Shown here in pieces: positions 1 through 41,197 of a stretch of DNA of 41,197 nucleotides (the stretch's first letter is position 1; each line of letters begins with the position of its first letter). The notes below the pieces were generated by a model. The model ran no database searches. It saw only the letters and a list, made by a program, of their open reading frames with translations, and was not told the origin of the DNA. This DNA comes from a virus. The DNA lies in IMG/VR virus record IMGVR_UViG_3300013103_000021, positions 1-41,197 of that record; one strand, 5' to 3'. Position numbers and translations under genes: made by a program.

Positions 1-318
1 GGCAAGAGCGTTGCCGAAGTTATTGGTTATTTAGATATTAGTGGCAAGGTAGCTGGTAAAGTTGAAGCGCGCGAATTGGTTGAAAAGGTTTGCAAAGAGA
101 ATGGAGTTAGCGTAAAAATTGAAAGTAAAAGCGGCGAGCTAAAGAAATGGTTTTTGAGTTTAGATGATAGTATGGCTGCCACCAGTGATGAAATAAAAAA
201 GAAGTGTGTAGAAATTGGAATGAAAGGCGGCAGCGTGAGTTATTATGTTAATAGTTATAGATTAGTAATCGAATTAAAGAAAATGCTAGATGAGCGCGCA
301 AACTTGTTAAACAAGTAA
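1..318 (+). CDS. Repeat-domain protein, 5' end cut by the window edge
   Basis: The frame is open from base 1 and ends in TAA at 318, giving 105 visible residues. The last nine bases of the window read ATG CAA TTA in the same frame after an in-frame TAA, so in a circular molecule the gene would start at 41189 and encode 108 residues. A TTG at 76 is the only other early start and has no clear ribosome site. The C-terminal ~55 residues match the last repeat of the 243-residue protein at 15079-15810: both have a Trp-Phe pair, a DEI-x-x-K-x-x-E-x-GM stretch, then a Ser/Ala-x-x-YYV segment followed by Y(R/K)-hyd-V. It is therefore a short paralogue of that protein. Function unknown; the helical, charged unit might bind DNA (inference only). 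Confidence 0.75.
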   Translation, partial: GKSVAEVIGYLDISGKVAGKVEARELVEKVCKENGVSVKIESKSGELKKWFLSLDDSMAATSDEIKKKCVEIGMKGGSVSYYVNSYRLVIELKKMLDERANLLNK

Positions 319-365
319 ATTGAAGCTAATAGGCAAAAGGATTTGCCTAATCAGGGAATATTAGA

Positions 366-503
366 ATGTATGATTTAGTGTTATATTATGGAATGCTTGC
401 GATCTTTGCTATGGTCGGGTTAGCGGGTTTTGGCAGTATAATGGTAGTTTGCGGGCTAGTAATTAAAAAGGTAATTACTGTCATTTTCGGGGGTAGTGAA
501 TAA
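366..503 (+). CDS. Tiny membrane protein (45 aa)
   Basis: ATG at 366, stop TAA at 501-503. The 45-residue product is almost wholly hydrophobic: a Tyr/Leu-rich start, one or two Gly/Val/Ile membrane stretches (about residues 4-32) and a short IKK break before a hydrophobic tail. The stop overlaps the next ATG (TAATG), so the two genes are translationally coupled. No family recognised. With its neighbour it could be a holin-like or envelope protein, since no standard lysis gene is visible elsewhere; that is inference from size and hydrophobicity. The ribosome site is weak. Confidence 0.5.
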   Translation: MYDLVLYYGMLAIFAMVGLAGFGSIMVVCGLVIKKVITVIFGGSE

Positions 504-634
504 TGCAAGTATTAGGTATTATAATCGGTTTAATCTTAGTAGTGACTTTTTGGCGGATATTCCTAGGTATAGCGGTTGTCGGTATAGCGTTGGTCGGTTT
601 TCTGTATACGCTAACTGAAGCCGGAGTTATATAA
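503..634 (+). CDS. Tiny membrane protein (43 aa)
   Basis: The ATG at 503 shares its A with the stop of the preceding gene. The 43-residue product has an N-terminal hydrophobic stretch (residues 3-16), a Phe-Trp-Arg turn near residues 16-18, a second stretch (20-34) and a short polar end, consistent with two membrane passes joined by a tight turn. A strong hairpin follows three bases after the stop, closing this small transcription unit. No family recognised. A holin or a membrane exclusion protein would fit the shape, but nothing proves either. Confidence 0.5.
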   Translation: MQVLGIIIGLILVVTFWRIFLGIAVVGIALVGFLYTLTEAGVI

Positions 635-636
635 TA

Positions 637-659
637 GAGGGAGGCCTTTCGCCTCCCTC
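637..659 (+). terminator. Hairpin terminator after the tiny membrane genes
   Basis: Perfect 9-bp stem GAGGGAGGC / GCCTCCCTC with a 5-nt loop. It lies three bases after the stop of the second membrane gene. No U tract follows (AAACCC), so it may work as a weak or factor-assisted terminator or as an RNA 3' end stabiliser. Confidence 0.6.
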
Positions 660-778
660 AAACCCATACCATTGATTACATGTCCGACCCGCTCCATAAT
701 AAAGAGTCACCTCGCTCGCGAGGGCATTAAGTCCCGTGATCCTCTCCTCCTGAGCCTGAGCCAGCGCCTCGCGCCTCG

Positions 779-838
779 TTCCGTATGCATATGCAGTTCC
801 GTATGCATATGCAGTTCCATATGCATATGCAGTTCCAT
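779..838. repeat. 18-bp tandem repeat, about 3.3 copies
   Basis: The unit TTCCGTATGCATATGCAG occurs at 779-796 and 797-814; the third copy (815-832) has one G-to-A change, and a partial copy follows. Each unit contains the palindrome ATGCAT. Related words (CCGTATGCAGT) occur at 3076-3086, 3546-3556 and 3924-3934. Confidence 0.9.
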
Positions 839-902
839 AAAAAGATCTACCATAAATGACCTGACATGGCGCGTAGCGCCAGGCCCGAGCCATATGCAGT
901 TG

Positions 903-1017
903 CCTTGGTATAACCTTGGTCCCCAGGGGGCTCGCCACCCAACTTTAAATAAAGATGGATAAATGTCCACATGTGGTCATAAAATTGGCTGGACACACGC
1001 TGCGTTAGCCGTGAGGA
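903..1017. repeat. Left arm of a ~115-bp imperfect inverted repeat
   Basis: The reverse complement of this stretch aligns along its length with 40452-40566. The best shared blocks are TTTATTTAAAGTTGG, TGGGGACCAAGGTT, CTCACGGCT and GCAGCGTGTG; the core ~58 nt is roughly 85% identical by eye with one gap. In a circular molecule the arms would lie about 1.53 kb apart around the window join. Confidence 0.75.
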
Positions 1018-1089
1018 CAAGTGGCGTCACTTTTTAACCACCATTTGACATTACCATATGAATACGTCCGGACACGCGCCAGGCGCCAC

Positions 1090-1199
1090 GGAGCTACCAT
1101 GATTGACCTGACAAAGCGCTACGCTCGAGGCGCCAGCGCCAGTTCCGTGGAGCTACCATGATTGACCTGACAAAGTGCGTAGCGCTACGCTCGAGGCGC
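1090..1199. repeat. Direct repeat of a ~45-bp unit
   Basis: Two copies (1090-1133 and 1149-1199) share a 27-bp block starting GGAGCTACCATGATTGACC and ending GACAAAG, and a 17-bp block CGCTACGCTCGAGGCGC. The second copy has a 7-bp insertion (TGCGTAG) between the blocks. The word TTGACCTGAC recurs upstream of the gene at 17364. Confidence 0.9.
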
Positions 1200-1299
1200 T
1201 GTGTTCTCGTCGCCTAGCTCGAGCTTTGTTAAGGTTGGGTAAAGTGATGGGATTTGGCTCTTAACACGAAGCGCCACTCGCGAACGTGAAACTTACGCC

Positions 1300-1565
1300 A
1301 AAAAAAGTGCTTATAAATCAAGGGCTTAAAAGTGGTCGCGCATTTTCCCACTTTAATTTGCAAAAAAGTGCTTATAAATCAAGCACTTACACACTTACTC
1401 CCACATGCGCGCGCTCCACACATGCCTGGGAATTTCTGGCAGTGTGCAGCACTGTGCTGTATATGAGCAATGTCTCATATACTACCCTATTTTACTTACT
1501 TATATATATATATAAGAGTAAGAGAGTAAATGCACATAAGCCCTTGATATACAAGCATTTTTTGT
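1300..1565. other. AT-rich iteron-like cluster, possible replication origin
   Basis: A 22-bp word containing AAGTGCTTATAAATCAAG occurs at about 1305-1326 and again at about 1364-1385. A third, diverged copy lies inverted at about 1537-1563 (TAAGCCCTTGATATACAAGC). Between them are short dyads (TATGAG/CTCATA around 1462-1480) and an AT tract with an alternating TA run (about 1500-1512). Iterons beside an AT-rich unwinding element are typical of origins, but no initiator gene or direct evidence is visible here, so this is a hypothesis. Confidence 0.35.
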
Positions 1566-1624
1566 CACTCCAATGGGTCACTCTCAACATTTGCACACCT
1601 TTTTTATGGACACATTTCGCGCGT

Positions 1625-1651
1625 GGCGCCTCGAGCAAGGCGCGAGGCGCC
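1625..1651. repeat. GC-rich palindrome
   Basis: Perfect 9-bp arms GGCGCCTCG / CGAGGCGCC around a 9-nt spacer. It is the best example of a family of GGCGCC and CTCGAGGCGC elements scattered through the non-coding parts (about 1078-1090, 1121-1140, 1180-1200, 40600-40615, 40690-40702). Confidence 0.75.
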
Positions 1652-1847
1652 TCAATTTCCTCCTTTTATGGAGCCGTATTTTCACTCTCTCCAACAAAAC
1701 TATGGGTGTACTAACCTATCTAATCATTCTCAATCACCATTTTCATATAACTCTGCACGGGTCAGGGTCCGTCTCCTCCCTACATTATGGAAGCGCCATT
1801 TGAACCCACTTGAACCTATTTCTGGTGAAAATAAATTTAAAAAGGTG

Positions 1848-1876
1848 TTTACAAGGTTAATTAAATAATATATAAT
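1848..1876 (+). promoter_or_regulatory. Sigma70-type promoter for the early cluster
   Basis: -35 TTTACA (1848-1853), 17-nt spacer, -10 TATAAT (1871-1876), with an A/T-rich upstream tract like an UP element. The -35 sits in the context GGTGTTTACAAGG, shared almost exactly with promoters at 7163 and 12257. The first downstream gene starts at 1928. Confidence 0.85.
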
Positions 1877-1927
1877 GTCTACAGTAAATAATTTTATTTG
1901 CTATCTTTACAAACAAAGGTTACTATT

Positions 1928-2065
1928 ATGAATAACTCCATCAATACTATGTTAATAACCGATCCAGACACATTTAAATCTATTCCGCCATTATATAAAA
2001 ATTACCAAATTGACCAATTAGCTACCTTCGGGGCTTTATTATATTGGCCCGGAGGTTGGAGGTAA
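1928..2065 (+). CDS. Small early protein (45 aa), unknown function
   Basis: First frame after the promoter at 1848-1876, with ATG at 1928 and TAA at 2063-2065. The 45-residue product has a polar N-terminus and an aromatic, Gly-rich end (YWPGGWR). A weak AAAGG lies about 9 bases before the ATG. The end of the gene contains the strong GGAGG ribosome site for the next gene, which starts three bases after the stop. No homologue recognised. Phages often place small host-takeover proteins here; that role is not shown by the sequence. Confidence 0.6.
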   Translation: MNNSINTMLITDPDTFKSIPPLYKNYQIDQLATFGALLYWPGGWR

Positions 2066-2068
2066 GAG

Positions 2069-2287
2069 ATGAGCATATCACGTACTGACTATAGAGACCA
2101 CATGCAGAGACGAGTGGGGTCAACACTTATCTGGAGCTATCTAGATATGTCTGTTGACAGCCTCAGAGAGGTGAATAGTACGACGGTTGAGGATATCCAG
2201 ATGCACTTTGGGCTGACGGCGGTTGATTCCATTATGGTACTGTCTGAGTGGATAACTGACAACAGGAGCGAGCAAGATGAGCATTGA
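2069..2287 (+). CDS. Small early protein (72 aa), unknown function
   Basis: ATG at 2069 after a strong GGAGG ribosome site, directly behind the 45-residue gene, so the two are co-transcribed and probably coupled. The product is soluble and acidic towards the end (EQDEH). A predicted helical middle (SVDSLREVNSTTVEDIQMHF) resembles a generic small helical domain, but no family is recognised. The end of the gene forms one arm of a long hairpin (2286-2336). Confidence 0.65.
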   Translation: MSISRTDYRDHMQRRVGSTLIWSYLDMSVDSLREVNSTTVEDIQMHFGLTAVDSIMVLSEWITDNRSEQDEH

Positions 2288-2336
2288 CACCACGCCCCGC
2301 GCGCGGCGCTTGGAGCCTCGTGCAGCGAGCGGTGTC
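2286..2336. repeat. Intergenic GC-rich hairpin
   Basis: Arms GACACC (2286-2291) and GGTGTC (2331-2336) enclose a GC-rich stretch with internal CGCGCG palindromes. The left arm overlaps the stop of the upstream gene. Similar GC hairpins stand in other gaps of the rightward genes, so this may tune transcription or mRNA stability. The rest of the gap to 2416 holds no credible gene, although an in-frame ATG at 2348 exists. Confidence 0.5.
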
Positions 2337-2416
2337 TTCTCACCCTTATGGAGCACAGCACCAGCCGGGAGCCTTGTATCCCGGAAAGCCACCTAAAATT
2401 ATTTTTGGAGAATAAT

Positions 2417-2758
2417 ATGGAGACGCAAGAAGATGTACTAACGATGGAATTCACGAGCCGCGAGCTGTTTGAGACGATGGTGACGGCTAGGAATAAGCTC
2501 GGGAGAAGAGCACGTGACCTCGGTATCGAGGAGGCTACGTTCCAGACTTTAGACAGTATGTTCAACGATATTATAGACATGTCTGGTGAGCGGGAGCTCG
2601 AGCTGGAAGATTTCCTGCCTCCAATGATGTTTATGGTGGCTATTATGGAGAGCATCGACATGGAGAGAGTGGTAGTAAGTATGGAGACGGAGGAATTAGA
2701 GCTTATACATCTGGTAGCTACTAGTTCAGTCAATGCTGGCGGCGATACTGTACACTAG
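2417..2758 (+). CDS. Acidic early protein (113 aa), unknown function
   Basis: The frame is open from an ATG at 2348, but the ATG at 2417 follows the TTTTTGGAGAATA ribosome context seen before several genes here, so I place the start there. The product is Met- and Glu-rich, mostly helical in appearance and strongly acidic, with no membrane segment. No family recognised. Strong acidity in an early phage protein can mean DNA mimicry or binding to host machinery, which is speculation here. The gap to the next gene contains another GC hairpin. Confidence 0.65.
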   Translation: METQEDVLTMEFTSRELFETMVTARNKLGRRARDLGIEEATFQTLDSMFNDIIDMSGERELELEDFLPPMMFMVAIMESIDMERVVVSMETEELELIHLVATSSVNAGGDTVH

Positions 2759-2818
2759 CGAAGCGCTTAGCGCGAGGCCCTTGGATTCTCCTCGGGCCCT
2801 TCCATTATGGAGAAAGAT

Positions 2819-3382
2819 ATGAAAACTGAAGATTATTTGGAGCTAGTAGGCGAGGTCATTCAGGTATACCTGGGACCGCACGACACACTGACTGATGTAT
2901 ATCTCAGTAAGTTTGATGGAAGCTACATCACCCATGTAGGTATGGAGAATCACGTAGACTTCTTAGCTGAGAAAGAGATAACCGAGGAGCTTACCGCTGG
3001 GCACGGGTTTAGTCCTAAGGATAATAAATGGTATGGCTGGAGTCATAGAGCCATCTATGGATTTGAGATTGGCTCCGTATGCAGTAAAGGTGATTGTCAC
3101 TACAATGGTGAAGACCTGCCAGCGCAAGAAGCTGATGCAATAGCATTCTGGACTGATGAGTGCTACTCAGAGGTACGCAGTGAGGGGCTAATAGAAAAAG
3201 ACGGCGAGCTGTTCTTCGATATCAGATGGACATACAGTGACGAGATACCCAATAAGAAAATCCGCAATACCGTAGGGGGAGTTCATCACCATGTAGTAGC
3301 ACTAGGGCGTGGTGAGTGGGTAGCAGAGACTATGGAAGATGCTAGACAAATGGCACTAGACTTTAAAGAAGGTGTAAGCTAA
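2819..3382 (+). CDS. Conserved phage protein of unknown function (187 aa)
   Basis: ATG at 2819, six bases after GGAG; an upstream ATG at 2807 overlaps that ribosome site and is less likely. The middle carries a KWYGWSHRA(I) signature that I associate with a widespread phage family of unknown function. Two Cys and a His follow it (VCSKGDCHY), then an Asp-Glu-rich half and a GGVHHHVV segment near the end. The stop overlaps the next start (TAATG), so the next gene is coupled. A metal-binding role is possible from the Cys/His content; no function is established. Confidence 0.75.
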   Translation: MKTEDYLELVGEVIQVYLGPHDTLTDVYLSKFDGSYITHVGMENHVDFLAEKEITEELTAGHGFSPKDNKWYGWSHRAIYGFEIGSVCSKGDCHYNGEDLPAQEADAIAFWTDECYSEVRSEGLIEKDGELFFDIRWTYSDEIPNKKIRNTVGGVHHHVVALGRGEWVAETMEDARQMALDFKEGVS

Positions 3383-3921
3383 TGAGCAATAACAATGAAA
3401 AGACGAGCCCCAAAGAGAGAGAAATCCATAGCCAAGTTGTTGAAGAAGCGAGAGAAACGAGTCTTGCAGGAGAAGATAGCAGCGAGGAATTTGAAGAGGT
3501 CCTTAGCAACGAGACTAAAGCGTGTCAAGCATACGAAGAAATCTCCCGTATGCAGTCGGCGAATGCAGATGACCTTGACCAATCTTGTGAAGAAACCATG
3601 AAGAAAGCGTTTGCTAACTTTGTTAAGGCAAAGGAGCACACTCACATTATGGTACTCACCCAGATAAGGGAATATATAGCTGGTAAGCTGTTCGAGCCTG
3701 AGATACACAAAGACATGGTGAAGCTGATACAGGAGATAGACCTGATCTTCATCAACTACAGGCACAAGAAGCATACGCTATTCTCCATCCTCCGTATCTA
3801 TGCCATACTGGACAGGAGATTTCCAACCAACGGTATCTTAACAGAAGACATACGCCATGATATCTTGGGTGTGATCAGCGTCTCTGATGTTATGGAGAAT
3901 ACAGGATACTGGGGCAAATAG
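3382..3921 (+). CDS. Hypothetical helical protein (179 aa)
   Basis: Starts at the ATG overlapping the stop of the previous gene (TAATG), with GAAGG about 8 bases upstream. The N-terminal third is charged and probably disordered or coiled coil (many Glu, Ser, Lys). The rest looks helical, with hydrophobic spacing. No recognised motif or family. Shorter frames overlapping it on both strands are shadows. It probably belongs to the same early transcript as its upstream neighbour. Confidence 0.65.
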   Translation: MSNNNEKTSPKEREIHSQVVEEARETSLAGEDSSEEFEEVLSNETKACQAYEEISRMQSANADDLDQSCEETMKKAFANFVKAKEHTHIMVLTQIREYIAGKLFEPEIHKDMVKLIQEIDLIFINYRHKKHTLFSILRIYAILDRRFPTNGILTEDIRHDILGVISVSDVMENTGYWGK

Positions 3922-3942
3922 CTCCGTATGCAGTAAGTAGTA

Positions 3943-3980
3943 GCTCCACATGGAGCGAGCCTTGCCGGTGGCTTACCGGC
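3943..3980. repeat. Two adjacent intergenic hairpins
   Basis: Palindrome GCTCCA-CA-TGGAGC (3943-3956), then stem GCCGGT / ACCGGC with a 5-nt loop (3964-3980), followed by the ribosome context TTTGGAGAATA of the next gene. A 16-nt word at 3921-3936 (GCTCCGTATGCAGTAA) is identical to one inside the gene at 2819-3382. Confidence 0.7.
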
Positions 3981-3998
3981 GCCTTTGGAGAATAGAAA

Positions 3999-4226
3999 AT
4001 GATTGAAACAGAAACGCCAGACCGTAGAGTAACTAAAGTAAGTTTACCAGAGATTATAAAATTGGTAGATAGCAGTCCAGGAGGGAAGTCCACTTATATA
4101 TTTCCTGGAAGTATAGCAATGGTTAGGGAAACAGATGAAGGGTGTAGTATATACCTGAAGGGAGTAGATATAGCTATAGATATCGGCTCAAATGCGGAGG
4201 ATTTTATCAAGTCCCTGTCTGACTAG
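3999..4226 (+). CDS. Small protein (75 aa), unknown function
   Basis: ATG at 3999 after TTTGGAGAATAG, a clear ribosome site. The 75-residue product is predicted to be beta-rich in its second half (alternating hydrophobics around YIFPGSIAMV and IYLKGVDIAIDI). No family recognised. It is the last gene of the first rightward cluster: a hairpin with a short T run follows ten bases later, and the next genes point the other way. Confidence 0.7.
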   Translation: MIETETPDRRVTKVSLPEIIKLVDSSPGGKSTYIFPGSIAMVRETDEGCSIYLKGVDIAIDIGSNAEDFIKSLSD

Positions 4227-4235
4227 GTAGGAGGC

Positions 4236-4272
4236 GAAGCCCCTTCAGAGAATTCTTAAGGGGCTTCTTTCT
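4236..4272 (+). terminator. Rho-independent terminator between convergent genes
   Basis: Stem GAAGCCCCTT (4236-4245) / AAGGGGCTTC (4258-4267) with a 12-nt loop containing AGAATTCT, followed by TTTCT. It ends the rightward early cluster. It also overlaps the stop codon of the leftward gene at 4245-4559, where the T tract is missing on that strand. Confidence 0.8.
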
Positions 4273-4559
4273 AACTGTAATAAATATTCAAGTTTTGGTC
4301 TTATATCTATCCATCTGTATTCCTTAAATACTAAGTTATGATCAGGAAACAATCTGATCAGGTCCTTCTGATCTTTAGCATCCAGTGTAGCAAGACTTCC
4401 CACCATACATTTCAAGGTATTCAGCTTGGCGCCTGAGGCATGGCAGTCCGTATCCTTGAGCAAGAAATAACCAACTTCTTTATTATAAAAAAGAGAGTTA
4501 CTAATTTGCTCGCTGAATACTTTAGCCATTAGCCTATTTGGGATCTTTATATTCTTCAT
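4245..4559 (-). CDS. Small protein downstream of the primase (104 aa)
   Basis: ATG at 4559, inside the last 26 bases of the primase gene and in another frame, so translation is likely coupled. The product is basic-neutral and mixed, with no recognised family. A CHASGAKLNTLKCMVGS segment in the middle has two Cys. Its overlap with the primase and shared transcript suggest a role in replication, but nothing else supports that. Confidence 0.6.
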   Translation of the reverse strand: MKNIKIPNRLMAKVFSEQISNSLFYNKEVGYFLLKDTDCHASGAKLNTLKCMVGSLATLDAKDQKDLIRLFPDHNLVFKEYRWIDIRPKLEYLLQLERSPLRIL

Positions 4560-6912
4560 TTTCTACATGCTGATTAAAAAACAGGCCCATAACATATTTC
4601 TTAGGCATCTTATCTTTGCTCTTCTTAAACTTTAGATGCACTTCGTGATTTCTGATTATAAACACGCTGGCTTTGCCTCCTGATATTAATTTTATCCTTG
4701 ATAATTCACTCATATACTGTGAAGCATCACGAGTCGAAGCTATCGACATTGTAGGCATCCCCATGGTAACAGAGAAAGGAATCATTATATTTTCACTTCT
4801 CAATCTCTTCATAAGCTCATTAGCTCTGTTCATACTAACCCCTTGGGTGTCTGCTATCGCCTCGCGCATGGTGCTTAGAGTTTGGCCATCAGAGTATAGA
4901 GCTCCCTGATGATTGCTTATGGAGTCGAGAAGATTCCCGTAGTCTATACCTTGACTTTTCTCAGCCACATATTTCACGTCAGGCATCACTGGAGATTCTA
5001 CATCGTTGATATGCTCGCTTACTTCGTAGTCCATGAGGAATCTAGTCAGAGCTCTTACTGAGTCTCTCTCGTATAGCCTCTCAACGATGTTACCTTCTTT
5101 GTCTTCTACCTCATTAAAGTTTCTTACGACTCTGCTATACACATCCTTTGGTAAAGCAGATAGCGAGCAAAAGATCGGTGCGAAGCGCCTGTTGCCCTCA
5201 CTCATATTGGTGAAGTCTGCCGTATTGGAATGAATCTCACTAAGGAAGTAGAATCGCATACGTACACTGTGGTTACAGTATAATAGTTTTATCTGACCAG
5301 CGGTCTCAGACATAAACAGCTTTATACCTTCTATTAATGCACTTCCTTGGTTATTATTCAGGCCAGAAACTACGGGCTCAGAATAGCAGACTAACATGGA
5401 ATTCATCGCATGTCTGTTTCTCCCGTCTAATATGTCCGCAGGTTTTATCTCAGTATATCCATTGGATGAGCCAGTCATTATACTGGCAAATATCTGAGCC
5501 TGTAATCCTTTGCCTAAGCGAAACTTCTCAGTAATCATTACGAATCCCCAATGAGGGCTCCATAAAGGTTCCTGTATTTTCTTGGCTCTCTGAGATAATA
5601 AGAGATGTAAGGTATCGTCATTCCCATTACACAACTGTCTCAATATACTGACAAAGTCTATGATCAATGGATGATCAATCCCGACAGGCTCCTCCCATGG
5701 GATGATCTCTGGTACGACGAAAGAATTACTGAACATCTTACCACTTTCCTCGTATACTCTAGCCCTGATTGGCTTGTGGCCTACCTCACCAGTAATTATC
5801 TTGTCTGGAGATTCACGCCAAGCTTCAGTAACCTTCACCACTGTTAAGTTACCAGACTTGGGATTGGTACGCTTTACATAGTAAGGGTAGCACGCATGAT
5901 AGCCCTCGAGGCTGGTGACTCGTGTGTTAGTATCAGAGTTATACATTTTCTGACCGTCAGACAGGAAGTGCAGATTCTCCATGAGGTACTTAAATACTTG
6001 CTCGCCTCTGGAATCTTCGCTCTCATTCTTTTTGTTATCCCTATCAACCTTTTCAAGGAGGTGCTCGAAGGTAATTTCGTCTCCCTCCCCGCCAGCAGCA
6101 AATTCATACATCACAAACTCGTCGTAAATTTCTTGGTTACCCCAGCCTCTCCTGGTACAGTAGCCTGAGATCAGCAACAGTATATTATCCCTCTCACCTT
6201 TCTTTACTATTGCTCCCTTTTTTATAACCTTTCCCTTCTTGCTTACTATATCCCTATAGAGTTCGAGCTTCTTTTCACCAAGCTTTTCTTTTTTCATCTC
6301 GGCATTTCTTTTAACATTTATTTCCGTAACATTCTTACTTTCATTCTTCTGGGGAAGCTCGTGATCGCACTTTGCTACAGGTAAATTCCTTATAACAACG
6401 TAGTGTCCGGGTTCCCAGTCTTCGCTATCTATGGATAGGTCAGGGCCTTGGACGTAGCCTCCAGTCCCTCTAATATCTATGGAACCTTCATCTCCTTTGT
6501 ATATGCTCCAGTTAGCCATGGTCTTAGTTTCGTACCCTGGATTATCGTAATACAAGTGGATACCACCTGACTTGGACCTTACAGTAAAGGTTGGATTAAG
6601 ACCTGCCTCATCCATAATTCTAAATGCTTGCTCAGGGTCAATCTCCTGGCCCTCAGGAGTCTTGATATCGATATCTACAATGGGATATGTTCTTCCTATG
6701 ACACCATATCCTTCGGGTTTCTTACCATAAAGCACGTCTGACCCTTTGTCCATATCATCATCACTGGAATCGTAATTTTGCCATCCGTGCGGCACTACTC
6801 TTTTGCCTTCATCATTCCAGTAAGCAGGGATTAAGTCTGCTTTAAGCCCTGGCAGCAAGTTTGTTATTAGTCTCTTACTTAGAGGTATATTATCTAGCTT
6901 TAAATTTCTCAT
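4534..6912 (-). CDS. Primase-polymerase / superfamily 3-type helicase
   Basis: Fusion of an archaeo-eukaryotic primase (prim-pol) domain and a D5/DUF5906-like helicase; such proteins open and prime the phage DNA. The primase domain covers about residues 15-180: metal-binding pair in IVDIDIK (D80, D82), SGGIHLYY (115-122) and the third acidic residue in SIDIRGTGGY (D146). A PriCT-like linker follows near 236-270. The helicase half has the phosphate loop TEKFRLGKGLQ (461-471), which is degenerate: the leading glycines are missing and Gly replaces the usual Ser/Thr after Lys468, a GKG form I associate with DUF5906 proteins. It is one of two leftward genes outside the virion block and has its own promoters in the divergent region upstream. 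Start: ATG at 6912. Confidence 0.9.
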   Translation of the reverse strand: MRNLKLDNIPLSKRLITNLLPGLKADLIPAYWNDEGKRVVPHGWQNYDSSDDDMDKGSDVLYGKKPEGYGVIGRTYPIVDIDIKTPEGQEIDPEQAFRIMDEAGLNPTFTVRSKSGGIHLYYDNPGYETKTMANWSIYKGDEGSIDIRGTGGYVQGPDLSIDSEDWEPGHYVVIRNLPVAKCDHELPQKNESKNVTEINVKRNAEMKKEKLGEKKLELYRDIVSKKGKVIKKGAIVKKGERDNILLLISGYCTRRGWGNQEIYDEFVMYEFAAGGEGDEITFEHLLEKVDRDNKKNESEDSRGEQVFKYLMENLHFLSDGQKMYNSDTNTRVTSLEGYHACYPYYVKRTNPKSGNLTVVKVTEAWRESPDKIITGEVGHKPIRARVYEESGKMFSNSFVVPEIIPWEEPVGIDHPLIIDFVSILRQLCNGNDDTLHLLLSQRAKKIQEPLWSPHWGFVMITEKFRLGKGLQAQIFASIMTGSSNGYTEIKPADILDGRNRHAMNSMLVCYSEPVVSGLNNNQGSALIEGIKLFMSETAGQIKLLYCNHSVRMRFYFLSEIHSNTADFTNMSEGNRRFAPIFCSLSALPKDVYSRVVRNFNEVEDKEGNIVERLYERDSVRALTRFLMDYEVSEHINDVESPVMPDVKYVAEKSQGIDYGNLLDSISNHQGALYSDGQTLSTMREAIADTQGVSMNRANELMKRLRSENIMIPFSVTMGMPTMSIASTRDASQYMSELSRIKLISGGKASVFIIRNHEVHLKFKKSKDKMPKKYVMGLFFNQHVENEEYKDPK

Positions 6913-7024
6913 CTTATTCTCTCATAGTAGTTAGTTAGTCTCATCATGGGAGACGCCATTACTAGTTTAGGTATGTTTCATAAGCTCTCCTCGTTCTTGT
7001 TATGATAGTTCCATAGAGCACATT

Positions 7025-7053
7025 ATTATAGACTGTTATTTTAGTCACGTAAA
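7025..7053 (-). promoter_or_regulatory. Leftward promoter of the primase gene, proximal
   Basis: Read on the minus strand: -35 TTTACG (7053-7048), 17-nt spacer, -10 TATAAT (7030-7025). The -35 is preceded by GGGG, as in the rightward promoter at 12257. It lies about 110 bases upstream of the primase ATG. Confidence 0.75.
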
Positions 7054-7104
7054 CCCCTTTGGTGTAAAATAATAAAAGTAATTTTTGCTCTCTTATACAC
7101 ACGT

Positions 7105-7133
7105 ATTATATCACATAATTACGCAAGTTAAAA
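7105..7133 (-). promoter_or_regulatory. Leftward promoter of the primase gene, distal
   Basis: Read on the minus strand: -35-like TTTTAA (7133-7128) in the context AGGTGTTTTAAC, 17-nt spacer, -10 TATAAT (7110-7105). It lies back to back with the rightward promoter starting at 7163. Confidence 0.6.
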
Positions 7134-7162
7134 CACCTGATAAAAATATATTTAAACAGGTG

Positions 7163-7191
7163 TTTACAAGGAATTTTTAATACGATATAAT
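7163..7191 (+). promoter_or_regulatory. Sigma70-type promoter of the replication block
   Basis: -35 TTTACA (7163-7168), 17-nt spacer, -10 TATAAT (7186-7191), same GGTGTTTACAAGG context as the promoter at 1848. The next gene starts at 7227. Confidence 0.85.
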
Positions 7192-7226
7192 GTATATTCA
7201 AATTGAGAAATAAAGGAAGGACAAAA

Positions 7227-7460
7227 ATGACGCAAGATATAATTACAAATCCACCGCTTGAAGAAGTACTGATTAGAGCTCAGAATGCTGTACTGGTTCG
7301 TAGACCAATCATGGATTACGAGAAAATAATCGAGCTGTTAATAAACGAGAAAGGCTACAGCCTTAACCAGGTAGCAGCGTGGCTCGTGGATAATGGCTGC
7401 GGGCGCTACTCTCCTAGCTCCATAAGTAAAGTAAAGACTGGTAACTATGGTGGCGCATAG
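7227..7460 (+). CDS. Small protein with possible helix-turn-helix (77 aa)
   Basis: ATG at 7227 after GGAAGG; a TTG at 7203 in the same frame lacks a ribosome site. The second half (EKGYSLNQVAAWLVDNGC then YSPSSISKVKTG) looks like a helix-turn-helix: a Ser-Leu-x-Gln-Val-Ala turn helix followed by a Ser-rich recognition helix. As the first gene after a strong promoter and next to the divergent control region, a small regulator is plausible. The fold is inferred by eye, and no catalytic motif is present. The end overlaps the next start by 14 bases. Confidence 0.6.
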   Translation: MTQDIITNPPLEEVLIRAQNAVLVRRPIMDYEKIIELLINEKGYSLNQVAAWLVDNGCGRYSPSSISKVKTGNYGGA

Positions 7461-7677
7461 AACTTTCGTAACTTTTGGCCAGGACCACACCCATGAAATT
7501 GATGGTGTGATATTTGACAAGGACTGCATTGCAGTCATAACTGGAGATTCGTACAAAGAGAATCGAGATACTGCCTTCAGAATATTCGGGCCTAAGTTTT
7601 GCTTCGAGTATCCAGAGGATAGGTTTGATGATGAGGATATGCACTATTACCCGAGAGGATATATTCCAGTTAATTAA
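7447..7677 (+). CDS. Conserved phage protein of unknown function (76 aa)
   Basis: ATG at 7447, overlapping the previous gene. The sequence pattern (RTFVTFGQDHTHEI, FDKDCIAVI, FGPKFCFEYPE, YPRGYIPVN) belongs to a small family I recognise from many phages and some prophages. No activity is known to me. It likely folds as a compact alpha/beta protein. It sits just upstream of the DNA polymerase promoter, as similar genes often do near replication genes. Confidence 0.75.
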   Translation: MVAHRTFVTFGQDHTHEIDGVIFDKDCIAVITGDSYKENRDTAFRIFGPKFCFEYPEDRFDDEDMHYYPRGYIPVN

Positions 7678-7693
7678 CCGGAGAAAATAGTTG

Positions 7694-7733
7694 TTTACTT
7701 TGGACATTAGTTGTGATATGATTAGTGTCCAAA
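7694..7733 (+). promoter_or_regulatory. DNA polymerase promoter with operator-like inverted repeat
   Basis: -35 TTTACT (7694-7699), 17-nt spacer, -10 TATGAT (7717-7722). An inverted repeat spans it: TTTGGACA (7699-7706) and TGTCCAAA (7726-7733), with two further matching bases inside. The arms cover the end of the -35 element and the likely start site, the classic position for a repressor operator. The repressor is unknown; the possible helix-turn-helix product at 7227 is one candidate. Confidence 0.7.
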
Positions 7734-7750
7734 TTTAATTGGAGAGAAAT

Positions 7751-9535
7751 ATGACAAAGTATGCAATTGATACGGAGACCGGACCGTTCGATCCAACAGT
7801 AAAACAGACGAACGCCTGGGCCCTAGAGCCTTACCGCGAAGAGTTTTATGTCAAATTAGTATGCGCAGTTGGAAAAGATGGTACGAAGGTAGTATCAGAC
7901 AGTGCAGAAATAACTGTAGAAACAATCAAGAATCTCAAAGAACCTGTAGTCTATTGTCACAATGCGATATTCGATATCTCAGTCCTAATCCGTAACGTAG
8001 GTTACGATACCATAAAACATATCATCTTCAGAGACACTGGCATCCTAGCCAAGTGGTTAAACAATTCCCAGAGAGACGAACACTTCCAATACTCGTTACG
8101 CAACTGTATAGAGCGCTGGCTTCCAGATCATCCTGAGACCGCTGAATTCCTCGGAATGAAGGATAATATGGAAGACTCCGACGAGTACTGGCTTACTCGA
8201 GTTATTGCTGATACAGAGTTAACCTTGGAGCTCGCATGTGAGCTTGAGAAGCTCTTACCAAGGGAGCAAGCCAAAGGATTCATAACTGAGTGCAAAGCCT
8301 TACTTCCATTGGCTGTAGGGTACATGCAGGGTATCCTCGTGGACCATGATGTAGTTGACGAGATGAAAGTAGTCTATGGGGCTAAGATCGCCAGAGCGCT
8401 TCGTGAGGCTGACCTCAGCGAATCTATTGTGAGCTCTCCATCTAAGTTAGCGTATCAGCTATTCACACTCTGGGGCTTGGCGCCTGAAGGCTTGACCCCG
8501 AAAGGTAAACCCTCTACGAGTGCATCTAATCTCAAGCTTATAGCTATCAAGTCAGGTGATCCTCGTTTGCTTAAACTTATGGAAGCGAAAAAAGCTATCA
8601 CCGTAAGGAATAAGTATATCCAGGGATTTATGAAGGCTAAGGACTATCTTGGCACTAACACCATGCACTCGCCTCCTCGTTTGTTTAACTCATACACTGG
8701 TAGAATGACGTATACCAGTAAGATGATGAAGAAATACCAGGTAGGAATCGCTCTGCACCAGCTCCCACGAAAGGACAAAGATGTTAAGCGAGCGATGGTC
8801 GCACCTCCTGGTTACAAGTTCTTCTATGCGGATTACTCTGCTCAGGAAATGAGACTCATGGCCCAGGCCAGTGAGGATAGGGCTATGCTAGACGCGTTCC
8901 ATAATGGAATGGACCTCCACAGCCTCACGACAGAGAATATTTATGGTACTCCATACGATTCCATAATAGAAGGGAAGGAGACTGACGAAGAAATCATAGA
9001 CCAGAGGAACTGTGGAAAGCTGACTAATCTATCCAGTCAGTACCGCATCGGGGCGAAGAGCTTACAGACTAAATTCTTTGAGCAGTATGACAAGATCGTT
9101 AACTTACGAGAGTCCACGCACTACCTGAACTCCTATAAGAAGACGTATCCCGGCATACCACGCTACTGGGATAAGGCTATCGGCATGGCGCGTCGCAACG
9201 GGTTCTCTCATTCCCTTATGGATAGACGGTTCTATATTCACAAGCTTGACTGGTCAGGTGAATCTTCTTCGATCAACCAGCCAATTCAAGGTAGTGGTGC
9301 TGACCTGACAGTGATAGCAATTGGTGAGGTCCATGAGAGATTCCCGTCTAACATCTTCCAGATAACTGTCCATGACAGCTTGTGCTGGTTGATGCCAGAG
9401 GATGACGACCCTCTAATCATGAAGGAATTTCTTAACTCCATTGATTACTCCAAGTATACCAGGCAGAAGCTTTTACTAGCATTCCCTCTGGACTGTGCTG
9501 TAGGCCCGAATTTAGCTGACCTGACTCCCATATAG
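7751..9535 (+). CDS. polA: Family A DNA polymerase with 3'-5' exonuclease
   Basis: Replicative DNA polymerase of the Pol I family, 594 residues from the ATG at 7751 (GGAGAG upstream; a TTG at 7739 overlaps that site). The exonuclease domain is N-terminal: DTE (D7, E9), NAIFD near 70-74 and an acidic third motif in RVIADTE. Polymerase motif A is DYSAQEMR (D361). Motif B runs R419, K423, L427, Y431, so the position of E. coli Phe762 is Leu, and Arg replaces the usual Gly after the Tyr. Motif C is HDS (541-543) instead of the common HDE. No 5' nuclease domain is present, as usual in phages. It heads a tightly packed rightward set, and its stop overlaps the next GTG. Confidence 0.95.
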   Translation: MTKYAIDTETGPFDPTVKQTNAWALEPYREEFYVKLVCAVGKDGTKVVSDSAEITVETIKNLKEPVVYCHNAIFDISVLIRNVGYDTIKHIIFRDTGILAKWLNNSQRDEHFQYSLRNCIERWLPDHPETAEFLGMKDNMEDSDEYWLTRVIADTELTLELACELEKLLPREQAKGFITECKALLPLAVGYMQGILVDHDVVDEMKVVYGAKIARALREADLSESIVSSPSKLAYQLFTLWGLAPEGLTPKGKPSTSASNLKLIAIKSGDPRLLKLMEAKKAITVRNKYIQGFMKAKDYLGTNTMHSPPRLFNSYTGRMTYTSKMMKKYQVGIALHQLPRKDKDVKRAMVAPPGYKFFYADYSAQEMRLMAQASEDRAMLDAFHNGMDLHSLTTENIYGTPYDSIIEGKETDEEIIDQRNCGKLTNLSSQYRIGAKSLQTKFFEQYDKIVNLRESTHYLNSYKKTYPGIPRYWDKAIGMARRNGFSHSLMDRRFYIHKLDWSGESSSINQPIQGSGADLTVIAIGEVHERFPSNIFQITVHDSLCWLMPEDDDPLIMKEFLNSIDYSKYTRQKLLLAFPLDCAVGPNLADLTPI

Positions 9536-9684
9536 TGTGGAGGCTCTGGTGCAAAGCGATTGGTAGTAAGGACAATCTAACAGATAGAGAAGCGGATAGG
9601 GTGGCGATGATACGTACTGCCCTAGTTTCCATTAACGTAGTATGTGCTTTGGTGATAATAGCTTATGACATCTTTCACTGGTAA
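9535..9684 (+). CDS. Small single-pass membrane protein (49 aa)
   Basis: Starts with GTG at 9535, sharing its G with the polymerase stop (TAGTG). The N-terminal half is polar and begins MWRLWCKAIGSKD; the C-terminal half (about residues 24-44) is a hydrophobic membrane segment ending DIFHW. I recognise the MWxLWCxALG start and HW end from a conserved small phage protein usually beside replication genes, with unknown function; a membrane anchor for the replication complex has not been shown. It overlaps the next gene by 20 bases. Confidence 0.75.
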   Translation: MWRLWCKAIGSKDNLTDREADRVAMIRTALVSINVVCALVIIAYDIFHW

Positions 9685-9937
9685 TCACGGATTTATAGGA
9701 AAGGAATCTGCTTTACAAGTAACCATTGAGTTAAATAGAAGAATAGAGAGAATAAATGATTTAGAGATGCAGATTGAGGAACAGAAGGTTCTGTGTGGTG
9801 ATACACTCATAGCTCTTAAGAAGAGATTCAGGCGAGGGTATTACCTTCCATGGATTAAGCAAAACGTAAATGCCAGTGTTAGTACCTGTAATAAATATGT
9901 TCGACTAACTAAGGAAGACGAAGATGAGCAAAACTGA
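9665..9937 (+). CDS. DUF3102-like small protein (90 aa)
   Basis: ATG at 9665. Residues about 20-45 form a Glu/Leu-rich helix or coiled coil; the second half (LKKRFRRGYYLPWIKQNV...CNKYVRL) resembles DUF3102-type proteins, which share a Gly-x-x-x-Pro-Trp-Ile pattern and a helix-turn-helix-like end. It is very basic in the middle, which would suit DNA binding. It overlaps the nuclease gene downstream by 14 bases, so it belongs to the recombination cassette. Function unproven. Confidence 0.55.
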   Translation: MTSFTGNHGFIGKESALQVTIELNRRIERINDLEMQIEEQKVLCGDTLIALKKRFRRGYYLPWIKQNVNASVSTCNKYVRLTKEDEDEQN

Positions 9938-10616
9938 TATAGCACTATCCTGGTCACGGCTATCTAACTACCGCCAGTGTCCTGATCAATTCGCTGCCAA
10001 GTATATCCGTAAGGATTATCCTGACGAGGGAGACAATCCCGCATTTGTGAAAGGCACGAAGATACACACGCAGCTCGAAGAATATATACTGTTCATGAAG
10101 GGCGAGAAGAAAAAGCCTGTCATGGGAGCTATATCCAGGGGCGTAGTACCCTTGATTAACTGGTACTTCAGTGCCTATGGGGCTGATTCCATATTTGCAG
10201 AGCAACAGTTGGCTCTTGATCATAAATGGAAAGAGACCTCTTGGTTTGGTAAGCCTAAGGATGTGAAGTTTCGTGGTATCATCGATATGGTGATCTTCGA
10301 GACTCCAGAAGTAATGACGGTCATCGATTTCAAGTCTGGTAAGTTTAGAGCATACGACGAGGAGTTTGGCCAGCTCCATATGACTGCTGCCTATCTCTTC
10401 GAGCTATACCCTGAAATACAGACAGTTAAGTCTCTCTACTTGTTTGTTGAGCATAAGAGAAAGATTGAGGTAATCTTCGAGCGAGCCGACCATAAGAAGA
10501 CAAAGGCCAGATTTGACCTTGAGTACATCGAGGTTAACGAGGATGAAGAGTTCGCTCCTAAGAAAAACAAGTTTTGTTTCTTTTGCCTGATTAAGGAAGA
10601 CTGCAAATATGGCTAG
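9924..10616 (+). CDS. Cas4/RecB-family PD-(D/E)XK exonuclease with Fe-S signature
   Basis: 230-residue nuclease of the PD-(D/E)XK superfamily. Visible elements: GTKIH (His near 48) matching the GxxxH motif, a Glu in FAEQQLAL, the GIIDMV Asp, VIDFKSGK (the D-x-K core) and the QLHMTAAYL helix. Cys19 (NYRQCPDQF) with Cys218, Cys221 and Cys227 (CFFC...C) reproduces the four-Cys arrangement of Cas4/AddB iron-sulphur clusters. In phages such enzymes process ends for recombination and DNA maturation. It overlaps the VRR-NUC gene by 8 bases. A CRISPR role is unlikely because no other cas gene or array is present. Confidence 0.9.
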   Translation: MSKTDIALSWSRLSNYRQCPDQFAAKYIRKDYPDEGDNPAFVKGTKIHTQLEEYILFMKGEKKKPVMGAISRGVVPLINWYFSAYGADSIFAEQQLALDHKWKETSWFGKPKDVKFRGIIDMVIFETPEVMTVIDFKSGKFRAYDEEFGQLHMTAAYLFELYPEIQTVKSLYLFVEHKRKIEVIFERADHKKTKARFDLEYIEVNEDEEFAPKKNKFCFFCLIKEDCKYG

Positions 10617-10911
10617 CTTGAAAGAGTCAGAAGTTCAGACTCTCTTACTTCGGAGACTCAGGGATGAGTTTCCAGGCATTTATGTCAGGAAGATCCATCA
10701 GACACAGTTCAGTCATAATGGAATACCTGATTTAGTGGGCTGTCTGAATGGTATGTTCTTCGCCATAGAAGTAAAGAAGAGAGGCGGTAAGCTCTCCGCG
10801 CTACAGCAAAGAGAGCTAGACTTTATACTTGAGTCAGATGGAATAGGCTTGATCTGTTGGGAAGAAGGTGATATAACGAGGGTAATTGATGACCTACGAA
10901 TTTATTTATAG
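10609..10911 (+). CDS. VRR-NUC domain nuclease
   Basis: 100 residues, the usual size for stand-alone phage VRR-NUC proteins, which are PD-(D/E)XK-fold nucleases (some resolve branched DNA). Visible: N-terminal Glu in KESEVQTLLL, the core GIPDLVGCLNG with the catalytic Asp, AIEVKK (E-x-K), the GGKLSALQQREL helix and a GIGLICWEEGD strand. The ATG at 10609 lies inside the end of the Cas4-like gene, and its own end overlaps the helicase start, so three nuclease and helicase genes are coupled. Confidence 0.9.
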   Translation: MASLKESEVQTLLLRRLRDEFPGIYVRKIHQTQFSHNGIPDLVGCLNGMFFAIEVKKRGGKLSALQQRELDFILESDGIGLICWEEGDITRVIDDLRIYL

Positions 10912-12226
10912 AGATCCATACAAACATCAGTATGCCGTAATTAACTTCATGCTCCAAAATAAGAAGGGATATAACTTCTCGGGCATGGGGTCTGGTAAGA
11001 CTGCAGCATCCTTGTGGGCCACTGACATCCTTATGGAGGAGGGTAAAATAAAGAAGACCCTTATCTTGTGCCCACTTTCCATTATGCATTCAGTATGGGT
11101 CGAGGAGATTAAAGAGACAGTTCCCAATCGAGGCTATTCTATAGTCCATGGAACTCGTCCAGAAAGATTACGTGCGTTAGCTAAGGATGCTAGCTATTAT
11201 ATCAGTAACCATGATGCTGTTCGTACATATGGAGCTGAGTTCCTCAAGGCTAACTTTGACGTGATTATTATTGATGAGGTCGATGCTTATAAGAACCACA
11301 AGTCCAAGAGGTCTATCCAAGCGCAGAAGATATGCGATAAGGCCAAGGCTACCTACGGGCTTACTGGCACGCCTCTAGCTAACTCACCAGAGGATGCATT
11401 TGGAATCGGCAAGTGCGTGAACCCGTCTGGATTACCAGTAAAATATATCACCAGGTGGAGGCAAATGACTTTAGTTCAGATAGCTCCATTCATATTCGAA
11501 CCCCGACTCGACTGTGCTAAAGTGATTCACGCTGCTCTGCAGCCAGCTATAGCCTTCAAGCTAGAAGATTGTGTTGACCTTCCAGATATCTCCTATCGCA
11601 CCATGGAATTCGACATGGAGCCCAAGCAAAAGAAGTATTACGATAAGGTGAGGAAGGACCAGCTTGCAGAGTTCGGCGAAGGTACCATTGTTGCACAAAC
11701 TGCTGCCATAAAAGCCAACAAGCTTCTTCAGATATCTGCTGGCGCTGTGTATGATGAAGACGGCAACGTAATCATCATGGGGATAAAAGACAAGATCGAC
11801 TCTATTGAAAATATCGCTAGGCAAGTAGGTCAGGTGATAGTATTCTCCCAGTTCGTAAAAGTCGCAGATCATCTCGGCGAGCAGGTAAAAGACAGTCGCG
11901 TCATTTATGGAAAGACTCCCCGCAAGCAGCGAGATCAGATACTGGCAGATTTTAAAGCTAGCAGATTCTCTGTGCTTATCGCTCAGCCGAGAATCTTATC
12001 CCATGGAGTGAACATGCAGTTTTGCAGTACCATAATATTCTTTGGTCCGATCTTGGGCAACGCGTATTACCGGCAGGCGATTGGACGGATTAGAAGGTCT
12101 GGGCAGAAAAAGAAACAGCTGATTATAAACTTTTCATGTACCAAAGTTGAGAAGAAGTTATATAAGGCCTTAGAAACGAAGGAGATTACTTCTCAGGAAG
12201 TTCTCGAGCTTTATTATAATGAATAG
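10889..12226 (+). CDS. SNF2-type superfamily 2 helicase
   Basis: 445 residues from the ATG at 10889 (GAGGG upstream). Motifs in order: Q-like KHQYAV (12-17), Walker A GMGSGKT (32-38), motif Ia TLILCPLS, Walker B IIDEVDAYKN, motif III YGLTGTPL, a second RecA-like domain with VIVFSQF, and motif VI QAIGRIRRSGQ with the arginine finger. This is the pattern of DEAD/SNF2-like phage helicases that remodel recombination or replication intermediates. Coupled to the VRR-NUC and Cas4-like genes, which suggests joint action. The unit ends before a fresh promoter at 12257. Confidence 0.93.
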   Translation: MTYEFIYRDPYKHQYAVINFMLQNKKGYNFSGMGSGKTAASLWATDILMEEGKIKKTLILCPLSIMHSVWVEEIKETVPNRGYSIVHGTRPERLRALAKDASYYISNHDAVRTYGAEFLKANFDVIIIDEVDAYKNHKSKRSIQAQKICDKAKATYGLTGTPLANSPEDAFGIGKCVNPSGLPVKYITRWRQMTLVQIAPFIFEPRLDCAKVIHAALQPAIAFKLEDCVDLPDISYRTMEFDMEPKQKKYYDKVRKDQLAEFGEGTIVAQTAAIKANKLLQISAGAVYDEDGNVIIMGIKDKIDSIENIARQVGQVIVFSQFVKVADHLGEQVKDSRVIYGKTPRKQRDQILADFKASRFSVLIAQPRILSHGVNMQFCSTIIFFGPILGNAYYRQAIGRIRRSGQKKKQLIINFSCTKVEKKLYKALETKEITSQEVLELYYNE

Positions 12227-12256
12227 TAACCTTTGAAAAATAATTTTAAAAAGGGG

Positions 12257-12285
12257 TTTACAAGTAATTTTAAACGCGATATAAT
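12257..12285 (+). promoter_or_regulatory. Sigma70-type promoter within the replication block
   Basis: -35 TTTACA (12257-12262), 17-nt spacer, -10 TATAAT (12280-12285). The A/T-rich upstream tract and GGGGTTTACAAG context match the promoters at 1848 and 7163. The next gene starts at 12313. Confidence 0.85.
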
Positions 12286-12312
12286 GAATCATCAAATCAA
12301 GGATTAAATGAA

Positions 12313-12696
12313 ATGACTGTAGCCGATATGATTGACCTTTATGTTACCATAAGAAATGAAATCTCCATGAAGAAGAAGTTATTCACAGAGTTTGAAAAGG
12401 AGGCTAAAAAAGAACTCGCGGTTATTGAGCTCGACCTTCTTGAGAAAGCACGTGATATGGGAGTCCAGTCTTTTAAGACAGAGCATGGTACTGCATTCCA
12501 GACAGTTAAGAAATATACCAGTGTTACTGATCGAGAGAAGCTCATCGAGTATGTCGAGAGTACACAAGACTATACAGTATTCACGAATAACATTTCCAAG
12601 GCCCACATCATCAACCTAATGGATGATGGACTTGACCCAGCTGATATTGGTATAGCCTATTCTGAAGAACAGGTGATCCAATTTAGAAAGAACTAA
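12313..12696 (+). CDS. Hypothetical phage protein (127 aa)
   Basis: First gene after the promoter at 12257, ATG at 12313 with AAGGA upstream. The N-terminal ~50 residues are a charged helix or coiled coil; the next part (MGVQSFKTEHGTAFQTVKKY) has the pattern of small phage proteins found before putative ssDNA-binding proteins, followed by an alpha/beta tail. I know no function for that family. Being co-transcribed with the probable ssDNA-binding protein suggests replication or recombination. Confidence 0.7.
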   Translation: MTVADMIDLYVTIRNEISMKKKLFTEFEKEAKKELAVIELDLLEKARDMGVQSFKTEHGTAFQTVKKYTSVTDREKLIEYVESTQDYTVFTNNISKAHIINLMDDGLDPADIGIAYSEEQVIQFRKN

Positions 12697-12732
12697 TTAG
12701 CAATCTTGCTAGTTAGAAATGAGGAAGTTAGT

Positions 12733-13542
12733 ATGACTGATACAGCAAACTTACCCGCGCATATTCGCGAGGCTTTGGGAGAGAAGGACGTAACCCAAAC
12801 AGGTGAGATGGATACGGGAACTGGAGGCGTACCTCGGATCTCTCTCAAGAAATCTCGATTTACTACCAAGGAAGGTGAAGAGGAAGTGAAGCATGGTGAT
12901 GAGCTCAATGTTATCATCGTAGGTATTACTCCAGAGAATCATTTTTCCAAGACTTACTTCGCAGGTAGCTATACCCCAGGCGCTACGGACGCACCTGATT
13001 GCCAGTCAAGTAATGGCACACATCCAGATGTATTTGTAGACAATCCTATCAGTGAGAACTGCAGAACCTGTCCCATGAATGCCTGGGGATCAGCCAAGAG
13101 CATGTCTGGGGGTAAGGCCAAAGCTTGTAAGGATTCTAAGAGAGTTTACGTAGTTCTTGAGTCTGACCTAGAAAAAGACAGTCCCACTGTTTACCTGTTG
13201 AGTATTACAGTGAATAGTCTGAAAACCTTTGGAGCTTATGGCAAGTCTCTATTCAAAGCGGGTATTCCGTCACCATCAGTTGTAATTACTAAGCTGAGTT
13301 TCGATGAAGAAGCCAGTGTACCTAAGCTCGAGTTCGCCCAAGGTGACTTCGTATCAGCTGGTGCGATTGGTCCAATAATGGATGTGGCGGAAGAGAAGCC
13401 TTGGGATGCCTGGAAGAATGACACTACGCCCAAGTTAGCCCAGCCAACTGACGGAAGTACGCAGCCCGATGGTAGACAACCTCCAGTCGAGGGATATCTG
13501 GAAGATACTCTAGTCCAAGAACTTGATCAGTGGGATGAGTGA
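12733..13542 (+). CDS. Probable ssDNA-binding protein
   Basis: 269 residues from the ATG at 12733 after GAGGAAG; a TTG at 12706 lacks a ribosome site. The central part holds four Cys (C...C-x2-C...C in NPISENCRTCPMNAWGSAKS and KACKDSK) that could bind zinc, followed by a beta-rich region. The last ~40 residues are a Pro/Gln/Gly-rich linker and an acidic tip (QELDQWDE), the hallmark of phage ssDNA-binding proteins such as T7 gp2.5, whose tail contacts partner proteins. Family assignment is by shape and context; no OB-fold could be verified. Its stop overlaps the next GTG (GTGA). Confidence 0.6.
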   Translation: MTDTANLPAHIREALGEKDVTQTGEMDTGTGGVPRISLKKSRFTTKEGEEEVKHGDELNVIIVGITPENHFSKTYFAGSYTPGATDAPDCQSSNGTHPDVFVDNPISENCRTCPMNAWGSAKSMSGGKAKACKDSKRVYVVLESDLEKDSPTVYLLSITVNSLKTFGAYGKSLFKAGIPSPSVVITKLSFDEEASVPKLEFAQGDFVSAGAIGPIMDVAEEKPWDAWKNDTTPKLAQPTDGSTQPDGRQPPVEGYLEDTLVQELDQWDE

Positions 13543-13991
13543 TTAAGATAGTCTTTCAGTATGTCGGACCTCATGGTAGGCACACGGAAGTGTACCAGGA
13601 TGGCGAGCTTGTGAGAGGTTACTTCTTCACTGACACCTCACCACTATTACTGTTATGGATAGCGTGTGATCTTAGGTACCAGAATGTAGCAGATGTGTTA
13701 AAGAACGAGACAGACTATCCAAGGAGGGATGACATATCAGAGAGCATTCTGGCTAGAGTAGGTGATAGGAGCTTATTCTCCAAATATGACGTTGTCTACG
13801 ATACACAGGCGATACCTAACGCTTACCTCTACCTGAAAGACTTGAAGCTAGCCCGTCCAATAGAATCCATTCTGGATTACATGGACAAACTGATTAAAAA
13901 GATTTGCAATGAACTTAACGATTATGACCTGGAGATAGAATATGGACTCGATGACCGAGATATTTATAAGAGTTGGAATCTTCAACCGTGA
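13539..13991 (+). CDS. Hypothetical protein (150 aa)
   Basis: GTG start at 13539 overlapping the stop of the previous gene (GTGA), typical of coupling in this genome. The N-terminal part looks beta-rich (IVFQYVG, TEVYQDGELVRGYFF); the C-terminal part is helical and acidic (MDKLIKKICNELNDYDLEIEY). No family recognised. It lies between the probable ssDNA-binding protein and the MazG-like enzyme, so a link to nucleotide or DNA metabolism is possible but unsupported. Confidence 0.65.
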   Translation: MIKIVFQYVGPHGRHTEVYQDGELVRGYFFTDTSPLLLLWIACDLRYQNVADVLKNETDYPRRDDISESILARVGDRSLFSKYDVVYDTQAIPNAYLYLKDLKLARPIESILDYMDKLIKKICNELNDYDLEIEYGLDDRDIYKSWNLQP

Positions 13992-14607
13992 GATTCTCAT
14001 GATTAAAGAGCCTGGAGGTAAGCTACAGAATATCAATAATGATATGGTAAAGTTACTCCATACACAATTAAAGGAGGAAGCAATAGAATACCAGGAATCT
14101 GTGAATGACGGCAACTTAGTGGATCAAGTTGATGCTCTTATTGACAGTATCTATTTTACCTTAGGAGGCTTGTATCGCCATGGTGTGACAACTCAAGGCG
14201 CTATTATCCTAGTAGATACTTTCTATGGTGATGACAAACCACTGGATATATCCATGTATGAGCACCTGAGTCATGGTGCGTTGCCAGTAGATAGCTCCAT
14301 AATCTGTGGAGACCTGGTAAGTAGTGCTGATCTCTATAGAAACATGTCTACGAGAGATGCTACAGTAACAGCGACAGGTTACTTAATCCAGTCGTTAGAA
14401 GTTGCAATGCTAGGCTTAATAAGTCTGAACATTGACGAGTCAACCTTTGTCAAGCTATTCTGTATTATCCATGAGGCAAATATGACAAAGGCCAAGGGCA
14501 AAGTGGCAAGCCGTCCAGGCTTTGAATCACCTGATGCCTGTAAGCCAGATAACTGGGTTGGACCAGAGGCTAAGATGCGTGAAGTCCTTGATGGTTTGTC
14601 TAAGTGA
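13942..14607 (+). CDS. MazG-like nucleotide pyrophosphohydrolase
   Basis: 221 residues resembling the all-alpha NTP pyrophosphohydrolase group (MazG / HisE-like) common in phages; these hydrolyse (d)NTPs to monophosphates. The metal-binding EExxE...ExxD pattern appears as LKEEAIEYQES then VDQVDALIDSIYFTLGGL. The C-terminal VHEANM-like box is IIHEANMTKAKGKV. The start overlaps the previous gene by 50 bases; Met4 at 13951 is an alternative. Residues about 95-150 (a Tyr/Ser-rich insert) are longer than in minimal relatives. It sits directly before a dNMP kinase, so the two probably shape the phage dNTP pool. Confidence 0.75.
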   Translation: MDSMTEIFIRVGIFNREILMIKEPGGKLQNINNDMVKLLHTQLKEEAIEYQESVNDGNLVDQVDALIDSIYFTLGGLYRHGVTTQGAIILVDTFYGDDKPLDISMYEHLSHGALPVDSSIICGDLVSSADLYRNMSTRDATVTATGYLIQSLEVAMLGLISLNIDESTFVKLFCIIHEANMTKAKGKVASRPGFESPDACKPDNWVGPEAKMREVLDGLSK

Positions 14608-15095
14608 AATCCATAATACTGGAAGGACCTAATGGAGCAGGCAAGTCCACTCTAGCTAAGAGATTATCAGAGGAATTAGGTCTAGAAATTATCCATGCGG
14701 GTGGACCCAGTGATGACTTCAAGCACTGTATAAAGAGAAGTATGGAAGAGCTAGGGAAGATAAATACTGGTACGTACATATTTGATAGAGTCCAACCTCC
14801 ATCTTATATGGTTTACCAACAGCCTAATAGCTTGGACATGAAGTTGTTAAAATCCATACTGGATAAGATGTTATGGAACAGCATTCTTATTTATTGTCAC
14901 GGAGATGGAACTCCTGACTTCGATAACAAGGAGCACTACGTAGAAGGGTTACAAGAAGAAGTAACTATCAATCAAGTCGAGATCAGAAAGCGTTACAAGA
15001 GTCTGATGAATATTTTACCCCATGTCTCGTACCATTTCGGTACAGACTTATTTGATACACTATTGAAGGAAGTTAAAAATGACCAAGAAAAATAA
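14604..15095 (+). CDS. Deoxynucleoside monophosphate kinase-like protein
   Basis: 163-residue P-loop kinase: Walker A GPNGAGKST (8-16) straight after a hydrophobic strand, a YIFDRVQPP segment that fits the DR(x) substrate and lid region of thymidylate/dNMP kinases, and a helical C-terminal half. GTG start at 14604 overlaps the previous stop (GTGA). The likely role is phosphorylating dNMPs for DNA synthesis. With the dCMP deaminase and thymidylate-synthase-like enzyme further on, it may also handle a modified nucleotide, which is inference. Shorter than bacterial Tmk (about 210 residues). Confidence 0.75.
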   Translation: MKSIILEGPNGAGKSTLAKRLSEELGLEIIHAGGPSDDFKHCIKRSMEELGKINTGTYIFDRVQPPSYMVYQQPNSLDMKLLKSILDKMLWNSILIYCHGDGTPDFDNKEHYVEGLQEEVTINQVEIRKRYKSLMNILPHVSYHFGTDLFDTLLKEVKNDQEK

Positions 15096-15810
15096 AGTTG
15101 CAGATATCGAGTTGAATGTACAAGACGTTGAAACTGAAGCTGAATCCCTGGTAGAAGCGATCTTCCAAGAGAATATCGAACTGACTGAAGATGAAATCGT
15201 CCTGGCTATTTATACTGAGACTGAGTTAGGTCTGAAAGAAGCGACTGCTCAATATCGCAAACTGGCAATTGAAGCAGGCCTTATCTTTACACCTGCTCAG
15301 CGTAAGGAAGAGTGGAAAGGTAAGGTCGAAGGTGTTGATCTGGCTGATCCAGAAGGTATGGAATTTGCCAAGAGTGCAGCTAAGGAGATCGGCATTACTC
15401 CAGTAACTGCTGACAAGTACATCCGTGAGAAAGCTGCAGAAGACGGCTTCGAGATGCCTGAGATTGTTAAGACCAATTCCAAATGGAAAGAGGTTCTTGA
15501 AGGCTTTACTGAAGAAGAGGTCCTTGAAGGTGATAAGGACGAAGTCATGGCTAAGCTCGCTGAGCTAGGTCAGTACGATGAGAAACAGACAAAAGCGAAT
15601 TACAATCGCTTGCGTCGTGCCTTTGGTTGGGAAGCTCCAGCCTCCATGAGTTCTCAGTTGAACACCTGGTTCGTAGATCACCTCGATGCTACGCGTGATG
15701 AGATTATCGCTAAGGGCACAGAGGTCGGTATGACTGAAGGTTCTGCTACTTACTACGTCGGCATTTATAAGATCGTGAATGAGCTGATCGTAGAATTAGA
15801 AAGTCGCTAG
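15079..15810 (+). CDS. Four-repeat helical protein, paralogue of the gene at 1-318
   Basis: 243 residues from the ATG at 15079 (AAGGAAG upstream). I see four divergent copies of a ~52-residue unit: about 18-70, 74-128, 133-186 and 191-241. Each has an aromatic or Leu-rich first helix, an acidic turn with (D/E)E(I/V), a helix ending in Gly (ELGL, EIGI, ELGQ, EVGM), a T/S-x-x-(T/A)A-x-x-Y helix and a charged end. The last repeat matches the product at 1-318. The G-x-T...A-x-x-Y pattern is reminiscent of helix-turn-helix units, so a multi-domain DNA-binding or nucleoid-like protein is possible. Codon use is regular and well adapted, suggesting high expression. The function is unknown. Confidence 0.8.
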   Translation: MTKKNKVADIELNVQDVETEAESLVEAIFQENIELTEDEIVLAIYTETELGLKEATAQYRKLAIEAGLIFTPAQRKEEWKGKVEGVDLADPEGMEFAKSAAKEIGITPVTADKYIREKAAEDGFEMPEIVKTNSKWKEVLEGFTEEEVLEGDKDEVMAKLAELGQYDEKQTKANYNRLRRAFGWEAPASMSSQLNTWFVDHLDATRDEIIAKGTEVGMTEGSATYYVGIYKIVNELIVELESR

Positions 15811-15818
15811 ACCAACCT

Positions 15819-15834
15819 GGCCCAAGGACGGGCC
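15819..15834 (+). terminator. Hairpin before the PEP-CTERM gene
   Basis: Stem GGCCC / GGGCC with loop AAGGAC, nine bases after the four-repeat gene, then CCTCC. A near-identical hairpin stands after the PEP-CTERM gene at 16560. No T tract, so attenuation or mRNA processing is as likely as termination. Confidence 0.5.
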
Positions 15835-15854
15835 TCCCGCAATCAGGAGAATCT

Positions 15855-15902
15855 ATGGTAACAGAACCTTTCATTAATTTTACTTACGAGGTACAATCAT
15901 GA
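15855..15902 (+). CDS. Possible 15-residue leader peptide
   Basis: ATG at 15855 with AGGAG six bases upstream, reading 15 codons and stopping with a TGA that overlaps the ATG of the PEP-CTERM gene (ATGA). The arrangement would couple translation of the exported protein to the leader. It could also be chance, since the downstream gene has its own GAGG site inside the leader. Confidence 0.35.
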   Translation: MVTEPFINFTYEVQS

Positions 15903-16552
15903 AAAAGTTATTAACAGTACTCGCACTGTCAGCTGTAGCTTCTACAGCTCTTGCCTATCCCTCTACTTATAATGGTATAGCGGATTCAGGTGACGAGCTT
16001 TGGACTCTCACTGACTCCAATGATGTTATGGATGACTCAGGGTTTACTCTGACGTTTGACCGTGGCAGTTTCAATTCTCCAGATCATACCTTTGGTTTTT
16101 ACCAGTATGACTTGGATAATGACGTTATCACTGGCTCCCTGGATATCTTCAGGGCTGGCGATTCTGTCGGAACTACCAGTAATGTCGTCTGGGATAATCC
16201 GGCTCAAACTGCGGCAACGCGGTACGGGTCTATTGACACATCGCTCGCGGATATGACCTTTGGGTTCTTCTTTATCAGTGACGGTGATACCTACTACAGC
16301 CAAGAGGTCCTCAATGGAGGTACTGACTACTTTGGTATGTACTGGGAGACAGACCCCTTCGTTGATGCCAACCTGTATGTAATAGGTAATGACGACGGTA
16401 ATCGCCATTGGAATTATGACCAGATGAGCGTATCTGCGAATGATGTTCGTCCAATAGACAGTATTACCACTCAGAACGTCCCTGAGCCTCTACCATTGGC
16501 TCTTATGGGTGCTGGCTTGATAGGCCTCAGGTTGTCTAGAAAGCTTCTATAA
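15899..16552 (+). CDS. PEP-CTERM sorting-signal exported protein
   Basis: 217 residues. N-terminal signal peptide: MKK, hydrophobic core, cleavage probably after Ala19 (ALA before Tyr20). The body is beta-rich and full of Asp, Gly and Thr, with TFGFYQYD- and TFGFFFISDGD-type strands. The C-terminus is a textbook PEP-CTERM tripartite signal: VPEP (194-197), a short hydrophobic Gly-rich segment (about 199-213) and basic residues RLSRK. In bacteria such proteins are processed by an exosortase and usually tied to extracellular polysaccharide or surface structures. No exosortase is encoded in the window, so the host must supply it. The gene lies inside the replication block, flanked by hairpins. 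It may be cargo altering the host envelope or blocking superinfection; this is inference. Confidence 0.9.
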   Translation: MKKLLTVLALSAVASTALAYPSTYNGIADSGDELWTLTDSNDVMDDSGFTLTFDRGSFNSPDHTFGFYQYDLDNDVITGSLDIFRAGDSVGTTSNVVWDNPAQTAATRYGSIDTSLADMTFGFFFISDGDTYYSQEVLNGGTDYFGMYWETDPFVDANLYVIGNDDGNRHWNYDQMSVSANDVRPIDSITTQNVPEPLPLALMGAGLIGLRLSRKLL

Positions 16553-16559
16553 TTCACGT

Positions 16560-16573
16560 GGCCAGGGACGGCC
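16560..16573 (+). terminator. Hairpin after the PEP-CTERM gene
   Basis: Stem GGCC / GGCC with loop AGGGAC, eight bases after the PEP-CTERM stop, followed by TCC and the TTGGAGAATA ribosome context of the next gene. It nearly copies the hairpin at 15819 (loop AAGGAC). Confidence 0.45.
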
Positions 16574-16588
16574 TCCTTGGAGAATACC

Positions 16589-16813
16589 ATGAGTAATTAT
16601 CCAGATGACATAAGAAATTATGACGACGATCCTCGTAGCCCTTTCCATATAGAGAAGTTTATATGCGAGGAGTGTGACATAGAATTCAAAGATGATCGAG
16701 AACTAGAAGACCACGATATAAAGGTACACTCTGTATGCCTTAACTGTGGACTTGTATCGCAAGAGATTACAGATTACTGCAAAGACTGTGCCAGAGAATA
16801 CGAGAATGAGTAG
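16589..16813 (+). CDS. C2H2 zinc-finger plus zinc-ribbon protein (74 aa)
   Basis: ATG at 16589 after TTGGAGAATA; an upstream TTG at 16577 overlaps that site. After an acidic N-terminus comes a canonical C-x2-C-x12-H-x4-H finger (CEECDIEF...LEDHDIKVH) with Phe and Leu at the classical hydrophobic positions. Next is a C-x2-C-x10-C-x2-C ribbon (CLNCG...YCKDC). Such small zinc proteins bind nucleic acid or protein partners; classical C2H2 spacing is unusual in phages. It overlaps the dCMP deaminase gene by 8 bases. Specific role unknown. Confidence 0.8.
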   Translation: MSNYPDDIRNYDDDPRSPFHIEKFICEECDIEFKDDRELEDHDIKVHSVCLNCGLVSQEITDYCKDCAREYENE

Positions 16814-17279
16814 GCCTAGTAACGACGAGTTCTTCCTTGGTATAGCAGAAGCAGTCTCAAGAAGAGCTACCTGCCATAGAAGATCAGTAGGTTGCGTGTT
16901 AGTAGACATCAACCAGAATATCATATCAACCGGTTACAATTCTGTAGCCAGTAGAATCCCACACTGTAATCCCGAATCACCATGCCCTGGCGCCTTCGAT
17001 AAATCTGGTGATACTTCCAGATGTATTGCAAGGCATGCTGAGGACGTGGCTATAGCGAAGTGTAAAGATATCTACAGTATCAGGACTGTCTACGTCACTG
17101 ATAGTCCTTGTCTGGCATGTGTCCGTAGGTTACTAGACACTAGCTGTACCAGGATCGTATTTGAAAAGAAGTACACAGATCAGTCTGGGGCAGTGCTATG
17201 GGAGTCACGAGGTCTTGCGTGGTCACACGTGGATACTTGCATGGAGGTCCTCAGGATCCCCAGGGAGCTCTCAATTTAA
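16806..17279 (+). CDS. dCMP deaminase
   Basis: 157 residues from the ATG at 16806; an upstream GTG at 16746 would run through the zinc-finger gene. Zinc-dependent cytidine deaminase fold: RHAEDVAIAK supplies the HAE motif (His ligand, catalytic Glu), and SPCLACVRRLL supplies the PCxxC motif. The upstream block CHRRSVGCVLV and the NPESPCPGAF insert match deoxycytidylate deaminases, which turn dCMP into dUMP for thymidylate synthesis. The thymidylate-synthase-like gene lies 0.65 kb downstream, supporting one pathway. Confidence 0.9.
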   Translation: MSRPSNDEFFLGIAEAVSRRATCHRRSVGCVLVDINQNIISTGYNSVASRIPHCNPESPCPGAFDKSGDTSRCIARHAEDVAIAKCKDIYSIRTVYVTDSPCLACVRRLLDTSCTRIVFEKKYTDQSGAVLWESRGLAWSHVDTCMEVLRIPRELSI

Positions 17280-17363
17280 CCCTCTGATGTTACTATAGAT
17301 TATACATTTAAGTTGGGTGACGGACCCCACATTTGACCTGACGACACATATTTGGAGCAATAA

Positions 17364-17939
17364 ATGAGTTATAATGAGAAAGTCAAGCAGAGAATACTAG
17401 ATGGTGATCTTTCTAAGCCAACAGAATTATACCCGTTACTGATAGATGAGTTGGCTAGAGATAAGGTAGAAGTAGTCAAGTTTATCAATATTCAGATGAA
17501 GCTAAAGAACTACGTTGCCTGTTCCATACTGGATGTAGGAGGAGCGAATGGTCGTATGGTATCAGGGATTGATATACCAGTAAAGATCGTTATAGATAAA
17601 AGAGCTTTCGACCAACTGCCAGGCGTAAGTTATATTCACCAGGAGTATGGACATGATCTATCTGTAGCTGATGTCACCATGTTTTCAGAATTCCTCCACC
17701 TATTCTCACTGGAGAATATCGAGAAGTTTATCAAGAAATGTCAGTCCAGATACATAATCGTTGTAGAGAACAAGTACGACGATTTCTTAGACCTCAGGCT
17801 TAGACTCTGGTCTGGCGGGGCATGTATACCAGAAGGTTTCTTAAACGAGCTTACTGGAACTAAACCATATTACGTAAATGGTTACGGAGTATGGATCTTT
17901 AAAAACAAGAACTGGAGCGAGAGTAATGAAATCACTTGA
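17364..17939 (+). CDS. SAM-dependent methyltransferase-like protein
   Basis: 191 residues, ATG at 17364 after TTTGGAG. The CSILDVGGANGRMV segment (about residues 54-68) looks like motif I of class I methyltransferases (hyd-hyd-D-x-G-x-x-x-G). An acidic residue after IVIDKRA could be motif II, and VADVTMFSEFLHLF fits a motif IV region. The rest is not typical, and I cannot identify the substrate. It overlaps the thymidylate-synthase-like gene by 14 bases. A nucleotide, DNA or protein methylation role is all possible. The call rests on motif I alone. Confidence 0.5.
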   Translation: MSYNEKVKQRILDGDLSKPTELYPLLIDELARDKVEVVKFINIQMKLKNYVACSILDVGGANGRMVSGIDIPVKIVIDKRAFDQLPGVSYIHQEYGHDLSVADVTMFSEFLHLFSLENIEKFIKKCQSRYIIVVENKYDDFLDLRLRLWSGGACIPEGFLNELTGTKPYYVNGYGVWIFKNKNWSESNEIT

Positions 17940-18654
17940 ATGTTTAACCTTTATGGACGCGTTCTTAAGCTGTAACCGCGTGATATACAATGGGCCAACT
18001 GAATCCAAGAAATCTAGGACAGGCGATACTGTAGGAACGCATGCACTGTCGTATCTAGTAATGGATGCTTCCAGCTATGACTTCTTCGATTCCATAGAAG
18101 GAAGGATCACCCGTGAGTATGCAGAGAGCTTCTGGCAGTTCATGATTAGTGGAGGTACTAATGCCAGTGAGAATTTTAAGAAGTGGGCAGGTACTAGCCA
18201 ATTCTATAAGAAGTCTGAGGATTCTGGCTTGCCAGATAATTTCAATACCCTCTACGGGCCAAGGATAATCAAACAGATCGATGCTCTAATCGAGGAGCTC
18301 AATGATAATCCTGACACCAGAAGGGGAGTTGTGCTAATCCTCGATGCCAACGATCAGATGTTACTGAATAAAGATGAGACCGTAGAATATCCATGTACCA
18401 TAGGTACGGTCTATTTCTTGTATAAAGGTAAGCTCTGCGCGCATTGTCTTATGCGCTCGCAGAATATGGCTACGGTCGCACAACTAGACATGTACCTCCA
18501 AGGTAAACTACTGGAGCATGTCGCGCGGCGCTTAGGGCGTGATATCGGGTCATTCTATTCAACCATTACTGATGCCCATATTTACATGAAAGATATTGCT
18601 TACGTAAGATTAATACTGGAGAAACATGGTGATAACTCTTTACAAAATAGATAA
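17926..18654 (+). CDS. Thymidylate synthase / dCMP hydroxymethylase family enzyme
   Basis: 242 residues from the ATG at 17926 (GGAGCGAGAG upstream). Family marks: NPDTRRGVVL, catalytic Cys157 in EYPCT, RSQN at 177-180 and TDAHIY near the end. Spacings equal those of E. coli ThyA: C157 to R177 is 20 residues and R177 to D188 is 11, matching C146, R166 and N177. Thus Asp188 replaces Asn177, as in T4 dCMP hydroxymethylase, and the Cys-Thr pair also resembles T4 gp42. Asn180 stands where both families normally keep Asp (D169). It may therefore act on a cytosine nucleotide or have changed chemistry. Neighbours are a deaminase, a methyltransferase-like protein and ligase. Confidence 0.8.
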   Translation: MKSLECLTFMDAFLSCNRVIYNGPTESKKSRTGDTVGTHALSYLVMDASSYDFFDSIEGRITREYAESFWQFMISGGTNASENFKKWAGTSQFYKKSEDSGLPDNFNTLYGPRIIKQIDALIEELNDNPDTRRGVVLILDANDQMLLNKDETVEYPCTIGTVYFLYKGKLCAHCLMRSQNMATVAQLDMYLQGKLLEHVARRLGRDIGSFYSTITDAHIYMKDIAYVRLILEKHGDNSLQNR

Positions 18655-19678
18655 TCTCGGAGCGCTTAGAGTCTGGTCTATCGCTGTTAATTATAACGAA
18701 GTAATCATCATTAAGACGGGTGTCTATGGAGGTAATTATATCACCCATAATGAGCACATCACTCAAGGCCTTGCTGGTAGAACCGTAGATGAGCAGATCC
18801 AGTCTCGAGTCAATTCCAGAATAAATAAGCAGAGGGACAAGGGATACCATGATACTAGAGAGCTAGCCAGGAGTAATGTCAATAAGAATGGTATGGACAC
18901 CTACGCCCCTATGCTAGCTCAGAGGTTCGACAAGATCAATCCCAAGAAGATTAAGGTAGAGGGAGCGCTTGTCCAGATGAAGCTTGATGGTAATCGCATG
19001 CTGGTCACGAGGTCTGACGGAGACCTCATCGCTTACACCAGGAACGGTAAAAGCATCGACACTCTAGGGCATATCACTGACGAGCTAGAGTTCCTCGAGG
19101 AAGGCCAGACCATTGATGGTGAGGTCTACATCCATGGAATGGCTCTGAAGGACATTGGCTCCAGGATGAGGAAATACCAGAGTGGCACGACTGATCTGCG
19201 ATACCATGCGTATGATCTAGTGATGGATGACTCGTACTCAGTGAGGCACGCAGCGCTAAGCGCTATGCCATTTAGAGAGTCTGTTATACTGGAGCCAGCA
19301 TGGACCTATAATCCTGACACCCTTAAGGCTGAGTTGGATAATGCCAGAGGTAGAGGGTATGAGGGTCTCATGGTGAGATTAGACCATGCTGGGTATGCAC
19401 CAGGGAAGAGAGATAAGTCACTCCTCAAGGTCAAGTTCAGACACGATGCAGAGTTTCCAATTATTGATGTCGTAAAGGATAAGGTAGGGAAAGGCAAGCT
19501 AGTGTTCAGATTACCCAATGGAGATACATTTACTACAGTAGCTCCTGGTACGGCTCAAGAGAAGAGAGACGTAGTTGCTAACCCCGAGGCTTACGTAGGT
19601 AGGTCAGCAACTGTCTCATTCGCTTACTATACTGACTTTGGAATCCCTTTCCATGCAGTATGTGAGAGATATGTTTAG
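18626..19678 (+). CDS. ATP-dependent DNA ligase with N-terminal WGR-like domain
   Basis: 350 residues, ATG at 18626 overlapping the previous gene by 29 bases. Residues 1-75 resemble the WGR-like domain found in front of some phage ligases (RVWSIAV, GVYGGNYIT, GRTVDEQ, KGYH). The nucleotidyltransferase domain follows: motif I KLDGNR (Lys119 takes the AMP), motif III DGEVYIHG (164-171), motif IV YEGLMVRL and motif V LLKVKF. An OB-fold end with the GDTFTTVAPG turn closes it. It seals nicks in replication and recombination. It is the last rightward gene; its stop codon overlaps the end of the convergent virion operon by four bases. Confidence 0.92.
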   Translation: MVITLYKIDNLGALRVWSIAVNYNEVIIIKTGVYGGNYITHNEHITQGLAGRTVDEQIQSRVNSRINKQRDKGYHDTRELARSNVNKNGMDTYAPMLAQRFDKINPKKIKVEGALVQMKLDGNRMLVTRSDGDLIAYTRNGKSIDTLGHITDELEFLEEGQTIDGEVYIHGMALKDIGSRMRKYQSGTTDLRYHAYDLVMDDSYSVRHAALSAMPFRESVILEPAWTYNPDTLKAELDNARGRGYEGLMVRLDHAGYAPGKRDKSLLKVKFRHDAEFPIIDVVKDKVGKGKLVFRLPNGDTFTTVAPGTAQEKRDVVANPEAYVGRSATVSFAYYTDFGIPFHAVCERYV

Positions 19679-21570
19679 TTCTCATCATTCCTGAATATAT
19701 CTTCAGGAGTTCTCATCAAACCGCCGACACCTATGGTGTTGGCGATTCTCATGGCTATCTCAGCTTGTTCTCTACCAAACTCTCGGGTTAACATTTCCAT
19801 AGCTTCGCCTTTTAACTGGGGGTTGGTCAAGAGTTCTAAAGCTCTACCTGCTACCTTGGGGCTGAGCTCAGGGTTTAAGGCTCTATTAACCACCTGTGAA
19901 ATAGCGTCACCTCCCATTTTTTTAGGATGAGCTAACTTCATATTTCCTGGGTCTCCGCCCATACCACTCAGCGCTATCTTCTTAAGCTGATTAGGAGTAC
20001 CTCCCATCACGACCTTCTCAGTAGCTTGCATGGCCCTCTCTTTATTGATAGCATCCTGGAAGGACTTGGTTCTATTCTCGCCCATGACTTTATCAAGGAC
20101 TCTCTTAGAGTTAGATGAACTAGCAGCATTCAGTGCGCTAAGTGACTCCTCTCTAGTCTTACCTAGCTTATCCATAAGATTGGATGTCAGCCCAGTCTCA
20201 TACATCTTACTGCTACCTGGCGTACTAAAAGAACCAATAAAGTCTAGCTGCTCATCGATGTTTAACTTATTAACGCCGTGCTCTCTACCAGCTAGAAGCA
20301 TTTCCTCGTCGATTAAGTTATCTGAGTAAGTCTTATTTGCTGCCTTATATCCAGGAGCTATATCATCGATAACGTCAGCTAATTCAGCATCGACAGACTC
20401 TAACTTCTTAGCCTTAGAGGCGCCCACTCTGCCCTCACGCTCGCGGAGATTATCCATTGTATCTTTAAGAGACATCCTGACACGTCGCAGATTCTCTCCA
20501 GATATTTCTAATGGCTCTCCCATGGTTCTAGCATATCCCATCTGGCTTGGAATGACCTCCTCTAAAGCCTCAGCAACCGCAGGATTCTTATTGGCTAAGT
20601 CATACATCTTCTCAGACATCTGATAATTAGTTTCATCTATCTTGGTAAAAGCTTTATCAGCTGCTGTCTTAGTACGAGCACGCGAGCCATGCTTGACTGG
20701 TCCATACATGTCATTCTCTACGAGATTACTAGCCACTCTGCCCTTAGCCCCAGGCGAGCGATCCATGTCTGCTCTAACACGACCCAATATGGAGGAGTCT
20801 GTTGTAGCCTCTCTCGCGGCTCGGGCATAGGGAGCAGTATTACTGAAGAGGTCCACGATGGATTCCGTATTAGCGTAGCGAGGATCTGCATTCTCGATTG
20901 CCTCTCTTATCTCTTCTTTACTGCGGCCAGTCTTCTTAGAAATCTCTTCCATGAGGCCTTCAATGTTTTGGCCTGACCTGTTAGTAATTAGATTCTTACC
21001 ATACTTAAGTGCCTTACCCCCTAGCTTCGTAGCTGCTGGCGTTAGTCCACCCATAAGCATCTGGAGAGACATGTCGGGAATATTGATATTCTTCATCTCA
21101 TCAACATTACCAACATAGTCAAGGCCTGACATCCCGGCGCCTATCTCCATATTCCTACCCACATTCTTACCTCGGAAGAACTTTCCAAGAGGTAATAGAC
21201 TGCCAGCAAACTGAGATGCAGCAGTTCCAATAGGATAGTCTTTTCTAAATCGCTTACTGTTCTCTCTGAACTTGTTACGGGTATCCTCGTAAGACTTCTT
21301 AGGGTCGAAGACAGAGGTAGCACCAGCTGCCTCATCCATGAAGTTTGCTGAAGCACCTTGACCCATCTCAGTGAGTACGCCCTCGACGATCTCACCAATA
21401 CCCATGCCTTTAGATCGCTCACGATCTACGTCATTCTCTGGAGGAGCCACTAGTTGCGTACTGTCATCTATAAGCCCTTGAGTAACAAGCTCGTCCATTA
21501 TTTCATCTAAATCATCGTCAGGCTCCAATTCCATAGAGAACCCATTACCAAAATATACTGGAACTCCCAT
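19675..21570 (-). CDS. Large internal virion / DNA ejection protein
   Basis: 631 residues, the most distal gene of the late operon. It begins MGVPVYFGNGF, has an acidic start, then a helical, Ala/Gly-rich region (residues about 110-200) with possible amphipathic or membrane-active helices, then long charged helices to the end. Size, position after the other internal proteins and composition fit podovirus ejection proteins that form a channel through the host envelope. No lytic transglycosylase motif was found in it. Function by position and composition, not by a recognised domain. Confidence 0.65.
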   Translation of the reverse strand: MGVPVYFGNGFSMELEPDDDLDEIMDELVTQGLIDDSTQLVAPPENDVDRERSKGMGIGEIVEGVLTEMGQGASANFMDEAAGATSVFDPKKSYEDTRNKFRENSKRFRKDYPIGTAASQFAGSLLPLGKFFRGKNVGRNMEIGAGMSGLDYVGNVDEMKNINIPDMSLQMLMGGLTPAATKLGGKALKYGKNLITNRSGQNIEGLMEEISKKTGRSKEEIREAIENADPRYANTESIVDLFSNTAPYARAAREATTDSSILGRVRADMDRSPGAKGRVASNLVENDMYGPVKHGSRARTKTAADKAFTKIDETNYQMSEKMYDLANKNPAVAEALEEVIPSQMGYARTMGEPLEISGENLRRVRMSLKDTMDNLREREGRVGASKAKKLESVDAELADVIDDIAPGYKAANKTYSDNLIDEEMLLAGREHGVNKLNIDEQLDFIGSFSTPGSSKMYETGLTSNLMDKLGKTREESLSALNAASSSNSKRVLDKVMGENRTKSFQDAINKERAMQATEKVVMGGTPNQLKKIALSGMGGDPGNMKLAHPKKMGGDAISQVVNRALNPELSPKVAGRALELLTNPQLKGEAMEMLTREFGREQAEIAMRIANTIGVGGLMRTPEDIFRNDEN

Positions 21571-21573
21571 GAC

Positions 21574-22731
21574 TTATTTCCCCTTGTTTCTGGCTGCTCG
21601 TCTGGCATTGAATGCTTCACGATCGAAGTCCTTAGACCCAGGATTACCGCCTAGGCTCTCAGGTAATGCTACTCTACTTTTATGCTCTTTTATTCTACCG
21701 AGATATCTAGTATTATCAAAGACGTTTGACTTTTTAAGATCGCCAGAGTTCTTATTGTACCAGTCGATATTTGTCTTCTGATCCTCCCTGACTGCATCCC
21801 TAAACTTAGCCATCTGAGAATATATATTTTTAAGGCCTCTCTTAATATGTTCTCCATCCTGTAGCTGATCGAGATTAGCAAGCTGATCCTGGAGAACCTT
21901 AAGTTCCTTCTCAGATAGCTGGCCTAAGCCTGATGCTCCAGTCTTAGATAGAGCTTTCATCTTAGCTAGTTGCTCAAGACCTAATCTGGCTACGATAGTA
22001 TCTCTCTGGCCCCGCCAGAATTTTGCGTTAGTCCCTGGAATCTTAGCAAGCAAGCCTCCAAGCCCTGTAGTGGTCTTTCCTGTATTCTGAGCTAACTCGT
22101 CAACCCTATCCATGGAATAACTGACAGTGTCGTACATGTTATCCATGATACCCATAGATTCTCCATGAGTGGTAAGGCGGTTTGCGATGTCTAATCCCTC
22201 CGATTTACGTTGCCCAGTCAGTTTAAGGTTCTTGTTAACAATGTTTTCACCACGCTGGTTAGTATAGCCAGTGCCAACATCGATAACCTTATCTGCTCGC
22301 TTAGACAAGTTTACCTTCTCCCTATCTTCGTCTGACAGACCAAGGTAATACTTGTCATATGCAATACGAGGATTCTCAGCACTGCCTTTCCTAAGCATGG
22401 CAGACTCGAGCCCAGAGCCTGAGTCCATACCTAACTTAGACATACCCTCTAACTGACTGCCACGACGTCCATGAGCTCTCTCAGATAGGAAGCGCTGCAT
22501 GGGAGATACGCCCTCAGCATAGATACCTGTACCAGGAGCGCCCTCGAATCCCTCGACGCCAAGCTCTTGAGCTTTGTTAGCCTTAGCATACTCAGCACGC
22601 TTTCTGAGCATCTCTTCCTTCTCTCGACGCTCCTGATTAGCTGTATACTCTTTTGCTAACATACGCCTGTATGTAGTAGACCCTTTAGAGAACCTATCAT
22701 GGTCACTCTTCTCGTAATCAAATAATCCCAT
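21574..22731 (-). CDS. Internal virion protein (DNA transfer-like)
   Basis: 385 residues. The second half contains a conserved phage stretch: GLGGLLAKIPGTNAKFWRG, then a D-T-I-x-A-x-L-G helix, ALSKTGASGLGQLSEKEL and a Leu/Gln-rich helix. I know this block from many phage structural proteins that act in DNA transfer. The N-terminal part is charged, helical and Met/Arg-rich. It begins MGLFDYEKS, like the MGLFDMYQG start of the gene just upstream. Expected inside the capsid and ejected with DNA. Confidence 0.75.
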   Translation of the reverse strand: MGLFDYEKSDHDRFSKGSTTYRRMLAKEYTANQERREKEEMLRKRAEYAKANKAQELGVEGFEGAPGTGIYAEGVSPMQRFLSERAHGRRGSQLEGMSKLGMDSGSGLESAMLRKGSAENPRIAYDKYYLGLSDEDREKVNLSKRADKVIDVGTGYTNQRGENIVNKNLKLTGQRKSEGLDIANRLTTHGESMGIMDNMYDTVSYSMDRVDELAQNTGKTTTGLGGLLAKIPGTNAKFWRGQRDTIVARLGLEQLAKMKALSKTGASGLGQLSEKELKVLQDQLANLDQLQDGEHIKRGLKNIYSQMAKFRDAVREDQKTNIDWYNKNSGDLKKSNVFDNTRYLGRIKEHKSRVALPESLGGNPGSKDFDREAFNARRAARNKGK

Positions 22732-22743
22732 GCTATTCTCCTA

Positions 22744-23139
22744 TTAGCCCATCAGGCCTCTGATTGGAGGCATGAAGTCCTGGTAGGGCTGTTGCTGCTG
22801 GCCATCTCGTGACTTCATACCATTTAACATATTCATCAGACTGCCGACATTAGCGAACTGGCTCATGTCTTTACCCTGGCCACTACCAGTGCCACTACCT
22901 ATACCTGGAGTATATTTCATAGCCATCGCGCGTTTCTTATCACGCTCGTCACTTTCAAAGGTTTGTCTGAGCCTCTCGAGTTCTTCCTCCTTCTCCATGA
23001 TTGCTCTCTCTTGAGCGGTCATAGGATAGTTACTCTGTATTGGTGCCTGCTGAGGCATATCAGCAAGCCCCATGCGCTGAGGCTGTTCTCCAAATGGAGA
23101 CTGCTGATTAACGCCTTGATACATGTCGAATAAACCCAT
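22744..23139 (-). CDS. Small internal virion protein (131 aa)
   Basis: Gln-, Met- and Gly-rich, low complexity, with a charged helical middle (EKEEELERLRQTFESDERDKK) and the same MGLFD start as the next gene. Start ATG at 23139 touches the stop of the previous gene. No family recognised; by position it belongs to the internal virion or ejection set. Confidence 0.65.
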   Translation of the reverse strand: MGLFDMYQGVNQQSPFGEQPQRMGLADMPQQAPIQSNYPMTAQERAIMEKEEELERLRQTFESDERDKKRAMAMKYTPGIGSGTGSGQGKDMSQFANVGSLMNMLNGMKSRDGQQQQPYQDFMPPIRGLMG

Positions 23140-23981
23140 TAGAATTTGCCTCCGCTCGCGCTGAATGACCTGCCACTAGAGCTGCCTCTACTATCGCCAG
23201 ACCCGAGAATTGTTGGTCTGCCGATTACGTTGGCGTACTGACCCATTGCATTCCATGGTGACATGTAAGGATTCATACTGCCCATACCAAGATTCTGCAT
23301 GTTACTACCATATCCCATAGCATTACCAGTAGTTTGATTCTGCTTACCAAGCATTTCCATCATCATATTTTGTCTAGATAATGTGCCTTGGTCTGCCATA
23401 CCAGCAATCTGTAACTTACGGTCAAGGTCCTTATCAAAGGTATTGTAGCCAGTCTCAGCCATGTTTCGCTGGAGATTGCTGTTGATATCATCCATGCCTT
23501 GAGCAGTAGTAATGCCGTGACGTGAGCCACCAGACATGCCACTAGCTGTTGCACGAGCATCCAGATTACCCATCATTTGCTCTTGGGCTTTATTGGCATC
23601 ATCCATATACTGAGACTTCATGGCATCGGCATAGTTATTGCCTTCGCCTCCCATCATCATGGCATTGATCTCAGACATAGCAGACGGGTTATTATTCGAC
23701 TGTCTGATAGAATCCATTAGAGATTTCTGGAGTCCCATATCTTGATAGGCACCACCACCGAGTTGCTGTTCCCATGCAGGTTTGGTGGTATCGTAGATAT
23801 CATCCGCTCGCTGCGAGGCGTCAGGCGCGTTGCCCTGCATACCTTGGTTAGACCAATCAAACAAGTTACCAGCACCCTGGTATAAGTCACCCAAGTAAGG
23901 TGATTGTCCGCCCCATACCTCATCTTGGTACTGAGAACTGCTCTTGCTTTTATTCTTACTTCCGCTCAAACCACCGCTCAT
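23139..23981 (-). CDS. Internal virion protein, Gly/Met/Asn-rich (280 aa)
   Basis: I place the start at the ATG at 23981 (MSGGLSGSKNKSKSSSQ), two bases beyond the previous stop, rather than the in-frame start at 24008 that lies inside the upstream gene. The protein is rich in Gly, Met, Asn, Gln and Ser, with an internal helical region (residues about 130-200) and a Ser/Gly-rich tail. A GNLDARATASGMSGGSRHG stretch is of a type seen in podovirus ejection proteins. Likely carried in the head and injected; no enzyme motif. Confidence 0.7.
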   Translation of the reverse strand: MSGGLSGSKNKSKSSSQYQDEVWGGQSPYLGDLYQGAGNLFDWSNQGMQGNAPDASQRADDIYDTTKPAWEQQLGGGAYQDMGLQKSLMDSIRQSNNNPSAMSEINAMMMGGEGNNYADAMKSQYMDDANKAQEQMMGNLDARATASGMSGGSRHGITTAQGMDDINSNLQRNMAETGYNTFDKDLDRKLQIAGMADQGTLSRQNMMMEMLGKQNQTTGNAMGYGSNMQNLGMGSMNPYMSPWNAMGQYANVIGRPTILGSGDSRGSSSGRSFSASGGKF

Positions 23982-23982
23982 G

Positions 23983-24417
23983 TCATTCTCCCAGTTTCTT
24001 TCCAACAATCGTATGTAAGGTCTTCCAACCTCGTTTACCTAGATACTTCTGCCAGCCAGGTCTAGCAGCAAAACCCCTGACTTCTGAGCATCGTAGTTTG
24101 AACGCATTACGTTCTAATTCTTCAAGTAATCTGTCGGCCCATATATCCATTTTAGTACCTGCTACCATAGGCATGAACAAAGCTCTAAGCCCCGAGTCAT
24201 ACTCATGCACCTCCATAGTAGCTACTGCCGTGATCTTATCGTCGATCCTGATAACCATGAGGTACGTCTCACTATCCTCAATTCTCTCTTTTATACAGTC
24301 CAGCGTATCCTCACCATTAGAGAGGTCTGTGGCCTCCTTGAGCAACGGTGCTATCTCATCCCACAGCTCGCAGTCAATATACATGGTGGATATGTCAATG
24401 CTCACAGCTTGACCCAT
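23983..24417 (-). CDS. GNAT-like protein, T7 gp13-type internal virion protein
   Basis: 144 residues. The strand-helix pattern TYLMVIRIDDKITAVATMEVHEYDSGLRALFM followed by a Trp-helix and CSEVRGFAARPGWQKYLGKRGW looks like a reduced GNAT acetyltransferase fold; the second half matches the RxGWxxxLxxxGW end common to such proteins. The classical Q/RxxGxG/A acetyl-CoA loop is not evident, so it may be structural, like T7 gp13 (about 138 residues, internal virion protein). It overlaps the preceding gene by 16 bases. Confidence 0.65.
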   Translation of the reverse strand: MGQAVSIDISTMYIDCELWDEIAPLLKEATDLSNGEDTLDCIKERIEDSETYLMVIRIDDKITAVATMEVHEYDSGLRALFMPMVAGTKMDIWADRLLEELERNAFKLRCSEVRGFAARPGWQKYLGKRGWKTLHTIVGKKLGE

Positions 24418-24644
24418 GCGCCCTCCTCGTATCCCCAGAATCCTGGCCCAGTTATATCTGGGAGGATTATCTGTCCAAAGTAATACATACCACCATTTTG
24501 AGGCCTATCCGGTAAGATATTCCGAATGTCCAATTTGTTGACTTTACTTATCGCCTCGGCTATCTCTTGGAAAGCTCGAAACAAGTATGAAGTTAAGTCC
24601 TCATCCGTTCCAAGAGGTGGTGGCTCAATTGCTATGTAGACCAT
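24402..24644 (-). CDS. Small conserved virion-associated protein (80 aa)
   Basis: ATG at 24644 overlaps the previous stop (TAATG). The LTSYLFRAFQEIAEAISKV helix followed by a Pro/Gly-rich end (MYYFGQIILPDITGPGFWGYEEGAWVKL in part) resembles short phage proteins encoded between tail and internal virion genes. Function unknown. Confidence 0.65.
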   Translation of the reverse strand: MVYIAIEPPPLGTDEDLTSYLFRAFQEIAEAISKVNKLDIRNILPDRPQNGGMYYFGQIILPDITGPGFWGYEEGAWVKL

Positions 24645-26278
24645 TATCTAGCACCATCCAAGCTATATTCTATCACCATACCAGATATGCTCCAATTGCC
24701 TACTCCAGAATCAATCGACTCATCCTTGTACTCATTTATACTGGCGATCCTCCAGCAATGCAGCTCGCCTGTAGTTCTAACGTCGATCTTACGATCCTTA
24801 CCTGGCAAGAACACTACCGGAGTCTTCCATCTAACAGGCGCACCAGGATAGTCTTGCGATCCCATACTTATTTCCACTGGAGTGGTGCCTACCATGAGTG
24901 GATACACGCGACTGATAGTGGTTACGTTTCTGTGTCCTTCCAGTGGGAATGAGGTTCGCTCTATAATAGCAGGTTCATACGGAGAATCTGCTTTGTCAAC
25001 AGGATCCATTAGTCTGATCCTGGAAGAATCTCGCATCACGCCTGCCAAGGTATAGTCGAGAGGTGATATGTTGTTACCTTTCCATATACCCAGCTGGGAT
25101 GTCCACGTGCCTTCCCAGCTATCCCACGGTCTCTGTGGCTCAGTCTGGACACCGTAAGCAATAAAGGAGGTAGCATCTATTAGCACCTCTGTGCCTGTAT
25201 CATAATCATATGGCAGTTTACGAGTAGACCAGCTATCGTCTGTCCAATTGTAAATATATGCTCTGTTAGGATATAAGGCCAGGTCAGTAGGGACACAGAA
25301 CCATATCTCCTTGAGCCTATTGTTTATAACTGAGTAAGACGTGTGGTATCTTGCTGGATTGATCCTCGTAGCAAACGATCTCTTGATCCTGCCATGCATA
25401 ATGGATTTAATGGTCGTACCATTATTGACTAAGATATCGCCGTCACTGATAAAATAATGCAGGCCTTTAACTTCCACGATGCTGTTCTTTGACAGCACGC
25501 CGACAGTACTCGATAATTCAGTGAGTTTCCATAGAAATTCACCGCCAACAAAAGTGATCATATCTATTCCACTCTCGGAATAGATAACAAACGAGTCTCT
25601 TAAGGTCTTACCATCAATGATCTTACCACTATCCCCACCGATCTGAAATCTTACTGCTAGGCCAGACTTGTCAGTCTCGTCCCAGGTATACGGTAATCCG
25701 TTGATATCGGCTGCTGTAGATATTCTCACAACGTGAGGATAATCAATACCTCCCTCATGGATTCCTAAGGCAATCAAGAAGTTCTTATGGCTTCTCATTA
25801 CCTCGCAAGAGATTGCCTTGGTTTCCCAAGTTTGACCGGAATCAAAGTTAAGTGCTTGGAGTACCTGGCCAGGTGACTTAGGATTCCAGTATTCTGGGTA
25901 AGAGCGAGGATTATTGAAAATAGGTATATTGGCTAGCTCACAACCAGTCCACAACAGTTCGTCGTCTTCGCCTAGATTGGTATAGCCTTCGACAGATGAT
26001 ATGTCTGTCCAAGTCTGACCGTCAAATGAGTATACTTTAGTTCTTCCTAGAACTACCCAGTAATCTCCTGACAGAGAACCAGTATGCATCAGATAGCCAG
26101 GGAAGAATAACTCTGGAGCGGTCGACCATTCAGCATATCCACCAGATGCAAAGATGCTACCAGCATAGATTCTAAAGTTATCGCCGCGGGTTATAAATTC
26201 AGGAGGTAAGGACCATGCAGCGACATCTGTATTTATGCCCTTCAGGCCTATATTGTCTACAGTTATGACTTCAGTCAT
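24644..26278 (-). CDS. Virion (tail/head-tail) structural protein, 544 aa
   Basis: The frame opens at 26362, but the ATG at 26278 (MTEVITVDNIGLKGIN) directly overlaps the upstream stop and starts the recognisable part. The N-terminus (TDVAAWSLPPEFITRGDNFRI followed by GSIFASGGY) is a pattern known from large podophage virion proteins with a predicted beta-propeller or beta-sandwich body. Many Trp, Ser and Thr, repeated beta strands and no helices to speak of. Probably a tail or tail-needle-region component. Position lies between fibres and ejection proteins. Confidence 0.75.
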   Translation of the reverse strand: MTEVITVDNIGLKGINTDVAAWSLPPEFITRGDNFRIYAGSIFASGGYAEWSTAPELFFPGYLMHTGSLSGDYWVVLGRTKVYSFDGQTWTDISSVEGYTNLGEDDELLWTGCELANIPIFNNPRSYPEYWNPKSPGQVLQALNFDSGQTWETKAISCEVMRSHKNFLIALGIHEGGIDYPHVVRISTAADINGLPYTWDETDKSGLAVRFQIGGDSGKIIDGKTLRDSFVIYSESGIDMITFVGGEFLWKLTELSSTVGVLSKNSIVEVKGLHYFISDGDILVNNGTTIKSIMHGRIKRSFATRINPARYHTSYSVINNRLKEIWFCVPTDLALYPNRAYIYNWTDDSWSTRKLPYDYDTGTEVLIDATSFIAYGVQTEPQRPWDSWEGTWTSQLGIWKGNNISPLDYTLAGVMRDSSRIRLMDPVDKADSPYEPAIIERTSFPLEGHRNVTTISRVYPLMVGTTPVEISMGSQDYPGAPVRWKTPVVFLPGKDRKIDVRTTGELHCWRIASINEYKDESIDSGVGNWSISGMVIEYSLDGAR

Positions 26279-26567
26279 TGCTTGTCCCCATACTATCAAT
26301 AACCTTAAGAGCGACATCCTGTCTCTTAACAGTCTCGTTGCGCATAGACTGAATAGAGGCACCTAAGCGGTTCATAGACCCATTACCCTCAATCATAAGG
26401 ATCGGCATCCATTGGATGGCACATTTGTCCTCTTTTACCTTGTCACCCGTCTGTGGGTGAGTCCCCTCAAGCTCCACTAGCCACGCGCATTTATATAGCT
26501 TGTTATCCCTAACCTCTCTGCATTCGCTCCCCAGAGGGCACGTGAGGACCTCCTCAAGCCCACTCAC
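26271..26567 (-). CDS. Conserved phage protein with Cys cluster (98 aa)
   Basis: GTG start at 26567 sharing its G with the previous stop (TAGTG). Conserved Cys pattern: TCPLGSECREV, YKCAWLVELEG and DKCAIQWMPIL. I know this CPLG...C...CAW...P...C arrangement from a widespread phage family of unknown role, usually among tail and fibre genes. The cysteines may bind a metal or form an iron-sulphur or zinc site. The tail of the protein is helical. Confidence 0.75.
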   Translation of the reverse strand: MSGLEEVLTCPLGSECREVRDNKLYKCAWLVELEGTHPQTGDKVKEDKCAIQWMPILMIEGNGSMNRLGASIQSMRNETVKRQDVALKVIDSMGTSND

Positions 26568-27286
26568 TAGTCTTTGCTCGCGATAATTGTGTTGACATAC
26601 TTAGGAGTGAAGGTTGAGCCCTGGTTTCCAGTATTACCATGCGCGTGAGCTTGACCACTTCCTTTACTGGATGAGCGATATACATCAGGAGCAATCGTAC
26701 CACCCATTAGAGCATACGCATTCTGGTGACTAACAGGAAATCCTGTTTGCAGATACCCGCTTGCACTTGGTTCATTACTGGGCGATGTAGCAAGCCTAGC
26801 AACGTGGTGGTAGTGAGAAGGCAGCTGAGCTTCTGTAAGTGAGAGAGCTGGAGTTGTATGATTATGAGCCCAGCTATAACTGAACCCACTGTCAGAGCCT
26901 GCAGCTCCGCCGCCAACTCCATCAGTTATACGAAGCATACTATCGTCGTGACCAGTTATCTGAGTCCAGCCAAGTGGAGGGACAGCTTGGTAGAATACTA
27001 GGACTGTTCCAGGAGGTGCATTCAGTGAGGCCTCCAGATCATCCATCCTTACGCCCAAGGCATTAAACTGGTCCTGGATATTGTCTGAGACACCTACCAA
27101 GTGATTTAGCTCGGTCTCAGTAGCTACAATAGGTATGTCGAAACCTCCACCCAACTCACCAGGGAATTGTAACTGCAGTACTGATTTAAGCAATCGCAGG
27201 TGGTTATCCCCCTGCGCAGTAGGATCACCACCAAGAGGATATGTCTCTTCTAGTTCTGCGATTACTGTTGCCGATTCTAATGGCAT
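26567..27286 (-). CDS. Tail fibre / tail collar-type protein
   Basis: 239 residues from the ATG at 27286, which overlaps the upstream stop (TAATG) with GAGGAG eight bases before; a GTG at 27295 is less likely. N-terminus MPLESATVIAELEETYPLGG then GDNHLRLLKSVLQ is the usual start of phage fibre tip proteins. The C-terminal half has PPLGWTQITGHDD, many Gly and a His-rich pattern (WAHNHTTP, PSHYHHVA, GQAHAHGNTG), like tail-collar and receptor-binding tips that bind iron or other ions. Likely contacts the host surface. Confidence 0.85.
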   Translation of the reverse strand: MPLESATVIAELEETYPLGGDPTAQGDNHLRLLKSVLQLQFPGELGGGFDIPIVATETELNHLVGVSDNIQDQFNALGVRMDDLEASLNAPPGTVLVFYQAVPPLGWTQITGHDDSMLRITDGVGGGAAGSDSGFSYSWAHNHTTPALSLTEAQLPSHYHHVARLATSPSNEPSASGYLQTGFPVSHQNAYALMGGTIAPDVYRSSSKGSGQAHAHGNTGNQGSTFTPKYVNTIIASKD

Positions 27287-27498
27287 TATTGACACTCCTC
27301 AGTCATTATGTGATTAACGGGCTGATCTACCCAGGATGATTCTTCTGCTATGTCTGGAGTCCATATGGAATCAGTAGAGTGATCGCTCCAACCGCTAACC
27401 TCTATGCACTGATCTGCCCATATTAATTCTGATGTTGGAGTAAGGCGAATTCCTAGCCCAGCATAGACAATTAAAGCGAATGACGAGATACCAAACAT
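27286..27498 (-). CDS. Small Trp-Asp repeat protein with hydrophobic N-terminus (70 aa)
   Basis: ATG at 27498 overlaps the stop of the lipoprotein gene (TAATG). Residues 1-17 are hydrophobic (possible anchor or signal). The rest has spaced Trp-x-D/P units (IWADQCIEV, GWSDHSTD, IWTPDIAEE, SWVDQPVNH), a pattern seen in small phage tail-region proteins. Function unknown. Confidence 0.6.
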   Translation of the reverse strand: MFGISSFALIVYAGLGIRLTPTSELIWADQCIEVSGWSDHSTDSIWTPDIAEESSWVDQPVNHIMTEECQ

Positions 27499-27617
27499 TA
27501 TTTAGCCTTCTCGTTGGTTGTGACTCCATTAGAGTCTCTGCGGTCAGTATTATCTTCTACAATAAGTATATAGCACCCTTGTAAAGATAATGCTATCATT
27601 AGTAGGAAAGTCTTCAC
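27498..27617 (-). CDS. Small lipoprotein (39 aa), o-spanin-like candidate
   Basis: GTG at 27617 overlaps the previous stop (GTGA), and its own stop overlaps the next ATG (TAATG). The product starts MKTFLLMIALSLQGC: a short signal with a lipobox ending in Gly-Cys at residue 15, so the Cys would be lipidated. Behind it lies a short polar tail (EDNTDRRDSNGVTTNEKAK). Such tiny outer-membrane lipoproteins are typical of o-spanins, though this one is short and the usual Rz-like partner is not seen. Could also be a small superinfection-exclusion lipoprotein. Confidence 0.65.
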   Translation of the reverse strand: MKTFLLMIALSLQGCYILIVEDNTDRRDSNGVTTNEKAK

Positions 27618-28081
27618 CCGAACATCAACTCGATTACTCTATCCATAGAGATACTATACGTGGTCATAATTGGCTGCAGGCCTAACTCCACAGTTTGCAG
27701 AGGTACCTGATCACCATTGGCACTATGTATCAATGCACTTATCACGCGGTGAGGTCTGACGACATCATAGATATCACCTCGAATCTGGTTGTCCAGATTA
27801 AACTGTAGTGTTTCGGGAGACAATGAAGTAACAATCCAACCTTGCACCCACTCACCAGGAGATATCTCCGTGATATCATCCTTAACCAGATATTCTGTAG
27901 TAACATCATACAGAGGCTCATCGAGAGTGGTTACGTAGTAAGCATCATAAGGAGCTATAACTTCTGCAGCTGGATCCATAGGAAAACTGACATTAGGGTT
28001 GTCCTGTCTGAGCAATCCAAAAGAGTAAACCTCAGGAATACCCCCAACATCTTTGATCATGTGCATTCTAAGATACTCCAA
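27614..28081 (-). CDS. Tail-region protein (155 aa), unknown function
   Basis: ATG-type start at 28081, overlapping the previous gene by 14 bases. Mixed beta protein: starts with MIKDVGGIPEVYSFGLL after a short lead, with PAAEVIAPYDAYYVTT and a middle rich in beta strands. No family recognised with confidence; the position between fibre genes and the overlap suggest a tail or fibre assembly part. Confidence 0.65.
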   Translation of the reverse strand: MEYLRMHMIKDVGGIPEVYSFGLLRQDNPNVSFPMDPAAEVIAPYDAYYVTTLDEPLYDVTTEYLVKDDITEISPGEWVQGWIVTSLSPETLQFNLDNQIRGDIYDVVRPHRVISALIHSANGDQVPLQTVELGLQPIMTTYSISMDRVIELMFG

Positions 28082-28808
28082 AAGAATTTACGAAGGTTAT
28101 AAATGTAGCACCGTCCATTACACTGAACGAGAAATCCCTGACCGTAGAATCCTCAGTTGGCGATACGTGAAACCCTGATCCGTTAGCACCATCAGGCGAG
28201 TACTTAACCTGGTAGTCTTTTACTGCCGTGTCAACTCCATTCCATGAGCCTGTCACGGTTACATTATTACCCGCAGCATTCGGGATAGCAAAAGCAAATA
28301 ACAGCCCTTTATTCTGACACTGTATATCGTTCACTACGAACGGAACAGTATTAGCTGGCCATAAATACTGGTGATGATCGAGAAGTGTAAGAGTACCTGC
28401 AGCATTAAACGTATAGACTCTGGCATACCCATTTGTCGTATTTAGATTGCTAGTTACCTTAATGTTAGCTGTAGTTCCAGAAGGTACCTTTACCCATGCA
28501 TGCGCACACGCACCTCCAAAAGAGGCTCCAGGATACTGATTAAACGTTGTAGCAACACCATTAACTGTTATAGATTGTACAGTTGTATCTACCCCGATAT
28601 TCCTGCACAGACTAGAATACTCTACATATACGTACCGATCCTCCGATGCCGCGCCTATCTGAAATCCATTAAAGTCGTGTACAGCAGAATCGACGTTATG
28701 TACTATTCCGCCCCTATCTACTAAACCAGTGATCTCTGCTGGCGGAGCTCCGCCAACGCTTGAAGACAGTATCGCTTTCATCGCTGCAGTAACCATCAGC
28801 TCTGGCAC
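28068..28808 (-). CDS. Tail fibre-associated protein (246 aa), unknown function
   Basis: Overlaps the end of the large fibre gene by 13 bases. The sequence is beta-rich, low in charge, with many Gly, Asn, Thr and Val (NVTVTGSWNGVD, NGSGFHVSPTED), like receptor-binding or decoration beta-sandwich domains. Starts with MPELMVTAAMKAILSSSVGG, a small helix that may dock to a tail part. No specific fold assigned. Confidence 0.65.
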   Translation of the reverse strand: MPELMVTAAMKAILSSSVGGAPPAEITGLVDRGGIVHNVDSAVHDFNGFQIGAASEDRYVYVEYSSLCRNIGVDTTVQSITVNGVATTFNQYPGASFGGACAHAWVKVPSGTTANIKVTSNLNTTNGYARVYTFNAAGTLTLLDHHQYLWPANTVPFVVNDIQCQNKGLLFAFAIPNAAGNNVTVTGSWNGVDTAVKDYQVKYSPDGANGSGFHVSPTEDSTVRDFSFSVMDGATFITFVNSFGVS

Positions 28809-31312
28809 GCCCAGCCTATAAGGCCGGGCTCCCCTGGATTACCATGAAGTCTAAAATATACAAATACGTTATAAAAGTGTATCTGTGTCGGGGCCTGCCC
28901 ACTATCCGTATACCACGATATATTCGGAGGATGAGTTATTACGTGACCGTTCTGATTGATCATCATCAAAGCTGCTTGGCCTGTTTCTAGGTTATCAGAT
29001 AGTGTTAAACTTCCTGGCAACGCGCCATGCTGATACACGGTAGCGTTTGCGCCGTCAATTACTGTACCAGTGTAGTCTAATAGTACTGTTTCTGTAATAG
29101 ACCTTAGTCCAACATCCCACTGCCCTATCAACTCTCCACCGATAGAATTTAAGAGTAGTCTTACTATATCTCCCTGGCTAAGCTCTAAGTTTCCACCTGG
29201 GTAAGATCGAAGGATGATATCCCCGTCTACTCCTGCAGCATCGGCATGTCTCAGTACTACTTGACCAGTGGTCGCATTAGCTAGCAGTATTCCAGAACCC
29301 GCAGGGCCCTGCACGGTTACTTTTGAGTGCTCATCCGTGCCATTATGCTCTAACTCGAGATTCCCTACAATAGTTGTTTTATTGCTTAATAACTTGAGTC
29401 TAGGAATAGCTGCTCGGTTAAGCTGTACGTTTCCACCTCTTGCAGAAACTAAGATTAAATCTCCAATTGCACCGACGCTGTCTCCATGTCTGAATTGGAC
29501 TTGTCCATCTGACTCTACGGCCAGCAGTATTGCTGAACCACTTGTAGTTATTGCCCTTACCTGAGCATTGCCTATAGCAGGTACGGCATTTACTACTCCT
29601 GCGAATGACACATTACCTGCTCTATCTATTTTTACTACGTCATATATAGCTGAACCAGTATCAGTTATTGTCTGTAAGCTAAGAATTCCAGTATTGAGGA
29701 TTACTTTTAGGCCTTTCCCATCTAGTGGTTGGTCATTCTCATACAGCAAGAATCCTGGACTATCACTTCTCAAGGTGTGAGAAGCGGTGATAGTATTAAT
29801 TACATCCTTGTCTACTTTGCCAGCTTCTAAGGCTGTTATTACATCAGCTAGCTGATCACCACCACTCGTTCCAATAGCCTCTATTGGATGCTGATCTGGA
29901 ATCCCTCGATTGATTAATGTAGAGTGATCCGATGACCCCTCGCCGCCACTACCAGAAGGTGTGACACCTCCTGTTGCTATCCATGCCTTGGCCACGTTGT
30001 CAAAGTCAGATGCATCATTGCCTATGCCTATATAACCCAAGAGAACTAGTTGGGCCGTCTCATCGGGGTACGCAGTATCGTGGGCATCTATTTGTAATCT
30101 CTCTACAGCTTTACTAGCATTACTATATTCGATCTGGCCCTCTAACAGGATGAATTCTCTCTTTCCATTATTCATGCCAATATTGTATAATTTGTGAATA
30201 GTAGCAGTCTTACCACTCAACGGCGTGTGTACGCCACTGGAGGGATTAAACGTCTTAGGAAACTCTGTTAGCTCTGCTCCAATGGCTCCGTCAATATCCA
30301 TTATATAGAAAGATACTGGAGTGGTATTATCACCTATCTGATCTAGTGCTTGTACGTTAGGATTTGCACTATCCTCTTCCCAACTGATTCCTGGGAAAAA
30401 CGCTGTACCAATAGATGTCCAGAAAGATAGTGCATTATCTACGGGGAATACTATAGATCCTTCTAATTTCTTGGCAACTACCATAAGGTCATAAACATCA
30501 GTAGCTGTTTGCTTAACTACGGATGGAGCTGTTACGACGTCATTTAACACCCCGTCGATATAATCTGCTATACCTAGGAATATATTATCTCTGGGTGCTG
30601 ATAGCGCCATATTACCTGGAATCTGTAATACAGTTCCCGCAGCAGTCATGAGGATGTTTGTGATTCCAGTTATCGTAGCGCCTGTCTGCAGAGTCTCTAC
30701 AGTCTCACTCCATGATACTGGAATTATGCTCGAGTTGCTAGGATCGGTGTGCGAATCTACGACCTCACCGTTACCTGCGAATACTCTAAACTCAGACGTT
30801 GATTGCCACGCTATCTCACCGCCAGCAATCACACCTGACAGGGACGTGACTCTCTGCTCAATGCTCTGACCATGGTCAAGCATAGCTGTTTGCACATTGG
30901 TGCTACCAGATACTGGATCCTCATTAGGATCATATGCTACTTGACTGGCCACCACACTATGCGGGTTACTGATATCAGATAAGTGATTCGCTAATTCCTC
31001 ATACGCAGTTGCACTGAACGTACAAGAGATGACAGAGGTTCCTGACAAGTCGATAGGAGTAGGACTGTTGTCACTAAATACGCCGTTAACTATTGTGGCA
31101 TAAACCTCTGACCTAATAAGTTCGTTTAACCCGTTAAATATAGCGAGTCCTGACTCACGATTACCATTGGCATCTTCCAGTGCATACCAGATGTCACCTG
31201 CTGGCAACGCATCACGAAATTTAGCAAAAGTAATCAAGTTACCCGTAAGGGTAATATTGCCTGTTCCTGTGGTATCAGAGTTCTCTAATACCCAATTACC
31301 TACTTGTGTCAT
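28796..31312 (-). CDS. Large tail fibre protein (838 aa)
   Basis: ATG at 31312 overlaps the adaptor gene stop (ATGA). The N-terminal region (GNWVLENSDTTGTGNITLTG) and the LANHLSDISNPHSVVASQV motif, a fibre hallmark, show a tail fibre. The body has repeated beta units around NVQFRHGD / VVLRHADA (two related ~45-residue blocks each starting with a GxVxxRHxD turn), then the C-terminal segment ITHPPNISWYTDSG. Expected as a trimer reaching out to the host; specific receptor unknown. Confidence 0.85.
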   Translation of the reverse strand: MTQVGNWVLENSDTTGTGNITLTGNLITFAKFRDALPAGDIWYALEDANGNRESGLAIFNGLNELIRSEVYATIVNGVFSDNSPTPIDLSGTSVISCTFSATAYEELANHLSDISNPHSVVASQVAYDPNEDPVSGSTNVQTAMLDHGQSIEQRVTSLSGVIAGGEIAWQSTSEFRVFAGNGEVVDSHTDPSNSSIIPVSWSETVETLQTGATITGITNILMTAAGTVLQIPGNMALSAPRDNIFLGIADYIDGVLNDVVTAPSVVKQTATDVYDLMVVAKKLEGSIVFPVDNALSFWTSIGTAFFPGISWEEDSANPNVQALDQIGDNTTPVSFYIMDIDGAIGAELTEFPKTFNPSSGVHTPLSGKTATIHKLYNIGMNNGKREFILLEGQIEYSNASKAVERLQIDAHDTAYPDETAQLVLLGYIGIGNDASDFDNVAKAWIATGGVTPSGSGGEGSSDHSTLINRGIPDQHPIEAIGTSGGDQLADVITALEAGKVDKDVINTITASHTLRSDSPGFLLYENDQPLDGKGLKVILNTGILSLQTITDTGSAIYDVVKIDRAGNVSFAGVVNAVPAIGNAQVRAITTSGSAILLAVESDGQVQFRHGDSVGAIGDLILVSARGGNVQLNRAAIPRLKLLSNKTTIVGNLELEHNGTDEHSKVTVQGPAGSGILLANATTGQVVLRHADAAGVDGDIILRSYPGGNLELSQGDIVRLLLNSIGGELIGQWDVGLRSITETVLLDYTGTVIDGANATVYQHGALPGSLTLSDNLETGQAALMMINQNGHVITHPPNISWYTDSGQAPTQIHFYNVFVYFRLHGNPGEPGLIGWACQS

Positions 31313-31938
31313 CCTAATCTAGTCCTCAGAGCTGTTCCTGACCATCTGGATACGGAATCGTCACTGGTTATCTCACCTAGTGAATCAATGAACCTTTGGT
31401 CCCATAACATCTTGGCTTCAGGGTTCTTAACAAAAGAGCTGATCTCTACCATGAGTCCGAATACGTATGTGTCAGGATTATCTACCGATAACCAGTTACT
31501 AAAGTACGTTGCTGTCAGTGGAACCAGTTTACTGTAGTAAATCAGTTCAAGGATCAGTCCGCCTTCTACATTACTTAGCTGTAACTGGTTCGCCACTATC
31601 GTATAGTAGATATTGCTAGATGTAGCCATCGCGATATTCATTTGCTCAGGCGACAGATACTGGAGAGTAGTCCTTGTTCGCGACGCCTCTCCATTGGTTC
31701 CATCATCGACCCGCGTCTCAATATCGCGGATACCTGCAAAGTCTACAGGTAATCCGTAATATTCCTGACTCTCTACAGTGATCAAGTTAGTGCGTTTGGA
31801 CATCTTCTGCACTTTAAGTTTACGGTTTACTCTGGCTTCTACGATACTGAGAAAGTCATCCATCCTGTCCAATAACTCAGTATCTCTGGGCCGATCAGAA
31901 TAACTCACCGCTAGATCGATAATTTCTTGATAGTCCAT
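31309..31938 (-). CDS. Head-tail adaptor protein
   Basis: 209 residues. IVEARVNRKLKVQKMSKRTN, ESQEYYGLPVDFAGIRDIE and YLSPEQMN form the pattern of podovirus adaptor / tail tubular A-type proteins (helical N-terminus, then a strand with yy-LP-DF-R and a sP-q box), which sit below the portal. Size fits the family (about 200). Overlaps the fibre gene downstream (ATGA). Confidence 0.8.
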   Translation of the reverse strand: MDYQEIIDLAVSYSDRPRDTELLDRMDDFLSIVEARVNRKLKVQKMSKRTNLITVESQEYYGLPVDFAGIRDIETRVDDGTNGEASRTRTTLQYLSPEQMNIAMATSSNIYYTIVANQLQLSNVEGGLILELIYYSKLVPLTATYFSNWLSVDNPDTYVFGLMVEISSFVKNPEAKMLWDQRFIDSLGEITSDDSVSRWSGTALRTRLG

Positions 31939-31950
31939 GTCACTGTCCCA

Positions 31951-32079
31951 TTAAGGTGCGGGTGCGGGTGGCTTCACTGCAGGCTTAGCAATTTTGCCTG
32001 GAGGAGTTCCCTTATATCTTCCGTAGAAAGGTCCTAATAGGTTCTTCTTACGCATGAGCATTAGCGGTTTACGTGTCAT
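31951..32079 (-). CDS. Tiny basic, Pro/Ala-rich protein (42 aa)
   Basis: ATG at 32079 overlaps the previous stop (ATGA) and the frame runs to TAA at 31951. Reads MTRKPLMLMRKKNLLGP, then YGRYKGTPPGKIAK and a tail of Pro-Ala repeats. The coupling overlap supports a real gene. No family recognised; basic and Pro-rich, so perhaps a virion or DNA-contact peptide. Confidence 0.6.
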   Translation of the reverse strand: MTRKPLMLMRKKNLLGPFYGRYKGTPPGKIAKPAVKPPAPAP

Positions 32080-32603
32080 GATGTAGTATTCCAATCAATG
32101 GTTGGGCTTCTTGCGGAATCGCCACCAGCATTACTAGCTATGAAAGTAACGGAGCCTGCACCAACATTTTCTGTAACTCCTAGGAAAGTTCCACTAGGGT
32201 CGAGAGTTATACCAGAAGGTAATGCGCCAGTATCTATCGTGTACGTAATAGGGGTAGTACCAAAAGCAATGTAGTTATTAAGGTCTATGTCCCATGTATC
32301 ACTGGTCGGCTCACTGACAGCAGGGATAGCGTCAACCCATCGAGGATATATGTCTGCAGGGACTCCTCCTACTGAAACAATAGCTGCACAACAATCACCT
32401 ACGGCGGGATTGTCTGTTGGGGCCTGTTGATCGATTAAGAAGAATCCCCAGTCCCAACTGTCTTTGGCATTACCGCCTGCATGAGGGTTATCTCCAATAG
32501 CCTTGCCTACAGACCTCGCTAACTGACCCTCACAGAAAGCTCTGCTTTCTTTAGGAAGGGCTGCAGATCTGCTACCGAAACCACTACACATTTTGCCTGG
32601 CAT
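32076..32603 (-). CDS. Virion protein with Ig-like domain (175 aa)
   Basis: ATG at 32603 (MPGKMCSGF) overlaps the upstream stop (TAATG) and follows AGGGGA; a start at 32627 is possible but less likely. The N-terminal part has Cys, Gly and Ala; the C-terminal ~80 residues (YTIDTGALPSGITLDPSGTF, VTFIASNAGGDSARS) are a He_PIG / Ig-like domain found on phage capsids and tails, which often bind carbohydrate. Likely a decoration or head protein encoded between capsid and adaptor. Confidence 0.8.
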   Translation of the reverse strand: MPGKMCSGFGSRSAALPKESRAFCEGQLARSVGKAIGDNPHAGGNAKDSWDWGFFLIDQQAPTDNPAVGDCCAAIVSVGGVPADIYPRWVDAIPAVSEPTSDTWDIDLNNYIAFGTTPITYTIDTGALPSGITLDPSGTFLGVTENVGAGSVTFIASNAGGDSARSPTIDWNTTS

Positions 32604-32929
32604 TATACTTTCCCCTGAATCAAACATAATTGGCCTTTCTCAGACCGTAGGAATCTCATCATTTCGTTAGAGCGATGTTTGGAATCGCCCTTATTTAATT
32701 CGTAGCCATCTCTTATGGCTTCTTCGTACATAATGAAAGGTACGGACGCCACTTGACGCCCATACGCTCCACCTTCTGACTGTGCACCCAGGTCCTGGAT
32801 CACCCCAGGATTACGACGCAATTCTTTGTTTCGTTCCAATATAATATTTTCAGTGGGCTGGGTTCTCTTATGAGTAAGTTCGCCAGTATGTTCCTGAAAA
32901 TGAATGTCACTCCGAATTACGTCGTTCAC
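32603..32929 (-). CDS. Hypothetical head-region protein (108 aa)
   Basis: GTG at 32929 after AGGAGA, directly behind the previous stop. Polar, charged, with an Arg/Glu-rich helix in the middle and a GGAYGRQVASVPFIMYEEAIRDGYEL stretch of mixed character. Conserved position after the capsid cluster suggests a virion or assembly protein; no family recognised. Confidence 0.65.
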   Translation of the reverse strand: MNDVIRSDIHFQEHTGELTHKRTQPTENIILERNKELRRNPGVIQDLGAQSEGGAYGRQVASVPFIMYEEAIRDGYELNKGDSKHRSNEMMRFLRSEKGQLCLIQGKV

Positions 32930-33139
32930 TTATTTCTCCTGGGTTTTCTTCTGAAGCTCAAGGAAAGAACCATAAGTTCTTAACTCTGCTACAGTGCACT
33001 CACCGGACTTGCCGGCTTCGATAGCACCTTTGGAGGTGTTTAAAGTTTGCTTACTGGTATTAGTAACTTTAACCTTATCGCCGGACTTCTTGCCGGCTAG
33101 AGGATTTACTGGCTTTTTTAGTTCTTTTGATTCTACCAT
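32930..33139 (-). CDS. Small head protein (69 aa), possible decoration protein
   Basis: ATG at 33139 (MVESKELKKPVNPLAGKKSG) two bases after the capsid stop; an in-frame start at 33169 would overlap the capsid gene. Lys-, Thr- and Gly-rich with a beta-rich middle (KVKVTNTSKQTLN). Small basic proteins right after the capsid gene are often decoration or head-stabilising proteins. No homologue identified. Confidence 0.65.
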   Translation of the reverse strand: MVESKELKKPVNPLAGKKSGDKVKVTNTSKQTLNTSKGAIEAGKSGECTVAELRTYGSFLELQKKTQEK

Positions 33140-33140
33140 A

Positions 33141-33920
33141 TTACGCCACCACTTCAGCAGTAAAGTCACAGTCAGGGATCATACCGTGAGCTTTCTCAGT
33201 GTTAACAACAAGAGACCAGTCAACAGACATCTGACGATTTTCTGCCAGGCCAGTCTTAGCCAGAGGATCAGTACGGTAACCTTTAAGGTAGCACAATTCC
33301 AGATACTCAGGATCGAGGATGAACACGATCGCTGAATCGTCAGCAGCCGCAGTAGTCTGCTTTTGCTGTAGACGGTTAGGAACAATATCCAGTGTACCAA
33401 AATCAGTCACGAATACATTAACTGAGCCAAGAGCTGTAGCTTTCTCAGCAGACTTGCCCTGATCACTCATCAGAGTAGCAACGCGAGCTGAGGAAGTAAA
33501 CAGATACTCAGAGAACTTACGGCAGAGACCAGGAATAGTCATCAACTTAGTAGCGTTGCCACCATTGTTGTAGATTTCTTCAACCACGTCTCGAACAGCT
33601 GTCTCAGACAGTGCCGATACAGCAGTTGCAGGAGTATAAGCTACAGTCAAGCCAGTACCGGGGTCAAAACCACCAACCGCGCCGCCAGCACCAAGAACAG
33701 TGTTGGTCTCTAACCATGAAGGAAGACCACCTACCTTACCTGCGATCGCGTCCCCGTTATCAGCTACAGAAGCCTGATTCTCAAGAGCGATTGCCTCAAC
33801 ATCACGGCGAAGCTCTTGCTGACGACGCATTACCTGGTAAGATAATTCCTTGGCACGACCGATGGTATCAGACGCATCAGCACGATAAGATACACGTACG
33901 ATTTTATCAGAGATTTGGTG
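33141..33920 (-). CDS. Major capsid protein, exon 2 (C-terminal part)
   Basis: SU10-family major capsid protein (PF17236), residues 89-347 of the spliced product. Exon 2 begins HQISDKIVRVSYRAD, continuing exon 1 in the same frame: GN-H-H-QIS at the joint matches the GNYxQIS pattern of the family. Further marks: AGRxxELxYQ-like IGRAKELSYQVMRRQQELRRDVE, NGGNATKLMTIPG, and a C-terminal LAKTGLAENRQ end block. The in-frame ATG upstream of the exon lies in the intron. The spliced length (347) agrees with family members. Confidence 0.92.
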   Translation of the reverse strand, partial: HQISDKIVRVSYRADASDTIGRAKELSYQVMRRQQELRRDVEAIALENQASVADNGDAIAGKVGGLPSWLETNTVLGAGGAVGGFDPGTGLTVAYTPATAVSALSETAVRDVVEEIYNNGGNATKLMTIPGLCRKFSEYLFTSSARVATLMSDQGKSAEKATALGSVNVFVTDFGTLDIVPNRLQQKQTTAAADDSAIVFILDPEYLELCYLKGYRTDPLAKTGLAENRQMSVDWSLVVNTEKAHGMIPDCDFTAEVVA

Positions 33921-34784
33921 CGTTAATCTTATGAGCAACATTTTAATCACTTGCTCCTACAACTCTCGCTGTAGACGAGACTATATCATCAACCAATTTG
34001 TTACCCTTTGCAAGATTCTCAGCAGCAGTTATTATTCTCATATTTGTGTGCACATGAAACCCGCACACGTTCTTACCATTCAGTGGAATAATGTGATCCA
34101 CATGATGTAATACGCCAGTTACCTGTGAAACCAGTCTGCAAGCTATATAAAGCTTATTAACCTCGTCCTCATCGTACCAAGGAGGCATTGCCTGTATGAC
34201 TGATCTTCTACGCTTGATATTAGCCTTTTGAAAGGAAGCGGGATTTTTGAGGTAAGCTTCGTGCCGGTAAGCTGCAGGTGACCCTGCTTTCTCAATCTGG
34301 CACTTCTCAATTATCTCTTTAGTTCTTTCCGCGTTATCTTTGGTCCACTTGACTTGTCTTTTATTGATCTCGCTCTGGTGCTTATCGCGATACCTTTTAG
34401 ACTTAGCCTTTCGCTTACTAGGATCTTCCTTATGTTTAGCCTTTATCTTATCTCCATAGCACTTCTTACAGTGCGCCATGAAGGTTCCTCTGGCTTTTAT
34501 GAAATAATAATCGTCTTGCTCTTTCTCTTTATCACAAACAGTACATACTTTGGTTGTTCCGCGCTCGTGGGCCTTCATCGTCTGTTCTAGACTGTGTGAC
34601 CTAGTCGTTGGACCTTCTACTTCTCCCGAAGCAGCTTGGCTGCTGATTGTCTCTACCCTTAATTTCTCAAGCTTTTCCATTTAAGATCACTCTTTCTGTT
34701 TTAGCATTAAGGTTTGACAAGATGTCCCAGCAGTTCACGGAATTATTCACTTGAGGCTTACGCCGCCAAGGCCACCTGAATTTG
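33921..34784 (-). other. Group I intron in the major capsid gene
   Basis: 864 nt on the minus strand. The 5' exon ends in U (CAU), the intron ends in G, and removing it restores the capsid frame. P1 is seen as CCAU|C pairing with GGUGG across a 7-nt loop, with a U-G wobble at the splice site. Core elements: P GAACTGCTGGGA near 34725-34736, Q CAATCAGCAGCC (34649-34638), R GTCCAACGACTA (34613-34602) and S GATATAGTC (33987-33979). R and S can pair through GACTA/TAGTC to make P7. Q, R and S lie inside the HNH frame. Self-splicing is not proven here but every diagnostic feature is present. Confidence 0.9.
33943..34680 (-). CDS. HNH homing endonuclease inside the capsid intron
   Basis: 245 residues in the longest reading. 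Zinc-binding CTVC...CKKC (46-49, 71-74), a very Lys/Arg-rich linker helix (about 75-160) and a C-terminal HNH domain: HHVDHIIPL (192-200), then GFHVHTNMRI and NLAKGNK. This is the common phage HNH family. The first 34 residues and the last ~15 are encoded by intron core elements, so the functional protein may start at Met35 (34578), although that Met lacks a clear ribosome site. Such enzymes copy their intron into intronless capsid alleles. Confidence 0.9.
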   Translation of the reverse strand: MEKLEKLRVETISSQAASGEVEGPTTRSHSLEQTMKAHERGTTKVCTVCDKEKEQDDYYFIKARGTFMAHCKKCYGDKIKAKHKEDPSKRKAKSKRYRDKHQSEINKRQVKWTKDNAERTKEIIEKCQIEKAGSPAAYRHEAYLKNPASFQKANIKRRRSVIQAMPPWYDEDEVNKLYIACRLVSQVTGVLHHVDHIIPLNGKNVCGFHVHTNMRIITAAENLAKGNKLVDDIVSSTARVVGASD

Positions 34785-35048
34785 ATGGTTACCTACCCTG
34801 TTGCCAGTCGCTGTGTTATTGCCAGTTGCATCCGATCCATCAACCACAGCATTTGTGACGTCAGGCGAGGCCAGCTCGTCAGTGGTCCACTCTTTGTATT
34901 CTTGCTTGGCAGAACCAGTGCCAACCATGTCTGTGAAAGGAAGAGGGATTTTGGAAATGTCCCAAATCTTGTTCATGACGTCTTCACGAATCAAGCCACC
35001 ATGTTCTACGGCTTTTAAGTTTGCGCTATCTAAATTTGCAGTACTCAT
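34785..35048 (-). CDS. Major capsid protein, exon 1 (N-terminal part)
   Basis: Residues 1-88 of the SU10-type capsid protein, ATG at 35048 with AGGTGG seven bases upstream. Contains the N-terminal arm (LIREDVMNKIWDISKIPLPFTDM) and the WTTDEL...GNRVGN segment that precedes the conserved QIS block. Without splicing, translation would add eight codons and stop at 34758, giving a 96-residue dead product, so splicing is essential for virion assembly. Confidence 0.92.
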
Positions 35049-35050
35049 TT

Positions 35051-36187
35051 TTATCCACCTAATAATAGTTCGGTGACTGCATCTGTCTGGGCTCCACGCT
35101 TAGAAGAGCCTCGAGACGATTTAGCCTGTTTAGTTAACTTGTCCAACTTGGACACCTTTTTTCTACCCGACGTTTTGTTCTTAGATTTCTGAAATTTAGG
35201 CACTTTCTTCTTAAGCTTAGTATCAGCGCTTATCTTACCTTTACGGAATGACATAGCATCTTTAACAAGTTCGAAAAGTCTGGCATCTTGTACAGTATCG
35301 AAGTCTTCTGGTCGAAATCCATAGCTCTCGGTAAGGAAGTTTTTCATGTCGCTCATTGTAGACTTGTAAACTTCCTCTTCTCTCCAAGCAGGGTTATTCG
35401 TCAGCATGACATCGTATTGCTCTCTCATGTACTTCTGGTGACTGCCATCTTGCTCACTCTGCGCTTTCTCACGCAAGGTTGCTTTTTCTGCGTTCATTAA
35501 TTCACTGACATCCTGGATTTCACGTGCTTTGGAAGCCTGATCCTGTCGCATTGCTGCGTATTCAGCAGGATCATCGATTCGTAGCTGTTCCCAGTTAATA
35601 GCCCTGTTATCATCCACGAACTTCTTAGACACATACTCCATAAGATTGGTCAGATCTTGAACCTTGCCATACATTACTGTAGTTAGCTGGGTACTTTGCT
35701 CTTCGAAAACCTTCTTTTCTTCTGATAAAGACTTCGACTTATTACTGTTGTACTTGTTGTTCTGATAACCAGAAACAAGATCTTTAAGAGATACAGTTTC
35801 TGTAACCCCTTCAACCTTCGTTACGATCCCATTAAAATTGCCTTCGTCGTCCAACGATACGTTAGCATCGTCAACTCCTAAAGCTGCACCCCATGATTCA
35901 GGGTCTTCGTCATCGCTGAGTTCGAGAGTTTCCTCATCGTCGTCATCTGTTAACTCATCATCGTCCTCGTCAATGATTTCGTCGTCATCGTCATCGTCGG
36001 TAATAATTGTGTCGTCGTCATCTAACAACTCAACATCATTCTTCTCTTTATCTACGGTGGATTCTTTAAGTTGATCTCCATCTGGAGACGCTACTGAATC
36101 TGGTGATAAGTCTGAAGTTAGCAAATCTGCCACTTCTTGAACTCGGTCTACGCTCGCCATAGGGTTGGAGTTAGTAGCTTGATTCAT
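35051..36187 (-). CDS. Scaffolding protein
   Basis: 378 residues directly upstream of the capsid gene, two bases apart. The N-terminal third is extremely acidic, with long Asp runs (about residues 55-95); the middle is helical and charged, and the C-terminus is Lys/Ser-rich (about 325-370). Acidic helical protein with a basic tail before the capsid gene is the standard scaffold layout; the basic end would bind the capsid. No protease domain is seen. Confidence 0.8.
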   Translation of the reverse strand: MNQATNSNPMASVDRVQEVADLLTSDLSPDSVASPDGDQLKESTVDKEKNDVELLDDDDTIITDDDDDDEIIDEDDDELTDDDDEETLELSDDEDPESWGAALGVDDANVSLDDEGNFNGIVTKVEGVTETVSLKDLVSGYQNNKYNSNKSKSLSEEKKVFEEQSTQLTTVMYGKVQDLTNLMEYVSKKFVDDNRAINWEQLRIDDPAEYAAMRQDQASKAREIQDVSELMNAEKATLREKAQSEQDGSHQKYMREQYDVMLTNNPAWREEEVYKSTMSDMKNFLTESYGFRPEDFDTVQDARLFELVKDAMSFRKGKISADTKLKKKVPKFQKSKNKTSGRKKVSKLDKLTKQAKSSRGSSKRGAQTDAVTELLLGG

Positions 36188-36188
36188 T

Positions 36189-36452
36189 CTATTCTTCCTC
36201 TAGTGATTTCTGGGCTAATTTGCCCGAATTGATTATGGTATTGATCTCCTCTTCTAATGAGTTAAGAGTATGTAGCATTCTCTTAACCTCCATTAAACCT
36301 CCGCTGTCGGTATTTCCAAGAGACTGAAAAGCTTCAAACAATGTTGCACGCTTTTTCTCTAGGAAATCCTTAAAAAATAATTCGTATGCCTTCGAAGCTC
36401 TACCCGCTAACAGTAGCTCTACGTTATAAATTTCTCTCTCGTGATCAAGCAT
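36189..36452 (-). CDS. Small helical protein between portal and scaffold (87 aa)
   Basis: ATG at 36452 overlaps the portal stop. All-helical, charged, with heptad-like Leu/Glu spacing (ELLLAGRASKAYELFFKDFLE, MLHTLNSLEEEINTIINSG). Similar small helical genes sit here in other podophages. Function unknown; maybe head assembly. Confidence 0.65.
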   Translation of the reverse strand: MLDHEREIYNVELLLAGRASKAYELFFKDFLEKKRATLFEAFQSLGNTDSGGLMEVKRMLHTLNSLEEEINTIINSGKLAQKSLEEE

Positions 36453-38595
36453 TTTCTACCTCTGACTTATTCTCTTTGTAGCCAGCATCATTACCCTGCA
36501 TGCCAGCCTCAATTCGTGTTAATTCTAAAGCAGTGCTAGTCTCTAATTGCTCATACTGCAACTCGAGCTGCTCAGACCTATTCTGCTCTTCCAGTAATAT
36601 CTTGACTTGATCTAGTTCTTGCTGCAGAGCTTTGACATCGCCCTCAGACTCGAGCTTGTAAGCATCGAGAGCATTCTTGGCTTGATCTGCCTCAGCCTTA
36701 TACTCAACGCCCTGATGCTGAGCACGTGCCTTACCCATCTCAGCATCAGCAAGCTTATTCTGTGCCTGAGCCATGTCAGCTTCCATCTTCTGCTGTTGCT
36801 CTTGCTGAACTCTCTGCTGCTCAGATTTTTGCTGTTGAATCTCTTGACCTTCTTTCGACTCAGGATCAATGAAGTATCTCGTCGCTCCATTAAGGCCCGA
36901 GAACTTACAGAAGTCATCGAGCGTATCAAATATCTTCTTCTGGTTAGATATTACCTGATTAGGATCAGCAGCAAGTTTCTCTTGAATCAGGAGAATCTCT
37001 CTGATTGCTGATACCTGCTGGTTGTGATTACCAGTGCCTGTACCTACCCTGACCGTGCTGCTAACCCTGTCGCCCCATGTGGCTGGATTAATCTTGTGCC
37101 ATTGGCCTTTGTACTTGAAGTCTTTTACTGTATCGATGTGACTAACAGTAAGATCACGAATCTTGTAACACAGAGGCTTGATACCTGTCTCTGCTATCAC
37201 TCGAATAATAAGGCCTACGAGCTCTTCCTTAGCAGTCATGAGGCGATCTACGCCCTCAGACCCGACCCTATCACCAATATTCTGTGGAGTTCCATTACCA
37301 TCTGGATCAACGCCAGTCCGCCCGGCACGAACTCTGTCCAGGTAGTCCATCATCTTGTAGACGTTATCGCCAATCTGAGGAGTGACTAGAGGAGCCACAG
37401 CATCTAATCGCTTGGCTCGGATAATGCCACCAGGACGACTTACCAGTAGATCGTCGATGTTTACCTGGTTCTCTACTACGATATTACGCTGATTGTTCTG
37501 GAGATACACGTTGTCAAACATGTTTCTCCATAAGGTAGTCTTCTGATCCTGGATTTGCTTCACTCGGTCAAAGATTGACAGACCTTGAAATTTGTGACTC
37601 ATCAGGAATGTAGTAGTAGATACCCACGGCATACCTTCGATAGGTTCTACAGAGATCACGTGCGAAGGTGTATTGCCTCCAGCAACAGTAATCTTAGTTA
37701 GTTCGGAGATGCCATTACCATTAAGATCGATCAACATGAAACATTCAGCGATCTCATACAATTCTTGCGACGGGTCGTTGCTGTCGTATGTAAGTGCCTC
37801 GTCCTCGTCCTGCGCAGCAAAGCGATACGTGCGTTCCGTATAGTCCACACCTGCATTCAATTGCTCTATGACAGCATCCTTTACGCCCATACCTCTAAGC
37901 TCAGATGCTGTCTTCAGCATCACGTGGGCAGTAAATCGTGCCGTAGATAGGTCAATACTGTCGTGAAAGCTGTTAACCCGGAACTCCTCAGGAGGCACTG
38001 AGTCCACCTGGACGCTCTTAGTTACCCTCGTAACCTTAACTCTGACATCATACCATGTCTGTGGCTCAGGACCAGCTGGTCCCATAACAGGTTCACCCTC
38101 GTACTCGCTCATCTCTGTGAGCTCAGTGCCCTCGGTGCCAAGCAACATCTGAAGCTGCTGCTCGTTAATTCCAGTGTATTCCTTTACCTCCTCTTTCTCT
38201 TCCTCGTTGTAGTAAACCTTGAGGATTCCATTGCGTTGCATCAGCGCATCTTTCACAAACTGGTGCAAAATGATAAAGCCATCGTTCTGCTTCATCAGCA
38301 CGTCATACACGTACTCGCTCTCTAGCTCAGCCTGTAGCTCGTCGCCCTCTCCAGTAGGGTCAAAGATCACCACCTCGTTATTCTGTGTGAAGCTTTTCAT
38401 CACCTGAGGCAAGATCCACTCGATGGTATCAGCCACGTCAGTCGATATTACTTGACTCCGGCCCTCAACCTCGTTGCCCATAGGATTACCAAGGTAATAG
38501 TCGAGAGACTCCTCTAGGTCATTTACCTCTGAAGTAAGGTCCGTATCAGCCAGCTCACTCCCGACTATCGACAGTATGGTGCTGTCATCTATCAT
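36445..38595 (-). CDS. Portal protein
   Basis: 716 residues, P22-like in length and composition. The N-terminus (DYYLGNPMGNEVEGRSQVISTDVADTIEW) and the IEWILPQVMKSF block are portal signatures. Beta-rich middle, then TLWRNMFDNVYLQNN and the long helix region, and a Gln/Glu-rich coiled coil at about 600-700 (barrel-like). Forms the dodecameric DNA channel at the capsid vertex. ATG overlaps the terminase stop (ATGA). Confidence 0.92.
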   Translation of the reverse strand: MIDDSTILSIVGSELADTDLTSEVNDLEESLDYYLGNPMGNEVEGRSQVISTDVADTIEWILPQVMKSFTQNNEVVIFDPTGEGDELQAELESEYVYDVLMKQNDGFIILHQFVKDALMQRNGILKVYYNEEEKEEVKEYTGINEQQLQMLLGTEGTELTEMSEYEGEPVMGPAGPEPQTWYDVRVKVTRVTKSVQVDSVPPEEFRVNSFHDSIDLSTARFTAHVMLKTASELRGMGVKDAVIEQLNAGVDYTERTYRFAAQDEDEALTYDSNDPSQELYEIAECFMLIDLNGNGISELTKITVAGGNTPSHVISVEPIEGMPWVSTTTFLMSHKFQGLSIFDRVKQIQDQKTTLWRNMFDNVYLQNNQRNIVVENQVNIDDLLVSRPGGIIRAKRLDAVAPLVTPQIGDNVYKMMDYLDRVRAGRTGVDPDGNGTPQNIGDRVGSEGVDRLMTAKEELVGLIIRVIAETGIKPLCYKIRDLTVSHIDTVKDFKYKGQWHKINPATWGDRVSSTVRVGTGTGNHNQQVSAIREILLIQEKLAADPNQVISNQKKIFDTLDDFCKFSGLNGATRYFIDPESKEGQEIQQQKSEQQRVQQEQQQKMEADMAQAQNKLADAEMGKARAQHQGVEYKAEADQAKNALDAYKLESEGDVKALQQELDQVKILLEEQNRSEQLELQYEQLETSTALELTRIEAGMQGNDAGYKENKSEVENA

Positions 38596-40007
38596 ACTAT
38601 CATCCTGTTGGTTGTACTATAGTCAATTTCCTGGTCTCCAAACCCGCCAATGATCTCCGCGTCGCCTAGCGCGCCGAGCCCGGCGTATTGTACAGCGTCA
38701 CCGCAGTGGGAATATTTGCTCGCCTTATCAGGCACGTCCTTAAATCGCTCTTCTCCAGATACGTTAAGGCGCTTGTAACAATACCCACCGGATAGACTTT
38801 TGCGAATCATCTTGGCCTTAGGACCAATAACAAACGCGTAATTACCAGTAAAGTCCAACTGCATCATCTTATTAGCCAGCACCTCACGACGTACGGTAAA
38901 ATCGTTGGTGTGCGTAGGCCATGCCACGATGCCTTCCTCTTCCATAATCATAAAAGGAGTTATTTCATCCGTCTGGCTACGCGCCTCGCCCGCTGGGTCT
39001 CCATAAATCTCTATGTCAGTACAGCCGTTATATGGACGAGTGCTTAGCTTCTGCTTCAGTAATTTAGCGAAGTTCTTAGCGCCCATACCATTAAAGTCAG
39101 CAGTTCTCACCGTCACGAGCTCATCGATAACACGAAACTGACCAGAAGGACTGACCTGTACGAACGCAGCGGCAGGGTCCAGCCCAAAGTCTATACCAAT
39201 ATACAGTGTTAGACGTGGGTCAAACTCCACCTTCTCGTCGTAGTGGTGATCGTCCTTGTACTCGGGCCATACTGGCCTGCCCTCAGCCACGAACGCGTAG
39301 TTCCCATGGACATACGATTTTATCCATTCTTTGGTCTTCCCTTTCATCATATTAGTGTAGTAATCGGGTGGCAGGTTCTCCACATTCTCCGCTGTCTCAC
39401 TAATCCCAGAAGGCTGATGGAAAATCTGGTGATTGTCTGGGCAGTCTTCCTCAAACAAGTGATAAATCCAGTGGTCTTGATCCGGTGGGTTGGTGTCCAT
39501 GATAACACCGTACCAGTCGCAACCACCGTCACGGACAGCAGGATACCTACCAGTCCGCGAGCACGCAACGTCGAATATACCCTTCTGTATCTCGCGACAC
39601 TCATTTATAAAGCACCCCGTTAGTTCCAGAGAGAGTAATTTCTTCGTATCCCCAGGCTTGTCTAACGCTCTGAATAAAAACTCAGCCTCCACGCTAGTCC
39701 CATCGTCCAACTGTAACTTCAACAGAAACGTATTATTCTGCACGCTCACTTGTCCCAGTGAAGGGTCAATCCAATCAGCAAACGATTTTTTGGTCGTATC
39801 CTCAAGCTCGCGATACGAGTTGCGTATCACAGCCCATCTCGTTTTCCTCACTCCATTATGGGGAGACTGCAACATGGAGATTCGCAGCATCTCCATTATA
39901 CACGTTATGCTCTTACCGCTGCCAATGGGCCCAAACATGATTTTCACATATTTGTCGGCCATGTGAAATAGCCTACCGGTCACTGATGGCTGGTAGACTA
40001 CCTCCAT
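38592..40007 (-). CDS. Terminase large subunit
   Basis: 471 residues. ATPase: Walker A GPIGSGKS (26-33), Walker B GCFINE (131-136). Nuclease: GIDFGLDPA (D273, D277), then IYGDPAGEARSQ and a C-terminal acidic region. Pumps DNA into the prohead and cuts it. ATG at 40007 overlaps the small subunit stop (TAATG). Confidence 0.95.
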   Translation of the reverse strand: MEVVYQPSVTGRLFHMADKYVKIMFGPIGSGKSITCIMEMLRISMLQSPHNGVRKTRWAVIRNSYRELEDTTKKSFADWIDPSLGQVSVQNNTFLLKLQLDDGTSVEAEFLFRALDKPGDTKKLLSLELTGCFINECREIQKGIFDVACSRTGRYPAVRDGGCDWYGVIMDTNPPDQDHWIYHLFEEDCPDNHQIFHQPSGISETAENVENLPPDYYTNMMKGKTKEWIKSYVHGNYAFVAEGRPVWPEYKDDHHYDEKVEFDPRLTLYIGIDFGLDPAAAFVQVSPSGQFRVIDELVTVRTADFNGMGAKNFAKLLKQKLSTRPYNGCTDIEIYGDPAGEARSQTDEITPFMIMEEEGIVAWPTHTNDFTVRREVLANKMMQLDFTGNYAFVIGPKAKMIRKSLSGGYCYKRLNVSGEERFKDVPDKASKYSHCGDAVQYAGLGALGDAEIIGGFGDQEIDYSTTNRMIV

Positions 40008-40231
40008 TATGGACTCTCTCCAAGGAGGAATCTGAAGTTAACTGGCGCTATGTCGGTATTCACAAACTCAATAGCTTTCTTTTCCGCCTCGCAATATTTA
40101 GCTATCGTCTTGTGGATAGAAATCTTATCTGGCACCGTAGCATCTGGCTCATCCGCTAAATCCAACAAAGAGCACAGCGGATGGTACAGCTCGTCCTTCT
40201 TATGATCCCGCAATAACTGTAGTACACTCAC
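40007..40231 (-). CDS. Probable terminase small subunit (74 aa)
   Basis: GTG start at 40231 with AGG close upstream; first gene of the late operon. Short, helical, charged (ISIHKTIAKYCEAEKKAIEF). Identified by position directly before and overlapping the large subunit; the usual helix-turn-helix DNA-binding region is not obvious in 74 residues, so the assignment is moderate. Confidence 0.65.
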   Translation of the reverse strand: MSVLQLLRDHKKDELYHPLCSLLDLADEPDATVPDKISIHKTIAKYCEAEKKAIEFVNTDIAPVNFRFLLGESP

Positions 40232-40256
40232 CCTGACGCCCTCGCTTATTCTTGTG

Positions 40257-40306
40257 GACTTTAAGTCTTAAAGTCTGACTATATCATGAATTTGAGGGAA
40301 TGTAAA
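40257..40306 (-). promoter_or_regulatory. Late operon promoter with palindromic operator
   Basis: Read on the minus strand: -35 TTTACA (40306-40301), 17-nt spacer, -10 TATAGT (40283-40278). A perfect dyad GACTTTAAG-T-CTTAAAGTC (40257-40275) covers the likely start site about seven bases below the -10. Terminase starts 26 bases further on. It is the only promoter I find in front of the ~20-kb virion operon. Confidence 0.8.
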
Positions 40307-40451
40307 CAGTCTTACATATGATATTTATTCATAAGGAATGGCCAACTAATAACCAAATCTTCCAGATAGAGGGTTCTACCATAATGGACCTTCCATAATT
40401 GACAAACCTTGGTGACGTGGTGATATGTTGGCTGAAAATAAGCCCTAAGTG

Positions 40452-40566
40452 TGCTCACGGCTGATGCAGCGTGTGCTAGCCCCACAGGAAGGGCTTAAGT
40501 GATGAATTATCCAAGTTTATTTAAAGTTGGCTGGTGGACCCCTGGGGACCAAGGTTGTGCCAAAGT
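40452..40566. repeat. Right arm of the ~115-bp imperfect inverted repeat
   Basis: Partner of 903-1017 in opposite orientation (see that entry). Contains the CCCCTGGGG palindrome and the TTTATTTAAAGTTGG block. Confidence 0.75.
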
Positions 40567-40964
40567 GGCCCTTCCATAATATACACTGACAAACCCCCTG
40601 GCGCCAAGCGCTGACGTATTCGAGTGTTTTTGGTATAGGTTTCCTAAAAAATTTTTTTAAATTAGTGTTTCGAGAAACGAGACACTTGGCCCCAGGCGCC
40701 GAGGGCACAGTAGGGAGAGAATAAATAAAAGATAAGGCCCCCCCTCCCCTTCCTGATCCAGGCTCCTGTCCTGTGTCTAGCTACAGCGCTTAGTGAATAG
40801 AGACAGACATCCGAAGCCAGAAGAATAAGATAGAATAACAGAAGCAAGTAAGATTGACAATGATAGTCACCATTATTATTGGCAAGATTAAGACTAAATC
40901 ACAGTGCATGGCGATTAGCGGTAAGAGGCTGTCCAATGTCAAGGTCAGTGTCGATATTAGTACC

Positions 40965-40994
40965 AGTATCGTATTACCAAGTATCGTATTACCA
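40965..40994. repeat. 15-bp tandem repeat, two copies
   Basis: The unit AGTATCGTATTACCA is repeated exactly at 40965-40979 and 40980-40994. Confidence 0.95.
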
Positions 40995-41060
40995 TAAGAT
41001 CTAATCACCATGCTCCAAGCGCCAAGCGCCACGGTCTCAGCTCTTGAACCCTTAGATGGT

Positions 41061-41144
41061 GAACGAAGTGAAGGCTCTGATGTCCTGGGGTTGGTCCTTA
41101 ACATGTCCCTCCAGTCTCCATAAAGAGATGAACGAAGTGAAGGC
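41061..41144. repeat. Direct repeat GAACGAAGTGAAGGC
   Basis: Exact 15-bp copies at 41061-41075 and 41130-41144, each preceded by AGATG (the first with an extra GT). Confidence 0.95.
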
Positions 41145-41197
41145 ATTAAATCCCTTCGAGCGAAGCGAGCGATTTTATTTGTAATTAAATGCAATTA

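What the first reader, a model, noticed from the sequence alone, without database searches (positions are those of the whole stretch)
15899..16552. Phage-encoded PEP-CTERM exported protein
The protein has a clean signal peptide and a textbook C-terminal VPEP, hydrophobic, Arg/Lys tail. PEP-CTERM proteins are known as bacterial surface proteins processed by exosortases. A copy inside a lytic-looking phage's replication block, without an exosortase gene, implies that the phage feeds its own substrate into the host sorting pathway. It could coat the infected cell, change adhesion or exopolysaccharide, or block superinfecting phages. I do not know of a described function for such a phage protein.
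Basis: partly seen in the sequence, partly recalled or inferred. Interest (0 to 1): 0.85.

Follow-up and report, generated by a model that had tools for sequence, protein, structure and literature searches.

The report
Phage gene for exosortase-tagged surface protein
A virus of bacteria carries a gene for an exported protein with the address tag that bacteria use to place proteins on their surface, and a database scan shows that many unrelated bacterial viruses carry such genes, which suggests that viruses often use this host pathway to alter the surface of the cells they infect.

Summary
ORF 15899-16552 encodes 217 aa with a signal peptide, an acidic core and a C-terminal VPEP-hydrophobic-basic tail (PF07589 21.0 bits, cut-off 20.7; TIGR02595 below cut-off). 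It lies in the replication/nucleotide block of a podovirus-like phage related to Cronobacter Ss1 and Vibrio VA-RY-3. It is absent from those phages and from 50 other related viral records, and has no detectable homologue, so here it is an accessory gene. But it is not a lone accident. Among 80 held loci, neighbours include portal, terminase, ThyA, primase and exonuclease genes; the families examined are under purifying selection (dN/dS 0.09-0.34); eight loci have two or more copies; and one (L189) places two PEP-CTERM genes in a homologous MazG-tmk-ThyA-dCMP-deaminase cluster. None of 50 such records encodes an exosortase. I found no paper describing phage PEP-CTERM proteins. The host link is weak: the phage contig and the bin's only exosortase contig both look foreign to the bin's main organism. 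Most likely the protein is exported, sorted by a host exosortase and alters the envelope; export, sorting and benefit are inferred.

The parts
15899..16552 (+). PEP-CTERM protein gene, 217 aa
   Evidence: ORF; PF07589 21.0 bits, cut-off 20.7
15888..15892 (+). ribosome-binding-like GAGGT
   Evidence: read from the sequence
15899..15955 (+). signal peptide MKKLLTVLALSAVASTALA
   Evidence: sequence and hydropathy; cleavage after ALA is inferred
15956..16477 (+). acidic mature domain, no detectable homologue
   Evidence: no match; composition
16478..16549 (+). C-terminal sorting tail: VPEP (16478-16489), hydrophobic stretch, basic end
12257..12285 (+). promoter-like TTTACA-17-TATAAT within a repeat found three times in the phage (near 1820, 7135, 12229), ahead of the gene run that includes the PEP-CTERM gene
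   Evidence: function inferred
13942..14607 (+). MazG-like nucleotide pyrophosphohydrolase, neighbour with a homologue in the L189 cluster
   Evidence: phrog_671; blastp E 6e-7 to L189
14604..15095 (+). thymidylate-kinase-like P-loop protein, neighbour with a homologue in the L189 cluster
   Evidence: phrog_761; blastp E 8e-6 to L189
16746..17279 (+). dCMP deaminase, neighbour with a homologue in the L189 cluster
   Evidence: phrog_174; 46% to L189, E 8e-35
17878..18654 (+). thymidylate synthase, neighbour with a homologue in the L189 cluster
   Evidence: phrog_160; blastp E 9e-8 to L189

Best explanation
An accessory phage gene that makes a Sec-exported protein with an exosortase address tag. 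Shown: the ORF, the tail match, phage-like coding composition, the position in the nucleotide-metabolism gene run, and recurrence of such genes in many viral lineages, under purifying selection where families could be measured and without an exosortase in 50 records. Inferred: it is made while the infected cell is still active, crosses the inner membrane by its signal peptide, is held there by its C-terminal helix, is cut and passed on by the host's exosortase, and ends on the outer surface or in the exopolysaccharide layer. There it alters the envelope of the infected cell, most likely to hinder competing phages or to change contacts with other cells and the matrix.
For: Signal peptide plus tail, acidic Lys/Cys-free core. 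Phage-like composition and placement among replication genes. At least 119 IMG/VR stretches with the pattern; 79 of 81 have a short tail with basic residues, a feature the pattern did not ask for; neighbours are phage hallmark genes; dN/dS 0.09-0.34; tandem copies and a homologous nucleotide cluster with two PEP-CTERM genes in L189; no exosortase in 50 such records. In bacteria the PEP-CTERM protein PepA shifts exopolymer from soluble to bound and supports flocculation (PMC9850573).
Against: No homologue of this very protein and none in the phage's relatives, so selection on this copy cannot be measured. PF07589 is passed by only 0.3 bits and TIGR02595 is not passed. The true host and its exosortase are unknown. 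Neighbouring genes differ between phages (replication, packaging, nucleotide genes), so one shared time of expression is not implied.
Confidence: 0.5

Rival explanations
1. Passenger: a host PEP-CTERM gene picked up by chance, of no use to the phage.
For: Absent from relatives and no homologue; the genes are common in environmental bacteria.
Against: Phage-like composition, intact ORF with ribosome-binding site in a compact gene run; similar genes recur next to homologous neighbours in L189, and families elsewhere are under purifying selection.
Confidence: 0.22
2. Inner-membrane protein that works without exosortase: signal peptide and C-terminal helix leave the acidic domain anchored in the periplasm, where it blocks DNA entry of other phages.
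For: The topology needs no sortase; no exosortase is shown in the true host.
Against: A plain anchor does not need the VPEP motif; PEP-CTERM type tails recur across viral families, although the pattern selected for them.
Confidence: 0.15
3. Decoy substrate that loads the exosortase and lowers display of host PEP-CTERM proteins.
For: Substrate without sortase; two or more copies in eight of 80 loci.
Against: In the large family the whole protein, not just the tail, is under purifying selection with conserved core residues, more than a decoy would need.
Confidence: 0.08

Closest known systems
Bacterial PEP-CTERM proteins sorted by exosortase (EpsH), e.g. PepA of floc-forming bacteria (PMC1569441, PMC9850573)
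   Same: Signal peptide, no internal membrane span, PEP motif, hydrophobic stretch and basic end; core without homology to known families
   Different: Encoded by a phage, alone, without exosortase; the full-length PepA model is far below its cut-off (23.4 vs 80 bits)
PEP-CTERM genes in IMG/VR viral contigs (L117-L196)
   Same: Same tail and signal peptide, phage gene neighbours; L189 and L196 also lie beside thymidylate genes
   Different: The mature domain of the window protein is a singleton among them
Cronobacter phage vB_CsaP_Ss1 and Vibrio phage vB_ValP_VA-RY-3
   Same: Terminase about 50%, portal about 47%, ligase about 39%, scaffold, capsid and tail genes
   Different: Different replication genes; no PEP-CTERM tail in any frame

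Membership tests
PEP-CTERM proteins | N-terminal signal peptide | tested here: met
   Sequence and hydropathy; no SignalP run
PEP-CTERM proteins | C-terminal PEP motif, hydrophobic stretch and basic end by the Pfam model | tested here: met
   PF07589 21.0 bits, cut-off 20.7
PEP-CTERM proteins | C-terminal domain by TIGR02595 | tested here: inconclusive
   14.0 bits against a cut-off of 16
PEP-CTERM proteins | No membrane span between signal peptide and tail | tested here: met
   Hydropathy
PEP-CTERM proteins | Exosortase in the same cell | tested here: inconclusive
   One XrtD-type exosortase on a contig that looks foreign to the bin; phage host unknown
PEP-CTERM proteins | Cleavage and surface delivery by exosortase | not testable with these tools
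   Needs an experiment
Phage accessory (moron-like) genes | Present in the phage but missing from close relatives, own translation signal | tested here: met
Superinfection exclusion proteins | Expression blocks adsorption or DNA entry of other phages | not testable with these tools
   Needs an experiment

The most novel reading that the evidence does not exclude
Phages of exosortase-bearing bacteria commonly carry their own PEP-CTERM substrates, often in nucleotide-metabolism or packaging gene runs and sometimes in tandem, and use the host exosortase to rebuild the surface of the infected cell: an undescribed general strategy of which this gene is one case.
Probability: 0.4. Interest if true: 0.75.

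Novelty: new variant of a known kind. Interest (0 to 1): 0.6.

Why it matters
Exosortase sorting is widespread in environmental bacteria, but what its many substrates do is poorly known. Phage-borne substrates kept by selection would tie the pathway to phage-host conflict or to infection inside flocs and biofilms, and would give small movable test proteins for it.

Tried and rejected
tblastn of the whole protein in phages (no match) and plasmids (two hits at E 0.2-0.5), and peptide-pattern scans of viral and genome contigs (none confirmed). tblastn of a generic PEP-CTERM tail in phages found nothing, but low-complexity filtering may make this a poor negative. AlphaFold2 of the window protein alone failed (pLDDT 36). 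The 22-member viral family gave a fair beta-rich model (pLDDT 78) with no significant fold match. Host assignment through related terminases in named genomes gave only hits of at most 45% identity in mixed taxa. GGCC-rich sequence beside the gene was checked as a possible repeated element: one copy only.

Full report
OBSERVATION. ORF 15899-16552 (+) encodes 217 aa preceded by GAGGT. Residues 1-19 look like a Sec signal peptide; residues 194-217 read VPEPLPLALMGAGLIGLRLSRKLL. PF07589 is passed narrowly (21.0 vs 20.7 bits), TIGR02595 is not (14.0 vs 16). In the whole assembly (2.12 Mb, 170 contigs; the window is contig C12) there are only two PEP-CTERM hits: this one and a different protein on C8. 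The core is acidic (net -24), has no Cys or Lys and no internal hydrophobic stretch, and its codon use and GC match the phage genes around it.

SETTING. Scans of 30 window proteins show a podovirus-like phage: packaging, head and tail genes on the minus strand; DNA polymerase, exonuclease, helicase, MazG-like, tmk-like, dCMP deaminase, ThyA and ligase genes on the plus strand. No integrase was among the matches. The nearest isolates are Vibrio VA-RY-3 and Cronobacter Ss1 (terminase about 50%, portal about 47%). A repeat with TTTACA-17-TATAAT at 12257-12285 lies ahead of the gene run that holds the PEP-CTERM gene.

IS IT CONSERVED IN RELATIVES? No. 80 IMG/VR loci with related terminases were found. 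Fifty records, nearly all of them from this set, were scanned whole with PF07589 and none matched, including a 42.5 kb relative (G043) that shares terminase, portal, capsid and ligase genes. A tail motif search in six frames of VA-RY-3, Ss1 and most of G043 also found none. The protein itself has no detectable homologue in phages, viral contigs or genomes, and only two hits at E 0.2-0.5 in plasmids.

IS IT A ONE-OFF? No. Features that the pattern did not ask for confirm them: 79 of 81 tails are 20-40 residues long with at least two basic residues near the end, and 66 belong to ORFs of at least 100 aa with a signal-like N-terminus by a simple hydropathy rule. These 66 and the window protein all match PF07589; only one matches any PHROG family. 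Neighbouring proteins (121 scanned) include portal, terminase, thymidylate synthase, primase, Sak4-like annealing protein and exonuclease matches. Examples: L129, PEP-CTERM in an overlapping gene run near an annealing protein, exonuclease and DNA polymerase; L173, directly before the portal; L196, two overlapping PEP-CTERM genes that run into thymidylate synthase; L189, MazG-like, tmk-like, ThyA-like and dCMP deaminase genes followed by two overlapping PEP-CTERM genes. The L189 cluster genes are homologous to those around the window gene (E 6e-7, 8e-6, 9e-8, 8e-35). Eight of 80 loci hold two or more PEP-CTERM ORFs. IMG/VR contigs can include host flanks, so not every one of the 119 need be viral; the named examples are judged by their neighbours.

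SELECTION AND MOVEMENT. Clustering of mature domains gives families of 29 and 12 and many singletons; the window protein is a singleton. In the family pairs that could be compared dN/dS is 0.09-0.34. Members about 90% identical lie near different packaging gene families (L137 and L152, L153 and L161), so these genes seem to move between phage types and be kept.

EXOSORTASE. None of 50 PEP-CTERM-bearing viral records matches the exosortase family. The bin has one exosortase, an XrtD-type exosortase-EpsI fusion on the 4.4 kb contig C109; XrtD is named for VPLPA tails, not VPEP. C109 correlates 0.17 with the bin bulk in tetranucleotide use, against 0.59 for a 5.7 kb contig. The phage contig gives 0.34, against 0.64-0.73 for most 20 kb contigs, though one long contig (C3) also gives 0.37; phages often differ from their hosts, so this is only suggestive. 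Among 292 genomes of the class none has a full-length relative of this exosortase above 29% identity, and none but the bin itself has a related terminase. The host of this phage, and whether it has an exosortase, is open.

MECHANISM. By the known anatomy of the family (PMC1569441) the protein would be exported, held by its tail and handed to exosortase. In bacteria, PepA shifts exopolymer from soluble to bound and supports flocculation (PMC9850573). The simplest reading for the phage is a change of the infected cell's envelope that hinders competitors or alters contacts with other cells. Presence and maintenance are shown or well supported; export, processing and effect are inferred. The model of the large viral family is a beta-rich domain between two terminal helices without a significant fold match, so it does not tell the activity.

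LITERATURE. Full-text searches for PEP-CTERM or exosortase together with phage, bacteriophage, prophage, viral contigs, auxiliary metabolic genes or phage-encoded showed no paper that describes a phage-encoded PEP-CTERM protein, judged by titles, abstract openings and passages read in PMC12642866 and PMC4886054. Most subscription papers and preprints are not in that library.

VERDICT. Observation confirmed; interpretation partly supported. New variant of a known kind: a known sorting signal, apparently undescribed as a recurrent phage-borne class.

Noticed in passing
window 33957-34804 (-), between 34758-35048 and 33141-33950: The major capsid gene is split: its two parts match adjoining parts of the Ss1 capsid gene, and between them lies a group I intron match (RF00028, 43.4 bits, gathering 50, E 1.7e-9) that holds an endonuclease VII-like ORF 33943-34680.
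   Followed up: partly
window near 1820, 7135 and 12229: An 84-base repeat in three copies with TTTACA-17-TATAAT, probably phage promoters at the heads of gene runs.
   Followed up: no
window 778-839, 843-1195 and 40372-41029: Short repeats near both contig ends, including GTTCCGTATGCATATGCA units and GCGC-rich inverted motifs.
   Followed up: no
L196:1101-2434, L189:7345-8759, L142:3387-5353: Tandem PEP-CTERM genes in viral contigs; L196 and L142 hold three each.
   Followed up: partly
L016 (bin contig C109): Short contig with an XrtD-type exosortase-EpsI fusion and a wecB-like epimerase; looks foreign to the bin.
   Followed up: partly
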